NCBI RefSeq assembly: GCF_000202835.1
Contig: NC_015186.1
Location: forward strand, 124,001 to 188,000
Reading direction: 5' to 3'
Origin: Acidiphilium multivorum AIU301
GTDB lineage: Bacteria; Pseudomonadota; Alphaproteobacteria; Acetobacterales; Acetobacteraceae
DNA: 64,000 nt
Of this stretch, positions 1 through 64,000 are shown in pieces (position 1 is the stretch's first letter; every line of letters begins with the position of its first letter). The position numbers were made by a program, and so were the translations under genes. The notes under the pieces are model-generated. The model was not told the DNA's origin, made no database searches, and saw only the letters and a program-made list of their open reading frames with translations.

Positions 1-775
1 ATTTCTGCAGTTCGGGCAGAAGCTCCGAAACGGCCTTCTTGTCCGCCGCTATATCGATAACGCCTTCGAGACGGCTATCGTGGCCGAGCGCGCCGTGGAA
101 GGAGAGAGTGGTGAGGGCATCCTTGCCAAGTTTGAGTTCCGCCGTCATCGGGGCGGGGCCATCACTGCCGGTATCATCGACCCTGAGCGCGATCGCGGCC
201 GGGGTTTTGCCGAGCATCGTGGTGCCGCTGGCGGAAATCACGGCCTGCGGGCCGCCGGTGAAGATCGAAAGGTTGGCGTGGTCGAGGCGCAGCGGGCCGA
301 TCCTGAAGGTGCCGTCATGCAGCGTCGCGTGCAGAGACCCGAGCCACGGCGGCGGTGCGAGGGCCTCCGCGCCGCCGGGCAGGGGCCAGGGCAGGGTAAT
401 GTATGGGTGTTGCAGGGCGAGGCGGGTTGCGCGAAGCCGGCCAAGCAGGAGGGGGCCCGGAGCGAGATCGAGTTTCAGGACGGCTGTCGTTACCTGCGCG
501 CCATGCGGTCCGCCAATGATGACGTTCTCGGCGACCAGTTGGGGATCCGGCAGCAGAGATAGCGTGATCGGCCCCTCGATATAAACCGGCCGGCCGACAA
601 CTCCGCTCGCCAGTCGCTCGATCGCGCCTCGATGATAATCGCCGGAGATCAGCCTGGGCCCGTAAAGCGCGGCAGCGCCGATCAGCATGGCAAGACCCAG
701 CAAACCGGCAATGAGAGTGGCACGCCTGCGCGAGGCCCTCTGCCTAGTCCGCTGCTGCTCGCCGTCGCCGGTCAT
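1..775 (-). CDS. AsmA-family protein, N-terminal part (runs off left edge)
   Basis: An open minus-strand frame begins at the ATG ending at 775 and stays open to the window edge, giving about 258 residues without a stop. Residues 20-40 form one hydrophobic segment (AGLLGLAMLIGAAALYG), a signal anchor. It is followed by GDYHRGAIERLASGVVGRPV and a beta-rich stretch (IEGPITLSLLPDPQLVAENV), the classic start of AsmA-like proteins, which sit in the inner membrane facing the periplasm and are linked to lipid transport or outer-membrane biogenesis. The C-terminal half lies outside the window. The start is 13 bp after the nicotinamidase stop, so the two genes probably share a transcript. Family assignment is firm; the exact member is unknown. 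Confidence 0.8.
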   Translation of the reverse strand, partial: MTGDGEQQRTRQRASRRRATLIAGLLGLAMLIGAAALYGPRLISGDYHRGAIERLASGVVGRPVYIEGPITLSLLPDPQLVAENVIIGGPHGAQVTTAVLKLDLAPGPLLLGRLRATRLALQHPYITLPWPLPGGAEALAPPPWLGSLHATLHDGTFRIGPLRLDHANLSIFTGGPQAVISASGTTMLGKTPAAIALRVDDTGSDGPAPMTAELKLGKDALTTLSFHGALGHDSRLEGVIDIAADKKAVSELLPELQK

Positions 776-788
776 GAAGCCGCTGGTA

Positions 789-1400
789 TCAGACCGCGGC
801 GATCCGCGCCACGCCTGCCGCGGTCATCGCCTGCCACGCTGCCGCCAGCGATCCATCCAGATCGATGCCCCGGCAGGCCGGCTCGATCACACGTGCTTCC
901 AGACCGAAGCGCCTCGCATCCTGTGCCGACCAGGCGACACAATAGTCAGTCGCGAGGCCGCAGAGATCGACCCGCTCGATGCCGCGGGCGGCGAGCCAGC
1001 CGTCGAGACCCGTGCGGGTTGTCCGATCGGCTTCCAGGAAGGCGGAATAGGAATCGATCAGGCGATTCAATCCCTTGCGCTGGATCACTGCGGCATGGGG
1101 AATATGGAGGTCGCGGTGCAGCGCTGCGCCGGGGCTGTCCATCACGCAGTGATCCGGCCAGAGCACCTGCGTTCCGTAGACGAGGGGTATGGTTTCGAAC
1201 GGAGACCGTCCCGGATGCTGGCTGGCGAAGGAGACATGGTCGGCCGGGTGCCAGTCCTGCGTGATGACGACCGTCTGGTAGTGCCGCGCAAGAGCGTTGA
1301 TCACCGGCACCACCACGTCGCCATTCGGTACGGCAAGGGCACCTCCGGCGCAAAAATCTGTCTGGACATCGATGACGAGAAGCGCGGTGCGGCTGTCCAT
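789..1400 (-). CDS. pncA: Nicotinamidase (pyrazinamidase) PncA
   Basis: This 203-residue isochorismatase-fold amidase hydrolyses nicotinamide to nicotinate for NAD salvage. It has the catalytic Asp11 (LLVIDVQTDFC), Lys109 (VIQRKGLN) and Cys154 (GLATDYCV), and metal ligands Asp49, His51 and His84 (QDWHPADH, WPDHC). Length matches the family (about 210). The open frame extends upstream, but homology begins at MDSRTALL, so that ATG was chosen although the upstream ribosome site is weak. It is divergent from the SDR gene and lies just upstream of the AsmA-like gene on the same strand. Confidence 0.93.
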   Translation of the reverse strand: MDSRTALLVIDVQTDFCAGGALAVPNGDVVVPVINALARHYQTVVITQDWHPADHVSFASQHPGRSPFETIPLVYGTQVLWPDHCVMDSPGAALHRDLHIPHAAVIQRKGLNRLIDSYSAFLEADRTTRTGLDGWLAARGIERVDLCGLATDYCVAWSAQDARRFGLEARVIEPACRGIDLDGSLAAAWQAMTAAGVARIAAV

Positions 1401-1529
1401 ATCGTGAAGATAGTCCGCATCGGACCGGCGAGATAGGGGGGCGGACGGTTGCCGAAGATGTCCGTTATCGGTAATAATCACAGTTGTTGCCTGCGACGCG
1501 GGCGGCGGCGCAGGAGAGGCAGCGACAAG

Positions 1530-2282
1530 ATGGCACATTTCGGGCGAGTAGCGGGAAAGACCGCGCTGGTGAGCGCCGCGGGGCAGGGTATCGGCCGCGC
1601 GATTGCCGAGGCGCTGATACGCGAAGGGGCACAGGTGATCGCGACCGATCGTGATCCGAAGCTACTCGACGGGCTGACTGGTGCCGAGACCGTGCAGCTG
1701 GACGTGCTGGAGGATACCTCAATCAGAGCGCTTGCGTCCTCGCTGGGCAAGATTCACATTCTGGTGAATGCCGCAGGTTTTGTCGCGCACGGCTCCGTGC
1801 TGGAGTGTTCCGAGCGCGATTGGGCCTTTTCCTTCGATCTAAACGTTACCGCCATGTTCCACATGATCCGTGCCTTTCTGCCGGGGATGCTGGAGGGCGG
1901 CGGAGGATCGATCATCAACGTCGCTTCGGCCGCCGGGTCCATCAAGGGTGTACCAAACCGTTTTGCCTATGGCGCGTCGAAGGCCGCCGTTGTCGGGCTG
2001 ACCAAATCGGTCGCGGCGGATTACGTGACGCAGGGCGTGCGCTGCAATGCCATCTGCCCCGGTACGGTGGAGAGCCCGTCACTGCGCGGACGTATCGCGG
2101 CCCTTGCCGCGGCTCGCAAAGTCGATGAAGCCGTTATCGAGGCCGAATTCATCGCCCGCCAGCCCATGGGGCGGCTCGGCATGCCGGAGGAGATCGCTTC
2201 TCTCGCGCTTTATCTCGCATCCGACGAGTCCCGATTTACCACAGGCGTCGCCCATGTGATCGACGGCGGCTGGTCGAACTGA
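1530..2282 (+). CDS. SDR-family sugar-acid dehydrogenase
   Basis: This 250-residue classical short-chain dehydrogenase has a GxxxGIG cofactor loop at residues 17-22 (AAGQGIG), NAAG at 80-83, and catalytic Ser133, Tyr147 and Lys151 (YGASK). Asp40 at the end of beta-2 (VIATD) argues for NAD rather than NADP. It most resembles the 2-keto-3-deoxy-L-fuconate dehydrogenase / DHRS6-type branch. It is 11 bp upstream of a xylonate-type dehydratase, so a role in the same sugar-acid pathway is likely; the substrate cannot be read from sequence. The open frame extends upstream to 1449, but [10 protein letters not shown] is preferred because homology starts there and AGGAGAGG lies about 11 nt upstream. 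Confidence 0.82.
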
Positions 2283-2293
2283 AGGAACCCGCC

Positions 2294-4075
2294 ATGAGCA
2301 GTACCCCGAAACGTCTCCGCTCCACCCAATGGTTCGATAACCCGGATAATCCCGGCATGACGGCGCTCTATCTCGAGCGCTACCTCAATTACGGGCTGAC
2401 GCGCGAGGAACTGCAATCCGGCAAGCCGATCATCGGCATCGCGCAGACCGGCAGTGACCTGTCGCCCTGCAACCGGCATCATCTCGAACTCGCCAAGCGC
2501 GTGTCGGATGGAATCCGTGCCGCGGGCGGCGTGCCGATCGAGTTTCCGGTGCACCCGATCCAGGAAACCGGCAAGCGGCCGACTGCGGCGCTCGACCGCA
2601 ATCTTGCCTATCTCGGACTGGTCGAGGTGCTCTACGGCTACCCGCTGGACGGCGTGGTGCTCACCACCGGCTGCGACAAGACCACGCCGGCGATGCTGAT
2701 GGGGGCGGCAACGGTGGATCTGCCGTCCATCGTGCTGTCTGGCGGGCCGATGCTGGATGGGCATTTCGAGGGCGAACTGGTGGGCTCCGGCACCGTCGTG
2801 TGGGAAGCGCGGCGGCGGCTCGCTGCTGGCCAGCTCGACTACGACAAGTTCATCGACATGGTGGCCGGCTCGGCGCCAAGCGTTGGCCATTGCAACACGA
2901 TGGGCACGGCATCCTCGATGAACGCGATGGCCGAGGCCCTTGGCATGTCGCTGCCCGGCTGCGCCGCCATCCCGGGGCCCTACCGCGAACGCGCGCAGAT
3001 CGCCTACGAGACCGGCAAGCGGATTGTCGCGATGGTCCACGAGGATTTGCGGCCGTCGAAGATCCTGACGCGCAAGGCGTTCGAAAACGCGATCGTCTGC
3101 GCCTCGGCGATCGGTGCCTCGACAAACTGCCCGCCGCACGTCATCGCCATCGCACGGCATATCGGCGTCGAACTCGACATCAAGGACTGGGACCGGATCG
3201 GCTACGAGATTCCGCTTCTGGTCAACATGATGCCGGCGGGCAAGTATCTTGGCGAGTCCTACTACCGTGCGGGCGGGCTGCCGGCGGTGATCGGCGAGCT
3301 GATCCGCCAGGGCAAATTCCACGCCGACGCACTGACCGTGAGCGGCCGCAGCATGGGCGAGGAGAACGCCGGGAAGCGCAGCATTGATGCCGACGTGATC
3401 CGCAGCTTCGACGATGCGCTGGCCGAACATGCCGGCTTCGCCGTGCTGAGCGGCAACCTGTTTTCCAGCGCGATCATGAAGACCTCAGTGATTTCAGAGG
3501 AATTCCGTGACCGCTACATGCGCCGGCCCGGTGATGAGGACGCTTTCGAGGGACGCGCGATCGTCTTCGAGGGGCCGGAGGATTATCACCACCGGATCAA
3601 CGATCCCACGCTGAACATCGATGAAAACTGCATCCTGGTGATCCGCAATTGCGGACCCATCGGCTATCCGGGTTCGGCCGAAGTGGTGAACATGCTGCCG
3701 CCGGACGCACTGGTGCGTCAGGGCGTGAACCAGTTGCCCTGCATTGGTGATGGCCGGCAGTCCGGCACTTCGGGAAGCCCCTCGATCCTGAATGCCTCGC
3801 CGGAATCGGCGGTGGGCGGCGGCCTTGCACTGCTCAAGACCGGCGATGTTATCCGCGTCGATCTCAAGGATCGCAGCGCCAACATCCTGATCGACGAGGC
3901 CGAGCTTGCGGCGCGGCGGGCGGCGTTGACCTTGCCGGACCTGGTCAACCAGACGCCCTGGCAGGAAATCCATCGCCGTTTCACCGGCCAGCTTGAAACC
4001 GGTGCTGTGCTGGAGAATGCCCCGCAATATCAGCGAGTCGCCGAGCGTTTTGGTGTGCCGCGCGACAACCACTGA
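2294..4075 (+). CDS. xylD: IlvD/Edd-family D-xylonate (sugar-acid) dehydratase
   Basis: A full-length 593-residue dehydratase that aligns nearly end to end with Caulobacter XylD (MTALYLER near the N-terminus, [29 protein letters not shown]). It removes water from an aldonic acid to give a 2-keto-3-deoxy acid. The cluster cysteines are present at Cys59, Cys127 and Cys200, with Lys129 next to the second. It follows the SDR gene by 11 bp. XylB, XylC and XylX are not in this window, so the true substrate could be xylonate, arabinonate or a related acid. It is followed by a strong hairpin. Confidence 0.88.
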
Positions 4076-4083
4076 TCTTGACC

Positions 4084-4119
4084 TTGCCGCCGCCCGGAGC
4101 TGGTTCCGGGCGGCGGCAA
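4084..4119. terminator. Perfect hairpin between convergent genes
   Basis: TTGCCGCCGCCCGGA pairs without mismatch with TCCGGGCGGCGGCAA across a 6-nt loop. It lies 8 bp after the dehydratase stop and 10 bp before the end of the convergent peptidase-like gene, so it can serve both strands. There is no long T-run, so it may be a weak or Rho-assisted terminator. Confidence 0.7.
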
Positions 4120-4129
4120 GCCGATTTGC

Positions 4130-4924
4130 CTAACGCCAGAGGCGGCGGCCGGTGCCATCCGGCCCGCGGAGTGCGTCGCGCGCCGCCTCGATCGCGCCGG
4201 GGTTGCCGACGAGCGAGGGCTTCACCACCTCGAAATAGGGCGAGACATCGAAGTCGCGTGGCACGAAGAGTTGATGATCGCGCACGCGGAGAATTTCGGC
4301 GACGCAGATATCGCAATCATGTGCGTGCGAGTCGTTTGGGCCGATCATCGGCAGGATCGGATAAAGTACCGACTGGAAGGCCTGTGCGACGAGTGTCGAG
4401 CAGATCGCGCGCGTGGGGTCACCGGCGCCGAAGGCGATGAGGCGGCGGCGCAGATGCACCGGCACCGGCGGGGTCGGGATCATGTAGCGTAGAAGATCGA
4501 ATACGTTCCGCAGATCGTAGCGGGCGCCGCGGCGGGATAGTGCGAAATCGATCACGCGCTGTCGTTCGCTTTCCGACAGGCCGACCGCGCGGCAGATGCG
4601 CAGATGATAATCTCTGAATGCTTCGAGCCCCACCATCCGCACGCCCTCGACCACATCGGCTTCGATAAAGCACGGTTCGGGAGGCGTATCCGGCAGGCGC
4701 CGCCGCAGGCCGACATAAAGCGCGACGTGCGACCAGGTGGACTGGGTCAGATACTTGATGGCGATGCTGAACCGGCTGTGACCCTCTACCAGCACCACGT
4801 CGGCGGGTTGGAGACAGGCAACAAGCTGGCCGATATCCGTTGCCGGGGCGATGGCGTGGCCGTGCGTGGGAGCGGACAGAAAGCGTGCAAGCCGGGTACC
4901 GATCCAGCCGGCAACGCGGTTCAT
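4130..4924 (-). CDS. Permuted NlpC/P60-like (YiiX/YaeF-type) protein
   Basis: This 264-residue protein has the circularly permuted papain-like layout: an early His in TWSHVALYVG (His66), a following acidic segment (FIEAD), and a late Cys in AICSTLVAQAF (Cys175). Such proteins are predicted thiol amidohydrolases or acyltransferases acting on lipids or cell-wall peptides; this one has no tested substrate. There is no obvious signal peptide, only a short amphipathic N-terminus. The ATG overlaps the stop of an 11-residue leader ORF as TGATG, so translation is probably coupled. A promoter-like pair lies at 5005-5034. Confidence 0.75.
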   Translation of the reverse strand: MNRVAGWIGTRLARFLSAPTHGHAIAPATDIGQLVACLQPADVVLVEGHSRFSIAIKYLTQSTWSHVALYVGLRRRLPDTPPEPCFIEADVVEGVRMVGLEAFRDYHLRICRAVGLSESERQRVIDFALSRRGARYDLRNVFDLLRYMIPTPPVPVHLRRRLIAFGAGDPTRAICSTLVAQAFQSVLYPILPMIGPNDSHAHDCDICVAEILRVRDHQLFVPRDFDVSPYFEVVKPSLVGNPGAIEAARDALRGPDGTGRRLWR

Positions 4925-4959
4925 CAGTGGCGCTGACCTTGCGCGCCGTATCGCGCCAT
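4924..4959 (-). CDS. Eleven-residue leader ORF coupled to the next gene
   Basis: ATG at 4959 encodes MARYGAQGQRH and stops in TGATG, sharing bases with the start of the peptidase-like gene. A strong Shine-Dalgarno (GGGAGGAG) precedes the leader, whereas the downstream ATG has none of its own. This suggests ribosomes load at the leader and reinitiate. There is no homology evidence; the peptide itself may not be functional. Confidence 0.5.
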   Translation of the reverse strand: MARYGAQGQRH

Positions 4960-5004
4960 GTGCGCTCCTCCCGGTGTCGTATTCCGACGGATTATCCAGA
5001 GCAA

Positions 5005-5034
5005 ATCATAAGCCGCAGCGAAGGCTTGAATCAA
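5005..5034 (-). promoter_or_regulatory. Sigma-70-type promoter for the leader and peptidase-like gene
   Basis: On the minus strand TTGATT (5029-5034) and TATGAT (5005-5010) are separated by 18 bp. They match the housekeeping consensus at 4/6 and 5/6, about 45 bp upstream of the leader ATG. Confidence 0.5.
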
Positions 5035-5056
5035 AGGAAAGAATGACCGGCGGCGT

Positions 5057-5470
5057 TCAACTTCCGGGGTTTGCCAGTTCTTCGAGAATGGGGCAGTCCG
5101 GCCTGTCACTGCCATGGCAGCTTTCAACGAGGCGCCTCAGCTCCGCGCTCATGGAATGTAGCGCCGCTGCTTTCGCCTCGAGTTCGGCGATATGGGCAAC
5201 GGCGATGGCCTTCACGTCGCGAGAGGGGCGGTTACGGTCGCGCCAGAGCGAAAGCAATGCCCGGATATCGACGATGGCAAAGCCGAGGTCACGGGCGCGG
5301 TGAATGAAGCGCAACTCGTGCACCAACCGCTCATCGTAAAAACGGTAATTGTTGGCTTCGCCGCGCAGCGGCGGCGTGATCAGGCCGATCCGTTCGTAAT
5401 GGCGGATCATCTTGGCCGAAACGCCGCTCCGCGCCGCGGCCTCGCCGATCGTGATCTCCGTCCGGGTCAT
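5057..5470 (-). CDS. cueR: CueR-like MerR-family copper-responsive regulator
   Basis: A 137-residue MerR protein: winged helix at 5-45 (ITIGEAAARSGVSAKMIRHY), a dimerisation helix, and a metal-loop pair Cys118 and Cys126 (CHGSDRPDC) with the seven-residue spacing of CueR. The RPSRDVK segment matches the RHSADVK region that carries the monovalent-metal serine of CueR. Cu(I), Ag(I) or Au(I) sensing is therefore likely. Unusually it is the last gene after an RND drug-type pump, 24 bp downstream, with no copper ATPase or copper chaperone in view. Confidence 0.82.
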   Translation of the reverse strand: MTRTEITIGEAAARSGVSAKMIRHYERIGLITPPLRGEANNYRFYDERLVHELRFIHRARDLGFAIVDIRALLSLWRDRNRPSRDVKAIAVAHIAELEAKAAALHSMSAELRRLVESCHGSDRPDCPILEELANPGS

Positions 5471-5494
5471 GCTGCCGCCTCACGCTACATGAGG

Positions 5495-8400
5495 TCAGCC
5501 ATGGCTGACCTCATCCTCCGTACGATGCTTCTGACCTACCACCATATAAACCGCGGGCAGCACGAACAACGTGAAAAGTGTGCCTATCGAAAGGCCTGCG
5601 GCGATCACCATGCCCATGTTGAACCGGGCGGCCGCGCCGGCGCCGCTGGCGATGATCAGCGGCAGTACGCCCAGCACCATGGCTGCCGTGGTCATCAGGA
5701 TCGGCCGCAGCCGGATGCCGACCGCGTGCTCGATCGCCTCGCGCTTGGTCATGCCGGCGAGTTGCGCTTCGTTCGCGACCTCGACGATCAGGATGCCGTG
5801 CTTGCTGATCAGTCCCATCAGCGTGACCAGACCCACCTCGGTATAGATGTTCAGGCTGAGCCCGAAGCCGAGATAGATAAAGATCAACGCGCCGACGATG
5901 GCCATCGGCACCGAAACCAGAATGATGAGCGGATCGCGGAACGAATTGAACAGTGCCGCGAGCGCAAGGAAAATCACGATCACCGCGAAGCCGAATGTCG
6001 CGACGAAGCCGCCCTGTTGCTGGATGAACTGACGCATCGGGCCGCCGTAATCCACCTCGTACCCGCTCGGAAGATCCTTCGCCGCGATCTGCTGCAGTAC
6101 CTTCACCGCCTCGCCGGTGGAGACGCCCGGCGCTGCGACACCCTGGATCGTTGCGGCGTTCAACTGCTGAAAGTGGTTGACGGATTCCGGGATGACCTCA
6201 TTGCGGATGGTTGCGATCGCGCCAAGCGGGATCGGGACGCCGTTGATGTTGGCGACCGGATAGTCGAGCAACTGTGACACGTTCAGCCGGCTTGCCTGGG
6301 TGACCTGCGGGATCACCTTGTAAGAGCGGTTGTCGAGGCTGAAATAATTCACGTAAAGCCCGCCAAGCGCCTGTGCCATCGCGGCGCCAACCTGACTCAT
6401 GTCGAGCCCGAGAGTGGCCGCCTTGGCACGGTTGATCACGACGGTGGCCTGCGGTTGATCGATCTTCAGGTCGCTTTGCAGGAAGATGAACTTGCCGGTT
6501 TTCAGCGCTCCGGCCAGCACTTTCTGCGCCACGCCGTTGAGGGCGCTGAACGGATCGGTCGTCTTGATCACGAACTGCACCGGCAGACCCTGCGAGCCAG
6601 GAAGCGGTGGGGGCTGGAATGCGACAATCTGTTGGCCGGCGACACCCTCTGCCGCCTGCTTCTGGATTTCGTTCTGCAATGCAGTTGCCGACTTCGTCCG
6701 TTCCGTCCAGGGTTTGAGGACCATGCCGGCGATCGCGAAGGTCGGCGTTTCGAACTGGAAGGTATGGCCGACCGACTTGTGCGACATCATCAGCCGGTTC
6801 AACTCCCGGTCCCAGAGCAGCTTCTGCTGGAGGGTGGCGTTCGGCGCCGAGGTCGAGGAGAGGATCACCACGCCCTGGTCTTCCTGCGGCGCGAGTTCGC
6901 TCTTCGCCCCGGCGGCGAGGAAATAGATGCTGCCGAGCACGATGGCGCCGAAGACGAGCGTGACCGGCAGGGTGCGCAGACTGCTGCGAAGCATCCGCAT
7001 GTAGCGCCGATGCACCGTGTTGAAGAGTTTGTCGATGAAGTGAACGAGGCGGGCTTCCCAGTCGGTGCCGTCGCGCGGAATGTGATGCAGCAGGCGGGAG
7101 GAGAGCATCGGCGAGAGGGTGAGCGCGATGATCGCCGACACCGTCACCGCCGAGACCAGGGTAAAGGCGAACTCGGTGAACAGGGCGCCGGTCAGACCGG
7201 ACTGGAAGCCGATCGGCACATAGACCGCGGCGAGAACGACGGTCATCGCAATGATCGGATTGGCGAGTTCGGCGGCGGCGTTGATCGCGGCGTGCAGTTT
7301 CGTTTCGCCGTTGTCGAGATGGCGGTTGACGTTCTCGACAACGATGATCGCATCGTCCACCACGAGGCCGATTGCCAGCACGAGGGCCAGCAGCGTCAGC
7401 AGATTGATCGAGAAGCCGAGCATCAGCATTGCCGCGAATGTGCCGATCAGCGAAAGCGGGATCGCGATCACGGGGATAAACACCGATCGCGGCGTGCCAA
7501 GGAAGGCGAAAACCACGAGCACGACAATCAGTAGAGCCTCGATCAGTGCCGCGACCACCTCATGGATCGAGGCGTTCACGAAGGCCGCCGAGTTGTAGAC
7601 AATCGCGCCGTCGAGCCCTGCCGGCAACTGCTTCTGGATTTCCGGGAAGCGCTTCTCGACGCCGCTGATTACCGAGAGCAGGTTGGCGGCGGGTGCGACC
7701 TGGATGCCGATATAGACACCCGGCTTGCCGTCGAAGGCGACTTCGGCATCATAGCTGTCGGAGCCGAGCTTCACCCGCGCCACATCGCCGAGCCGCACGA
7801 TTGCGCCACCCGACTGCTTGACGATCAGACGGCGGAACGCGGCGGCGCTGTGCAGCGAGGTCGATGCCGTCAGCGTATCCTGGGTCATCGTGCCCTTGGT
7901 GTTGCCAAGCGCGCTGATAAAATCGTTGCCGGCAAGCGCGTCGTAGACATTGGTCGCGGTCAGGCCATAGGCCGCGAGCTTCGCGGGCTCCAGCCAGATC
8001 CGCATCGCAAAGTTCTGCGCGCCAAGAATCTCCGCCGTCTGCACTCCCGGCACCGACTGCAACTGCGGCTGCACGACGCGGGTGAGATAGTCCGTGATCT
8101 GGTTCGGTGACAGGACGTTGCTCTTGAAGCCGATATACATGGCATCGAGCTGCTGGCCGACCTGCAGCTTGAGCTGGGGTTGCTGTGTGCCCGACGGCAA
8201 CTGGTTCAAAACCGACTGGATCTGAGCCTGGATCTCGGTCAGCGCCTTGTCCGGATTGTAGTTGAGGATGAGGAAGACCTTGATCGTGCTGGTCGAGGTC
8301 TGGCTCTGCGAGGTCATGTAGTCGATGCCGTTGACCTGTGCGATCGCATGTTCGATCGGCGTCGTCACGAAGCCGGCAATGGTGTTCGGGTCGGCGCCCG

Positions 8401-8557
8401 GATAGGTGGTGGTGATCGTGATCGTCGCGTTCTCTGTCTTCGGATATTCGAGGACAGGAAGCCCGGCGAGCGCGCGCAGACCGAGCACGAGGATCGCGGC
8501 GCTGACCACGATCGACAGCACAGGCCGCCGGATGAATAGGGTCGTGAGATTTTTCAT
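5495..8557 (-). CDS. RND efflux pump, HAE1 (multidrug) type
   Basis: A 1020-residue inner-membrane proton antiporter of the AcrB/MexI type. It has an N-terminal membrane segment, two large periplasmic loops, the Asp-Asp proton-relay pair in GLVVDDAIIVVENV near residue 400, and the TM10 lysine in GLISKHGILIVEVANE. These motifs fit hydrophobic-compound exporters rather than heavy-metal (CzcA) pumps. It should work with the adaptor gene, whose stop lies 9 bp upstream, and the outer-membrane factor before that. The divergent TetR gene is the likely local repressor. Confidence 0.92.
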   Translation of the reverse strand: MKNLTTLFIRRPVLSIVVSAAILVLGLRALAGLPVLEYPKTENATITITTTYPGADPNTIAGFVTTPIEHAIAQVNGIDYMTSQSQTSTSTIKVFLILNYNPDKALTEIQAQIQSVLNQLPSGTQQPQLKLQVGQQLDAMYIGFKSNVLSPNQITDYLTRVVQPQLQSVPGVQTAEILGAQNFAMRIWLEPAKLAAYGLTATNVYDALAGNDFISALGNTKGTMTQDTLTASTSLHSAAAFRRLIVKQSGGAIVRLGDVARVKLGSDSYDAEVAFDGKPGVYIGIQVAPAANLLSVISGVEKRFPEIQKQLPAGLDGAIVYNSAAFVNASIHEVVAALIEALLIVVLVVFAFLGTPRSVFIPVIAIPLSLIGTFAAMLMLGFSINLLTLLALVLAIGLVVDDAIIVVENVNRHLDNGETKLHAAINAAAELANPIIAMTVVLAAVYVPIGFQSGLTGALFTEFAFTLVSAVTVSAIIALTLSPMLSSRLLHHIPRDGTDWEARLVHFIDKLFNTVHRRYMRMLRSSLRTLPVTLVFGAIVLGSIYFLAAGAKSELAPQEDQGVVILSSTSAPNATLQQKLLWDRELNRLMMSHKSVGHTFQFETPTFAIAGMVLKPWTERTKSATALQNEIQKQAAEGVAGQQIVAFQPPPLPGSQGLPVQFVIKTTDPFSALNGVAQKVLAGALKTGKFIFLQSDLKIDQPQATVVINRAKAATLGLDMSQVGAAMAQALGGLYVNYFSLDNRSYKVIPQVTQASRLNVSQLLDYPVANINGVPIPLGAIATIRNEVIPESVNHFQQLNAATIQGVAAPGVSTGEAVKVLQQIAAKDLPSGYEVDYGGPMRQFIQQQGGFVATFGFAVIVIFLALAALFNSFRDPLIILVSVPMAIVGALIFIYLGFGLSLNIYTEVGLVTLMGLISKHGILIVEVANEAQLAGMTKREAIEHAVGIRLRPILMTTAAMVLGVLPLIIASGAGAAARFNMGMVIAAGLSIGTLFTLFVLPAVYMVVGQKHRTEDEVSHG

Positions 8558-8566
8558 GGCGTGCGC

Positions 8567-9751
8567 TTATTCGTTCGGCACGGAGGGATTGGGCAGGTTC
8601 TGCGGCAGGATCTTGTTGTTGATCGCGACAGGTGTGCCGTTTTTCAGCTTCATCTGGCCCGCGACCACGACCTCGTCGCCCGATTTGAGGCCCTTGAGCA
8701 CGGCGACCTGATCGCCGCGCGTCTGTCCCAGGGTCACGAAAACCTGTTCGGCAGACTTGTGCGTCTTGCTCCGCTTGTCGGGCTTCACGAGAAATACAGT
8801 ATCGCCGTAAGGATTGTAGGCAATTGCCGTCTTCGGCAAGGTGATTTCGTTTTGCGGCGCGCCGACATCAATGCTGACCCGCGCGAACATGCCGGGTCGG
8901 AGTTCCTCATGCGGATTGGTCAGCACCGCACGGATTTGGATCATGCGCGTTGCTGTCCCGACGGCGGAATCGAGCGCCGTGATCTTTCCTTTGAACTCGA
9001 TGCCGGGGAATCCGTCCACGGAAATGTCGGCCTTCATGCCCGGCCGAATCGTCCGCAATGCGGTTTGCGGCAGGTAGAAATCGACGGCGATCGGGTTGAG
9101 CTGCTCAAGCGTGGCGATGGTTGTGCCAGCGGCGAGGAACTCACCGATATCGACGGCGCGAATGCCGATTCTGCCGGAGAATGGCGCGTAAATCCTTTTC
9201 TCCTGCATCAGCGCCTTCTGGCTGCGCACCTGCGCTTCGGCGCTGGCGAGATTGGCCCGGTCAGTATCGACAGTCTGCGCGCTCACCGCCCGTGCCTGAT
9301 ACTGGGCGAGATCACGCCGATAGGTGATCGCGTCGAGTTTTGCCGTCGCTTCCAGCTGTGCGAGCACGGCATCGTCGTTGTTCGGACGAAGGGTGAGCAG
9401 GAGCTGGCCTTTGTTCACGTCCTGGCCCGATCTGAAGTCGATCGTGTTGACGATGCCAGCGACCTGTGCCGAGAGAGCGGCTCCCTGAAGCGCCACGAGG
9501 CTGCCGGTGGCCGTCTCGGTATTCTGGAACGGTGTTTCCTTCGCGACCATGGTCGCGACCGTCTGCGGCGGGTTCTTCAGCGTGGCGATAAATTTCGCGA
9601 TCATCACGTCGCGGAACGCGCCGAAGCCGAAGATCGCGCCGAGCACGAGGGCCGCAAGCACGAGCATCACGATCATGCGCAGCAGGATCGAGGGTTTCTT
9701 CGTCTTGTGCTCGGGTGTTTCGCTGGCGGTTCCGGGGGCGGGCGCCGTCAT
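8567..9751 (-). CDS. RND periplasmic adaptor (membrane fusion protein)
   Basis: A 394-residue adaptor with one N-terminal membrane helix (residues 25-50, MIVMLVLAALVLGAIFGFGA). It is followed by the split lipoyl-like half-motifs (GAALSAQVAGIVNTIDFRSG and IYAPFSGRIGIRAVDIGEFL), a coiled-coil hairpin between them, and C-terminal beta-barrel domains. It bridges the pump and the outer-membrane factor. Its start overlaps the outer-membrane-factor stop by 4 bp, and its own stop is 9 bp before the pump gene. Confidence 0.92.
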   Translation of the reverse strand: MTAPAPGTASETPEHKTKKPSILLRMIVMLVLAALVLGAIFGFGAFRDVMIAKFIATLKNPPQTVATMVAKETPFQNTETATGSLVALQGAALSAQVAGIVNTIDFRSGQDVNKGQLLLTLRPNNDDAVLAQLEATAKLDAITYRRDLAQYQARAVSAQTVDTDRANLASAEAQVRSQKALMQEKRIYAPFSGRIGIRAVDIGEFLAAGTTIATLEQLNPIAVDFYLPQTALRTIRPGMKADISVDGFPGIEFKGKITALDSAVGTATRMIQIRAVLTNPHEELRPGMFARVSIDVGAPQNEITLPKTAIAYNPYGDTVFLVKPDKRSKTHKSAEQVFVTLGQTRGDQVAVLKGLKSGDEVVVAGQMKLKNGTPVAINNKILPQNLPNPSVPNE

Positions 9752-11271
9752 GGCAATACTCCACAGCAGGTTTCGACTTGCTTCTTCACGTCATGCCGGT
9801 GCCACCAGCCGCCACCGAGAGCCTGGAACAGCGCCGCCGTATCGGCATAGCGCTGGGCAGTGGCCTTGATGCGGGTAATGACGGCCGATTCGTAGGTTTG
9901 CTCGGCGGTCAGCACCGAGGTGTAGGGCACGCCGCCGAGGCGGAACTGACGCTCGATGAGATTGAGGCTGCGCTGCGCGTCGTGCTCGGCCGCAGTGTCC
10001 GCCGCAAGCGCGATGGCGTCGTAATGCAGGGCTTCCAGTGCGTCCGCCACGTTCTGGAAGGCGAGTACGACCGTGTTCTCATAGGTCTCGGCAGCTGCCT
10101 TCATGGTCGCAACAGCGGCGCGGCGCTTGTAGAACAGCGTGCCACCCTCGAAGAAGGGCTGGGTGATGCCGGCGGCAAGATTCCACAACAGGGTCTGCGG
10201 AGCGAACAGGGCCTGGCCGTCCAGCGCTTCATGGCCGATGCCGGCGGAAAGGGTGATTTGCGGCAGCATGTTCGCGGTGGCGACGCCGACCTGCGCCGTG
10301 TCCTGGTGCAAGACCGCTGCCGCCTCGCGAATGTCTGGGCGCTGGCGTACCAGCGCGGAGGGGAGGCTCACCGGCAGGCTTTCCGGCAGCGCGAGATCGG
10401 CCAGGGTGAAATCGGCTGCGTGGAAGCGGCTCGGAGGAACTCCTTCATAGGCTGCGAGCTGGTCCCGTGTCTGCGCGAGCTGCTTGCGCAGAGGCGGTAG
10501 TGTTGCTTCTGTCTGGGCCAGCTGGGTGCGTTGGGTGATCGCGTTGGTTTCGGGAATGCCTCCAAGCGCCACCTGACGGTCGAGAATGTCGAGCAGTCCT
10601 TTCTCCGCGCGGATGATCCGCTCCGTCGCCTCGATCTGGGCGGTCAGCGAAGCTTCGGTAACCGAGGCGGTGACGATGTTGGCAGTGAGCGAGAGATAGG
10701 TAGCCTCAAGTGCGAATCGCTGCTGTTCGGCCTGAGCATGCAGGCTTTCGACTTGCCTCCGTGTGCCGCCAAACACGTCGGGCGCATAGGATACCGCGAC
10801 GGAGGCGTTCCGCAGCGAATAGGTGAGGCCGGCGCCGGCAGAGCCGAGGCTCGTCGTTCCCAGTCCGCTGCGCACTCGTTCGGCCTGGAAACTTCCAGAG
10901 ATTGAAGGGAAAAACCCGCCTTCGGCCGCTCGGGCGGTGTCGCGTGCGGCCAGCAGGGTGTATTGGGCCGATTCCAGGCTCGGATTGTTCCCCAGAGCCT
11001 TGCGGATCAGCGCATCGAGTGGTTTCGAATGGTAGAGCGTCCACCACTCGCCAGCGATTTTCTGGCCGATCACGAGATGCTGCGCAGTTCCTCCTGCGCC
11101 GGAGGTCGAAGCCGTGCTGTTGGGCAGTCGGCTTGTGGTGTAGCTATGCAGCTTCGGGGCCGCGGGCTGGTGATAGTTCGGGCCGACCGCGCAACCCGCG
11201 AGCAGCGTGGTGCCGAGCAGAACCGTTGCCAGCCGGACGCGGCGATGAAGTAGGATATCGGAAAAGTTCAT
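9748..11271 (-). CDS. Outer-membrane efflux lipoprotein, NodT/OprM type
   Basis: A 507-residue TolC-like factor. A lipoprotein signal ends in LLAGC with Cys27 as the predicted lipid anchor, followed by AVGPNYHQP, a hallmark of the NodT/OprM family. Two outer-membrane-efflux repeats follow (ALGNNPSLESAQYTLLAARD; RQRPDIREAAAVLHQDTAQV). The open frame extends 50 codons further up, but the ATG before FSDILLHRR places the signal peptide correctly. It is the first gene of the pump operon and diverges from tetR. Confidence 0.9.
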   Translation of the reverse strand: MNFSDILLHRRVRLATVLLGTTLLAGCAVGPNYHQPAAPKLHSYTTSRLPNSTASTSGAGGTAQHLVIGQKIAGEWWTLYHSKPLDALIRKALGNNPSLESAQYTLLAARDTARAAEGGFFPSISGSFQAERVRSGLGTTSLGSAGAGLTYSLRNASVAVSYAPDVFGGTRRQVESLHAQAEQQRFALEATYLSLTANIVTASVTEASLTAQIEATERIIRAEKGLLDILDRQVALGGIPETNAITQRTQLAQTEATLPPLRKQLAQTRDQLAAYEGVPPSRFHAADFTLADLALPESLPVSLPSALVRQRPDIREAAAVLHQDTAQVGVATANMLPQITLSAGIGHEALDGQALFAPQTLLWNLAAGITQPFFEGGTLFYKRRAAVATMKAAAETYENTVVLAFQNVADALEALHYDAIALAADTAAEHDAQRSLNLIERQFRLGGVPYTSVLTAEQTYESAVITRIKATAQRYADTAALFQALGGGWWHRHDVKKQVETCCGVLP

Positions 11272-11462
11272 GATATGCAGTACCTGGCGTGCCTGAACTG
11301 AACGCGGACAGAACCGCCAGCCTGCACGCGGGAGCCTCCTCAGTGGACAAGTGGAAACTACAGAGTTTTCTGCCGATGCGTCAAGATATCGAAAAGAGGC
11401 CGATTTAATATTGAAATTCATGAATGTTCCTGCGATGGGAGAAGAAGGCGAGGAACTGGCTG
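11272..11462. promoter_or_regulatory. Divergent control region between efflux operon and tetR
   Basis: These 191 bp must hold both promoters. An imperfect dyad, GGAAACT-acag-AGTTTTC, at 11353-11370 is the best candidate operator for the TetR protein. GAGGAA 8 nt before 11463 is the tetR ribosome site. The operator assignment is tentative. Confidence 0.4.
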
Positions 11463-12152
11463 ATGGGTATTGTCACACGAGTTTGCCGCCGGCGCGACGC
11501 CGCAGATGCGGCGCGGCAACGGCGCGACGCGCTGATCGAGACGGCGGAACGGGTGTTCCTTCGCAAGGGGTATCATGCCGCGACGATGGACGATATTGCC
11601 GCCGAGGCCGGCATGTCGAAGCGAACGCTTTATCAGCTTGTGGACTCCAAGGAAGACCTGTTCACCGCTCTGCTCGAGCGCCGCCGTCGCCCTCTTGATG
11701 TTTCCGGCATTGAGACCGAGGGGCGGCCGGTGGACGACGTATTGAACGATATGCTCCGCTTGTGGGCGCACCACGTGTTGAGCCCGTCGATTATCGCACT
11801 TGCCCGGCTGATCATGGCGGAATACATGCATGGCCGGACGCTCTCCCGCCTGCTGGATCGGGAGGGAGCAAAGCCGTGCCGTGATGCGCTGCGGGATTAT
11901 TTTTCCGCCAGTGCCGCCAGCGGATCCCTCGCCATCGACGATCCCGAAGAGGCGGCACACATGCTTTACGGGATGGCGATCGGTAATATCCACATCGAAA
12001 TGCTTTTGGGCGTCGGAAAGGCCCGTAGCCGTGCCGAAATCGATGCCCGGATTGCCCGTGCTGTCGGCTTGTTCCTCGGTGGGGCCAGGCCAAGCGGGCG
12101 GGTGGGATCAGACGTGCCCGCGCAGGTCCGCGAAACGATGGCGCAGAGTTGA
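11463..12152 (+). CDS. TetR/AcrR-family repressor
   Basis: A 229-residue TetR protein. Helix-turn-helix residues lie at about 33-62 (TMDDIAAEAGMSKRTLYQLV), after the usual ALIETAERVFLRKGYHA helix, with a variable all-helical ligand domain behind. An upstream ATG at 11424 is in frame, but 11463 has the clear GAGGAA ribosome site. It probably represses the divergent RND operon and itself. Its last 45 bp overlap the end of the convergent paaX gene. Confidence 0.85.
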   Translation: MGIVTRVCRRRDAADAARQRRDALIETAERVFLRKGYHAATMDDIAAEAGMSKRTLYQLVDSKEDLFTALLERRRRPLDVSGIETEGRPVDDVLNDMLRLWAHHVLSPSIIALARLIMAEYMHGRTLSRLLDREGAKPCRDALRDYFSASAASGSLAIDDPEEAAHMLYGMAIGNIHIEMLLGVGKARSRAEIDARIARAVGLFLGGARPSGRVGSDVPAQVRETMAQS

Positions 12153-12977
12153 ATCTGCCGTCGGTAGCGCGCCTGTCTCGGTCGCGCCGTTATGGCTCAG
12201 CCAGAGCTCCGATGCATCGAGTAGCGCCTCGTAGAGTTGGGCACAGAGTCGGCGCGCCCCGTCGCCGGCCCACTCTTCCGGTAGGAAAGTAGCCGGCAGA
12301 CGCGGGTCCCGCAGCACAATCCGCCGGTAGTCATGGATCAACAGCAGCCGGGCCAGCAGCGCATCGCGCGGATCGAAAGCCGGGGCGTCGGCCGTAAGCC
12401 CGCCGAAAATGGCAAGAAATCCCTTGTAGTGATCGCACAAGGCATCCAGTCGCCAGGCTCGCGCCGCCAGTCGGCGCAGTGATTCCGGGCCGCCGGTTGC
12501 TCGAAGAACGATGCTCCCAGCTTCGAGCGAGCGTGGCAACGGCCGGTCCGGCGCGAGCAGTATGCCTTGCCATGAGGCAAAGCCGAGTCGGTTGAACCGC
12601 TCGCGTGCAGGTTCCCGGCCCGGTCCTGGCTCGGGGAGGGCGATGATCAGGCTCCGAGCTGCTGTGCCACGAGGCCGACCGTAGATATGTCGCGCGGCGC
12701 GGATGAACTCACCGCGGCGTGACGGGCCGATCCGGTAGTAACTCGAACGGCCACGGCGGCTCGCCACCAGCCAGCCATCAGCGGCAAGCCTGGAGATAGC
12801 GGTACGTATTACACCCGGGCCAATGCCAAGGGACTCGAACAGGTCGAGTATGGTAGCGAGAGCAATGGCGCTGCCGCGTGGTAGCAGAGCATCCCCGAAC
12901 AGCGTTACGATAAGCGATCCGGTATGGGAGGGTTGCTCATGCAATCGGGCCACAAGAGCGGCGACATGATGATTCAT
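12108..12977 (-). CDS. paaX: PaaX-family phenylacetate-type repressor
   Basis: A 289-residue PaaX-like protein: N-terminal winged helix (residues 20-85, LESLGIGPGVIRTAISRLAADGWL-type layout), central domain and a C-terminal dimerisation region. PaaX represses phenylacetyl-CoA catabolism genes and is relieved by phenylacetyl-CoA. No paa gene is in the window; the upstream side is immediately filled with IS debris, so it may be an orphan cut from its operon. The frame stays open well upstream through IS sequence, but homology begins at MNHHVAAL. Confidence 0.8.
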   Translation of the reverse strand: MNHHVAALVARLHEQPSHTGSLIVTLFGDALLPRGSAIALATILDLFESLGIGPGVIRTAISRLAADGWLVASRRGRSSYYRIGPSRRGEFIRAARHIYGRPRGTAARSLIIALPEPGPGREPARERFNRLGFASWQGILLAPDRPLPRSLEAGSIVLRATGGPESLRRLAARAWRLDALCDHYKGFLAIFGGLTADAPAFDPRDALLARLLLIHDYRRIVLRDPRLPATFLPEEWAGDGARRLCAQLYEALLDASELWLSHNGATETGALPTADSTLRHRFADLRGHV

Positions 12978-13059
12978 GGTCGGATAAGACCTTAATCCGC
13001 CCAGCTTCGCCAGTGCTGCGTTAACCGAACCGTGACAATGGCCAAGACGACCTGCTCCC

Positions 13060-13226
13060 CCGATTGTTGCCGACCAAAGGTAGAGTCTTGTTCCTTCATG
13101 ATGGTTGTTTGAGGTGAATGCAACGCGTCTGGGGGCATGCATCCAAATACGTTGGCCGATGATCTCGGCGGGGGCCTTTCCGCCTAGTTTCGAGTACGGC
13201 CTCCGGTATTGTAGCCGTGTTGCCAG
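13060..13226 (-). pseudogene. C-terminal remnant of an IS3-family transposase
   Basis: The minus-strand frame reads RPYSKLGGKAPAEIIGQRIW, then HAPRRVAFTSNNHHEGTRLY. This is the usual tail of IS3-group integrases (RPHSxLGGxTPAE, then HAPxxVA and NHxGxxLYL). The expected stop after LYL is replaced by TGG, so the frame runs on toward paaX. Everything upstream of the tail is missing and is replaced by the neighbouring IS5 gene. Confidence 0.6.
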
Positions 13227-14089
13227 ACAACGAGGAAGAGCCATGCGGTGGCGCTGGTAACGGTGGCTTCGAAATCCTTTGCGAGGCGCCGACATCTGCT
13301 GAGCCAGGCGAAGGTTCTCTCTATCACCCAGCGTCGCGGCAGGAGCACGAACCCGCTGGCGGCGTCCGAGCGCTTGACGATCTGTATGGTCCATTTGCCG
13401 ATTTTGGTGAGGCGTCCCTTGAGTTTGGGACCGGCATAGCCGCCATCGGCAAACACAGGCCGCAACCAGGGATATAGGGATTTGACGGATTTGAGCACGT
13501 CGGGCGCCCCATCCCGGTCCTGTATGCCGGCATGGTGAACGACGGCGCCGACGAGGTGGCCGATTGTATCCGTGATGATGTGGCGCTTGCGCCCCTTGAT
13601 CTTCTTTCCGGCATCGAACCCGCGCGGCCCGCCGGCTTCGGTGGTCTTGACCGACTGACTGTCGATCACACCGGCTGTGGGCGACGGCCCGCGTCCGGCC
13701 ACTTCCCGCGCCTGCATGACCAGGACGTGATTGATACGATCGAGGGTGCCATCGCGACAGAAGCGGTAGAAATAGCCCTGCACGGTGGTGAACGGTGCGA
13801 ATTCCTTCGGGATCTGCCACCTCCGGCGGCATTCCACCTGCTCCGCAGGCGGAACCTTGAGCCGCCTCCGCCACTGGCAGCCGGTCGCCAGCATGTAGAA
13901 AATGGCCTCCATAATCCGCCGCAGCGCCACCGTTCGAGGCCGACCTCGATGCGGCGGCAAGGGCATGAACGGCTTGATCAAGGCCCATTCGGCATCGGTA
14001 AGGTCGCTTGCGTAGCGCAATCCGGCCCGGCAATATCGTTGCCGAGCGATTTCAGTCCGGGTCATCGTCGTCTCCGTCCGTCTTCGCAA
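13184..14089 (-). CDS. IS5-family transposase
   Basis: A 301-residue DDE transposase. The N-terminal part (ASDLTDAEWALIKPFMP, a DUF4096-like domain) is followed by the DDE motifs VIDSQSVKT, FADGGYAG and the final ERTFAWLSRCRRLAKDFE. The last 16 or so residues (VVWQHGYNTGGRTRN) do not look like the normal family tail and run into the IS3 remnant, so the 3' end may be truncated or rebuilt from the neighbour. I could not define terminal inverted repeats. Confidence 0.85.
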   Translation of the reverse strand: MRRRTETTMTRTEIARQRYCRAGLRYASDLTDAEWALIKPFMPLPPHRGRPRTVALRRIMEAIFYMLATGCQWRRRLKVPPAEQVECRRRWQIPKEFAPFTTVQGYFYRFCRDGTLDRINHVLVMQAREVAGRGPSPTAGVIDSQSVKTTEAGGPRGFDAGKKIKGRKRHIITDTIGHLVGAVVHHAGIQDRDGAPDVLKSVKSLYPWLRPVFADGGYAGPKLKGRLTKIGKWTIQIVKRSDAASGFVLLPRRWVIERTFAWLSRCRRLAKDFEATVTSATAWLFLVVWQHGYNTGGRTRN

Positions 14090-14158
14090 ACGAACTGAAC
14101 CACAACCTACTGAAATTGTTCAACTATCTTTTGCGGTCCGGCTCTTATAGGCACTCAA

Positions 14159-15785
14159 CTTAGCGGGATTATTCGCGAGCGCATTTCCTCTGATTTTTCT
14201 CAGGCGGGTTGTGCAACCTGACATCGTGCGGGCGTGATGGCTTACCGGCCGAACCTAGCTGTTTTTGGTGGGCTCTACGATGTGTTGGCGTTGGATGTGG
14301 CAGAGATCGGGGCCGGACGGGGCAAACGCCCCTGGGATCAGCTGACCAGCCTGGGCAGTCTGGCCAGGGCATAGCCGAGGATCGCCTGGTCCGGCATTGA
14401 GCGCGGCAGATGCAGGCGGATCGAGCGTTTCAGGGTTTCGAGGCGGACGGCGAGTTTGATCAGGCGCAGGTGCAGGGTATCGAACTGGATACCACGCCAG
14501 CGCGACCGACGCGGCATCAGGGAGCGCAAACTCCACATCAGCCAGTAGGCGCCGATATGCAGAAACAGGCGCATCTGGTTGGCGCTGGCCCGCGAGCACG
14601 AGGTCCGGTCGGCCGCAAGATGGGTCTTCCACGCCTTGATATGGTTCTCGGCCTGGCCGCGCGCGCAGTAGATCTCTTGATACAGGGTGCGCGGGGAACC
14701 AGCCTTCAGGCTGGTGACGATGAAGCGGGTATCGCCCCCCAGCGGCCAGGCCTCGACGCGGGCGATGATCCGCTCGACGCGGTCCCAGCTTGCTGCGCCA
14801 TCATTGAACTCTTTGAACCGCCGGATTTTCTCTCCCGGAGCCTGTTGCGCGCGCGCCGTGGTGCTGGCCTCCAGCGCGATGACGTGTTTGCGCAGCGTCG
14901 TGGTCGTGCGACGCCGAAGATGTAATCGAGGCGACGCGCTCGACAGAACCGCAGAACTGCCGGCGTGCAGAAGTGCGAATCACCGCGCAGCATGATCGCG
15001 GTACGTGGCCAATGGCCGCGGATGGCGTCGATCAGCCGGCGCAACCATTTGACGATCTGGGCCCCTTTTGGCCGACACGCCGGACGCAGCACCGCGGCGA
15101 GCATCCGGCGGTCGCCGTCGAACACCACAATCGGTTGAGATCCGTATTCGTTGTGGTGTGCGTTGAACAAGCAGAGTTGCTGCGCGCCGTGAGCGGCATC
15201 GAAGGTATCGTCGATATCCAGCACAATCCGGTTGGGTATGGTGCGGAAGCTCGCGCAATAATGCTCGACCATCGCCAGGCCCATGCGCAGCAGCGCGCGA
15301 GGCCCGGGCAAATTCTCGGTGCGTGAAACCGTCGCTTGCGAGCACAGATCGCCCGCCTCGGGCAGACGCTCCATCGCGAGTTTGAACATCGGGTCGTTGC
15401 GCAACCAGTCGGCGTCGTTGCCATCCTCGTAACCGGCCGCGATCATCAACATGCGAAACCGAATGATCTCGTCGAGCCCATGCTGGACGCCCTCCGGCGT
15501 GCGCGGATCATCGATGCAGGCTGCCAACTGCGCGGCAATCCCCAGCCGCTTCTCGACCTCGCGTAATGCCAGCAGACCGCCGTCTGAGGACAGCATCTCG
15601 CCGTCGAAGCGGGCCAGCACCGGTTTGCCGGCGACAGGTGACAGACCGGGGAGGCATGGGGTCGTTTCAACCGTGGCGGGCATCACGTTCCATGCTGATG
15701 AAGATTTGGTCTCGACACCAAATTCTTAGATCAAATCAACGGTTTACGCTATGCCTGCCAACCCTCACGCATAATTCAGGCTAAG
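14159..15785 (-). mobile_element. IS1380-family insertion sequence
   Basis: The ends carry an imperfect inverted repeat. The left end starts CTTAGCGGGATTATTCGCGA and the right end, read inward on the minus strand, starts CTTAGCCTGAATTATGCGTG; about 18 of 24 positions match with one gap. The 1627-bp length fits the family. It holds one transposase gene, which is frameshifted. The right end abuts an IS256 remnant. Confidence 0.65.
14338..15686 (-). pseudogene. IS1380-family transposase, frameshifted
   Basis: Residues 1-260 read normally (CLPGLSPVAGKPVLARFDGE, VLDIDDTFDAAHG, IMLRGDSHFC, DYIFGVA), with Asp-rich DDE motifs. Near 14905-14915 one base is missing relative to the expected GVAPTTTLRKHV reading. 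The frame then shifts, and the rest of the family sequence (NQMRLFLHIGAYWLM through to LARLPRLVS, ending 14338) continues in another frame. The transposase is therefore probably inactive unless ribosomal slippage restores it. Confidence 0.85.
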
Positions 15786-16395
15786 AACCGCGGCGTCGAG
15801 GACATCCTGCTGGCTGTGGTCGATGGCCTGAAGGGGGGCCCGGAGGCGATCACTGCCGTCTTTCCCGAGACGATCGTGCAGACCTGCATCGTCCATCTGC
15901 TCCGGAATTCCATGGATTTCGTGTCCTACAAGGACCACAAGGCGGTCGCCACCGCGCTCAAGGACATCTACCGGACCGGGCCGTTGATGCCCAAGCCGCC
16001 GAGGCAGCTCTCGCCGCCTTCGACGCCGGTTCATGGGGGGCAGAAATATCCTGACATCGGCCAGAGCTGGCGCCGAGTGTGGCAGGAAGTCATCCCGTTC
16101 TTTTCCTTCCCCGGCGAGGTCCGTCGGATCATTTATGCAACGAATGCCATAGAGGCCCTGAATTCCAAGCTGCGGCGGGCCATCCCCGCGCGCGGCCATT
16201 TCCCAGCGATGAGGCCGCGGCCAAGCTGCTCTATCTGATCCTGAACCGATCCGAAAAAGGAGTCGGTGATGCCACCTCGAGAATGGCCTATGGCAAAGGT
16301 TCAGTTCGCCGTCATCTTCGGCAATCGCTTCGTAAGGGCCCCGCCGGCCTGATGTTCAACCGCCACCCATACAGAGAATTCCTGACACCGCCGGC
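15781..16395 (+). pseudogene. IS256-family transposase remnant
   Basis: The plus strand carries the C-terminal half of an IS256 (MULE-type) transposase: KNRGVEDILLAVVDGLKG, VQTCIVHLLRNSMDFVS, QSWRRVWQEVIPFF, then IIYATNAIEALNSKLRRA and a final FAVIFGNRFVRAPPA. The frame changes after YRTGP, again near WGQKYP, and twice after GHFPS, so it is decayed. The N-terminal half is absent. AGAATTCCTGACA just past the stop resembles the terminal repeat of such elements and marks its end near 16390. Confidence 0.85.
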
Positions 16396-16872
16396 TTCAT
16401 CGATGAAGATTAACCGCTCGGGTTCGAGATCGACCTGGTCCTCAAACCACTCACGGCGCCGCTTCAGGACGTCCGGACGGTCCTGCTCCACCGCATGGCC
16501 AATCTTTTTGTTCAGCGTGATCCGGTGTCCGCCGAAGAACCGCCAGATCGTCGAAATGCCAAACCGCTCCGAACGTTCCTTCATCAGCCGCTCCTGCACC
16601 TCGACAAGTGTCAAGTCCGGCGTCGTCTCGACCAGGTCAAGGACAACCACCCGCGTGGCGCTCGATCCGTTCCGAGCGGCGGTCGCCGCCCACCTTCATT
16701 GGTGCCGGCGAACCCCTCTCCCGGCTCAGTTGCACCCAGCGTATCGCCGCCGCAATCCCAACCCCGAGGCGTTCAGCCGCCAGACAGTGCGACATGCCGC
16801 CATCAACCGCCGCTACGACGCGTACACAAATCCAGCGAAATTACCTTCACCCTATGCATGCCAGCCTCCTTC
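16396..16872 (-). pseudogene. IS630-family transposase remnant A
   Basis: Minus-strand pieces in two frames give VISLDLCVRVVAAVDGGMS, ERLGVGIAAAIRWVQLSRER, then a continuing segment DLVETTPDLTLVEVQERLMK, FGISTIWRFF and RPDVLKRRREWFEDQ, ending at LIFIDEAG. This is the helix-turn-helix and start of the DDE domain of IS630; it is cut off at FIDE by the IS256 remnant. The start is preceded by GAAGGAGGCTGGCATG, which is repeated at remnant B. Confidence 0.8.
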
Positions 16873-16974
16873 GCCTGCAAACATCGTGAATCACCTCTCA
16901 CCCGATACGGGAATCCCCACGCGATTTTTCGGCTCAGAAGCTGCTCTAAAATAGATCCCGGATCACTCAGAAGG

Positions 16975-17047
16975 AGCCGATCAGCAGCCAGAATCCGCAC
17001 GCGCAAATCAATCGAGAGAGGGTATCCCATCCATGCCAGCCTCCTTC
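16975..17047 (-). pseudogene. IS630-family transposase remnant B (N-terminus only)
   Basis: MGYPLSIDLRVRILAA, the typical first 16 residues of IS630 transposases, is read from the ATG at 17030 and then diverges. It carries the same GAAGGAGGCTGGCATG ribosome-site segment as remnant A, so it is the start of a second related element rather than part of the first. Confidence 0.6.
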
Positions 17048-17239
17048 ACCAGCACGGATTCTGACCCAGAATTCCACGCCAGCGGGAATTCCCCCCATCA
17101 ATTCAATACGGTCGAAAACGCTCTAGGGCATGTGGGGATTTAGGATTCCCATTTGGGGGTGGCTGTGATTATGGGATGGCCCGCCCCTCTCGTGGCGATC
17201 TGGTAGGATCGCCGCTGGTTTGGAGAGAGGAGCAGACCG

Positions 17240-18280
17240 ATGGATATCATGATTCTCGGCATCGATCTTGGGAAGAACTCTTGCAGCGTGGTGGGCATGG
17301 ACGCCGCCGGCCGGGTTGTTTTGAGGCGGAGACTTCGGCGGGGAACGTTGGAAAGTTTCGTTGGCGAGCTTGGGTCGTGCATTGTGGCAATGGAAGCATG
17401 TTGCGGCGCTCATCACCTCGGGCGGATTTTCGCCGCGCGGGGCCACGAGGTGCGGCTGATGTCGCCGGAATATGTCCGTCCGTACGTGAAGGCGCAGAAG
17501 AACGATGATCTCGACGCGGAGGCGATCGCAGAGGCTGCGACGCGGCCAACGATGCGTTTCGTGCCTGTGAAGAGCCAGGACCAATCTGATCTCCAGGCTT
17601 TGCACCGAGCCCGGGAGCGCCTCGTCTCGGAACGGACGGCGCTGATCAATCACTTGCGGGCGTTGCTGCTGGAGCGAGGGATCGTCGTTCCGCAAGGCCG
17701 GAGGAAACTGGAAGCCGAGCTTGAGACATTGGCCGAAGATGGCGGTTTTGCCGCGTTGAGCCCGCGCATCCGGACGTTGATCGAAGATCTTCGGGCGGAA
17801 TGGCGTTCACTCGACCAGAGGATCACCGGCTTCGACGCCGAGTTCGTTCAGTTGGCTCGTGACGACGTGGCTGTGCGACGTTTGACCAAAATCCCAGGAA
17901 TTGGAACGATAAACGCTACGGCGCTGGCGGCGGCGGTCGGCGAGGCGCATGCATTCAAACGTGGGCGGGACATGGCGGCGTGGCTGGGGCTCGTTCCACG
18001 GCAAATGACAACGGGTGGAAAACCGCGCCTGCTCGGCATCAGCAAACGCGGCAATCGTTATTTGCGGAAGAACTTGATCCATGGCGCACGAGCGGCGCTG
18101 CCTTATCTTGTCGAACGCGATACGCCGTTGGGCCGCTGGGCGCGGGGATTGCTCGATCGAGCGCATAAGAACGTGGTCGTAGTCGCGCTGGCCGCGAAGC
18201 TGGCTCGGATTGCATGGGCCGTTTTGGCGCACGGTTGCGATTACGACGCCCAATTCGAAGCGGCGGCTGCGGCCGCATGA
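17240..18280 (+). CDS. IS110/IS1111-group transposase
   Basis: A 346-residue DEDD recombinase. The N-terminal RuvC-like domain shows GIDLGKNSC (Asp), a Glu in IVAMEACCGAH and Asp residues in KNDDLDAEAIAEA. A coiled-coil linker follows, then the C-terminal Tnp domain (LTKIPGIGTINATALAAAVG; GLVPRQMTTGGKPRLLGISK). It works with a guide (bridge) RNA made from the element's own non-coding end. The GLVPRQ..GGK.RLLGISKRG signature is IS1111-like. Position 256 or so has Thr-Thr where many relatives have a Ser before GGK. The reading frame is undamaged. Confidence 0.92.
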   Translation: MDIMILGIDLGKNSCSVVGMDAAGRVVLRRRLRRGTLESFVGELGSCIVAMEACCGAHHLGRIFAARGHEVRLMSPEYVRPYVKAQKNDDLDAEAIAEAATRPTMRFVPVKSQDQSDLQALHRARERLVSERTALINHLRALLLERGIVVPQGRRKLEAELETLAEDGGFAALSPRIRTLIEDLRAEWRSLDQRITGFDAEFVQLARDDVAVRRLTKIPGIGTINATALAAAVGEAHAFKRGRDMAAWLGLVPRQMTTGGKPRLLGISKRGNRYLRKNLIHGARAALPYLVERDTPLGRWARGLLDRAHKNVVVVALAAKLARIAWAVLAHGCDYDAQFEAAAAAA

Positions 18281-18412
18281 CGGAATCGCCCGAACAGCGC
18301 TCACAGTTGGGCGCGAAAGGGCAGTCGATGTCTGCGTGAGGTGAAAGGAAGATGGCCTGACAGTCGAACGGCGGCTTGAAAACCTGACGCAGTGAACGGC
18401 CTCCGAGGCCGG
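18281..18412 (+). ncRNA. Candidate bridge RNA region of the IS110 element
   Basis: The 3' non-coding end folds on paper into three elements: CGCCC/GGGCG (18287-18291 with 18309-18313, 17-nt loop); a ten-position stem CTGCGTGAGG/CCTGACGCAG with one mismatch (18332-18341 with 18383-18392) closing a 41-nt loop; and CGGCC/GGCCG (18397-18411) beside the right boundary. CAGTCGA occurs twice (18322, 18361). In the IS1111 group the bridge RNA is encoded 3' of the transposase, which fits. Guide loops have not been assigned. Confidence 0.5.
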
Positions 18413-18553
18413 TGTGATTATGAGGATCAGGCCGCGCGGATCTCCATCTTGGCCGGGTTCGAAGCCCGAGACCGGATACGTTGAAGCAGACTGATTAGAG
18501 CCAGATGAAAATCACCCCTTGCGGACGGGGCGGGCCATACGTTCACGCTGTGA

Positions 18554-19305
18554 ATGGAACGATTTGTACTGACGGACGCCCAATGGGCGAGGATAGAACC
18601 GCATTGTCTTGGCAAGGCGAGTGACCCCGGCCGCTGCGGCCGGGACAATCGGCTGTTTCTGGAAGCGGTGCTTTGGATTGTCCGTACTGGCAGTCCGTGG
18701 CGTGATCTGCCTTCGATGTTTGGCAACTGGAGCACGGCCTACCGCCGGTTCAACGACTGGCGCCGCGCTGATGTTTTCAAACGGATTTTCGACGCGGTAT
18801 CTGATGAACCCGACATGGAATACGCCATGGTCGACGCCACGATCGTCAAGGTCCACCGTCACGGCCAGGGCGCAAAAGGGGGACTCAAAGCCAGGCCATA
18901 GGCCGTTCCAAAGGTGGCATGACAACCAAAATTCTGGCGCTGACGGATGCCTTGGGCAACCTTGTGCGCTTTCGTCTCATGCCGGGCAATCGCTATGACA
19001 GCATCGAGGTCCCGCCACTGATCGACAACGTCGAATTCGGTGGATTGATCGCAGACAAGGCATTCGACAGCAACGCTCTGGTCGCAGAACTCAACGAAAG
19101 AGGCGCCAGGATCGTCATTTCCCAGCACCCGGCCCGGGCACTGAAGCTGAAAATCGACCACGAAACCTACAAATGGCGTCATCTGATCGAGAATTTCTTC
19201 TGCAAGCTCAAGGAGTTCAAACGCATCGCCCTGCGCGCCTGCAAAACAGACCAGAGCTTCCAGCCAATGATCCACCTCGCCGCAGCCGTCATCAACTCAC
19301 GATGA
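18554..19305 (+). CDS. IS5-family (IS427-group) transposase, two frames joined by slippage
   Basis: Frame one (18554-18901) encodes the N-terminal part (MERFVLTDAQWARIEPH, DNRLFLEAVLWIVRTG, MVDATIVKVHRHGQGAKGG). Frame two continues with TQSQAIGRSKGGMTTKILAL, ADKAFDSNALVAEL and the final YKWRHLIENFFCKLKEFKR to 19305. The overlap contains AAAAGGGGG at 18874-18882, a plausible -1 slippery run, as known for this group. The right end reads ACCCCCACAAACCCT, a usual terminal repeat, but I see no partner on the left side, so the left end may be lost. Confidence 0.8.
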
Positions 19306-19323
19306 ACCCCCACAAACCCTAAA

Positions 19324-20529
19324 TTAATGGTTACATGTCGTTATGCAAAATCGTAGAATGCGCTCGCAGGCCTCTTCCAGAAGGGCATCGGATGCAGCCG
19401 TCGAAAGCCGGATATGACCTGGCATTGCAAACGCGGAGCCCGGAACCGTAGCGACCAAAGCCTCATCTAGTAAGGCATTCGCCACATCCTCATCATTGCC
19501 AAGTATTCGGCCGCTCGGGGTCCGGCAACCCAATAGACTGGTGATCGACGGGAAGGCGTAGAAAGCTCCCTCTGGGCGGGAACAGGTAAGGCCAGGCGCA
19601 CCGGCCAGCGCACCTAGAACAAGATCGCGGCGTCGACGATAAATCGTACGTCGTTCCTCGAGAAGATCCTGCGGGCCGTCTAGCGCCGCAACAGCAGCCG
19701 CCTGGCTAATGGTCGAAACACCCGCAGTGGCAGTCCCCTGAACCAGCGTCATTGCCGCTAGCCAGTCACGCGGACCGGTACAGAAGCCAAGGCGCCAGCC
19801 GGTCATCGCATAGGATTTCGATACGCCGGACATAGTCAGCACGCGCCCAGCGAGATCTGGAGCAGCGGCCGCCAATGTCAGGTACGCGCCTTCGAAAATG
19901 AGGTGCTCGTAAATATCATCCGAAATTGTCAGTACATGAGGATGCCGACGAAGCACATCGGCGATGCCGATAAGCATTGCCGCATCGGCAATCGCGCCGG
20001 ACGGATTGTTTGGATAGTTGAGAACAAGGAGCTTCGTCCTTGGCCCGATAGCTGCCGCGAGGGTGGCAGCATCCACGCGGAATCCTGCTTCGGCGGGGCA
20101 ATCGATGAACACCGGGATACCACCGGCGAATTCAACCACCTGGATGTAGCCTGCCCAGCAAGGCGCGGGAATAAGCACTTCATCGCCAGGATCGATGACC
20201 GACATCACGGCGTCAAATATCGCCTGCTTGCCGCCATTTGTGACAAGAACGTCAGCTGGTGTTGCCGGCAAACCCTGATCGCGTTCGAATTTCCGTGCTG
20301 CGGCGCAGCGCAGCGCATCGGTTCCAGCGATAGGGGGGTAGCGTGTCTGCCCGCCGAGTGCGGCACGGTGTGCGGCATCAACGACATGCGGTGGGGTTGG
20401 AAGGTCGGGCTCGCCGATCGATAGCGAAATCACATCATGGCCAGCGGCACGAAGAGCGCGAGCCCGGGCAGCCATAGCGAAAGTAGCCGCCGGCCTTGTT
20501 CGGCCGACGCAGGCGGAAAATTGGATCAT
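19324..20529 (-). CDS. Class I/II aminotransferase (aspartate aminotransferase-like)
   Basis: A 401-residue PLP enzyme of fold type I. Motifs are the SIGEPDLPTP start, NGGKQAIFD, NYPNNPSGA, SDDIYEHLIF, the Schiff-base lysine in MSGVSKSYAMTGWRLG and HIRLSTAASDALLEEA near the end. It probably transaminates aspartate or a related amino acid with 2-oxoglutarate. It lies 31 bp after the GT41 gene on the same strand. An IS5-type element ends a few bases beyond its stop, so the last residues (ITTCNH) could have been altered by the insertion. Confidence 0.85.
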   Translation of the reverse strand: MIQFSACVGRTRPAATFAMAARARALRAAGHDVISLSIGEPDLPTPPHVVDAAHRAALGGQTRYPPIAGTDALRCAAARKFERDQGLPATPADVLVTNGGKQAIFDAVMSVIDPGDEVLIPAPCWAGYIQVVEFAGGIPVFIDCPAEAGFRVDAATLAAAIGPRTKLLVLNYPNNPSGAIADAAMLIGIADVLRRHPHVLTISDDIYEHLIFEGAYLTLAAAAPDLAGRVLTMSGVSKSYAMTGWRLGFCTGPRDWLAAMTLVQGTATAGVSTISQAAAVAALDGPQDLLEERRTIYRRRRDLVLGALAGAPGLTCSRPEGAFYAFPSITSLLGCRTPSGRILGNDEDVANALLDEALVATVPGSAFAMPGHIRLSTAASDALLEEACERILRFCITTCNH

Positions 20530-20560
20530 CCCGCGTCAGCACCACAGTTGCGGCGATTGA

Positions 20561-22762
20561 TCAAGCCCGGCAGCCGTTACGACAATAATCCTGCCACGCA
20601 TAGCGCAACGCGGCACCGAGATTACGACCAAAACGCTTCGCGTCACAGAGGGGACTCGTGAGCATCTGTTCGCGCAATCGAGCCCGACGTGCGGCTAGCG
20701 CTTCCAGATCCGAGGACATGGCAACGGCACGATCGATATACTGTTCCGGACTCTCTGTAACGCAATCCGTCAGGCCCACGTTCGAAAGGTGGCTCACCGA
20801 ATGACGTGCGGCGAAGAAATCACCAGCCAAAGTGATGACAGGCACCCCCATAAACATCGATTCGCATGTCGTTAGCCCACCTGAATACGGGAATGGATCT
20901 AGTGCGATATCAACGTCCTTATAGCCTTCGATGAATTCTGGATGCGGAGCTCGACCGCGCAATTCGACCCGACTCGTATCAACTCCAAGAGCATGCGCTC
21001 GAGAGATGAAGCGCTCAGGAATTCCATCTTCAGAAAATTGCGGGCAGCGGAGGAGCAGGTGGGCGTTATCGACCTGTTCAAGGATCCGTCCCCAGAGCGA
21101 TAATGTCTCATCGGTCAGTTTTGTCAGATTATTGAAGCAGCCAAAGGTGACATGACCGTTTGCAAGAGCCGGCAAATTGCTGACAGGCGGCGACGTTGGG
21201 GGAGGAGAATAGCAGACATAGCCGTCCGGCAACCGTAATAGCTGTTCCGTATAATATTGATCAAACCCCTCCGGGGTCTCCCATCGATCCGTAATGAACC
21301 AGTCAACACGCTTCATGCCAGTTGTAGACGCCTGTGAGCCAACCCATTTTATTTGGACGGGCGCCGGGCGATACGCCAAACTTCCAATCAATCCATTGTC
21401 ACCAAAGCCACTCAAGTCAATAAGAATATCGATATTACAATCGGCAATATTTGAGGCAATCTCCGCCTCGTATTTTGTGATTCGGTCTTGCCATTTGTGC
21501 GCACGTCGTGCAAGCCGCTGCGCAAATGGATCTCCTGCAGCGAAGTGACCAAAACAATAGAGCTCGTATGCATCTCGATCTAAATTTTCCAGACCGGCAA
21601 ATGTGAGCCATCCTACAGGATGTTGTCGCAGAGAATGAGACAGTAGGCCGATTCGAAGTGGACGATCAGGATCAACAACAGAGGGCTTCATCAGTGGTTC
21701 GCAGTCTTCGGGCAATGTCGCGGCGAGTTTTCGGGTCGAGTCCAGAAGAAGCTCCGCGGTCGCATTGCTTTGATACGGAATTAAGGAACATTCAGCTCGC
21801 AGCCGAGACCGGTCATTGGCTTTGGGGGTTGCCGCTTTGATGTCCCTTGCACTTCCTGCGAGATCGCCAGCTGATGCTCTGATCGTAGCGCGATTTAATA
21901 ATATCGTAGAGCTCGCGTTTGCGGGAATATCTAATTTATTCAATATATCGGAAGCATCGCCAAAACGATACTGTCGGCCAAGTGCGACAGCTAGATCATT
22001 GGCGATATCGATGTTTTCGGGCGCACGGAGAAGGGCTTTGCGCAGATGTAATTCTGCCATTTCTGGCATCTGATTCGCCAAATACGCATTGCCGAGCAAA
22101 GCTAGGATATCAGACGCATCCGGCTCAACGTCGATCGCAGTCTCTAAAAGAGCGATCGCCTCTTCAGCCCCACCGCGCCTAAGAGCTGCATTGGCTTCAA
22201 GACAGAGCTCAATGGCAGTGGTCCACTTCGGCTCTCGGATCTGCAAAATCAGATCATGATCAACCGTGTCGCGTAGTTCATTATACGTAATTGCATAATG
22301 AAGTATATCAGGTGCAAGATTTCCGGCGTTGGCCATCGCGCGCAATGCGGCACCCTGAAGTCCGAGCGCACCGAGCGCAAGCGCAAGTCCATGCCAAGCC
22401 TGATGGTTGGTGGGATTAAGATCGGTAGCTCGCGAAAGATATCCCACTGCGTCGTGCGGGTCGTTGCTTTGTAGTGCCAATATTCCATAAGCAAGCAAAG
22501 GTTCAATCCGCCAACGATTACGTATGCTAGCTTGGATATAGAGCTCTTTGGCCTCAGCCACATGACCATCAGCACGATAACTCTGGGCGAGCCTAATCAA
22601 CGGCTCATCCCATGATGGAGCCAGCTCACTCGCTTGCTGGAAAAGCTTCCTTGCGCACTCGCGGGTGTTACCGGCATCAAGAGCCACCCCCGCCGCTATG
22701 ACGTCGGCCGCGTTCGTCATATTTTCGTGTAACGCTGGGGCGCTAGCAACCTGATCAAGCAT
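20561..22762 (-). CDS. TPR-containing GT41 O-glycosyltransferase (probable flagellin glycosylation)
   Basis: A 733-residue protein. The first 330 residues are TPR-like helical repeats (NPTNHQAWHGLALALGALG; EPDASDILALLGNAYLA). The rest is an OGT/SPINDLY-type GT41 domain (RIGLLSHSLRQHPVGWLTFA, DILIDLSGF, RPAPVQIKWVGSQASTTGM, VTFGCFNNLTKLT, DIALDPFPYSGGLTTCESM). The domain order is that of FlmG, which glycosylates flagellin in Caulobacter; the flagellin gene is 2.6 kb upstream. It overlaps the TPR gene by 8 bp. Base composition is unusually AT-rich for the window. Confidence 0.85.
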   Translation of the reverse strand: MLDQVASAPALHENMTNAADVIAAGVALDAGNTRECARKLFQQASELAPSWDEPLIRLAQSYRADGHVAEAKELYIQASIRNRWRIEPLLAYGILALQSNDPHDAVGYLSRATDLNPTNHQAWHGLALALGALGLQGAALRAMANAGNLAPDILHYAITYNELRDTVDHDLILQIREPKWTTAIELCLEANAALRRGGAEEAIALLETAIDVEPDASDILALLGNAYLANQMPEMAELHLRKALLRAPENIDIANDLAVALGRQYRFGDASDILNKLDIPANASSTILLNRATIRASAGDLAGSARDIKAATPKANDRSRLRAECSLIPYQSNATAELLLDSTRKLAATLPEDCEPLMKPSVVDPDRPLRIGLLSHSLRQHPVGWLTFAGLENLDRDAYELYCFGHFAAGDPFAQRLARRAHKWQDRITKYEAEIASNIADCNIDILIDLSGFGDNGLIGSLAYRPAPVQIKWVGSQASTTGMKRVDWFITDRWETPEGFDQYYTEQLLRLPDGYVCYSPPPTSPPVSNLPALANGHVTFGCFNNLTKLTDETLSLWGRILEQVDNAHLLLRCPQFSEDGIPERFISRAHALGVDTSRVELRGRAPHPEFIEGYKDVDIALDPFPYSGGLTTCESMFMGVPVITLAGDFFAARHSVSHLSNVGLTDCVTESPEQYIDRAVAMSSDLEALAARRARLREQMLTSPLCDAKRFGRNLGAALRYAWQDYCRNGCRA

Positions 22763-23546
22763 GGCGTGGCAAACTGCGCGTATTGTCGCTAAACAGCAAT
22801 GTGGCCTCGTCCCAATTTCCTGTTCCTACGGCTGCTTGGACGGCTAGGAGACTCGTGTCGAGATCAGCGCGACCTTCGGCTACAAGTCGCCGGATTTGGT
22901 CAGTTGCCTCTGTATAGGCTCCCCGTTCAATCAGTACCGAGATAAGAAGATGGCGAAGCCTCAGGTCATCTTGAGGACGGTCGGAATGCTCTTCATCACC
23001 GTCCCGCAATATATTGCGCAAGGTGTCCTCCGCCTCCGCCGGCGCAGAGCGGCATAGCCCGGCGAGCGCAAGGAAGTTAGCAGGCATCTCGTCAAGGACC
23101 TCACGCAAGCAGGTCGCAGCGTCGTCGATATGCCCTAGCTCCAAGAGAGCTCTTCCTAATATCGACTTAGCCGTTGAATTCCTTGGGTCTGCAACGACCG
23201 CCTCGGAAGCGGCCTTCGCCGCTTCAACCCAATTCTTTTCCTCAAGGCTAATCTCGGCACTAAAACAAAGAATAATCGAATTCTCAGGAAATGCAGCTAA
23301 GCCGTCCGACACTATTTCCTTTGCACGAGCGTGCCTGCCTTTGACAAATTCGATTGCCGCTGACAGCGCAACGATCGTCCCAGGATTCTCACCGCGCTTC
23401 TCGAGGGTAGGGAGTAGGAGCGAGGCAGCGTTGACCTGCCCCTGATCGATTAGCTGCCGCACGCGCGCAAAAAGCACGCGATTTACACTTGAATTGTCGC
23501 CCCGCACGGCAGGTTGCAATTGAGAATTCGAGTGGAGATCGGACAT
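22755..23546 (-). CDS. TPR-repeat protein of the flagellar block
   Basis: A 263-residue all-helical protein built of TPR-like units (VRQLIDQGQVNAASLLLPTL; AIEFVKGRHARAKEIVSDGL; AKSILGRALLELGHIDDAAT). There is no catalytic domain and no signal peptide. Its end overlaps the start of the GT41 gene, so it may be a partner that brings flagellin to the transferase, or a split-off TPR arm of it. Function is inferred from position only. The C-terminal third is more charged. Confidence 0.7.
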   Translation of the reverse strand: MSDLHSNSQLQPAVRGDNSSVNRVLFARVRQLIDQGQVNAASLLLPTLEKRGENPGTIVALSAAIEFVKGRHARAKEIVSDGLAAFPENSIILCFSAEISLEEKNWVEAAKAASEAVVADPRNSTAKSILGRALLELGHIDDAATCLREVLDEMPANFLALAGLCRSAPAEAEDTLRNILRDGDEEHSDRPQDDLRLRHLLISVLIERGAYTEATDQIRRLVAEGRADLDTSLLAVQAAVGTGNWDEATLLFSDNTRSLPRHA

Positions 23547-23611
23547 AGTCAGGTTCCTTTTGAACGGTGGTGCGGACCAATTCTCCGGTCAGCGCGCGAG
23601 ATTGCTATAGC

Positions 23612-24484
23612 TTATGCGATGAGAGATCTAGCTTGTGCAGCTAGCCCAACGAGACTGGAGCTCGAGCCATAAGCGTTCATGTTGCTTGCTTGTGTGACTG
23701 CAAGGAATCGATCCGCGAACGATTGAACAAACTGCTTGTTCTGAAATTTTGATACATCAAGTCGACTGGTGATGGCCTGCTCTTGCGCAAGCAGCGGCTG
23801 AAATGCGATTTGTTGAGGAACTCCCAATGCGGTCGTGACGACCGAGCGCATAACAGAATCACCGAGAATTTGAGTGGCATTCGTGAATTTTTGAGCGTTC
23901 TGAATGAAATATAGTGCGTTTGAAAGCCCGGGAGTCTGTTTATCAAGTGACTGACGCCAAAGAACTTCAGCATATGCATTAGTGAGGGTACTTATACTTG
24001 ATGGCTTTTGTATTATAGATAACCCTTTGGTTGCAAATTGATAAATCTGGGCGGTCGAAAGCCACTGCGAATTAGTGGACGACAATTGATTGGCAAGCCC
24101 GTTTGGATCGCTCGGATTTGACAGAAGCGCCTTTTGAGCCAACGCTGGAAATCCGACCTGAGACCCTAGCCCGTTAGCAGTAAGAAGAACTTTAAGAACG
24201 GTTGGATTTTGAAGAAGCTGCTTCGCAGTCTTCGCGCTGTTCACAGCTTTTGTGAACGCGGCAATATCCCGCTGTACTTGTGGCGATTTTGCTTCTGCCT
24301 GAATATCTTTTGTTTCATTCTGCTGGGCGATTCGGAGCGCAATAATCGGATTTTGAGAACTCGTGACAGTTCCGCTCGTCGCTCCGCCGTAACTCGCTTC
24401 TAGAATTGAGGCAATACTTGACGAAGTTGTATTTACGGAGCTTGTAAAGAGAGTGGCAATATTTGGCGATAGAGTAGACGACAT
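23612..24484 (-). CDS. DUF1217-family flagellar protein
   Basis: A 290-residue secreted-type protein rich in Ser, Thr, Gln and Asn (MSSTLSPNIATLFTSSVNTT). It has the repeated pattern of DUF1217, found beside flagellar genes in alphaproteobacteria (ALRIAQQNETKDIQAEAKSP; RFLAVTQASNMN). The DUF has no settled role. ATG at 24484 is preferred over one at 24529 because GGAG lies 9 nt upstream. The start is inside the unusually long flaF frame. Confidence 0.75.
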   Translation of the reverse strand: MSSTLSPNIATLFTSSVNTTSSSIASILEASYGGATSGTVTSSQNPIIALRIAQQNETKDIQAEAKSPQVQRDIAAFTKAVNSAKTAKQLLQNPTVLKVLLTANGLGSQVGFPALAQKALLSNPSDPNGLANQLSSTNSQWLSTAQIYQFATKGLSIIQKPSSISTLTNAYAEVLWRQSLDKQTPGLSNALYFIQNAQKFTNATQILGDSVMRSVVTTALGVPQQIAFQPLLAQEQAITSRLDVSKFQNKQFVQSFADRFLAVTQASNMNAYGSSSSLVGLAAQARSLIA

Positions 24485-24842
24485 CAAATGTCTCCGAGAT
24501 ATATGCTCGCCCGCTAAGTCCATCGGCAAAATTGTCGCCGATTATCGCGATCACTTCAAGATCGGGACTTTGATCATTTGTCTGCTGAAGAATGTTATTC
24601 GCAACAGAAACGATCTGCGCCCGAAGTGGTGCCGGCAACGGATTGAGTGGATCGAGATTTGTAGCGAGAATCGTCTGCCAGAGCCTGCGGGCAGTTGCCA
24701 ATGCTCGTGTACGACTCAGATCATCGTCGGCCGCACGGAGCATAGAACTCACAGTGCGGAACACTTCGGCATCCTGCTCACGCTGACCTCGCAGTTGATT
24801 GGCGGATTCATAGGCCTTGAAGGCCTTTGCTGAATGAGACAT
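24315..24842 (-). CDS. flaF: Flagellin-synthesis regulator FlaF with extended C-terminus
   Basis: Residues 1-112 match FlaF (MSHSAKAFKAYESANQLRGQ; ATARRLWQTILATNLDP; NPLPAPLRAQIVSVANNIL; final FADGL), which promotes flagellin translation and secretion opposite FlbT. Family members stop at about 112-120 residues. Here the frame continues to 175 residues, with a basic tail overlapping the DUF1217 gene by 170 bp. A TGA overlapping the DUF1217 ATG lies in the neighbouring frame, so a one-base indel may have removed the native stop. Confidence 0.8.
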   Translation of the reverse strand: MSHSAKAFKAYESANQLRGQREQDAEVFRTVSSMLRAADDDLSRTRALATARRLWQTILATNLDPLNPLPAPLRAQIVSVANNILQQTNDQSPDLEVIAIIGDNFADGLSGRAYISETFDVVYSIAKYCHSLYKLRKYNFVKYCLNSRSELRRSDERNCHEFSKSDYCAPNRPAE

Positions 24843-24857
24843 TTACGATCCTTTTGA

Positions 24858-25256
24858 TCACTGACATGACTGCAGAACGGCTGCTTCGTGGCGCATAATT
24901 CGCCGCGAAAGCTTAAGGGCTTCATAACAATCATCCGATTTTGCACATTCCAGCGCTCGGTCGAGGATCTCGCGGGCGAGCGCCGAAGTTGTCGCTTCCT
25001 TGAACTGCTCTATCAGTTCGCGGGCACGGACTAGCGCGGATTGGCGTTCTTCGTCCGTTCCGATATAGGCCGTCTGGAGAGCAAAATAGATCTGCTTCGC
25101 AGGCGTGTTGACCTCGTCTGGCCGCAGTATTTGTTTGCCGAACATGAAGCGTGCCTTCGCCGTCAACTCGATGCGTGACTTCGTGCGGAACCGGATCGGT
25201 GCGCCGTTCAGTATCATGATATCGCCTTGGCGAAGCTCCAGCACCAGAACCGACAT
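24858..25256 (-). CDS. flbT: Flagellin mRNA regulator FlbT
   Basis: A 132-residue FlbT: the N-terminal beta-rich RNA-binding region (LVLELRQGDIMILNGAPIRF, TKSRIELTAKARFMFGKQIL) is followed by helices (IYFALQTAYIGTDEERQSAL). In Caulobacter FlbT binds the 5' leader of flagellin mRNA and destabilises it until the hook is complete. It lies between flagellin and flaF on the same strand, 15 bp from flaF. Confidence 0.9.
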   Translation of the reverse strand: MSVLVLELRQGDIMILNGAPIRFRTKSRIELTAKARFMFGKQILRPDEVNTPAKQIYFALQTAYIGTDEERQSALVRARELIEQFKEATTSALAREILDRALECAKSDDCYEALKLSRRIMRHEAAVLQSCQ

Positions 25257-25286
25257 ATATTTATCCTTCGTAACGCGACTAGTAGG

Positions 25287-25313
25287 CCCGGCCTGCTATT
25301 GAAGCAGGCCGGG
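25287..25313 (-). terminator. Hairpin after the flagellin gene
   Basis: CCCGGCCTGC and GCAGGCCGGG pair perfectly over a 7-nt loop, starting 15 bp beyond the flagellin stop. There is no T-run on the minus strand. It could end or process the abundant flagellin transcript before flbT. Confidence 0.65.
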
Positions 25314-25327
25314 TTACGGCGGATGAA

Positions 25328-26212
25328 TCAGATCAGCTTGGTGAGGATCGACGGCTGCTGGTTCGCTATGGAGAGGGCAGATGTTGCCAACTGCTGCTGG
25401 ATCTGTAGCGACTGCAACTTTGCGGACTCCGCCGCCATATTGGCATCAACGAGCGCGCCGAGGCCATTGCTGAGCGCGTCCATTTTGTTCTGGTTATAGG
25501 TTATCTGCGCATCAACCTGGTTGGTCAGGTTACCGTAGGTGTTAAGATACGAACCGACATTGGAAACCTGGGTACTGAATGTACCACCAGCAGTCATCCA
25601 GTTTGTAATTGTGGTGGAACCTGCGGAGGCCGTGCCAAGCGACGTTCCAATTTTGCTTAGAGCAAGATAAACAGTGGTCATGCTCTGTGCTGCGATTTTA
25701 ATCTGCCCGCCGGAGGCATCCGAAGAGACTTGCAGGGCCTTGCTCGTAAACGAAGATGACGAACTGGCCAGGGTGCCCGACGAAGCACCGATCAGCGCCT
25801 TACCATTATAGCTCGCGCCTTTGATGTAGTATTGTAAATTCTGAAGTTGCGACGAAAACTGCGCAACGTACTGGGACTTCTGGCTTGTAGAAATCGTTGA
25901 GCTCGACAGATTGACCAGTGTCGCATCCATGCTCTGCATAAGATTGGAGATATTGGTCAGTGCCGTGTTAGTGGTTGCAAGAAGTCCCTGGGTATCGCCG
26001 AGCTGCTGGTTCGCGGCAGTGAGGCCCGCCATATTTGTGCGAACCGACTGGGCGACAGCGAAAGCAGCACCATTGTCAACCGCGCTGCTGACAGAGTAGC
26101 CAGTGGAGATCTGGTTCTGAACGTTGTTCAGAGAAGTATTGATTGAGTTGAGAGTTTCAACGCCGACCATCGCGGCCGAGTTGGTGATGATCGAGCTAAC
26201 AACGCCGGACAT
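25328..26212 (-). CDS. fliC: Flagellin
   Basis: A 294-residue flagellin with conserved D0/D1 ends: ETLNSINTSLNNVQNQISTG at the N-terminus and SLQIQQQLATSALSIANQQP at the C-terminus, with a short Ser/Thr-rich middle (residues 140-200). It lacks the large variable domain. The Ser/Thr-rich core offers sites for O-glycosylation by the nearby GT41 enzyme (inference). It is the only flagellin gene in the window. AAGGAT lies about 8 nt before the ATG. Confidence 0.93.
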   Translation of the reverse strand: MSGVVSSIITNSAAMVGVETLNSINTSLNNVQNQISTGYSVSSAVDNGAAFAVAQSVRTNMAGLTAANQQLGDTQGLLATTNTALTNISNLMQSMDATLVNLSSSTISTSQKSQYVAQFSSQLQNLQYYIKGASYNGKALIGASSGTLASSSSSFTSKALQVSSDASGGQIKIAAQSMTTVYLALSKIGTSLGTASAGSTTITNWMTAGGTFSTQVSNVGSYLNTYGNLTNQVDAQITYNQNKMDALSNGLGALVDANMAAESAKLQSLQIQQQLATSALSIANQQPSILTKLI

Positions 26213-26307
26213 GCTTTGTATCCTTGGCTATAATTTAGTCTGTGGTCCGCGTTTTGCGGAGAAGACGTATTTTACGTCGAAGTCGTTAACGCCAGATGAA
26301 GCCCGCC
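26213..26307 (-). promoter_or_regulatory. Structured flagellin 5' leader, possible FlbT target
   Basis: Between the flgL stop and the flagellin ATG lie two adjacent hairpins: GACGTA-TTT-TACGTC (26264-26278) and CCGC-GTTTT-GCGG (26247-26259). They are followed by an A/T-rich stretch with the ribosome site. No sigma-28 or sigma-54 promoter could be recognised here. In relatives FlbT acts on this leader, so the hairpins are candidate binding elements. Confidence 0.45.
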
Positions 26308-27369
26308 TCAGATATATTGGGTAAGGCTCATTGTCTTCACCGCGGCGATAAGCTGATACGAAGCCTGGAGTTGCGTTTGGGTGGCGGACAACTGGGAAAG
26401 GGTCTTGGTCATATCGACTTGATCGAACCCAGCAACCTGGTTGGTGAATGCGTTTGACGTCTGCTGGAGATCTGTGATTTGCGTATTCACCAGTGCCTGG
26501 TTGTTTCCCAGAGCGCCGGCGTCCTGTGCCATTGTATTGATTGCGTTACCGAGGCTGGTTGAGATCGCATTGGCGAAATTTGTGAAGCCCGAATTTGAAA
26601 GTTGCCCAGGCTGGAGGCTGCCGATAGCCGAAAGAGTGGCCAGAATATCCGTCATATAAGAACCGGTAGTATTCGTTCCCACGCTAGGACCGATAAACTG
26701 GTTGGCATTTGCGGCGATACCGGTTGTAATCGGGACTCCGCCGGCACCCAGAACACTTGGGACGCCGGGATTACTAGCAAGAGTGCTTGAGAATGGGCTG
26801 TTCGTAGTGTTACTTGCCGCCGCGAACACTCCAGAGACCGAAAGGCTGTTGGTAGCGCTCTGAATGCTGACATAGAACGCGGCACTCGTGAAACTGGTTG
26901 CATTCGGCACAGGCGGAATAGTACTGTCCTGACCGGAAAAGATGTATCGAGTTCCATCCTGACTATTGAGAAGGCTAGCGATCTGCGTGACCGCGCTACG
27001 CGCTGTGGCTGCTGCCGTACTCAATGCGCTCCCACTTAGGGAGTTGACACCTTCGAACTGCGTTAACGCTTTGGATGCAATATCGCTGATCGTCTGTATT
27101 GCATTCTGTTGCACGCCCATCTGGCCCTGTGCAATCTTCAGGTTCGAAATTGTATTGTTAAGCGTGGCGATTGACGAGTTCAAGATGAGCGTTTGGCCGG
27201 CGGATCCTGGCTGAGCAGTTTCGAGACCAGCATACGTCGTTGCGACATATCCGGTCTGCGATTGTATGGTTAGTTGCGCCAGTTTCTGACTAGTTATGCT
27301 CGAATCAGCTGCCAGTTGCTGGATCAGGCCGAAGTTTCCAGTGGATAGGCTGGCAATTGATGTGCTCAT
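26308..27369 (-). CDS. flgL: Hook-filament junction protein FlgL
   Basis: A 353-residue flagellin-like protein with the junction-protein ends (LIQQLAADSSITSQKLAQLT near the N-terminus; VAGFDQVDMTKTLSQLSATQ and LQASYQLIAAVKTMSLTQYI at the C-terminus). It joins hook and filament as HAP3. The start ATG overlaps the flgK stop as ATGA, which fixes it against an upstream in-frame ATG at 27396. Confidence 0.88.
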   Translation of the reverse strand: MSTSIASLSTGNFGLIQQLAADSSITSQKLAQLTIQSQTGYVATTYAGLETAQPGSAGQTLILNSSIATLNNTISNLKIAQGQMGVQQNAIQTISDIASKALTQFEGVNSLSGSALSTAAATARSAVTQIASLLNSQDGTRYIFSGQDSTIPPVPNATSFTSAAFYVSIQSATNSLSVSGVFAAASNTTNSPFSSTLASNPGVPSVLGAGGVPITTGIAANANQFIGPSVGTNTTGSYMTDILATLSAIGSLQPGQLSNSGFTNFANAISTSLGNAINTMAQDAGALGNNQALVNTQITDLQQTSNAFTNQVAGFDQVDMTKTLSQLSATQTQLQASYQLIAAVKTMSLTQYI

Positions 27370-28823
27370 TGGACCATCGCTTGGACGGCTTGCCACATTT
27401 GCTGTGCAATCGTCACTGTCTTTGCGTTTGCGGCGTATGCGTTTTGTAGTGTGACCAGAAGACTCATCTGTTGATCAATATTGACGCCACTGGTTGAGGA
27501 GGCTTGAGCCTTGAGTGCGGTAACCAAGTTGCCGACATTTGAAACCTGGGTCAGAGCAGCGCTGCTTATCGAGGCTTCATTTGCCGTGAAGTTGGTCGCG
27601 ATTGCCGACAGCGACCCAGACCCTGAGTAGGGAAGGGACACGGTGCCGGTTGCGTCGGTGTAAGCAGTGATTGCAGGAGGTTGAGCGCTCCCTCCCACTG
27701 TGGTTGTGCCGAACGCGGAGTTCAGTACATTTTGGATCAATGCCGTGTAGCCAGCAGGGCCACCGGCAGGATTCGGTGGAATTGGCGTTCCGGAGGCGTT
27801 CGTGACGGTAACATTACCATCTCGGACCAGGGCGGGATTTGAAATGACTGCCGGATTTACTGTAATTACCGCAGAAAGACCTTTTGTTGCGGCCGTTGGC
27901 ACATTGCCAATAGGGTCTGTAAACAAGCTGAGGCCTGCTCCAGCGAACCGACTCGACAATGCCTGTGAGAATGAATCTAGTCCAGCTTGGATTTGTGGGA
28001 GTGTGGCGTTGTTAAGTTGCTGCGCACCGCCCAACTCGCCGCCAAAAGTAACTGGGGTTCCGCCAATCGAATACGACGTGCTATTTGTTGTGGTGGTTGC
28101 TGTGATTGGCGATGACCCATTAAGTGGCAATTGTATTCCGTTCACCGTGAACAGAGCTATAGAGCCGTTCGTCTGCGTAAGTGCTTTGGCGCCGGTGAGC
28201 GATGCGATAGTTTGGATGGCTGCGTCACGCTGATTTGCTAGGTCGGCTGTACTTTTGTTCTGCTGCGCAAGATTGACGATCTGCGCATTCAGCGACCCAA
28301 TCGTGCTGAGAGTCGAATTCAGTTTCTTGAGATCCTCTGTAATCGTACTTGCCGCAGATTGGCTAGCCGATTGCAAGGTACTGGCAATTGAATTGATCTG
28401 CCCCGTCAGTGTCTTTGCTGCACTTACGACCGTGTTTTGCTGTACGACATTCGATGGGTCGGTCATCAAGGTCTGGAAACCAGACTGGACATTGGCGAGC
28501 AGGCTTGGCAGGTCGTTGCCTTGACCTGGCGTGCCCATTACCTGATCAATGCCCGATAGTGTCGTTGATATGACGGCTTGATATGATTGCTGAGCGATCG
28601 AGTTGTTCACCTGTGTCTGTATGCTGGTGTTGACCTGACGGGTCGCCGGGGCGCTGATGACGCCGGAACCTTGGCCGCCCGCTGTCGCGGAGGACAGATT
28701 TGCGGTTTCAACTGAATAGCCGGACGTATTCGCGTTCGCAATGTTTTGCGAAACTACGGCCAATTGCTGATCGATCGCACTTAGGCCGCTGCTTGCGATC
28801 GCGAGTCCCGTGCCCACACTCAT
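27366..28823 (-). CDS. flgK: Hook-associated protein FlgK
   Basis: A 485-residue HAP1. The flagellar-rod N-terminal motif (LAIASSGLSAIDQQLAVVSQ, NIANANTSGYS) and the C-terminal coil (LVTLQNAYAANAKTVTIAQQ) are intact. The middle is Ser/Thr/Ala-rich, as usual for alphaproteobacterial FlgK. It starts 42 bp after flgE and overlaps flgL by 4 bp, so flgE, flgK and flgL are likely one transcript. Confidence 0.92.
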   Translation of the reverse strand: MSVGTGLAIASSGLSAIDQQLAVVSQNIANANTSGYSVETANLSSATAGGQGSGVISAPATRQVNTSIQTQVNNSIAQQSYQAVISTTLSGIDQVMGTPGQGNDLPSLLANVQSGFQTLMTDPSNVVQQNTVVSAAKTLTGQINSIASTLQSASQSAASTITEDLKKLNSTLSTIGSLNAQIVNLAQQNKSTADLANQRDAAIQTIASLTGAKALTQTNGSIALFTVNGIQLPLNGSSPITATTTTNSTSYSIGGTPVTFGGELGGAQQLNNATLPQIQAGLDSFSQALSSRFAGAGLSLFTDPIGNVPTAATKGLSAVITVNPAVISNPALVRDGNVTVTNASGTPIPPNPAGGPAGYTALIQNVLNSAFGTTTVGGSAQPPAITAYTDATGTVSLPYSGSGSLSAIATNFTANEASISSAALTQVSNVGNLVTALKAQASSTSGVNIDQQMSLLVTLQNAYAANAKTVTIAQQMWQAVQAMVQ

Positions 28824-28865
28824 GCGTTATATGATCCCGTGAAAAAATTACGGAAGGGTAAATTG

Positions 28866-30143
28866 TTACTGAACCATATTCACAGTGGTCGTGAGGATCT
28901 GCTGTGCAGCGGTGACGACCTTGGTATTTGCCGTATATGCCTGTTGGGCGTTGATTAGATCGGTAAACTGTGTGGCGATGTCGACGTTTGAGTTCTCGAC
29001 GGAGCCGGTGACCAGAGCGCCTCCGCTGCCACCTACTGCATTGATTGTCGCGGCTCCGGAAGCTTGGGTGGCCGTCTCGATCTGTCCGCTCTTGTTTTGC
29101 AGCGCGTCGGGTGACGCGAAGGAGGCGAGGGGAATCTGGGCAATCTGCTTGGAGAAGCCGTTTGTATAGTTTGCCGTGATATTGCCTTGTGTGTCGATCG
29201 ACAGGTTGCTGAATGCACCGGAAGGTGAGCCATTCTGGCTTACGCCCTGGAGATTCAGACTCGTGCCGGCGTATTGGGTGAGGCCGGCGGTGCTCCCGGG
29301 GGCTCCAAAATCCAGCGTGATGGGTTGCGCGCTGCCATTATAGCTCGGCGAGATCTGTAGTTGCCCGGCAGCAGGGGACGTTGCCCCAGTGCCCGCTGTG
29401 ATCGAACTCAGCGTTCCGTTCGTATTGAAAGCCATAGTTGCGGAACCCACCGTCGAGGGTGTCGCGTTCGGTGAGGAGACGTTCAGTGTCCACGTATTTG
29501 CCGAACCAGTGACCGGAGACCAGCTTAGGTTGAGTGGCTGCATGTTGCCGAGCGAGTCGTAGACATCAACCTGAGTGGTGACGGGGGTCGAACTCGGTGT
29601 GGTTGGCAACGTGGCCGAAAGTGTAACATTGGAGGTCGGAACCGGCGGAGACGCCCCCTGCGAAACCTGGATCGGTGCGAGCGACGAAGTGTTGACGGTG
29701 CCTGTCGTCGGGTTGACGGACCACCCGTCAAGATAGGCGCCGGCGCCGTTTACAAGGTATCCGGATGAATTCAGGGTAAAATCGCCTGCGCGAGTGTAAT
29801 ATTGCTGAGCGTCGAATGTCTGCGTTGTCTTTCCGGCCGTCGTTGTGGTCGGGCCTGGGAGACTGACGTTGAAGTATCCATTGCCGTTTATTGCCAGAGA
29901 GAGTGGATTGCTCGACTGCGTTATCGTCCCCTCAACCGTATTTGTGTATTCGGGATTGGCAACAACGGAATCGGGTCCATTATTGGAGGCCGTACTCTGA
30001 ACAAGGTAGTTGGTGAAGTGAGTATTGACGCCCTTGTAGCCGATGGTCTGGGAGTTCGCGATGTTATCACTGATATTGGTGAACGCGCTGGACTGGGCCT
30101 GAAGGCCGCTGACCGAAGTATCCAAAGCACCGAAAATCGACAT
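28866..30143 (-). CDS. flgE: Flagellar hook protein FlgE
   Basis: A 425-residue hook protein: MSIFGALDTSVSGLQAQSSA, then the rod motif ISDNIANSQTIGYKG. A FlgE D2 core follows (VDVYDSLGNMQPLNLSWSPV), and the C-terminal motif is DLINAQQAYTANTKVVTAAQ. The frame extends 22 codons upstream, but homology starts at MSIFG. A sigma-54-type site lies about 95 bp upstream at 30236-30252. Confidence 0.93.
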   Translation of the reverse strand: MSIFGALDTSVSGLQAQSSAFTNISDNIANSQTIGYKGVNTHFTNYLVQSTASNNGPDSVVANPEYTNTVEGTITQSSNPLSLAINGNGYFNVSLPGPTTTTAGKTTQTFDAQQYYTRAGDFTLNSSGYLVNGAGAYLDGWSVNPTTGTVNTSSLAPIQVSQGASPPVPTSNVTLSATLPTTPSSTPVTTQVDVYDSLGNMQPLNLSWSPVTGSANTWTLNVSSPNATPSTVGSATMAFNTNGTLSSITAGTGATSPAAGQLQISPSYNGSAQPITLDFGAPGSTAGLTQYAGTSLNLQGVSQNGSPSGAFSNLSIDTQGNITANYTNGFSKQIAQIPLASFASPDALQNKSGQIETATQASGAATINAVGGSGGALVTGSVENSNVDIATQFTDLINAQQAYTANTKVVTAAQQILTTTVNMVQ

Positions 30144-30235
30144 CCTGTCCTCAGCTCCATAGGGTTGGGGGCTTGCCCGTGGCACTATCGCACATGTCTT
30201 GTGCCGCAACGGGCTGCATCCGTTCGCTGACCGTC

Positions 30236-30252
30236 TTGCACGAAGCGTGCCA
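30236..30252 (-). promoter_or_regulatory. Sigma-54 (-24/-12) promoter for flgE
   Basis: The minus strand reads TTGGCACGCTTCGTGCA. It has the required GG-N10-GC spacing and TGGCACG at -24, with one mismatch in the -12 TTGC. Hook genes of Caulobacter-type flagella depend on sigma-54, so the position is sensible. Confidence 0.65.
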
Positions 30253-30404
30253 AGTGTGGGAACTGAGTTTTGCAGTCATTCGGTCCCATAGTTGAAATTG
30301 CCTACCCGGCAGAATCGGCCGGGTTTCATGGATATAGCCCTGCAAATTTTGCCGGCTTGCCTCCGAGAATGCAGCGCCAGCCGCCTTTCGTCGCGTATTT
30401 TTGT

Positions 30405-30421
30405 TTGGCCGATATCTTGCA
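30405..30421 (+). promoter_or_regulatory. Sigma-54-like site just before fliK
   Basis: TTGGCCGATATCTTGCA on the plus strand has GG-N10-GC and a perfect -12 TTGCA, but the -24 box is only TTGGC. It ends 11 nt before the chosen fliK ATG, so transcription would begin almost at the start codon. Either the mRNA is leaderless, fliK starts later, or the match is chance. Confidence 0.4.
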
Positions 30422-30432
30422 TGTGGGGCGGC

Positions 30433-32085
30433 ATGAGCATTGGAACCGCCATTTCCGCCGTGCCGGCTACGTCGACTGCGAGCGCAGCCGCCGGCGCGAC
30501 TTCAGGATGCGGAACTGCAGCGCCGGCGTCGACAAGCGCCGTGCCGACGTCGGATTCGTCCGGGCCCGCGAGTGTTTCAGGTACTCGCACCATAAGCGCG
30601 GGGCAGGGGAGTGCGGATTGCGGTGCCGGTAAGGCCGCTTCAGGCTCGTTTAGCGCGGCTCTCGCCGGCGCATCGGCATCATCGTCCCAGCACGCGGCGG
30701 GAAATGCGTCCCAGTCACCAAGCTCGACCACGGACGCGAAATCTGCGTCCGATCCACATGCTCATCATGGCAACGGCAATGGAACGTCATCCGCCGCCCT
30801 GATGCGCGATCGGACGGCATCACCGCCGGGCGCTGCTTATGCCAATGCGCAGGGCATGGCTCCAGTCGCCACGGAACACGGCAAGGCGCCGAATAAGAGC
30901 GGCCATCATGATCTTGCCCGGGCCAACGCGGGGCCCTCTTCGGGCCAGGCGCAGCAGGCGCAGGCTGTGCAGACCTCGCAGCCAACGCCCGTATCGGCAG
31001 GCCTATCGGCTCAGGCCTCCGCCGCGTTGGCCGTCCAAGCATTGTCTTCGCATCAGGTCGCCGATATTGCTCCACAGTCTGACTCTCATGCGCCCGTGGT
31101 GCCCGGTTTGGCGAGGCAAGTGACACCGGCTACCGACGCCAAGGCACAGTCGGTCCCTGTTGAGGGTTCCGCAGGCTCGCCCGGGTCAGCCACTACCGGG
31201 TCGTCGTCTCAACTGGCGGCATCTTCAGGAAGCACGACCTCGGGCGTCCCCCATTCAACAATCGACTCCCTGGCCCGTGAGGCCATCGGCCGTCTCCAAT
31301 CGGCGGCAGGCGGGCAGGCCCACCACACGGCTGCTGCCGGTCCGTCATCATCCGCGACCGCTCATGCGAGTGCCGAGACACGGATATCTGCGACATCAGC
31401 CAATTCGACGGTTGCAAGACAGGTTCAACCGGCAATGTCGTCGGCAGGACCGGCTCCAGTGGTGAGTATCTCGTCATCTGCAGTTCCGGCACTTCCAGGG
31501 GGAGGGGAGACGAATGGTGCGGCCAGTAGCGCCTCTTCGAATTCCGTGTCGGGACAGATCGCGGCCGCGTTGGTCGGCGTCAGCCAGATCCAGCCGCCTC
31601 AGGGCAGCTCAAGCGCGACGCCAGGCACACGTCTCACCATCGCTTTGGCGCCCCCTGCCATCGGAACCGTAACGCTTCAGATCGACCGACATGCTGATGG
31701 GAGTTTGACTGTTGCGATCGGCGCATCGCATGCTGACACCCTCCAGCAACTGCAGAACGATCGAAATACTCTAAATCAGGTCCTGACGCAGGCCGGTCTG
31801 CCGGACACCCATCGAACAGTTACGTTCGACCTGATTGCGCCGCACGCAGACGCTTCTGGTTCGCATCAGGCTAGCGTTGGCGCCGGTGCGAACGGATTTG
31901 GTGGCGGCTTCTCCCTTGCCGGAGGCGGGCCTAACGGTGGTTCATCGGGTAGCGAGGGAAGTGGCCGGTTGCCCGTCTACGTACGGAGTCCCGCTGCCGC
32001 AGCTGGCATTGCACCAGCCGTGGACACGGTATCATCCGTTCCGGCCGTGACGTTGCGTCGCTTCGGCGTGAACGTCGTGGCCTGA
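30433..32085 (+). CDS. fliK: Flagellar hook-length control protein FliK
   Basis: A 550-residue protein whose first 400 residues are low-complexity Ala/Ser/Thr/Gln/His-rich sequence, typical of the FliK ruler. The C-terminal Flg_hook domain reads RLTIALAPPAIGTVTLQIDR, GSLTVAIGASHADTLQQLQN and NTLNQVLTQAGLPDTHRTV. It controls hook length and export switching. ATG at 30433 was chosen over one at 30292 because the upstream codons are unlike FliK; the start is uncertain. flgD follows 48 bp later. Confidence 0.82.
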   Translation: MSIGTAISAVPATSTASAAAGATSGCGTAAPASTSAVPTSDSSGPASVSGTRTISAGQGSADCGAGKAASGSFSAALAGASASSSQHAAGNASQSPSSTTDAKSASDPHAHHGNGNGTSSAALMRDRTASPPGAAYANAQGMAPVATEHGKAPNKSGHHDLARANAGPSSGQAQQAQAVQTSQPTPVSAGLSAQASAALAVQALSSHQVADIAPQSDSHAPVVPGLARQVTPATDAKAQSVPVEGSAGSPGSATTGSSSQLAASSGSTTSGVPHSTIDSLAREAIGRLQSAAGGQAHHTAAAGPSSSATAHASAETRISATSANSTVARQVQPAMSSAGPAPVVSISSSAVPALPGGGETNGAASSASSNSVSGQIAAALVGVSQIQPPQGSSSATPGTRLTIALAPPAIGTVTLQIDRHADGSLTVAIGASHADTLQQLQNDRNTLNQVLTQAGLPDTHRTVTFDLIAPHADASGSHQASVGAGANGFGGGFSLAGGGPNGGSSGSEGSGRLPVYVRSPAAAAGIAPAVDTVSSVPAVTLRRFGVNVVA

Positions 32086-32133
32086 CCCAAATCTTCATTT
32101 GCAGCGCCGAATTCAATCCAAAAGGAGATCTTC

Positions 32134-32895
32134 ATGACCAGCAGCGTCGCATCAGTTGCCTATCAGCAGAGTCAGCTCACGGCAGCCGCGAATGCCGCCG
32201 CTGCAGGCATCGGCTCGTCGACGTCATCAAGCGGTACGAGTGGTGCGTCTGGCACGAGCAGCACATCCGGCACGAGTGGCAATTCCACGACGAGCGCGCT
32301 CGGCGCCCTGTCGTCGAACTACAATGATTTCCTGACCATGCTCACGACCCAGTTGCAGAACCAGGATCCAACCAGTCCGATGAGTTCAAGCCAGTTCACC
32401 TCGGAACTCGTACAGTTCTCTCAGGTCGAACAGCAGATCAGCACGAACCAGAGCCTGACCCAGCTATTGCAGCTGACCCAGGCCGGCGACCTGACCCAGG
32501 CGAGTTCGATGCTGGGAAGCAAGGTGACCGCTACATCGAGCCAGTTGCCGCTGCAGAACGGAACCGGGACGCTCAATTTCACCGCGCCGACTTCGGGGCC
32601 GGTCGCCATCGCGGTGTATAACGGTGCGGGGCAACAGATTCTCGATACGTCGATGAACGCGACAGCCGGCAGCAATTCCTGGACCTGGAATGGCAAGGAT
32701 GCAAGCGGCACTACGGTGCCGGACGGTGCCTACAAGGTTGCGGTGGTCGAAGGAGGCGCGAATGGCAGCACGACGACCCTGCCGTTCACGGTCACCGGAA
32801 CCGCGACCGGTGTCACCAGCGGGTCGAACAGCGTCTCTCTCCAGATGGGCGGCGTTTCGGTACCTTTCACCGCGGTTACCAACGTCACAAAGTAA
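32134..32895 (+). CDS. flgD: Hook-capping protein FlgD
   Basis: A 253-residue scaffold for hook assembly. The N-terminal region contains the signature YNDFLTMLTTQLQNQDPTSP and QFTSELVQFSQVEQQI. The FlgD Ig and tudor-like domains follow (VAIAVYNGAGQQILDTSMNA; WTWNGKDASGTTVPDGAYKV). Residues 28-50 are a Gly-Thr-Ser repeat tract. AAAGGAG lies 8 nt before the ATG. A strong terminator follows. Confidence 0.93.
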   Translation: MTSSVASVAYQQSQLTAAANAAAAGIGSSTSSSGTSGASGTSSTSGTSGNSTTSALGALSSNYNDFLTMLTTQLQNQDPTSPMSSSQFTSELVQFSQVEQQISTNQSLTQLLQLTQAGDLTQASSMLGSKVTATSSQLPLQNGTGTLNFTAPTSGPVAIAVYNGAGQQILDTSMNATAGSNSWTWNGKDASGTTVPDGAYKVAVVEGGANGSTTTLPFTVTGTATGVTSGSNSVSLQMGGVSVPFTAVTNVTK

Positions 32896-32939
32896 CGGTC
32901 GGCCGGTGCTTACGGCTGAGGATCGACGCACAAAAAGAA

Positions 32940-32974
32940 GCGCGCCCGGGAACGATACCAGGGCGCGCATTTTT
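32940..32974 (+). terminator. Rho-independent terminator after flgD
   Basis: GCGCGCCC and GGGCGCGC pair over a 13-nt loop, followed by ATTTTT. It lies 45 bp after the flgD stop and 15 bp before the end of the convergent porin gene. Confidence 0.85.
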
Positions 32975-32988
32975 AGTGGCCGACTGTC

Positions 32989-34440
32989 TCAGAAGTTATA
33001 TTCGAGATAGAAGCGGCTGCTGAAATAGGGATTATGATTGTATTGCGTGTAGCCAGCCCGGTTTTCTGCTTGCGCTATATCGGTATCCTCGGCGACCGAG
33101 AGCCCTTTCAGCACCGATGAGAGATCATACGATGCGCTAGCATCAAGTGCCCAAAGTTGCTGGTTCGGAATATAGTTCGTGCTCGAGAAACCGTAAGCGC
33201 CACCATACGTATAGTTTCTGGAGTCGCCGCCGAACCCATAGCGTGCAAGGTAGCGAATGTACGAGACGTCAACCTTCAGCTTCTTGTTGAGGAAAGCGTA
33301 GCTCGTCGTCACACCATATGCATAGCCTGGCCCCAGATTCGCGATGCCGGTTTGCATGGTATCTGTAAAGGAAGTGCCGGTATTATCGTTGTACGGGTGC
33401 ACAACACCGCCATGGTGGAACGAATTGTACTCGGTCGGCGCGTAGTCGCCAACCAGCGCAATGCTACCATCGCCGAAGGAATATCCTAATTTTGCACCAT
33501 AGACATGTGCATTGACGCTACCAACATTATTATTCGTCAGAGCGGCGATATTGTTAGAATTTCCAGCGGAATTGCCTTCCGTCAGGGCCTGGACTGCGCC
33601 GAAGATGGCCTGGCCATTGCTCAAGGGTTGCACTACGTCGAGTTGGCCATAAACCATCTGCGCGTACTGATAGAAATCATAATACCAGGCCTGCGCGGTC
33701 AACTGCATAGAGCCGACGTCGCCGTGATACCGGGCGCCGATGGCGATAAAGCCGTTGGTCGGCTTCGTGCCGGAGTAGCGGTTGGCTGCAGTAAATGAGC
33801 TGCTGTAGCGGCTTTCGTAATCAAACATCCGGGTCATGAAGACGCTGAACGCAGCGGGATTATCTTCGAGACTCAGCGCGCCTGCATCGACCTTGTCAGA
33901 GCCATTGCCAAGCACGTTCACAACACCGGCAACGCCCATGAAGGCGCGCGGGTTGAACGTGTTGTAGTCCTGATTGGCGTAGGGCGTCTGGATCAGCTGA
34001 CGGCCGAAACGGATCTCCACTTTCGGCGTCTGATACTGCAGATACGCCTGCCGGAACGACTGGATGCCAAAATACGAACCGGTCAGTTCGCTGTAGTAGT
34101 GTGTGTCGTTCTTGCTGTAGAGGCCGAGCGACTGCGCCGTGTAACCGCCAAGGCCAACACTGAACCCGTTGAACGATCCGGTGTGGGCAATCAGATGCCC
34201 GCCGATCGCGAAGGAGTGAGTGCTCTTCGAAGTGTGACCATTATTTGCATAATCGAAGTGAATCGCCCCGATCATGCCCTGGAAGGTGGTCTGCCGCAGT
34301 GCGTCGCCCAGGCTCTGCGCGTGCGCGAGCGGTGCGAGGCCGAAAAGGCTGATCACGCCTGCGGCGCATGCTGCGCGGCGCAGCTTCCGCGTCGCAGACC
34401 GGGCCGGGACGTCGCCCGCCTGGTTGCTAATGTTTCGCAT
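32989..34440 (-). CDS. Outer-membrane porin (OprD-like)
   Basis: A 483-residue protein with a Sec signal (RRAACAAGVISLFGLAPLAHA, cleavage after Ala41). The mature part has alternating beta-strands rich in Tyr, Gly and Asn (KVEIRFGRQLIQTPYANQDY) and ends in FYLEYNF with the C-terminal Phe of outer-membrane barrels. It probably admits small organic solutes; selectivity is unknown. The chosen ATG has GGAGG 10 nt upstream, whereas the longer frame would bury the signal. It diverges from a ROK regulator. Confidence 0.8.
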   Translation of the reverse strand: MRNISNQAGDVPARSATRKLRRAACAAGVISLFGLAPLAHAQSLGDALRQTTFQGMIGAIHFDYANNGHTSKSTHSFAIGGHLIAHTGSFNGFSVGLGGYTAQSLGLYSKNDTHYYSELTGSYFGIQSFRQAYLQYQTPKVEIRFGRQLIQTPYANQDYNTFNPRAFMGVAGVVNVLGNGSDKVDAGALSLEDNPAAFSVFMTRMFDYESRYSSSFTAANRYSGTKPTNGFIAIGARYHGDVGSMQLTAQAWYYDFYQYAQMVYGQLDVVQPLSNGQAIFGAVQALTEGNSAGNSNNIAALTNNNVGSVNAHVYGAKLGYSFGDGSIALVGDYAPTEYNSFHHGGVVHPYNDNTGTSFTDTMQTGIANLGPGYAYGVTTSYAFLNKKLKVDVSYIRYLARYGFGGDSRNYTYGGAYGFSSTNYIPNQQLWALDASASYDLSSVLKGLSVAEDTDIAQAENRAGYTQYNHNPYFSSRFYLEYNF

Positions 34441-34744
34441 TATGGTTGAACCTCCATGTTGAAAGACTTTTTTGCTGGCGAAATCCGCGCCTTGCGCGCA
34501 GATCCTGCCCGCTGCTTCGCCATCTGCAACGGGTAGACGGGGGCATTGACCGCGCCGGGCCACGCCACGTGGAAGACGCGCGGAAACTGCGTCGCGCGCG
34601 AAATTGTGCAAACTGCATGATGTGCTTCAGTCGCCGACGTCGGCATTGTTCCGTCCCCGTTTGATTTCTGTGCCGCGCTGCCCCGAGCTCGCTTGCACGA
34701 ATTATTTTTACTCTTTAAGAAACCACTAGAGAGGAGCGTTTTCA
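34441..34744. other. Divergent porin / ROK intergenic region
   Basis: About 300 bp without a convincing gene. It must carry promoters for the porin and for the ROK gene. TTGCAC followed 17 bp later by TAAGAA (34693-34721) is a weak plus-strand promoter candidate. No clear operator could be recognised. Confidence 0.4.
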
Positions 34745-34795
34745 ATGTCAAGAAAGATTCATATCGGTGGCGTCGCGGCTCGGACGGCGCGATGA
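34745..34795 (+). CDS. Possible 16-residue leader ORF before the ROK gene
   Basis: ATG at 34745 has an excellent ribosome site (GAGGAG at 34731-34736, 8-nt spacer), encodes MSRKIHIGGVAARTAR and stops 22 bp before the ROK start. It has no known homologue to me. It could couple or attenuate translation of the regulator, or be fortuitous. Confidence 0.3.
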   Translation: MSRKIHIGGVAARTAR

Positions 34796-34817
34796 TTCGG
34801 CCGGCGAGGGGGCGCGG

Positions 34818-36014
34818 ATGACCCGCGCGCGCGTGAATTCTGCCCTGGTGCGGCGCATCAATTCGGCGCGGCTGTTCCACATGATCCGCCAGAATCCAGG
34901 CATCTCGCAGCAGAAGCTTTCGCAGATTTCCGGTATCGATCCTGCGACCATTTCGATCATCATCAACAATCTTGAATCGGGCGGCATTGTTCGGCGCGAC
35001 ACTGATGCGCCGACCGGCCGAGCCGGGCGGCCAACCACGGCGCTGAGCCTTGATCCGCGAGCCGGATATCTCGCGGGTATCAGCGTCGAACCGGACGCCA
35101 TCCGCATCGTGATCTCGACCATCGACGGTACCGCCTGCGCCGATCTCGCGGTGCCCGGCAGCACGGCGCCAGAGGCTGCAATCGCCGCCGCCCGCAGCGG
35201 CGTTACCGCAGCCTTGCGCTCGTTGCGCGCCACGCGCGCCACGCTTCTTGCCGCGGGAGTCGCCATGCCAGCGCTCGTCTCGACCGGCGGGCGTATCGTC
35301 TTCGCGCCCAATATCGGGTGGCGTGATCTCGATGTCGCCGAAAATCTCGCCCAGAAACTGAAGGTGCCGGTCCGTGTCGAGAACGACGTGAAGGCGGCAG
35401 CCTTGGCGGAGCACCTCTTCGGAGCAAGCCGCGACATAGCCGACTTCGTTTACGTGATGGGTCGTTCGGGCATCGGCGGCGGGCTCTATTTGATGGGTGA
35501 GCTTTACCGCGGCCCTCATGGACTGGCTGGCGAAATCGGCCACATGAAGATTGTGCCCGGCGGACGTGCCTGTGGTTGCGGTGGTCAGGGCTGCTTCGAA
35601 GCCTATGTATCCGAAAAGGCAATCCTGAGCGATCTCGCCGCCCGAGGCCACGGGGCGAGAGATGTCGCTTCCGTCCGCAAGGCCTGCGAGGCTGGCGACC
35701 CCGTGGCACGCGCCGTGCTCGCCGAGGCCGGGCGTCATCTCGGGCTCGCCCTGGCGAACCTGATCAACATTATCAGTCCGCGCCGTATCGTGCTCGGCGG
35801 CAGCCTCGCGCAGCTCGCGCCGTTCCTGCTGCCCGCGGCGATGGAGACGCTGGAAGCCAATGCGCTTGCGGCGATCTATAGAGATGTCGAGATCGTCGTC
35901 TCCGAGATGAGCGGCAGTGCGGCGGCGATGGGCGGCATAGCCCTCGCGCTCCAGCAATTTCTCGATGATCCGCCGGTTCGCCTCGATCGCGCGCGCCCCA
36001 CGCCTTCGCTCTGA
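34818..36014 (+). CDS. ROK-family transcriptional regulator
   Basis: A 398-residue NagC/XylR-type protein. It has an N-terminal winged helix (FHMIRQNPGISQQKLSQISG, PATISIIINNLESGGIVRR) and then the actin-like ROK domain (GVAMPALVSTGGRIVFAPNI, VENDVKAAALAEHLFG). The zinc motif is GHMKIVPGGRACGCGGQGCF followed by Glu. It probably senses a sugar and controls the adjacent porin or a distant uptake operon. The start at 34818 has GAGGGGG just upstream; an in-frame ATG at 34767 is less likely. Confidence 0.87.
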   Translation: MTRARVNSALVRRINSARLFHMIRQNPGISQQKLSQISGIDPATISIIINNLESGGIVRRDTDAPTGRAGRPTTALSLDPRAGYLAGISVEPDAIRIVISTIDGTACADLAVPGSTAPEAAIAAARSGVTAALRSLRATRATLLAAGVAMPALVSTGGRIVFAPNIGWRDLDVAENLAQKLKVPVRVENDVKAAALAEHLFGASRDIADFVYVMGRSGIGGGLYLMGELYRGPHGLAGEIGHMKIVPGGRACGCGGQGCFEAYVSEKAILSDLAARGHGARDVASVRKACEAGDPVARAVLAEAGRHLGLALANLINIISPRRIVLGGSLAQLAPFLLPAAMETLEANALAAIYRDVEIVVSEMSGSAAAMGGIALALQQFLDDPPVRLDRARPTPSL

Positions 36015-36369
36015 AATCCCGATCGACTCTCCGGCCACGCAAAAACCCAGCATGTCGCCGTTCAGTTGCCTCCCAGTTGACGGCACCCGAGCCGAGCGCC
36101 GCATGACTCTTACATATTTTGGGCAGTTTTTCCGGGTGCAGGCACGTGGGTCAAGTGTAAATGACAGAATTGCGTCGGCTGGCGAGCAACTAATGAAGAG
36201 TGTTGCAGATTTGCCAAACCTGGCGGCAGGAAATTTGAAGGTTGCAAGAAGGCATCGAGATTGTTCCAGATGTCTGATTTTCCGCCAGAAATGAGGCGTT
36301 GGCCCAATGCGTGGAAGAGGCCAACGGGCAATCTGATTTCGAGTTTTTGCGATGTCGAAAGTTATGGCG
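36015..36369. other. Intergenic region after the ROK and hpnE genes
   Basis: These 355 bp lie between convergent genes and contain no supported ORF. One hairpin, GTTGGCC/GGCCAAC (36298-36304 with 36319-36325), lies 45 bp beyond the hpnE stop and could terminate the hopanoid transcript. The base composition is lower in GC than the flanks. Nothing else was recognised. Confidence 0.45.
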
Positions 36370-37602
36370 TCAGATATGCTGCGCTGCAGATTCGCCTGAT
36401 CGGATCGCCCCTTCAATGGTCGAGGGCAGGCCGGTCGCGGTATAGTCCCCGGCGAGGCGCAGGTTGACGAGCCGGGTGCTTGAGCCCGGTCGGCGCGCAA
36501 GCTGTTCCGGTGTCGCAGCGAAGGTTGCACGCTTCTCCTTCACAACGCGCCACGGAGGCATGGCGCGTGGCAGACCGAAACCACGGCGCAGATCGGACCA
36601 CACTTCGGCGGCAAGGCGATCGGTCTCCTGCTCGAGACGGTCATTCGCCGCGCTGATGGTCACGGAGACCACTTCGGGTTTCTCGAACACCCATTCGGCG
36701 GCACCGCCGATCAGGCCATAGAAGCCGGCCGGCCCCGGATCGATGCCGGCACGGAAATGCAGGTTGATGATCGCCTCGTGAGCGTCGGGCACGGTGAGGC
36801 CGGGCAGCAGTTCGGCCGCGACCCAGGGTGGAGTGGCCAAGATGACCCGTTCGTCGGACCCGACGATCTCATCTACATTGGGGCCGACCAGGCCGGTCAC
36901 CCGCGCATCGGTCATCGTCAGTCCGGCAATCCGCGCACCGAAGCGCAATTCCGCCCCGCTTGCGCGCAGAAAGGCGAGGGCGGGATCGACAAGGCTCTCC
37001 GAAAGCCCGATCTTCGGCATACGCGGTATGGTCGCGGCGCCTCCGCGCGCGAGGCTTTCCCGAACGACCGCGGCCATTGGTGCAGCGGAGGCCGTCTCCG
37101 GTTTCGTGTTGAGCGCCGCGATCGCCAGCGGTTCGAGCAGCCTGTCATACAATGTGCCCAATCCGCCGAGCATCCCGGCCACTGTGTCTGTTACCGCCGC
37201 GCGTTCGAGCCGGCGCAGCGCGAGATAGTCCAGCGCGTCAGTGCCAGGCACGCGCCAACCCCGGCGCAGCACCCACCAAGGCAGCCTGCCGCGGTTGAGC
37301 CGCAGTGTCCAGGCATCGCCGGAAATAAGGTCGATGAACGGAAAAAGCGGGTGGCTCGGCCCGGTCAGCGTTTCCTCGGCGCCGATCCGCCGCAGATAGG
37401 TCATCGTGCTGCGGTTGCCCGACAGCAGAAGGTGGTTGCCATTGTCGATGCGGCAGCCAAGTGCGGCGTCGTGATAGGAGCGGCAGCGCCCACCGGCCCA
37501 TTTCGCCGCCTCGTACAGCACCACCCGGCGCCCCCGCGCGGCGAGGGTTGTCGCGGCGGACAGCCCGGCCATGCCGGCGCCGATCACATGGACGCGGGTC
37601 AT
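36370..37602 (-). CDS. hpnE: Hydroxysqualene dehydroxylase HpnE
   Basis: A 410-residue FAD amine-oxidase-fold enzyme with dinucleotide motif HVIGAGMAGLSAATTLAARG at residues 5-24, GGRCRSY, and the C-terminal FAD motif RLAGDYTATGLPSTIEGAIR. It reduces hydroxysqualene to squalene, the last step of the HpnCDE route. The start overlaps the hpnD stop by 4 bp, in a fully coupled operon. Confidence 0.93.
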   Translation of the reverse strand: MTRVHVIGAGMAGLSAATTLAARGRRVVLYEAAKWAGGRCRSYHDAALGCRIDNGNHLLLSGNRSTMTYLRRIGAEETLTGPSHPLFPFIDLISGDAWTLRLNRGRLPWWVLRRGWRVPGTDALDYLALRRLERAAVTDTVAGMLGGLGTLYDRLLEPLAIAALNTKPETASAAPMAAVVRESLARGGAATIPRMPKIGLSESLVDPALAFLRASGAELRFGARIAGLTMTDARVTGLVGPNVDEIVGSDERVILATPPWVAAELLPGLTVPDAHEAIINLHFRAGIDPGPAGFYGLIGGAAEWVFEKPEVVSVTISAANDRLEQETDRLAAEVWSDLRRGFGLPRAMPPWRVVKEKRATFAATPEQLARRPGSSTRLVNLRLAGDYTATGLPSTIEGAIRSGESAAQHI

Positions 37603-38471
37603 CGGTGCCGGTCGGTCCGGATGAGAAGCTCGGCGGCAAGGCGCAGCTTGCGCCAGGCTGGCAGGCTGGGCCGGCGCTCGGGATGGGCGAAACCCGCCGC
37701 GCGCATCACCCCCAGCAACGGCCGATAGGCATCCGCCATCATTCGTGCCGGCAGCACGGCGCGGCGGTCGCAGCCGCGCATCGCGGCAGCGGCCTCAGCG
37801 AAATGTTGCTCGGCCAGCCCGGCGATCTCGGCCATTGCCCGCTTCAGTCCCGGATCGGCCAGCAGCGTTGCCGGATTGGCAGCAGCATCGGCAGCCTCCA
37901 GCGCCTCGCGCGGGAGATATATTCGCCCCCGCGCCGCATCCTCGCCGACATCGCGCAGGATGTTGGTGAGTTGCAACGCCCGGCCGAGATGATGTGCCAC
38001 CCTGTCGCCCTGTGCCGAAACCTCGCCGAACACCCGGATCGACAGGCGTCCCACTGCCGAGGCCACGCGGTCGCAATACAGATCGAGCGTGGCCATGTCC
38101 GGCGCGATGATCGGCGCGCCGGCATCCATCTCCATCCCGTCGATGATCGCGTGGAAATCCTCCCGCCGCAGCGCGTAGCGCAGCGAGGCATCGCGCAGCA
38201 GGCGGGTGACCGGGTCATCACCGCCTTCGGGCAGCGCGTCGATCCGCCGGCGCCAGGCATCGAGCCCTTCGCGCTTCGCCGCAAGCGGCGCCTCTTCGTC
38301 GGCGATATCGTCCACGATCCGGCAGAACGTGTAGATTGCATACATCGCGGTGCGGCGCGGCGCAGGGAGAACACTCATGCCGCGATAGAAGGACGTGCCG
38401 GCGGCGCGCGTCGCGGCGGCGACGGTTGCGGCGTCATCGGCGAAGCGCGCGGCGTTGGCGGGAATGAACAT
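37599..38471 (-). CDS. hpnD: Presqualene diphosphate synthase HpnD
   Basis: A 290-residue trans-isoprenyl synthase. The Asp-rich motifs are TFCRIVDDIADEEA (near residue 50) and LTNILRDVGEDAARGRIYLP (near residue 170), with SFYRGMSVLP at the N-terminus. It condenses two farnesyl diphosphates to presqualene diphosphate. Its ATG overlaps the hpnC stop as TGATG. Confidence 0.93.
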   Translation of the reverse strand: MFIPANAARFADDAATVAAATRAAGTSFYRGMSVLPAPRRTAMYAIYTFCRIVDDIADEEAPLAAKREGLDAWRRRIDALPEGGDDPVTRLLRDASLRYALRREDFHAIIDGMEMDAGAPIIAPDMATLDLYCDRVASAVGRLSIRVFGEVSAQGDRVAHHLGRALQLTNILRDVGEDAARGRIYLPREALEAADAAANPATLLADPGLKRAMAEIAGLAEQHFAEAAAAMRGCDRRAVLPARMMADAYRPLLGVMRAAGFAHPERRPSLPAWRKLRLAAELLIRTDRHR

Positions 38472-39307
38472 CAGAGCAGGCGTGGAAGGCCGGCGAGTAC
38501 GGCGCTGATGGCGTCGTTACGGCGCAGCTTCACGCGCCCGGCCAGCGGATCCTCCCGCAGTAGGCGGCGGTGCAGCCGGCGGGCGAGGCCAACGATGATC
38601 GCCGTCTCCACCCGCAACCCGCGGGCGACCACGAATCCCGGAAGACGCGCCGCCTTCGCGTTTAACTCCGCCGTCCTTTTCAGCATCGCATCGAACACCG
38701 AGCGCAGTGCCGGGGGAGTCGCCTTCGCGGTGACGGCGTCCGGCCCGAGCCCGACCGCCTGCAACCAGTCACCGGGGATGTAGGATCGGTCGAGGGTGTC
38801 GAAATCCTTCGCGCAATCCTGAAGGTGGTTGAGCACCTGCAGGCTGGCGCACAGCGCGTCGGAGGCAGGCCAACTCTGGCGGCTCTCGCCGTGCAGATCG
38901 AGCACGTAACGTCCGACCGGCGCCGCCGAATAGCGACAATAGCGCATCAACTCGTCCCAACTCGCATAGCGTGTCTTGGTCGCATCCTGCCGGAAGGCAA
39001 CGAGCAATTCGCGCGCATGGACCGGATCGACGTTGGTCTCCGCCAGGCTCTCGCGAAGCCGTGCCGCCGAAGGCGAACGCGTCGGATCGTCGCCGTCCAG
39101 CACCGCTTCCATTGCATTGAGGCGGGCGATCTTTTCCGCCGGAGCAAGATCGGGATGATCGGCGATGTCGTCGGCATTGCGCGCGAACGCGTAATAGGCA
39201 TGCACGTGCCGGCGCAGCCCGGCGCGAATCAGCCAAGAGCCGACCGGGAAATTCTCGTCGCCGCGGTCCTTGCCAGAAGCGTGTTCAATGCTCGCGGCGG
39301 CACTCAT
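38471..39307 (-). CDS. hpnC: Hydroxysqualene synthase HpnC
   Basis: A 278-residue relative of HpnD that converts presqualene diphosphate to hydroxysqualene. It shows ENFPVGSWLIRAGLRRHVHA, the first Asp motif ARNADDIADHPD and the second LNHLQDCAKDFDTLDRSYIP. The open frame continues 65 codons upstream into hpnB; the ATG at 39307 is preferred because it overlaps the hpnB stop by 4 bp and homology starts there. Confidence 0.92.
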   Translation of the reverse strand: MSAAASIEHASGKDRGDENFPVGSWLIRAGLRRHVHAYYAFARNADDIADHPDLAPAEKIARLNAMEAVLDGDDPTRSPSAARLRESLAETNVDPVHARELLVAFRQDATKTRYASWDELMRYCRYSAAPVGRYVLDLHGESRQSWPASDALCASLQVLNHLQDCAKDFDTLDRSYIPGDWLQAVGLGPDAVTAKATPPALRSVFDAMLKRTAELNAKAARLPGFVVARGLRVETAIIVGLARRLHRRLLREDPLAGRVKLRRNDAISAVLAGLPRLL

Positions 39308-40431
39308 GCGTCGGCTCCATAATCGCGGCTTTTCCAGGCAGCCCCCGTGCCACGCCAGTAGCGCAGTGCGGAGGCCAACGTCGCCTCCATATAGACAAGC
39401 GCGATCAGCGGTAGTGCCAGCCCCCAATACCAGCCGCGTCCGTAGCGCCGCAGCGTCGGCTGATAGCTCAGCACCGCGAGCAGCGAGGCAATCAGCCCGC
39501 ACAAGGCCGCGACTTCATGCCCGAAAAGGAGGGCAAGCGGCGGCACCAGCCAGACGACCGCCAGCCCAGCCAGCGTGAGCGCGAGCAGCAGCCCGGAATA
39601 ATGCAGCTGGGTAAAGGCAGTGCGCGAGATCATCGCCCTGATTTCGGCAAGCCGCGGATAGGGGCGGATCGAGCGAGCGAGGCCGGAATGCCCGAGGAAC
39701 ACGGCGCCGCCGCGCTTGACCCGGCCGGCCAGCGTGACGTCGTCGATCAGCGCGCCGTGCATCGCCGCGAGTCCGCCAGCCCGCTCCAGCGCCTCGCGCC
39801 GGATCAGCACCGTGCCGCCGGCCGCGGCGGCGGTGCCGTCGAGCGGATCGTTCACGCGGGCGAACGGGTAGAGCATCTGGAAGAAGTAGACGAAAGCCGG
39901 CACCAGCGCGCGTTCGGCGGCGCTTTCGCAGTTCAGACGCACCATTTCCGAAACCATGTCGAGCCGCGCGCCGCGCTCCGGTGTCACCAACCTCGCGGCC
40001 AGCGTCGCCAGATGCCGCGGATCGTGAACAATATCGGCATCGGTGAACAGCAGCACTGGCGCCGCGCCGTGCGCTACTCCCTGTTCCAATGCCCAGAGTT
40101 TGCCCGACCAGCCGGCTGGCTTTTCGCCGCCGCGCAGCAGGGCAAAGCGCGGATCGCCGTTCGCCGCCCGGATCGCGATGTCGCCTGTGCGATCCGTACT
40201 GCCATCGTCGACCAGGATCACCCGGAACGGCCCGGCATAATCTTGAGCCAGCAGCGATTGCACGACCGCCCCGATCGTTTCCGCCTCGTCGCGCGCCGGC
40301 ACGATGATGTCTACCGGAACCGCGGTTGCCGGCCGCGCCGGGGCGAGTTCCGGGCCGCTCTGCCAGAACTGGCCGTGCAGCAGATATAGGTAGATCCAAG
40401 CCAGCAGCGCGAGCAGGGCAAGCAGGGTCAT
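39304..40431 (-). CDS. hpnB: Hopanoid-associated glycosyltransferase HpnB
   Basis: A 375-residue GT2-type transferase. It has an N-terminal membrane helix (LLALLALLAWIYLYLL), the nucleotide-binding start (VDIIVPARDEAETIGAVVQS), VILVDDGSTDRTGDIA and LLFTDADIVHDPRHL, and several C-terminal membrane helices. It is found in hpn operons; its acceptor is uncertain. It overlaps both hpnA and hpnC by 4 bp. Confidence 0.9.
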   Translation of the reverse strand: MTLLALLALLAWIYLYLLHGQFWQSGPELAPARPATAVPVDIIVPARDEAETIGAVVQSLLAQDYAGPFRVILVDDGSTDRTGDIAIRAANGDPRFALLRGGEKPAGWSGKLWALEQGVAHGAAPVLLFTDADIVHDPRHLATLAARLVTPERGARLDMVSEMVRLNCESAAERALVPAFVYFFQMLYPFARVNDPLDGTAAAAGGTVLIRREALERAGGLAAMHGALIDDVTLAGRVKRGGAVFLGHSGLARSIRPYPRLAEIRAMISRTAFTQLHYSGLLLALTLAGLAVVWLVPPLALLFGHEVAALCGLIASLLAVLSYQPTLRRYGRGWYWGLALPLIALVYMEATLASALRYWRGTGAAWKSRDYGADA

Positions 40432-41513
40432 GCGGTCGCTCCATCCGGCTCGAAGGCGAGGCTCGGCAGCAGGCCGCGGCGGCAGAAATCGGCGAGCGCA
40501 TCGCGCATCGCTTCCTCTGCCGGGCGGGCATGATAGCCGAGTTCCCGAACGGCCTTCTCCGAAGAATAGAACATCCGCTTTCGCGCCATGGTCAGCATGT
40601 CGCGCGTCATCAGCGGCTCATGGCCCGAGATCCGCGCCCAGGCTTCCATGAGCGCCGCAACCGGCATCAGCGGGCCGATCGGCAATTTTACCCGTGGCGG
40701 CGGCTTGCCGGCCAGCCGTGTGATCATTCGCCCGATTTCGGAGAGCATGAGATTCTCGCCACCGAGAATGTAGCTCTCGCCGCGCCGTCCCCGCGTCAGA
40801 GCAAGCACATGACCCTCGGCGACGTCATCCACATGCACGATGTTCATGCCGGTCTCGACATAGGCCGGCATATGGCCGCGAGCGGCGTCCAGCACCATGC
40901 GGCCGGTCGGCGTCGGCTTGATGTCGCCTGGTCCAACCGGGGCGGCCGGATTGACGATGACGATATCCAACCCCTCGGCGACAAGCTTCTTCACCGCCAA
41001 CTCGGCCTCGTATTTCGACCGCTTGTAGGGGCCGACATGATCCTCCGCCGCATGCGGCGTCGCCTCGTCGGCCGGGCTACCATCGTGAGTCAGGCCGAGA
41101 GCGGCGACGCTGCTGGTATAGACCATCCGGCACGCCCCGTCCGCCTGTGCCGCGCGGAACAGGGCAATGGTGCCGTCGATATTCACCGCCCTCATCGCCG
41201 CCGGATCGGGCACGTAGAGACGATAATCGGCGGCCACGTGAAAGATGTGCGAGCAGCCCTCGACCGCTTGCGCCAACGAGTTTGGATCGGTGAGGTCACC
41301 GACCACCCGCTCGCCGGGCAGTTGCGCGAGATTGCGCATGTCGCTCGAAGCGCGGTGCATCAGCCGCAGCCTGAAACCGTGCCGGACCAGCGCTCGGGCC
41401 ACGGCGGCGCCGACGAAGCCGGTCGCGCCGGTGACAAGAACCGGCCGGTCGTCGGCGATGGGGCGCGCAACCGTCTCGAGCGGAGAAGAAGAATCGCTGC
41501 TCATGCCTGCCAT
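40428..41513 (-). CDS. hpnA: Hopanoid-associated sugar epimerase HpnA
   Basis: A 361-residue extended SDR with VLVTGATGFVGAAVARALVR near residue 26, catalytic YKRSKYEAE (Tyr and Lys) and ILGGENLMLSEIGRMITRLA. It is the usual first gene of hpnABCDE clusters; its substrate is thought to be a nucleotide sugar. The N-terminal 20 residues are Ser-rich and variable, so ATG at 41504 (MSSDSS) is an alternative start. Confidence 0.9.
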   Translation of the reverse strand: MAGMSSDSSSPLETVARPIADDRPVLVTGATGFVGAAVARALVRHGFRLRLMHRASSDMRNLAQLPGERVVGDLTDPNSLAQAVEGCSHIFHVAADYRLYVPDPAAMRAVNIDGTIALFRAAQADGACRMVYTSSVAALGLTHDGSPADEATPHAAEDHVGPYKRSKYEAELAVKKLVAEGLDIVIVNPAAPVGPGDIKPTPTGRMVLDAARGHMPAYVETGMNIVHVDDVAEGHVLALTRGRRGESYILGGENLMLSEIGRMITRLAGKPPPRVKLPIGPLMPVAALMEAWARISGHEPLMTRDMLTMARKRMFYSSEKAVRELGYHARPAEEAMRDALADFCRRGLLPSLAFEPDGATA

Positions 41514-41660
41514 GGAAAAATCCTGCCGAGGGCATACTTGATTGCCGGCGCCGAGGCAAAGTGCAGGCCCCCCGGCAATGGCAATACCCCGGACCCGCGC
41601 GATCTGCTAAGGGCGAACCAGTGGTGTCAGGCCGCGCCCTTTTTCCGGCTTGCGGAGTGA

Positions 41661-42710
41661 GTGAAATCAAGTGTTAGGATCTTATCCTGCCCGTCTCTCC
41701 TTGCTGAGCGCCGTGTCGTGATCCGCCGTCTCGGCATCTGGCCGGCCGTGTTCGCGCTGGTCGGACTCCTCCTCTTCACCGGCACGATCGCATGGCTCGG
41801 CTGGGGCGATGTGATTCGCGCGCTCGAACGGATCAGCCTGCCCGGCTTCATCGCCTATCTCGGCGTGCAGATGGTGATCATCGCCGGACTCGCGTTGGCC
41901 TGGCGGCTTTTGCTGCGCCGCCGCTATGGCGGAAGCTTCCTCCTGCTCTACTGGGGCCGGATGGTGCGCGACTCGGCCGGTGAATTTCTGCCCTTCTCGC
42001 ATGTCGGCGGGTTCGTGATCGGCGGCCGGGCCATCGCCCTGGGTGGGGTCTCCTTCGCCGACGCGGCGGCCTCGACGCTGGCCGACGTAACTCTCGAATT
42101 CCTTGCCGAACTCGTCTTCGTCGGCATCGGCGTGATTCTGCTGGTAGCCTTGGTGCCGGACAGCGCTCTGGTGCTGCCGATGAGCATCGGCCTCGCCATG
42201 GCGCTGGTCGCCGGCCTGTCCTTCCTGCTGATGCAGAAGGGGATGAGCCGCCTTTTCAGTGGGCTGGCGATGCGGATCGCTGGGCAATCGGCCGATGCCG
42301 CCTCGATCGGGATCCAGCGCCTGCAATCCGCGCTCGATACGATCTATGCCCGACGCGGGCGGCTCATCGCCGCCGGCGCGATGCACCTCCTGTGCTGGTT
42401 CGGCACCGGCGTCGCCTCCTTCGTCGCCTTTCGCGCGCTGGGCCAGAATATCTCGCTCCGCGATGCCTTGGCGATCGAGGCACTTCTGCACGCGATCCTG
42501 TCCACCGGCTTCTTCGTTCCCGGCCGACTCGGCGTGCAGGAGGCGGCCTATACATTGCTCGGCGCCGTATTCGGCATTCCGCCCGACATTGCGCTTTCGG
42601 TCTCGCTGCTGCGGCGCGCGCGCGACCTTCTGATCGCTGTACCCGTCCTGCTTGCCTGGCAGGGCATCGAGGCGCGCCGGCTTCAGCCCGTCTCCGGCGA
42701 CCTGGGCTGA
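41661..42710 (+). CDS. hpnL: HpnL-like lysylphosphatidylglycerol-synthase-type membrane protein
   Basis: A 349-residue integral membrane protein of the LPG_synthase_TM/UPF0104 family with about eight hydrophobic segments (WPAVFALVGLLLFTGTIAWL; VFVGIGVILLVALVP) and the family patterns LPFSHVGGFVIGGR and GRLGVQEAAYTLLGAVFGIP. HpnL is implicated in hopanoid handling in the inner membrane. It is divergent from hpnA, 147 bp away, which supports the link. The first 19 residues look non-conserved; GTG at 41718 is a likely alternative start. Confidence 0.78.
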   Translation: MKSSVRILSCPSLLAERRVVIRRLGIWPAVFALVGLLLFTGTIAWLGWGDVIRALERISLPGFIAYLGVQMVIIAGLALAWRLLLRRRYGGSFLLLYWGRMVRDSAGEFLPFSHVGGFVIGGRAIALGGVSFADAAASTLADVTLEFLAELVFVGIGVILLVALVPDSALVLPMSIGLAMALVAGLSFLLMQKGMSRLFSGLAMRIAGQSADAASIGIQRLQSALDTIYARRGRLIAAGAMHLLCWFGTGVASFVAFRALGQNISLRDALAIEALLHAILSTGFFVPGRLGVQEAAYTLLGAVFGIPPDIALSVSLLRRARDLLIAVPVLLAWQGIEARRLQPVSGDLG

Positions 42711-42779
42711 CAGGCGGCCTTGTCCGCACTGAGGCGGTCCCCCATCTCTTGTCTCACGAACGAAAGAGGGATTCGGGGA

Positions 42780-43034
42780 ATGCACCTGATAGGTTTTATC
42801 ATTCTTGGCCTGATCGCGGGCTGGATCGCCAGCCAGATCGTCGATAACGGCGGCAAGGGACCGATCCTCGATATCGTACTCGGCATCGTCGGCGCGCTAG
42901 TCGGCGGCCAGATTTTCCTTGCGCTTGGCTTCGCGCCCGGTGGCGGCTTTCTCTACAGCCTGTTCGTCTCGGTCGTCGGCGCGGTGATCATACTCGTTGC
43001 CTATCATGCCCTGCTCGGTCGTCGTCGATTGTAA
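42780..43034 (+). CDS. GlsB/YeaQ/YmgE-family small membrane protein
   Basis: An 84-residue protein with three hydrophobic segments separated by glycines (IGFIILGLIAGWIASQIV; GPILDIVLGIVGALVGGQIF; SLFVSVVGAVIILVAYHAL), the transglycosylase-associated family. It is associated with general stress responses; its mechanism is unknown. AGAGGGATT precedes the ATG. An in-frame ATG upstream is rejected because it adds a non-homologous charged stretch. Confidence 0.85.
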   Translation: MHLIGFIILGLIAGWIASQIVDNGGKGPILDIVLGIVGALVGGQIFLALGFAPGGGFLYSLFVSVVGAVIILVAYHALLGRRRL

Positions 43035-43077
43035 TATTCTGTTCAATACAATTTGAAGTTGTGATATTCTCCGCGCC

Positions 43078-44259
43078 ATGGTGGCGCGGGAGGAAGGTTC
43101 TGCAATAGGCCGGCTGATCCGGCTTGACGGATTGCGCGGCGTTCTCGCGATATATGTGCTGGTCGGCCATCTGGTACCGTTCCTGCCATTGCCGCCGCTG
43201 GCCATGTGGGCTGCGCAAGGGCTTGTGAGCCACGGTCTCGCTGCGGTCGACCTGTTCTTTGCCCTGTCCGGGCTGGTGATCGTGCAGTCCATGACCCGGT
43301 TCGGTCGCCGCCCGGGATCGTTCCTCGTCGCCCGCGCACGCCGGCTTCTGCCCGTCTATATGATTGTACTGGTCGGCTCGACTCTGTTGATGCTCAAGGG
43401 GGGCTCGCCTTTCGCAACCATGCCATGGCTCGCGCCCGGCGACCCGGCGGCCGATATCTGGCCGGCTGGCCCGCCGCAGCACCCTGTCTTCGAGATACTG
43501 GCTCATCTGGTCTTCCTGCACGGGGCGTTGCCGCACCGCTTGCTGCCGGACGGCCCCTTCGCCCTCCTCGGCCCGGCCTGGAGCCTTTCGACCGAATGGC
43601 AGTTCTATGCGGTAATCGCGCTTGTCGCTCTCCGGTGCGATGGTCGCGATGGCACCCTTGTGCGTCTTTCGCTGGCTCTCATCGGACTGGCCGTTCTTGC
43701 CCGGATCTATGCCGCCTGTATCCCGGCTCCCTGGCGGTTCAGCAGGGCCTTTCTGCCGAACGAAGCCGCCTATTTCGCGCTCGGCGTCGCTGCCTCGCGG
43801 TTCTGGTCCGGCGATCGGGTAGGGGCGTGGAGGTTGTTCGTGATCATGCTCATCATGACGATGGCACTCGGCGCCAGTCACGGCGCGGGTTGGGGGCGGC
43901 TTGCCAAGCTCTTGCCGCCTCTTGCCTGGGCGATTGCGGTTGCCGCCCAGCGCGTACCCGCATGGCGGCCGTTCAGGCTACTGGCGCGATGTCTCGGATC
44001 GCCGCCCGTGCTTTGGCTTGGGCTGATCTCCTATCCACTCTATCTGGTGAACGAACCTGTCGGCCGCGCGCTCGCCTTGGCGCTTGGCCCGATTCTATCC
44101 GGCAGCCCCCTCCTGTTCGGGCTCTGCTGGGGCGGGGCGACGGTGGCTGGGTCGATCATCCTGGCCGCTATGCTGCACTACGGCATCGAGCGCCGGTTCC
44201 TGCGCCGCCGGCGGATTGTCAGGCCGCCGGTTGCGGTGCCGGCAACAGGCGGGGCGTAG
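43078..44259 (+). CDS. Acyltransferase family 3 membrane protein
   Basis: A 393-residue OafA/NodX-like enzyme with ten or so membrane segments. The N-terminal RLDGLRGVLAIYVLVGHL carries the catalytic-type His, then FFALSGLVIVQSM, RLLPVYMIV and WSLSTEWQFYAVIALVAL. It would acylate a surface sugar or lipid; the target is unknown. Its last 41 bp overlap the end of the convergent hemY gene. Confidence 0.85.
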   Translation: MVAREEGSAIGRLIRLDGLRGVLAIYVLVGHLVPFLPLPPLAMWAAQGLVSHGLAAVDLFFALSGLVIVQSMTRFGRRPGSFLVARARRLLPVYMIVLVGSTLLMLKGGSPFATMPWLAPGDPAADIWPAGPPQHPVFEILAHLVFLHGALPHRLLPDGPFALLGPAWSLSTEWQFYAVIALVALRCDGRDGTLVRLSLALIGLAVLARIYAACIPAPWRFSRAFLPNEAAYFALGVAASRFWSGDRVGAWRLFVIMLIMTMALGASHGAGWGRLAKLLPPLAWAIAVAAQRVPAWRPFRLLARCLGSPPVLWLGLISYPLYLVNEPVGRALALALGPILSGSPLLFGLCWGGATVAGSIILAAMLHYGIERRFLRRRRIVRPPVAVPATGGA

Positions 44260-45403
44260 ACTCGGGATTCGTCCGGCGCAACCAGCCGAGCGAACCGATT
44301 GCCCCACATTTGCGGCAGGTCGGCTGCCACGCCTCGTGTTCGGTGTCGCAGGTCGCGCAGACCCATACGCCTTTGCCGCCGCCGTGCCGTTCGTGCCGTT
44401 CGGCCTCGCCGACCAGGTTCGCAGCGCGGGCCGTGCGCGCCAGTAACGCCTCGCTCTCCGGATGCCCGGGGTTGAGTTCGGCGAGTTTGGCCGCTGCCGT
44501 CGCCCGTTCCAGCGGCGATGTCAGCGCCGCCAGCCAGGCATCGGCAAGGTCGGGATGCGGCGCGATCCGCCAGCCCCGCTTCAGCGCCCGCTTTGCCCGC
44601 CAGGCCTGGCCAGCCTTCGCACGCGCCTCGAAAAGTGCGAGATGCGCTTCCGGCAGGCCCGGTGCCAAGCGCACGGCGTCCCGCGCCCAGTCGATCGCCA
44701 GCGGTTCGCCAGCCACCTCGCGTGAGGCCATGATAGCCAGTGCCGCGCGCGCCGCCGGATCGGTCGCCAGCCGCGCCGCCTCGCTGAACCGTCCCTGTCC
44801 CAGCGCGATCCGCACCCGCTGCTCGCGCAACCACGCCGAATTAGGATAAGATGCCGCCGCCTGGCGGGCCTGTTCTGCCGAGCGCGCCAGCCTGTCTGGG
44901 TCATCCTGGGGCAGTGGGCGTGCGGTCAGCAGGCCGCGCCAACCGAGGAATCCGGCATCGCCATGTTTCGCCAGGTTGGAGAACAGCGCCTCGGCCCCCG
45001 CAGCGTCGCCCGCCTGTCGCGCCGTTTCGGCGCTCACATAAAGCGTGAGCGGCGCCTCTGGTGCATGCCGCCGTGCGGTTCGCGCATGGCCGGCGGCAGC
45101 TTCGGTGTCGCCCGCTGCGAGCGCCGAAAGCGCGCGCAGCGCGGCGGAATCGGCGGCATCACGCCGCGCGCGGCCGCGCCTCACCGATATCCGCCTGGGC
45201 AGGCTGAGTGCCCCGCGCAGCAAGCCAAGTACCAGGACAACGACAACAATCAGCAGAACCAGCAGCAGGATAGCCACCGGCGTCGATGCGGTGGCGGCAT
45301 AGGTCCCGATCTCGACAGTCACATGCCCTTGCAGGCCGGCAAGAAACCAGGCGATGCCCAGCAGGGTGATCGCGACGAGGGCGAAGCGGAAGGCGCGCAG
45401 CAT
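44219..45403 (-). CDS. hemY: HemY-like protein with C-terminal zinc ribbon
   Basis: A 394-residue protein. Two N-terminal membrane helices (FRFALVAITLLGIAWFLAGL; PVAILLLVLLIVVVVLVLGL) precede the HemY_N region and TPR-like helices (ADSAALRALSALAAGDTEAA). The C-terminus adds a four-cysteine ribbon (WVCATCDTEHEAWQPTCRKC), as seen in alphaproteobacterial members. It is named for its place behind hemC and hemD; its biochemical role in heme synthesis is not established. Its ATG overlaps the upstream stop as ATGA. Confidence 0.85.
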   Translation of the reverse strand: MLRAFRFALVAITLLGIAWFLAGLQGHVTVEIGTYAATASTPVAILLLVLLIVVVVLVLGLLRGALSLPRRISVRRGRARRDAADSAALRALSALAAGDTEAAAGHARTARRHAPEAPLTLYVSAETARQAGDAAGAEALFSNLAKHGDAGFLGWRGLLTARPLPQDDPDRLARSAEQARQAAASYPNSAWLREQRVRIALGQGRFSEAARLATDPAARAALAIMASREVAGEPLAIDWARDAVRLAPGLPEAHLALFEARAKAGQAWRAKRALKRGWRIAPHPDLADAWLAALTSPLERATAAAKLAELNPGHPESEALLARTARAANLVGEAERHERHGGGKGVWVCATCDTEHEAWQPTCRKCGAIGSLGWLRRTNPESTPRLLPAPQPAA

Positions 45404-46356
45404 CAGGCCTTCTCCGCCATTCCGGCAAGCGCCGTTCGCGCCGCAAGAAGCCCGCTGGCTTTTTCGGTCCAAGGCTTCATTGCCGTGGCTGCGTCCGGCG
45501 GAAGTTTCGCGAGGACAGCGAGGGTTGCCTTCAGATCATCCCGTCCAAGCGCGGCCTGCGCCTTGCCGAGAATGCCCTCGGCCAGGCTGCCGATCAGGAC
45601 CTTGTCGCCATGCCGCACGGTGACGAGGCTTTCCACCCGCGCTTTCGTCCTCTGCCAGAACCCGCCTTGCGGCGCGGCGTCACCGGCAGCGTGTGTGGCG
45701 GCTTCCGCATAGGTCGGGAAGCTTGCCTTCAGCCCGGCAAGCGTCGGTGGCTTTGCGGTGGCGTAGGCGGCGAGGGCAGCCGGTGCGCCGGGAATATTGC
45801 CGAGCGGCAGTCCGTTCTGCAGATTCAGGCTCGCCTGCGCGATCAGAGCCAGGGTCTTCGCCTTTGCCGCGAGTGCGGGCAGGTCGCCGCTCTGCTGCCG
45901 CAGCCGCGTCACCGCGGCGTGATCGGCGAGGGTGGTGGTCGACAGCGCCGCGATGCTGGACTCGATCTTGCCGATCCGCGCTGCGAGATCGGCGGGCAGG
46001 GCGGGCGCCGGTTCGGCGGGCACTGGCTTTTTCGCCTCCGCGGCAACAGTGGTCAGTTTCTGCTCCAGCGATGCCACCCGATTTCGCAGCGCGCCGATCC
46101 GGGTTGACAGCTGCGCGATCCGGGCTGACTGCCCCGCCGCGTCGAACTGGGCGCGAAGCAGAAAGACCTCGCCGACAGCAAGCGCGAGAATGGCGACGGT
46201 CACGAGGCCGAGCGCCGTGCGCCTGTGCCGGGGCACGTCCGTCGCGGCCTGTGCGGTCGCGGGGTCGGCAGCCTGAGGCTCTGGCGCGGCGGCTAGCGCC
46301 GGTTCGCCGGTGGCGGAGGGAGCGGTCGGGGTCTGGTTCGGGTCGTGCTCGGTCAT
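45403..46356 (-). CDS. Mitofilin-like inner-membrane protein
   Basis: A 317-residue protein with a Pro/Ala-rich cytoplasmic N-terminus and one membrane helix at about 47-67 (TALGLVTVAILALAVGEVFLL). A coiled coil follows (IAQLSTRIGALRNRVASLEQ), then a helical C-terminal domain (LAEGILGKAQAALGRDDLKA). Alphaproteobacteria carry such a mitofilin-related gene between hemD and hemY. It overlaps both neighbours. Confidence 0.82.
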   Translation of the reverse strand: MTEHDPNQTPTAPSATGEPALAAAPEPQAADPATAQAATDVPRHRRTALGLVTVAILALAVGEVFLLRAQFDAAGQSARIAQLSTRIGALRNRVASLEQKLTTVAAEAKKPVPAEPAPALPADLAARIGKIESSIAALSTTTLADHAAVTRLRQQSGDLPALAAKAKTLALIAQASLNLQNGLPLGNIPGAPAALAAYATAKPPTLAGLKASFPTYAEAATHAAGDAAPQGGFWQRTKARVESLVTVRHGDKVLIGSLAEGILGKAQAALGRDDLKATLAVLAKLPPDAATAMKPWTEKASGLLAARTALAGMAEKA

Positions 46357-47066
46357 GCCAGTATCGTTATCATGTGATCCTGATCGGGCGAAACCGCGCT
46401 GCGGATGTCGCGGAAGGGCAGGCGCGTGAGCGGGGCCGCAGCCGCCGGGCTGATTGCCACGGCAATCGCCCCGGCCAGCGCCCCGTCGAGCCCCGCCTCA
46501 GTGATGAGGGTCACGAAACGCCGCGCGCTGGCTGGTGAGAATACCATCACCCGGTCGATTTCGCCTGCCTCCAGCGCCGCCTGGGCTGCCGCGTCGAGCT
46601 GCCGGGCCGGGCGCGAGCGGTACACCACCCGACGTGTCACCCGGAAGCCGCGGCCGCGAAGATCAGCAGCGAGATCCATGCTGTGCCCTGCACCACAGGC
46701 CAGCAGCAGCCGTGCGCCGGGAGCGAGCCGCTCACCCAACAGCGCCGCCAGTTCCCGTGCCGTTCCGGCGGCACTCGCGACGTCGATGAACCCGGCTGCC
46801 CGCGCGCGGGCGGCGGTGGCATCACCCACCGCGAACAGCGGCACGGCCCGCAGTGCCGGTGGCAGGCCGGGCAGCGCCTGGGTGCTGGCGATCACGATTC
46901 CATCCACCAGCGTCGGCAAAGCCCCCGGCAATGGTTCGATCTCAAGACAGGGCGCGAGAACCGGCACATATCCTGCCGCGCGGAGGGCGGCGGCGGTGGC
47001 GCTGCCGCCCGGTTCGGGGCGCGTCACCAGGACGGTGAGCGGCTCTGTCGCACCGGTGTCAGTCAA
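46353..47066 (-). CDS. hemD: Uroporphyrinogen-III synthase HemD
   Basis: A 237-residue HemD-fold protein (LTVLVTRPEPGGSATAAALR; LLACGAGHSMDLAADLRGRG; VMVFSPASARRFVTLITEAG). It closes and inverts ring D of hydroxymethylbilane. The preferred start is a TTG at 47066, overlapping the end of hemC by 8 bp; no ATG is placed correctly, since the in-frame ATG at 47132 lies inside hemC. Confidence 0.85.
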   Translation of the reverse strand: MTDTGATEPLTVLVTRPEPGGSATAAALRAAGYVPVLAPCLEIEPLPGALPTLVDGIVIASTQALPGLPPALRAVPLFAVGDATAARARAAGFIDVASAAGTARELAALLGERLAPGARLLLACGAGHSMDLAADLRGRGFRVTRRVVYRSRPARQLDAAAQAALEAGEIDRVMVFSPASARRFVTLITEAGLDGALAGAIAVAISPAAAAPLTRLPFRDIRSAVSPDQDHMITILA

Positions 47067-48066
47067 GAAAGATGTCGGCCGGGCTGTCGCGCCGCAGCGA
47101 GGCACCGAGTTCCGCCCCCAGTCGCGCTGCATCGGCGGCGTTCGCCACCTCGCTGCGCTTCAGCAGGAAACTGCCATCCGGACGCGCTGTGAGCCCTGTC
47201 AGGTGCAGATTGCCATCCGGCAGCAGCCGTGCATGTCCGCCGATCGGCGTGCGGCAGGAACCGTCAAGCGCAGCGAGCAATGCCCGCTCTGCCTTGGAGA
47301 CTGCCTTCGCCTCGTGATTCTCGATCGCCGCGAGCAGTTCGGCGAGCCGGCTGTCTGCCGCCCGCACGGTAATCCCGACAATCCCCTGGCAGGCGGCTGG
47401 CACCATCGCTTCCGGGTCGATGGCTGCGGCCACCTCCTCTTCGAATCCAAGCCGCCGCAGCCCGGCGAGAGCGAGCAAGGTTGCATCGAACGTGCCAATG
47501 CGTGCCGCATCCAGCCTGGTGCGGACATTGCCGCGCAGCAGGCCGATCTGTAGGTCGGGCCGGGCATGCAGCAGTTGCGCCTGCCGCCGCACCGACGAGG
47601 TGCCGACCCGCGCGCCCTTCGGCAGGCTCGACCAGATATCGCCGTCGTTCACCGGCCCGAGCCCGTCGGCAAGGATCAGCGCGTCGCGGGCGTCCTCGCG
47701 CTTCATCGTGCAGGCGAGGATGATGCCGTCCGGCAATGCGGTCTCGAGATCCTTGAGGCTGTGCACTGCGAAGTCGATCCGCCCGTCGAGCAGCGCCTCA
47801 TGGATTTCCTTGGCGAACAGCCCCTTGCCGCCGATTTCGGCGAGGGGGCGGTCGGTCACCCGGTCACCGGTCGTGCTGATGATCTCGGGCGCGAAGGCAT
47901 CCGGCGCGAAACCGAGGGCCGGGCAGATCTCGCGCAGCGCCGCGAGGAACATGTCGGTCTGCCGGAGGGCTAGCGGCGACCCGCGGGTGCCGACTCGTAG
48001 CGGCAGCCGGCGGCCGGAATGGGGGGCGACTTTGCTGCCCGACGAGCTTTCCTGGTGCATCTTCAC
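47059..48066 (-). CDS. hemC: Porphobilinogen deaminase HemC
   Basis: A 335-residue enzyme that joins four porphobilinogens into hydroxymethylbilane. Motifs are [20 protein letters not shown] at the N-terminus, [28 protein letters not shown] and the dipyrromethane-cofactor cysteine in [14 protein letters not shown]. It is divergent from tsaD, with only 17 bp between the starts. An ATG two codons downstream is an alternative start. Confidence 0.94.
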
Positions 48067-48083
48067 TGCTTAAAAGGATCGCG

Positions 48084-49175
48084 ATGGAAAGAAAAGCCGC
48101 AAGCGGCGACGCGTTGGGCCACGACTCGCTGATCCTCGGTATCGAGAGTTCGTGCGACGAAACAGCCTGCGCCGTGCTCGACGGCGCGGGGCGGATCCGT
48201 GCCGAGTTCGTCGCCAGCCAGATCGCCGACCACGCGCCCTTCGGCGGCGTGGTGCCGGAAATTGCCGCGCGCGCCCATCTCGCATTGCTGCCGGACATGA
48301 TCCACCGCGCGCTGGCGGCCACCGGCACCACGCCGTCCGGCCTTGTCGCGATTGCCGCCACGGCCGGCCCAGGCCTTATCGGCGGCCTTATCGTCGGCGC
48401 CAATACGGCCAGAGGGATGGCGCTGGCAGCCGACGTGCCGTTCATCGCGATCAACCATCTCGAAGCCCATGCGCTCACCGCGCGTCTGCCGGACACCGGC
48501 GGCAACCCGCCGAACTTCCCCTATCTGTTGCTGCTTGTCTCCGGCGGGCACACGGCGCTCATCGCGGTGGAGGGGGTCGGACGCTATCGCCGGCTTGGCA
48601 CCACGCTGGACGATGCGGCCGGCGAGGCCTTCGACAAGGTCGCGAAACTGCTTGGCCTGCCCTATCCCGGCGGCCCGGCGCTGGAGCGTCTTGCCGCCGA
48701 AGGGCAGGGCGGCCGATTCGACCTGCCGCGGCCGATGCTTGGCCGGCCCGGCTGCGACTTTTCCTTCTCCGGCCTGAAGACCGCCGTTGCTCAACTTGTC
48801 GCCCGGCAGCCGGAAGGCGGTCTGCCGCGCGATTTCGCAGCCGATCTCGCCTTCGCCTTCCAGAGCGCGGTGGTCGCGGCCCTGGCCGATCGGCTGCGCC
48901 ATGCCCTGGCGATGCTGCCCGGCGCGACAGCGGTGGTCGTCGCCGGCGGGGTCGCCGCCAACAAGGCGGTGCGCGCCGCGCTGGCCGATATTGCCGCCGG
49001 CGCAGGCCTTCCCCTCGCCGCACCGCCGCTCCGCCTCTGCACCGACAATGCGGTCATGGTCGCCTGGGCGGCGATCGAGCGCCTGCGCGCTGGCGACGCC
49101 GCCGATCCGCTCGGCGTGCGCTGCCGGCCGCGCTGGCCGCTGGAGCATGTGCGGAACATGCAGATTGCAGGCTGA
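48084..49175 (+). CDS. tsaD: tRNA N6-threonylcarbamoyladenosine transferase TsaD
   Basis: A 363-residue Kae1/Qri7-family ASKHA protein. Motifs are [17 protein letters not shown], the metal-binding HLEAH pair ([14 protein letters not shown]), [35 protein letters not shown] and [17 protein letters not shown], with [10 protein letters not shown] at the end. It transfers threonylcarbamoyl to A37 of ANN-decoding tRNAs with TsaB, TsaC and TsaE, none of which is in the window. Confidence 0.96.
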
Positions 49176-49329
49176 GCGGGTTTCGTGCCACGCTAGTACA
49201 TAATCCGATCGAATGACCTCATCTGACCGGATCAGGATACTCGCTCTTTCAGACTGATGGCGCTCGGTATCCGACCCCACAGATCGGAAAGCGCGCCATA
49301 CATGAAAACCGGAAACAGAGGCGCTCCCG

Positions 49330-51846
<2,517 letters not shown>

Positions 51847-51904
51847 GCCGATACAACTGAAACAAGTCCGCCAGACGTCCCGGCGGCATGAGGGAGGAAA
51901 AACA

Positions 51905-53176
51905 ATGAACGGACGCACCGAACGGACCACACCGCTGTCGCGCAGCGCCATGGCTTATGTGCTTGCCGGCGGCCGTGGCTCACGTCTTCACGAACTGACC
52001 GACCGGCGAGCCAAGCCGGCGGTGCAGTTCGGCGGCAAGTGGCGCATCATTGATTTCGCTCTCTCCAATGCCTTGAATTCCGGCATCCGCCATATCGGCG
52101 TCGCCACTCAATACAAGGCCCACAGCCTCATTCGTCATCTTCAGCTCGGCTGGGCGTTCTTCCGACGCGAGCGCAACGAGAGTTTCGATATCCTCCCCGC
52201 CAGCCAGCGGATTTCCGAACAGAACTGGTATCTCGGCACCGCCGACGCCGTCTACCAGAACATCGACATCATCGAAAGCATCGGGCCTGAATACATCATC
52301 ATCCTCGCCGGCGACCACATCTACAAGATGGACTATGAGGTGTTGCTCCAGCAGCATGTTGCCCAGCAGGCAGATGTCACCATCGCCTGCGTGGAAGTCC
52401 CGCTTGCCGACGCCAGGGGCTTCGGCGTCATGCATGTTGACGAATCCGACCGCATCATCGACTTTCTCGAAAAGCCGGCGAACCCGCCGCCGATTCCGGG
52501 TCGCGAGGGAGTCGCGCTGGCGAGCATGGGTATCTATGTCTTCCAGCGGGCCTTCCTGTTCGACGTGCTGCGACGCGATGCCGATGATCCCCATTCGAAA
52601 CATGACTTCGGCGGCGACATCATCCCGGCGCTGGTGCGCGAAGGCCGCGCCTTTGCACATCACTTTGCGCGTTCCTGCGTCCGTTCGGCGCAGGAGCCGG
52701 AGCCCTACTGGCGCGATGTCGGCACGATCGATGCTTATTGGGAGGCCAACATCGACCTGACCGATTTCGTGCCTGCGCTCGACATCTATGATCGCACCTG
52801 GCCGATCTGGACCCACACCGAAGGCACGCCGCCCGCGAAATTCATCCATGATGAGGAGGGCCGGCGCGGCCAGGCGGTATCGTCGCTTGTCTCCGGCGGC
52901 TGCATTGTCTCCGGGGCGTCGCTGCGCCGCTCGCTGCTATTCACCGGAGTACGCGTGAATTCCTTCTCGCAGGTCAGTGACGCGGTGATCCTGCCGGGTG
53001 CCGATATCGGCCGCCATGCTCGGCTTGCCAATGTGGTGATCGATCGCGGCGTGCGGATTCCGGAAGGGCTGGTCGTGGGAGAGGATCCCGAGGACGACGC
53101 GCGGCGGTTCCGCCGCACCGCGCAGGGGGTGTGTCTGATCACCCAGCCGATGCTCGACCGGCTGATGACCGCCTGA
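51905..53176 (+). CDS. glgC: Glucose-1-phosphate adenylyltransferase
   Basis: A 423-residue ADP-glucose pyrophosphorylase, the controlled step of glycogen synthesis. Motifs are [50 protein letters not shown] and [16 protein letters not shown], with a C-terminal left-handed beta-helix ([20 protein letters not shown]). GGGAGGAAAAAC precedes the ATG. The glgA start follows its stop by 2 bp. Confidence 0.96.
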
Positions 53177-53178
53177 TC

Positions 53179-54618
53179 ATGCGCGTCCTCTCGGTCGGAT
53201 CGGAAATCTACCCGCTCGTCAAGACCGGCGGCCTCGCCGACGTGATGGGCGCGCTCCCGGCGGCCCTGTCGTCCGAAGGAATCACGGTGCGGTCGCTGGT
53301 GCCGGGCTATCCAGCCGTCACCGCCGCGCTCGATCGCGCGGAATCCGTCCTGCGGATTCCCGACCTCTTCGGCGGTGCAGCGGAGATTCGCGCCGCGGCC
53401 GCCGGCAGGCACGATCTCTTCGTGCTGGATGCACCGCATCTCTATGCGCGCCCGGGAAATCCCTACATCGCCTCGAACGGCGCCGATTGGTCCGACAACG
53501 CGCAGCGCTTCGCGGCGCTTTGCCGGGCGGGCGCGCTCCTCGCCCGCGGTGCCGTCGGTGGCTTCGTGCCCGATCTGCTCCATGCGCATGATTGGCAGGC
53601 CGGTCTCGTGCCCGCCTATCTTCATTATGAAGGTCATGCCGCGCCGCCCTGCGTATTCACCGTTCACAACCTTGCATTTCAGGGCTGGTTTCCTGCCCAT
53701 CTTCTCGGCGGGCTCGGTCTGCCGGCCAGCGCCTTCGTCATCGACGGTGTGGAATATTTCGGCGGCATCGGCTTCCTCAAGGCCGGTCTGCAATTCGCCG
53801 ACGCCATCACCACCGTCTCGCCCCGCTATGCCACCGAGATCGCGACGCAGGATGGCGGCATGGGGCTCGACGGGTTGCTTCGCAAGCGTGGCAGCGCAGT
53901 GCATGGCATTCTCAATGGCCTCGATACGGCAACGTGGAATCCTGCTACCGATGAACATCTTGCCGCGCGTTATGATGTCGCAAATCTTGCTGCGCGGGCG
54001 GTGAACAAGCGCGCAGTACAGGCGCGGATGGGCCTCGCGCCGGATCCGCGCGCGCTGCTGTTCGGCGTGGTCAGCCGCCTGGCCGGGCAGAAGGGGATCG
54101 ACCTAATCATCGAGGCCCTGCCCGTTCTCGACGCGCTGGGGGCGCAGCTCGCGGTGCTCGGTACTGGCGAAACCGGGATCGAGGCTTCGCTGCGCGAGGC
54201 AGTAGCGGCTCGGCCGGGCCGCGTTGCCGCGATCATCGGCTTCGAGGAATCGCTCTCGCATCTCATTCAGGGCGGTGCCGACGCGATTCTCGTGCCGTCA
54301 CGGTTCGAGCCCTGCGGCCTTACGCAACTGGCGGCCCAGCGCTATGGCGCAATTCCCGTGGTCTCGCTGGTCGGCGGCCTGGTCGACACCGTGATCGACG
54401 CCAATCCCGTCGCCATATCCGCCGGTGTCGCCACGGGAATCCAGTTCGGGCCTGTAAGCGAGGCCGGCCTCTCGGACGGCCTCCGACGCGCCGCGGCACT
54501 ATTTGCGGATCCCGACAAGTGGAGCCGTATGCAGCGCAACGCGATGGCGCTCGACGTTTCCTGGACCGAGCCAGCGCGAAACTATGCGGCTCTCTATCGG
54601 TCCCTGACGTCGCGTTAG
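53179..54618 (+). CDS. glgA: Glycogen synthase (ADP-glucose type)
   Basis: A 479-residue GT5 enzyme. The N-terminal KTGGLADV loop (residues 15-22) binds ADP-glucose. Other motifs are LHAHDWQAGLVPAYLHYEGH, FTVHNLAFQGWFPAHLLGGL, AITTVSPRYATEI and the C-terminal RFEPCGLTQLAAQRYGAIPV. It extends alpha-1,4-glucan. The start directly after glgC was chosen; a longer frame would overlap glgC. It ends 7 bp from the convergent RND gene. No branching enzyme is in view. Confidence 0.95.
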   Translation: MRVLSVGSEIYPLVKTGGLADVMGALPAALSSEGITVRSLVPGYPAVTAALDRAESVLRIPDLFGGAAEIRAAAAGRHDLFVLDAPHLYARPGNPYIASNGADWSDNAQRFAALCRAGALLARGAVGGFVPDLLHAHDWQAGLVPAYLHYEGHAAPPCVFTVHNLAFQGWFPAHLLGGLGLPASAFVIDGVEYFGGIGFLKAGLQFADAITTVSPRYATEIATQDGGMGLDGLLRKRGSAVHGILNGLDTATWNPATDEHLAARYDVANLAARAVNKRAVQARMGLAPDPRALLFGVVSRLAGQKGIDLIIEALPVLDALGAQLAVLGTGETGIEASLREAVAARPGRVAAIIGFEESLSHLIQGGADAILVPSRFEPCGLTQLAAQRYGAIPVVSLVGGLVDTVIDANPVAISAGVATGIQFGPVSEAGLSDGLRRAAALFADPDKWSRMQRNAMALDVSWTEPARNYAALYRSLTSR

Positions 54619-54625
54619 ATAACGC

Positions 54626-57600
54626 TCATTCCGCCGGCAGGGTCGCCAGCCTTCGGGCCCGGCGGCGGCCGAACCCGGTCAGCGCTAGATAGATCACGGG
54701 CGTGGTGTAGAGCGTCAATGCCTGGCAAACGATTAGTCCGCCGATCACCGCGATACCGAGTGGCCGGCGGAGCTGTTCGCCCGTGCCGACTGCGAAGGCG
54801 AGGGGCAGCGCCCCGAGGGCGGCGGCAAGTGACGTCATCATGATGGGCCGGAAGCGTTCGAGGCAGGCGGCGCGGATCGCCTCGGCCGGCGTCATGTCAT
54901 GCTCACGCTCGGCATTCAGCGCGAAATCGACCAGCATGATGCCATTCTTCTTGACGATCCCCATCAGCAGGAAAATGCCGATAATGCCGATGACCGAGAG
55001 CGGTGTGCCGGTCACCAGCAAGGCGAGCAGGGCGCCAACGCCGGCTGACGGCAGCGTGGAGAGAATGGTCAGCGGCTGGACGAGGCTTTCATAGAGTACG
55101 CCTAGCACGATGTAGATCGCGATCAGCGCCGCGAGGATCAGGAGCGGCTCGTCGCTCACCGACTTCATGAAATAACGCGCGTTACCGCCAAAACTGATCT
55201 TCACGGAAGCGGGCAGCGGAAGTGAGGCGATGGCCTGTTTCACCGCGGTGATCGCCTGCCCGAGAGACGTTCCCTTTGCGACATTGAAGCTGATCGTCCC
55301 GGCTGGCAAGCCGTCGAGATGCGTGACGGAGAGCGGTGCCGTCGCCCGGACATAATGCGCGACAGCCGAAAGCGGCAGCGGCCCTTTCGTGCCGGCGACA
55401 TAGATATGCTGGAGATCGACGGGTGAGCGATCCAATCCCTCCGGCACCTTCAGGATCACTGAATACTGGTTCTCGGCCTCGTAAATCCGAGAAATCTGCT
55501 GCTGCGCGAAGGCGTTCTGCAGCACGCCGTCGATCGCCGCAATCGAGACGCCGAGACGCGCAGCCGCGTTGCGGTCTATTTCGACCGTGATCTGGGTCTG
55601 TGCCTTGTTCTGATCGGTCGAGATATTGTCGACCTGCTTTAGCGTGCGCAGCTTCCGTTCGATCTCTGTTGTAACCTGATCCAATCCCGCAAGAGAGGGA
55701 TCGACGACCGAGAAGCTGTATTCTCCGCCATTCGACTGTCCTCCAAAAAACAGGTCCTGCGCCACAAACATGAACGTGGTGATTCCCGGAATCCGCGCGA
55801 GTCGCGCTTGAAGCTGGCGCACGACCTCCTGTGCCGACGCCGTGCGCTCGGATAGCGGCTTGAGCTGGATGAACATCTGACCGCGATTGGCGGTGGAGAA
55901 TCCGTTGGCGACGCCGATGCGCGAACTCACCGTATCCACGGCGGGATTTTTCAGGATCGCAGCAACAACGCGCGCTTCCAGCCGTTTCATCCGCGAGAAT
56001 GACACGTCTGACGGTGCCATCGTATGGCTGATGATCAGCCCCGAATCCTGCTCGGGAATGAACGCCTTGGGTACCTTGATGTAGAGGAAGATGGTCAGGG
56101 CTACGGTGAGCGCGAAGCTCGCCAGCATCAGCCAGCGATGTGCGAGCGCCCAGTCTAGGCTGCGCGCGTAGGCATCGAGGCTGCGCCGGTAGAGCCGGTC
56201 GATCCCACGCGCGATCCGCGAGTCACGCCCCACTTTCGGAGTCCGCCCCATGAAATGCCCGCAAACCATCGGCGTGACCGTGAGCGAGATTGCGCCCGAG
56301 ATCAGGATGGCCACCGAAAGCGTCATCGCGAACTCGTAGAACAGGTCGCCGATGACACCGCCCATCAGCGTGAGCGGGAGGAACACGACGACGAGCGAGA
56401 TCGTGATCGAGATGACGGTGAAACCGATTTGCCGCGCTCCAACCAGAGCCGCCTCGATGCCGCTCAGGCCTCGCTCATGCTGTGTCACAATATTCTCGAT
56501 CATCACGATCGCGTCATCGACCACGAAGCCCACGCAGATGGTCAGCGCCAGCAGGGAAAAATTGTCGAGCGTGAAACCCAGTGCCCACATCACGCCCACG
56601 GTCCCGGCCAGCGAGAGCGGCACCGTGACACCGGCGGCGATGGTCGGCGTCATGCGGCGCATGAACAGCGTGACCACCGCGAGCACGAGCAGGATGGTGA
56701 TCAGCAGCGTGATCTGGATGTCGGCCACACTCGCGCGGATGGTTGTCGTGCGGTCGTTCAGGATCGACAGCTTCACCGACGGCGGCAGCCAGGTGCGGAT
56801 GTCTGGCAGCAGTTTCCTCACGCCCTCGACCGTCTTGATCACGTTGGCGTCGGCGGTCTTGGTGATCTCGATGGTGATCGCCGGCTTGCCGTTCGCGCTC
56901 GCGGCAAGCTGCGTGTTGGCAACGCCGTCGATCACGGAGGCCACGTCCGATAGTCGTAGCAGCGCGCCCGACGCCGATTTGAGCACGATGTCGCGATATT
57001 GCGTTGCGCTGGTGAGCTGTCCGTTGGCAACCAGCGTCCAGGCTCGGTGCGGTCCTTCGATCACGCCGAGCGGCTGTGTGACATTGGCGCTGCGTACTGC
57101 GTTGTAGACATCGGCGCTGGTCAGTCCGGCCGCGGCGAGTGCCTGTGTGTTCAGCCGGATCCTGACGGCCGGCGATCCGCCGCCATAGATGCCGACCTGC
57201 GCCACCCCGGGTACCTGCGCCAGCCTCTGGTCCAGCACCGTGTCGGCAACGTTATAGATCTGCGCTAGGCTCATCGTGTCCGAGGTCAGTGCCAGCGACA
57301 TCACCGGGCGCGACGCCGGATTGAATTCCTTGTAATAGGGCCGTCGTGGCATCGAGGCGGGCAGGTTGGGCAGCGCGGCGTTGATCGCGGCCTGCACCGC
57401 GTGGGCATAGACGCTGATATCCGGCCCTGGATTGAACAACAGCACGACCGATGTCGAACCCACCGAATTCTGTGAGCGGATGTCGTTCACCCCCGGAATC
57501 GTGCCCAGCGCGTGTTCCAGCGGGGCCGCAACGGTGCTCGCCATGATCGCCGGCGAGGCCCCCGGATCGGAAGCGAAGACGACGATTGCGGGAATCGGAA

Positions 57601-57718
57601 TGCTCGGCACCGGTGCGACCGGCAGTTGCAGATAGGCCAGCGCGCCGGCGATCAGGATGCCAAGGGCAAGCAGCGTCGTCCCGATCGGCCGCCGGATGAA
57701 GATCGATGAGACGTTCAC
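54626..57718 (-). CDS. RND pump subunit, MdtC/MuxC type
   Basis: A 1030-residue HAE1-family permease with SIFIRRPIGTTLLALGILIA at the start, TM4 Asp pair in CVGFVVDDAIVMIENIV, and TM10 GIVKKNGIMLVDFALNAERE. It pairs with the MdtB-like protein in a hetero-trimeric pump, as in MdtABC (novobiocin, bile salts, others). It is the last gene of the second efflux operon, 3 bp after its partner, and ends tail to tail with glgA. Confidence 0.9.
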   Translation of the reverse strand: MNVSSIFIRRPIGTTLLALGILIAGALAYLQLPVAPVPSIPIPAIVVFASDPGASPAIMASTVAAPLEHALGTIPGVNDIRSQNSVGSTSVVLLFNPGPDISVYAHAVQAAINAALPNLPASMPRRPYYKEFNPASRPVMSLALTSDTMSLAQIYNVADTVLDQRLAQVPGVAQVGIYGGGSPAVRIRLNTQALAAAGLTSADVYNAVRSANVTQPLGVIEGPHRAWTLVANGQLTSATQYRDIVLKSASGALLRLSDVASVIDGVANTQLAASANGKPAITIEITKTADANVIKTVEGVRKLLPDIRTWLPPSVKLSILNDRTTTIRASVADIQITLLITILLVLAVVTLFMRRMTPTIAAGVTVPLSLAGTVGVMWALGFTLDNFSLLALTICVGFVVDDAIVMIENIVTQHERGLSGIEAALVGARQIGFTVISITISLVVVFLPLTLMGGVIGDLFYEFAMTLSVAILISGAISLTVTPMVCGHFMGRTPKVGRDSRIARGIDRLYRRSLDAYARSLDWALAHRWLMLASFALTVALTIFLYIKVPKAFIPEQDSGLIISHTMAPSDVSFSRMKRLEARVVAAILKNPAVDTVSSRIGVANGFSTANRGQMFIQLKPLSERTASAQEVVRQLQARLARIPGITTFMFVAQDLFFGGQSNGGEYSFSVVDPSLAGLDQVTTEIERKLRTLKQVDNISTDQNKAQTQITVEIDRNAAARLGVSIAAIDGVLQNAFAQQQISRIYEAENQYSVILKVPEGLDRSPVDLQHIYVAGTKGPLPLSAVAHYVRATAPLSVTHLDGLPAGTISFNVAKGTSLGQAITAVKQAIASLPLPASVKISFGGNARYFMKSVSDEPLLILAALIAIYIVLGVLYESLVQPLTILSTLPSAGVGALLALLVTGTPLSVIGIIGIFLLMGIVKKNGIMLVDFALNAEREHDMTPAEAIRAACLERFRPIMMTSLAAALGALPLAFAVGTGEQLRRPLGIAVIGGLIVCQALTLYTTPVIYLALTGFGRRRARRLATLPAE

Positions 57719-57721
57719 CGC

Positions 57722-60700
57722 CTATTCCGCCGGGCCAGTCTGTGCCGCCGGCGCTTCCCGCCGTGCCGGCCGCAGCCGGTCCATCGCGAGGTAGATCACC
57801 GGTGTCGTGAACAGCGTGAGCAACTGGCTGACCAGCAATCCGCCAATGATGGTGATGCCGAGCGGCGCGCGCAGTTCCGCGCCCGCGCCGCCTTCCAGCA
57901 CCAGCGGCACCGCGCCGAGCAGGGCCGCCATCGTCGTCATCATGATCGGGCGAAACCGCAGGATCGCCGCCTCGGTGATCGCCGCCTCCGGGCTCAGCCC
58001 CCGCGTGCGCTCAGCCTCGATCGCGAAATCGACCATGATGATGCCGTTCTTCTTCACGATGCCCATCAGCAGCACGATGCCGACCAGTGCCACCAGGGTG
58101 AAATCCGCACCGAAGAGCATCAGCGCGAGCAGCGCGCCGATCCCCGCCGAGGGCAGGGTGGAGAGGATCGTCACCGGATGGATCGTGCTTTCGTAAAGCA
58201 CCCCGAGCACGATGTAGATGACGACGAGGGCCGCGAAAATCAGCCACGGCTCCTGCGCGAGCGAGGTTTCGAACTCGGCCGCCGCCCCCGAGAACCGTCC
58301 GCTGATGGTATCCGGCACGCCGAGTTTTTGCTCCGCACTGCGTATCGCGCTCTCGGCCGCGCCGAGTGACGCGCCCTTCGCGAGATTGAAGCTGAGCGTC
58401 ACCGAGGGAAACTGGTCTTCCCGGGTGATTGCGAGTGGTCCGTAGCGCTGGTCGATCTTCGCCACCTCCAGCAGCGGCACTTCGCCGGCTACCGACGTGC
58501 TGACGCTGCCCGCGGCCCCCGTTGCCGTCGTGCTGTTTCCGCTCACCGATCCGCCGGGGCCGAGCGCCGTGGACGAGACGCTCGCCGAAAGACTGCCGGT
58601 TGGCACATAGATGCTGGCCAGCGCCTGCGGCGATCGCGCATAGGCGGGATCCACGCCGAGCACCACGCGATACTGCGCGTTCTGCGTATAGATCGTGCTG
58701 ACCTGCCGCTGGCCGAACGCGTCGTAGAGCGTCGCCTCGATCGTCGCCATCGAAATGCCAAGCCGTGCCGCCGCGGCGCGGTTGACGTCGATATAGGTCT
58801 CCAGCCCCTGGTTCTGCTGGTCGCTGGCGAGGTCGGTAATCTGCGGCAGGGCGGCTAGGGCGGCGCGGATCTTCGGCGCCCATGCGTCAAGTTCCGTCTG
58901 GTCGGCGTCGGTGAGCGTGTATTGATATTGCGTGGGCGAGACACGCGAGGAAAGCGTGATGTCCTGCACCGGCTGCATGTAGGCATGCAGTCCTGGAATC
59001 CCGGCCAGCCGCGCCTGCAGCCGCGACATCACCGTGTCGATCGCGGGGCGCTGGCCGATCGGCTTGAGCGTGATGCCGAGCCGGCCGGTATTCGGCGTCG
59101 GGTTGGTCAGGCCGGACCCCAGCAGCGAAGTGACGCCCGCCACCGCCGGGTCGGCGCGTATCGCCCTGATCGCCCGGTCCTGCAGCCGCGTCATCGCATC
59201 GAGCGAAATGCTCTGCGCGCCTTCCGTCACGGCGACGATCGCGCCGGTATCCTCCTGCGGCAGCAACGCCTTCGGGATGATCGCGAACAGGATGCCGGTG
59301 GCCACGACCGTCGCCCCGAAGGTGGCGAGCATCAGCCGCTGGTGCCGCAGGCTCCAGGCCAGGCCGGCGCGGTAGCGCTCCCGCACGCTCGCCAGCGCCG
59401 CCTCCGCCGCGCGCGCGATCCGTCCCGGCTGCGAGGCCTCGGCGCCGCGCAGCAGCCGCGCGCTCATCATCGGCGTCAGCGTGAGCGACACCACCGCCGA
59501 GATCACCACCGCGATCGACAGCGTTACCGCGAATTCCGAGAACAGCCGCCCGATCACTCCCGGCATGAACAGCAGTGGAATGAATACCGCGACCAGAGAC
59601 ACGGTGAGCGACACGATGGTGAAGCCGATCTGCGCGCTGCCGAGATAGGCGGCCCTCAGCGGCGACTCGCCCTGTTCGATGAAGCGGACGATGTTCTCGA
59701 TCATCACGATCGCGTCGTCGACCACGAAGCCCGAAGCGACGGTAAGCGCCATCAGCGAGAGATTGTCGAGCTGGAAACCAAGTTCGTTCATCACCGCGAA
59801 GGTCGCGACGATCGAGAGCGGCAACGCCACCGCCGGCACCAGGACCGCGCGCGGATTGGGCAGAAACAGGAAGATCACCAGCACGACGAGAAGGGCTGCG
59901 GTGATCAGCGTGATCTGCACGTCCCGCACCGAGGCACGGATCGTCCCCGTCCGGTCGGCGACGACTTTCACATCGATGCCCGGCGGCATCGCCGCGCGCA
60001 GCCCCGCCAGCGCAGCCCGCACATCCGCCACCGTGCTGACGATGTTCGCCCCGGGCTGGCGCTGGATATCGACCACCACCGCCGGCGTGCCGTCATAACT
60101 CGCGCTCTGCAGGTCGTTCTCGAGGCCAGGGCTCACCGTCCCCACCGCCGACAGCCGCACCGGCGCGCCATTGCGATAGGCGATGATCAGGTCGCGATAC
60201 TGCGCCGGCATGGTAATCTGGTCGTTGGCGCCGATCGTGTAGGCCTGATTATGCCCGTCCAGCGCGCCCTTGGCGCCGGACTGGTTGGCATTGGCGATGG
60301 CGTTGCGCACATCCTCGAGCGACACGCCATAGGCAGCGAGCCGCGCCGGGTTCACCTCAATGCGGATTGCCTTGGTCAGCCCGCCCTCGACCGTCACCTT
60401 GCCCACCCCCTTCACCTGAGAGAGCTTGGGCACAAGCCGGGTCTGCGCCGCATCCGCGATGGCGTCGAGCGGCAGCGTGCGCGAGGTCAGCGCCAGCGTC
60501 AGGATCGGTGCGTCCGCTGGATTCACCTCGGAATAGGTCGGCGGATATTGCAGGTTTGGTGGCAGCGTGCCCGAGGCGGCGTTGATCGCGGCCTGAACGT
60601 CCTGGGCGGCCGTCGTCATCGGCATCGAGAGGTCGAACCGCAGCGTGATCGCGCTGGTCCCCTGGCTCGAGATCGAACTCATCGCCGCCAGCCCCGCGAT

Positions 60701-60919
60701 CTGCCCGAACTGCCGCTCGAGCGGCGCGGTCAGCAGTTTCGAGGCGGTATCCGGCGAGGCGCCGGGAAGCTTGGTCACCACCTGGATCGTCGGAAAATCG
60801 ACCTGTGGCAGCGAGGAGACCGGCAGTGCCCGATAGCCCATCGCGCCGATCAGCAGCAGCGCGATCGCGAGCAGCGATGTCGCGACCGGCCGGGCGATGA
60901 ACGGGGCGGAAATGTTCAC
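57722..60919 (-). CDS. RND pump subunit, MdtB/MuxB type, with low-complexity insertion
   Basis: A 1065-residue HAE1 permease: APFIARPVATSLLAIALLLI, TVASGFVVDDAIVMIENIVR, GIVKKNGIIMVDFAIEAERT. Around residues 780-815 a Gly/Ser/Thr/Ala-rich stretch (SLSASVSSTALGPGGSVSGN and on) interrupts the second periplasmic loop, where relatives have a short turn. Its start overlaps the adaptor stop by 4 bp. Confidence 0.9.
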   Translation of the reverse strand: MNISAPFIARPVATSLLAIALLLIGAMGYRALPVSSLPQVDFPTIQVVTKLPGASPDTASKLLTAPLERQFGQIAGLAAMSSISSQGTSAITLRFDLSMPMTTAAQDVQAAINAASGTLPPNLQYPPTYSEVNPADAPILTLALTSRTLPLDAIADAAQTRLVPKLSQVKGVGKVTVEGGLTKAIRIEVNPARLAAYGVSLEDVRNAIANANQSGAKGALDGHNQAYTIGANDQITMPAQYRDLIIAYRNGAPVRLSAVGTVSPGLENDLQSASYDGTPAVVVDIQRQPGANIVSTVADVRAALAGLRAAMPPGIDVKVVADRTGTIRASVRDVQITLITAALLVVLVIFLFLPNPRAVLVPAVALPLSIVATFAVMNELGFQLDNLSLMALTVASGFVVDDAIVMIENIVRFIEQGESPLRAAYLGSAQIGFTIVSLTVSLVAVFIPLLFMPGVIGRLFSEFAVTLSIAVVISAVVSLTLTPMMSARLLRGAEASQPGRIARAAEAALASVRERYRAGLAWSLRHQRLMLATFGATVVATGILFAIIPKALLPQEDTGAIVAVTEGAQSISLDAMTRLQDRAIRAIRADPAVAGVTSLLGSGLTNPTPNTGRLGITLKPIGQRPAIDTVMSRLQARLAGIPGLHAYMQPVQDITLSSRVSPTQYQYTLTDADQTELDAWAPKIRAALAALPQITDLASDQQNQGLETYIDVNRAAAARLGISMATIEATLYDAFGQRQVSTIYTQNAQYRVVLGVDPAYARSPQALASIYVPTGSLSASVSSTALGPGGSVSGNSTTATGAAGSVSTSVAGEVPLLEVAKIDQRYGPLAITREDQFPSVTLSFNLAKGASLGAAESAIRSAEQKLGVPDTISGRFSGAAAEFETSLAQEPWLIFAALVVIYIVLGVLYESTIHPVTILSTLPSAGIGALLALMLFGADFTLVALVGIVLLMGIVKKNGIIMVDFAIEAERTRGLSPEAAITEAAILRFRPIMMTTMAALLGAVPLVLEGGAGAELRAPLGITIIGGLLVSQLLTLFTTPVIYLAMDRLRPARREAPAAQTGPAE

Positions 60920-62076
60920 GGCGCGCCGGCGGAACCCGTGACGATGTGGATCGCCGATCCGCCCTTCAGGCGCGAATTGCCCTCGGTCACCGCCTCGTCG
61001 CCAGGGACAAGTCCGCTGGTGACGACCACGACGCGCGCCGTCTGCACGCCGAGCGTCACTTTCTGGTCAATCACGGTGAACGATCCCCCCTTCTTGGCCG
61101 GCGGCTTCACGAGAAAGACGAAGCTACCGGAAGGTCCCTGCTGCACCGCGACCGGTGGCACGGTCACCGCATTGTCGATCGTCCGGACCAGCGTGCGGAC
61201 GTTCACATAGGCGCCGGGCCACAGCGTGAGGTCCGGATTTGCAAACGTGCCCTTCAGCGTCAGCGTTCCCGTGTTCGCATTCACCGTGTTGTCGAGAACG
61301 GCGAGCGTGCCGTGGTCGAGCACCTTCGCGGTCTGCGGATCGCCCTCCTCGGTGGCGAGCAGGTCAACCTTGCCACGCTTCATCGCGGCGATGATCGCCG
61401 GCAGATCCTGCTGCGGCAGGCTGAACTGCACGGAGATCGGCTGCAGCGTGTTGATCACCACGATGCCGCTGGTAGTGCTTGGGCTGACGATATTGCCGGC
61501 ATTCACCTGGAGGATGCCGGTGCGTCCGGAAATCGGCGCGGTGATCCGCGTATAGCCGAGATTGATCCGGTCGGTCTCGATGCTGGCCTCGTCCTGCTTC
61601 ACCAGCGCCCGATCCTCGGCGGCGGTGGCGAGCGCCGTCGCCGCCTGCAGTTTCGAGGTGTAGTTCTGCTTGACCAGCGAGGCGTATTGTCGCGCCTGCA
61701 TTTCCGCGTTGGCGAGACTCGCCTTGTCCTGCGCAAGCTTCGCCTCCGCCTGGTCGAGTGTCGCGCGATAGGGCGCGGGATCGATCTCCGCGAGAAGATC
61801 GCCCTTCTTCACGAACTGGCCGGGCGTGAACAGGATTCTGGTGAGCGGCCCGGTGATCATCGGCTGCACCGTCACCGTGTGGTAGGCGACGACGGTGCCG
61901 AGCGCATCGAGGTAGACGGGCACGTTCTGCCGCGTCGCCTTCGCCACCTCCACAGGAATCGCCGTTGCCCCGCCGCCGTGCGCGGGTTTCGTCCGGTGCG
62001 CCAGCCGGTACGCCACCGCGCCGACAAGGGCGAGCGCCACCAGCCCGAAAATGATCCGTCCGCGCCGTTTCGCCAT
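60916..62076 (-). CDS. RND adaptor, MdtA type
   Basis: A 386-residue membrane fusion protein: N-terminal helix (IIFGLVALALVGAVAYRLAH), RQNVPVYLDALGTVVAYHTV, first lipoyl half, coiled coil (YRATLDQAEAKLAQDKASLA), second half ITAPISGRTGILQVNAGNIV, and C-terminal barrel. It links the two permeases to the outer-membrane factor and overlaps the MdtB gene. Confidence 0.92.
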   Translation of the reverse strand: MAKRRGRIIFGLVALALVGAVAYRLAHRTKPAHGGGATAIPVEVAKATRQNVPVYLDALGTVVAYHTVTVQPMITGPLTRILFTPGQFVKKGDLLAEIDPAPYRATLDQAEAKLAQDKASLANAEMQARQYASLVKQNYTSKLQAATALATAAEDRALVKQDEASIETDRINLGYTRITAPISGRTGILQVNAGNIVSPSTTSGIVVINTLQPISVQFSLPQQDLPAIIAAMKRGKVDLLATEEGDPQTAKVLDHGTLAVLDNTVNANTGTLTLKGTFANPDLTLWPGAYVNVRTLVRTIDNAVTVPPVAVQQGPSGSFVFLVKPPAKKGGSFTVIDQKVTLGVQTARVVVVTSGLVPGDEAVTEGNSRLKGGSAIHIVTGSAGAP

Positions 62077-62078
62077 CG

Positions 62079-63485
62079 TCAGTGATCCTTGCCGGCGCCG
62101 GCCGTCCAGCCACCGCCCATCGCCTTGTAGAGATTGACCGCGGCATCGAGCCGGGTGAGCCGCGTCGTCACCAGCGTCGTCTCGTCCGACAGCAGGGTCT
62201 GCTCGGCGTTCAGCACCGTGCCGATATCGACCACGCCGGCCCTGAGCTGCGCCCTGGCGCCATCCAGCGCGGCTCGGGCGCGTGCGACCGCAACCTGCTG
62301 CAGCGCTTCCTGGTCGGTGGCGTAGCGCAGCGCGGTCATCGCGGTCTCGACATCGGTGAAAGCCTGCACCACCGCCTGCTCGTATTTTGCGACATCTTCC
62401 CGATAGGTCGCGCGGCTCACCCGCAGCTGCCCGGTCAGTGTACCGCCCTCGAAGATCGGCTGGGCGATCGAGGTTGCCGCCGAGATCAGTGTCGAGCCTG
62501 GCGCAAAGAGAAGGTTCAGCGCCTTGCTCTGCCAGCCGCCCGAGCCGGTCAGCGTGATCGACGGGAAGAACGCCGCGATCGCGCCACGCACATTGGCGTT
62601 GGCGGCGATCAGGTTGGCCTTCGCCTCCGCGATGTCGGGCCGGCGCTCCAGCAGTCCGGCCGGCAGTCCCGGCGCCAGCGCCGGCACCGTCAGCGCGCCG
62701 AGCGAGCCGCCCCGCACGCGCAGGAATTCCGGCGCCCGCCCCGTCAGGATGCCGAGGCCGATCGCCTCCTGGCGCATCTGCGAGACCAGGTTGGGAATGT
62801 TCGCCCGCTCAGACGCAACCAGCGCAGCCTGCTGCGCCACCGTCGGTGCATCGACGATCCCGGCCCGCAGTTCCGCCCGCAACTGTGCGAGCAGCCCCTC
62901 CGCCGCCTTCAGATTGCGTTGCGCAATTCCCAGCTGGTCCTGGTACGCCAGTACCTGGAAATAGACGGTGGCGACCGAGGCTTCGGCGGTCAGTGCCACC
63001 GTCGCCGCGTTGAATTCCGCCGCCGCCGCGTTCGCCTGCGCCGCGCGCAGCGCGTCATAGTTCTTGCCCCAGAAATCGAGCTGGTAGGAGGCCTGGAACG
63101 TCGCGGTGAAGCTGCGCGTATCCACCGCCTGCAGCCCGTTGCCGGCATTCGCCTGGATCTGCTGGAATGACCCGCTGCCGCTGCCCGTGATCGCTGGCAG
63201 CAGTGGCGCGCCGGCGATCTGTGCCTGCGCGTTGGCCGCCTCGAGCTGGTCGATCGCCTCGATCACCGAGAAATTGTGTGCCTTCGCCGCTTCCACCAGC
63301 CGGTCGAGCTCCGGCGAGCCGAAATGGCGCCACCATCCGGGCTTCGGCCAGGCCGGCTTTGCGTCCGCGGTGGCCGAAAACCGCGCCGGCACATTGGTCT
63401 GCGGCATGTTGAACGCGGGACCGACGGCGCAGCCTGCAAGTCCCGGCGTCAGCAGCGCGGCGGCGGCGAGGCGGAGGCGCCTCAT
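62079..63485 (-). CDS. Outer-membrane efflux lipoprotein of the second RND system
   Basis: A 468-residue NodT/OprM-type factor: lipoprotein signal RRLRLAAAALLTPGLAGC, then AVGPAFNMP, and two efflux repeats (AHNFSVIEAIDQLEAANAQA; ERRPDIAEAKANLIAANANV). The longer upstream frame is rejected because the ATG at 63485 starts a normal signal peptide. It is the first gene of the operon, 2 bp from the adaptor. Confidence 0.9.
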   Translation of the reverse strand: MRRLRLAAAALLTPGLAGCAVGPAFNMPQTNVPARFSATADAKPAWPKPGWWRHFGSPELDRLVEAAKAHNFSVIEAIDQLEAANAQAQIAGAPLLPAITGSGSGSFQQIQANAGNGLQAVDTRSFTATFQASYQLDFWGKNYDALRAAQANAAAAEFNAATVALTAEASVATVYFQVLAYQDQLGIAQRNLKAAEGLLAQLRAELRAGIVDAPTVAQQAALVASERANIPNLVSQMRQEAIGLGILTGRAPEFLRVRGGSLGALTVPALAPGLPAGLLERRPDIAEAKANLIAANANVRGAIAAFFPSITLTGSGGWQSKALNLLFAPGSTLISAATSIAQPIFEGGTLTGQLRVSRATYREDVAKYEQAVVQAFTDVETAMTALRYATDQEALQQVAVARARAALDGARAQLRAGVVDIGTVLNAEQTLLSDETTLVTTRLTRLDAAVNLYKAMGGGWTAGAGKDH

Positions 63486-63615
63486 GCGGTGATTGGTCGT
63501 CGTGTCACGCGCCTCTGGCCTTTCCGCGCCCGTCTTCTCGTCCCGATACGACTTCAGGCCTGACGTATTTTTTGATGTCTGACGCACGATTCAAGACCTC
63601 CTGCGCCGGCCGCGG

Positions 63616-64000
63616 TCAGGGACGCCAGCGCAAGGCGGACGGCGGCGGCGAGGTCGGATCATAGTTGATCCATGAACCGTTGGTCAGTGACTGTCCGGTG
63701 AGTGCCAGGATGAAGGCCCAATGGCTGACCACCAGCGTCTCCCGCCAATCCGGCCGCGCCGCCATCGCCGCGCGGAACCGATTCGCGCGTTCGATCACCG
63801 CCTCCTCCGTCTCGGTTTCGTCAGGCCACCAGCGAGTCGGCAGGTGCGCGAAATCGTGATCCGGGAACCTCTCGGCAAGGCGATCCGGTGGGCTGCCGAT
63901 ATCGCAGGTGAAGTGGAACCGCTCGCGGATCTCCGCCGAGATTTCGACATCGAGGGGCCGCCGCGCCAGCACCGGCGCTGCCGTCTGCAGCGTACGGGTA
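63616..64000 (-). CDS. Histidine phosphatase family protein (cut by right edge)
   Basis: The frame is open to the window edge. The visible part begins TRTLQTAAPVLARRPLDVEI and contains TETEEAVIERANRFRAAMAA and the second catalytic His in ETLVVSHWAFILALTGQ. This is a phosphoglycerate-mutase-like phosphatase lacking its N-terminal RHG motif only because the window ends. Substrate unknown. Confidence 0.8.
   Translation of the reverse strand, partial: TRTLQTAAPVLARRPLDVEISAEIRERFHFTCDIGSPPDRLAERFPDHDFAHLPTRWWPDETETEEAVIERANRFRAAMAARPDWRETLVVSHWAFILALTGQSLTNGSWINYDPTSPPPSALRWRP

What the first reader, a model, noticed from the sequence alone, without database searches (positions are those of the whole stretch)
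17164..18422. Intact IS110/IS1111 element with a structured 3' region that looks like a bridge RNA
The transposase is undamaged and of the IS1111 type. The non-coding 3' end (18281-18412) can form three stem-loops, one a ten-position stem with a single mismatch closing a 41-nt loop. A 10-bp direct repeat (TGTGATTATG) marks probable cores at both ends. Bridge RNAs in this group are expected exactly there. Seen: repeats, stems, ORF. Known: IS110 elements use bridge RNA. Inferred: that this RNA is functional and which loops guide target and donor.
Basis: partly seen in the sequence, partly recalled or inferred. Interest (0 to 1): 0.7.

Follow-up and report, generated by a model that had tools for sequence, protein, structure and literature searches.

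The report
IS1111 element with matched guide RNA
This is an intact bacterial jumping gene, present in many copies, that very likely carries a small guide RNA choosing where it inserts; the kind is already known, but its true ends and its guide-to-target match could be worked out here.

Summary
The bridge-RNA idea is well supported; the anatomy in the finding is partly wrong. The window holds an intact IS1111-group element. Twelve copies and uninterrupted sites put the inserted DNA at 17171-18543 (1373 bp), not 17164-18422. TGTGATTATG is not a pair of end cores: the left copy is target TGTGATT plus the element's first three bases; the right copy (18413-18422) lies inside the element and is the left target guide of the predicted RNA. 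Sub-terminal inverted repeats match 12 of 12 (17176-17187, 18527-18538). Across 73 elements the guide follows the insertion site: 319 of 365 left-guide bases match the own flank against 130.7 expected, and 299 of 365 right-guide positions against 170.3 (0 of 5000 shuffles reach either). Ten of ten plasmid elements kept out of the alignment also match on the left. Guide order is the one published for IS1111 seekRNAs. A named relative, ISPmar4, has the same repeats. New member of a known kind. Not shown: that the RNA is made or that transposition occurs now.

The parts
17171..18543 (+). inserted element, 1373 bp (counted with the right-hand TT core)
   Evidence: 12 copies in the own genome; uninterrupted sites
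17164..17170 (+). left half of the target with the core, TGTGATT (host DNA; core TT at 17169-17170)
   Evidence: present once in uninterrupted sites L179, L035, L037; TGTGATT at 11 of 12 copies, TGTAATT at 1
17171..17175 (+). left end of the element, ATGGG (right donor side of the circle junction)
   Evidence: conserved as ATGG with small variants in relatives
17176..17187 (+). left sub-terminal inverted repeat ATGGCCCGCCCC
   Evidence: 12 of 12 with 18527-18538; perfect 12 of 12 pairs in 64 of 72 kept relatives
17240..18280 (+). IS110-family DEDD transposase/recombinase, 346 aa, intact; Thr258 at the place of the IS621 catalytic serine
18339..18522 (+). stretch matched by the covariance model of the predicted bridge RNA (RNA proper probably about 18350-18500; its ends are not known)
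   Evidence: the window is one of the sequences the model was built from
18361..18365 (+). 5' arm of the closing stem CAGUC, pairs with 18489-18493
   Evidence: helix 1: 96.8% paired, 3 of 5 pairs with changes on both sides
18371..18378 (+). 5' arm of the target-loop stem GCGGCUUG, pairs with 18428-18435
   Evidence: helix 2: 95.6% paired, 7 of 8 pairs with changes on both sides
18392..18396 (+). right target guide GUGAA, complementary to top-strand TTCAC (core and right target)
18397..18411 (+). hairpin between the two target guides (CGGCC 18397-18401 with GGCCG 18407-18411)
   Evidence: helix 3: 99.7% paired
18428..18435 (+). 3' arm of the target-loop stem CAGGCCGC
18443..18447 (+). probable right donor guide UCCAU, complementary to ATGGG with one G-U pair
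   Evidence: position and complementarity only; nearly invariant, so not tested by covariation
18451..18473 (+). donor-side hairpin, variable in length
   Evidence: helices 4 and 5; inner four pairs only 69.0% paired
18476..18482 (+). left donor guide with core, AUACGUU, identical to 18537-18543 (ATACGTT)
   Evidence: one paired change in L096
18489..18493 (+). 3' arm of the closing stem GACUG
18519..18524 (+). TTGCGG, possible -35 box of a junction promoter (18 bases before TATGGG in the circle); weak
   Evidence: junction printed; TTGC well conserved; activity not tested
18527..18538 (+). right sub-terminal inverted repeat GGGGCGGGCCAT
18539..18543 (+). right end ACG plus core TT
   Evidence: ACGTT in 70 of 72 kept relatives
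18544..18546 (+). right target CAC (host DNA)
   Evidence: uninterrupted site L179

Best explanation
A complete IS1111-group insertion sequence that moves by RNA-guided recombination. Shown by sequence comparison: its ends, its sub-terminal inverted repeats, uninterrupted targets, and a conserved, covarying 3' RNA region whose two target guides change with the insertion site. Inferred from the family: the element is excised as a circle joining ACG-TT-ATGGG; RNA from the 3' region binds the recombinase; UGUGAUU pairs with the target's bottom strand and GUGAA with its top strand; AUACGUU and UCCAU read the donor junction; strands are exchanged at the shared TT core, giving TGTGATT-ATGGG...ACG-TT-CAC.
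For: Ends and uninterrupted sites. Left guide 319 of 365 against 130.7 (sd 10.1), right guide 299 of 365 against 170.3 (sd 9.0), 0 of 5000 shuffles for each; one row per distinct left guide (n=34) 142 of 170 against 52.8 and 144 of 170 against 83.9; left guide at chance beyond five bases. Ten of ten plasmid elements outside the alignment match 5 of 5 on the left (L183 is nearly the window element itself, so nine are further tests). Fold: 92.7% of 1512 cells paired against 81.1% shuffled, 184 both-side changes against 54.7. Guide order and position as published for IS1111. All 12 copies have an uninterrupted ORF of 346 codons.
Against: 13 of 73 elements match at 3 or fewer of 5 left-guide bases; 8 of these are T-run targets, where the right guide is A-rich. 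The right guide allowed a shift of one and is loose: among the 12 own copies the first right base is C in 11 of 12, but the further right bases vary. L052 shows no guide in the expected string, though the model finds its RNA. Donor guides hardly vary, so donor reading rests on position and one paired change. No RNA or activity data. Shuffling ignores kinship.
Confidence: 0.92

Rival explanations
1. The element is: ends at 17164 and 18422, TGTGATTATG as terminal cores, RNA within 18281-18412.
For: The 10-bp repeat is exact.
Confidence: 0.02
2. The 3' region is structured for another reason (for example mRNA 3'-end structure), and the guide-flank match reflects shared ancestry of sites or chance.
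For: No expression data; relatives are kin, and some share flanks.
Against: The match survives with one row per distinct left guide (n=34) and without T-run targets (n=15; 64 of 75 against 26.1), stops sharply at five bases, and holds in plasmid elements outside the alignment.
Confidence: 0.04
3. Guided insertion happened in the past, but most present copies spread as passengers of other insertion sequences, not by their own transposition.
For: 8 of 12 copies lie inside two other IS types, 2 in an IS5-family and 6 in an IS1634-like element.
Against: The other 4 copies are at sites that share only the target; the second host IS is occupied at the same spot in copies with differing flanks; 10 of 12 ORFs are identical and the other two intact. 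These do not exclude passenger spread for part of the 8.
Confidence: 0.25

Closest known systems
ISPmar4 of Paracoccus marcusii plasmid pMARC3 (PMC3832669, three passages seen)
   Same: IS1111 group, 1343 bp, 12-bp inverted repeats ATGGc/tCCGCCCC; a P. marcusii plasmid record (NC_021240.1) holds a 64.4% identical transposase. That this record is pMARC3 is my inference.
   Different: The passages say nothing of an RNA or a guide; the paper calls the repeats terminal; I did not fetch that record.
ISEc11, ISPa11, ISKpn4, ISPst6 with seekRNA (Siddiquee et al. 2024, PMC11187229; abstract and sections 6, 8, 9, 13 seen)
   Same: Downstream non-coding region, sub-terminal inverted repeats, top-strand match 5' of bottom-strand match.
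   Different: Their RNAs were purified and tested; target and sequence differ; no sequence comparison with them was made here.
IS621 bridge RNA system (PMC11208160 and PMC11208158, passages seen)
   Same: Related recombinase; two guides per loop; a dinucleotide core.
   Different: IS621 RNA lies in the left end, with the reverse guide order, CT core and Ser241; here right end, TT core, Thr258.
Element in Acidiphilium cryptum JF-5 plasmid pACRY01 (L183)
   Same: 99.6% identical over the full element; same left guide.
   Different: Another insertion site, TGTGATT then CCTCGCC.

Membership tests
IS110 family, IS1111 group | DEDD N-terminal and Transposase_20 C-terminal domains | tested here: met
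   PF01548 74 bits and PF02371 76.6 bits, NF033542 327 bits against a cut-off of 140
IS110 family, IS1111 group | Sub-terminal inverted repeats of 7-17 bp | tested here: met
   12 of 12; range from PMC11208160
IS110 family, IS1111 group | Longer non-coding region downstream of the transposase gene | tested here: met
   69 bases before (17171-17239) and 263 after (18281-18543) the ORF, from the ends
IS110 family, IS1111 group | GL-P----S(t)G motif | tested here: met
   GLVPRQMTTG at 250-259
IS110 family, IS1111 group | Circular intermediate with joined ends | not testable with these tools
   needs PCR or sequencing of the junction
bridge RNA / seekRNA | Left and right target guides that match the element's own target | tested here: met
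bridge RNA / seekRNA | Donor guides that match the element's ends | tested here: inconclusive
   AUACGUU equals the right end; UCCAU fits the left end; nearly invariant, one paired change in L096
bridge RNA / seekRNA | Conserved secondary structure | tested here: met
bridge RNA / seekRNA | RNA made, bound by the recombinase and needed for transposition | not testable with these tools
   needs an experiment

The most novel reading that the evidence does not exclude
This alphaproteobacterial IS1111 clade is a naturally reprogrammed bridge-RNA set: related recombinases with an almost constant donor loop and a TT core carry at least 34 different five-base left target guides, with threonine in place of serine as the likely strand-attacking residue.
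Probability: 0.6. Interest if true: 0.5.

Novelty: new member of a known kind. Interest (0 to 1): 0.35.

Why it matters
It gives a multi-copy element with exact ends, uninterrupted sites and readable target guides, plus a set of relatives whose natural guide-target pairs show which bases are read: five left bases plus TT, and a looser right side. That is a ready test set for IS1111-type RNA-guided recombination in a clade other than the elements whose RNAs were purified in the study I read.

Tried and rejected

Rfam has no match in the whole window at gathering scores and none up to E 1 for 18270-18560; this says only that the family is not in that library.

Terminator targeting: many relatives insert in T-runs. 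Of 34 distinct sites with a T-run of 5 or more, 11 have an upstream hairpin among the strongest tenth of random flank positions; of 32 others, 4 do. By eye about six look like true terminators, so I do not claim terminator targeting.

Apparent swapped ends in L014, L015 and L052 arose because those loci are held on the other strand; turned round, the ends are ordinary.

The AUG after the left guide, which lengthens the repeat to 10 bp, is a conserved stretch that did not change with the left end in the rows I compared by eye, so no handshake role is claimed. The right guide is followed by UG or CG in 65 of 65 rows, which could pair with the donor's CG; an idea only.

Rows dropped: of 80 relatives (the tool kept the best 80 of 179), L084, L122 and L146 had no repeat pair by script, L098, L100, L111 and L147 were mis-paired, and L079 was merged with the window as an identical RNA; 72 relatives plus the window make the 73. 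One search counted 63 distinct rows of 65. For some searches I took 10 of the 65 hit ids then held, chosen by hand. In one search the model was run on 25 sources: 23 had a match, L111 and L017 had none.

Full report
What is there. The window holds an intact IS110-family transposase gene at 17240-18280 (346 aa; PF01548, PF02371, NF033542). Its C-terminal part aligns with the solved IS621 and ISCro4 transposases.

Ends. The own genome (G000, 4,214,744 bases in 9 contigs) holds 12 full copies, fragments, and two copies of a 69% relative. All 12 begin TGT(G/A)ATTATGGG-ATGGCCCGCCCC and end GGGGCGGGCCAT-ACGTT. Uninterrupted sites show what belongs to the host. L035, a host IS copy without the element, reads CTCGGTC-TGTGATT-CCCTGCC, and L037 also carries TGTGATT (printed there on the other strand). 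L179, from another genome of the genus, is the uninterrupted form of the window's own site: GGTGGC-TGTGATT-CACGC. L159, the homologous gene at the site of a third copy, reads TGTGATC, one base different. So the insertion adds 1373 bp (17171-18543) between TGTGATT and CAC, with TT at both junctions.

The repeat. TGTGATTATG at the left is target TGTGATT plus the element's ATG. At 18413-18422 it lies inside the 3' RNA region.

Relatives. A scan of one genome per species found 179 relatives, of which the best 80 were kept. A script paired the repeats in 77, of which 4 were mis-paired and dropped. Ends are conserved (ACGTT at the right in 70 of 72 kept) while flanks differ. Most of those listed carry an internal copy of their own left flank plus TTAT about 107-121 nt before the right repeat; several show none at the script's threshold.

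Guide test (rows listed, RNA alignment A1, statistics). Over 73 elements the five RNA bases before the core match the own left flank in 319 of 365 positions against 130.7 (sd 10.1) with flanks shuffled; 45 of 73 match 5 of 5 and 60 of 73 at least 4. Bases -8 to -6 match at chance. The right guide, allowing a shift of one, matches in 299 of 365 against 170.3 (sd 9.0). No shuffle of 5000 reached either. One row per distinct left guide (n=34): 142 of 170 against 52.8, and 144 of 170 against 83.9. T-run targets removed as well (n=15): 64 of 75 against 26.1, and 60 of 75 against 31.0. Shuffling ignores kinship, which is why the collapsed sets matter. Against: 13 of 73 match at 3 or fewer left bases, 8 of them with right flanks starting TT.

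Elements outside the alignment. Ten plasmid loci (L182-L191), 10 of 65 hit ids chosen by hand, all match 5 of 5 on the left (L186 in a register shifted by one). L183 (A. cryptum) is nearly the window element, so nine are further tests. Their right guides match less well; in L183 only the first right base agrees. L014 and L015 match at GAATT; L052 showed no expected string.

Structure. On A1 the proposed fold pairs in 92.7% of 1512 cells against 81.1% shuffled, with 184 both-side changes against 54.7; versions slid by 1-3 columns pair in 29-34%. The target-loop stem (7 of 8 pairs change on both sides) and the closing CAGUC/GACUG stem (3 of 5) are best supported; the inner donor hairpin pairs in only 69.0%. 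The structure was drawn from the window sequence, so the slid control flatters it. The covariance model built from it scores the window at 180.4 bits and finds all ten plasmid loci. It finds 16 places in the own genome, and a match in 3 of 142 genomes drawn from the class, the own one included, with stricter filters.

Mechanism. Siddiquee et al. (PMC11187229; abstract and sections 6, 8, 9, 13 seen) report that IS1111 RNAs come from downstream of the transposase gene, co-purify with the transposase, and carry the top-strand match 5' of the bottom-strand match. Here GUGAA (18392-18396) precedes UGUGAUU (18413-18419), as expected. Durrant et al. (PMC11208160, passages) report donor-binding bases in a multiloop in many IS1111 RNAs; here AUACGUU and UCCAU lie in the multiloop closed by CAGUC/GACUG. 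Donor guides hardly vary; one paired change (L096: ATACATT in the RNA, ACATT at the end) agrees. Circle and strand exchange are inferred from the family.

Targets. Of 12 copies, 2 lie in an IS5-family element (NF033580), 6 at one spot in an IS1634-like element (79.7 bits for a 200-aa stretch, under the model's whole-protein cut-off of 100), 4 elsewhere. TGTGATT stands on the left in 11 of 12 and the first right base is C in 11 of 12. The left side is read strictly, the right loosely. The full target TGTGATTCAC occurs once uninterrupted in the own genome. All 12 ORFs are uninterrupted: 10 identical, two at 1032 of 1041 bases.

Catalytic residue. Thr258 aligns with the IS621 serine (role from passages of PMC11208158). 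The motif has Thr in 79 of 80 relatives and Pro in one, by a pattern search. Siddiquee et al. already note TG at this place.

Novelty. A new member of a known kind. ISPmar4 (PMC3832669, three passages) is a named IS1111 element with the same 12-bp repeats. In four literature searches I saw no listing on this element or its guide; ISfinder was not searchable. The host is probably Acidiphilium multivorum: the nearest named hit is A. cryptum JF-5 at 99.6%; the species is recalled from replicon sizes.

Noticed in passing
17124-19321: The element sits inside an IS5-family insertion sequence: TAGGGCATGTGGGG at 17124-17137 and CCCCACAAACCCTA at 19308-19321 fit as its ends in 12 of 14 positions by eye (a script asking for 20 bases with at most 5 mismatches found none). 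Its transposase is split in two ORFs, 18554-18901 and 18919-19305.
   Followed up: partly
G000:C6:1504199, 2248909, 1134025, 64687, 52069 and C1:149755: Six of the 12 copies sit at one spot just upstream of the transposase start of an IS1634-like element.
   Followed up: partly
L088, L089, L136, L143, L150, L156: In these relatives the insertion site looks by eye like an intrinsic terminator, at the start of its T-run.
   Followed up: partly
18350-18355 and 18444-18450: AGAUGG and CCAUCUU are complementary and nearly invariant; they could pair with each other and hide the right donor guide. Invariance means covariation cannot test it.
   Followed up: no
L183:277-468: The neighbouring IS110-family element on A. 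cryptum plasmid pACRY01 gives a weaker match (47.6 bits) to the RNA model, so a more distant relative may carry a similar RNA.
   Followed up: no
12100-19400: The surroundings look like an island of whole and broken insertion-sequence ORFs; apart from the two IS5-family ORFs their families were not tested.
   Followed up: no
L079: A metagenome-assembled Acidocella contig encodes a 100% identical transposase and an identical 3' region, which suggests recent transfer or a mixed assembly.
   Followed up: no
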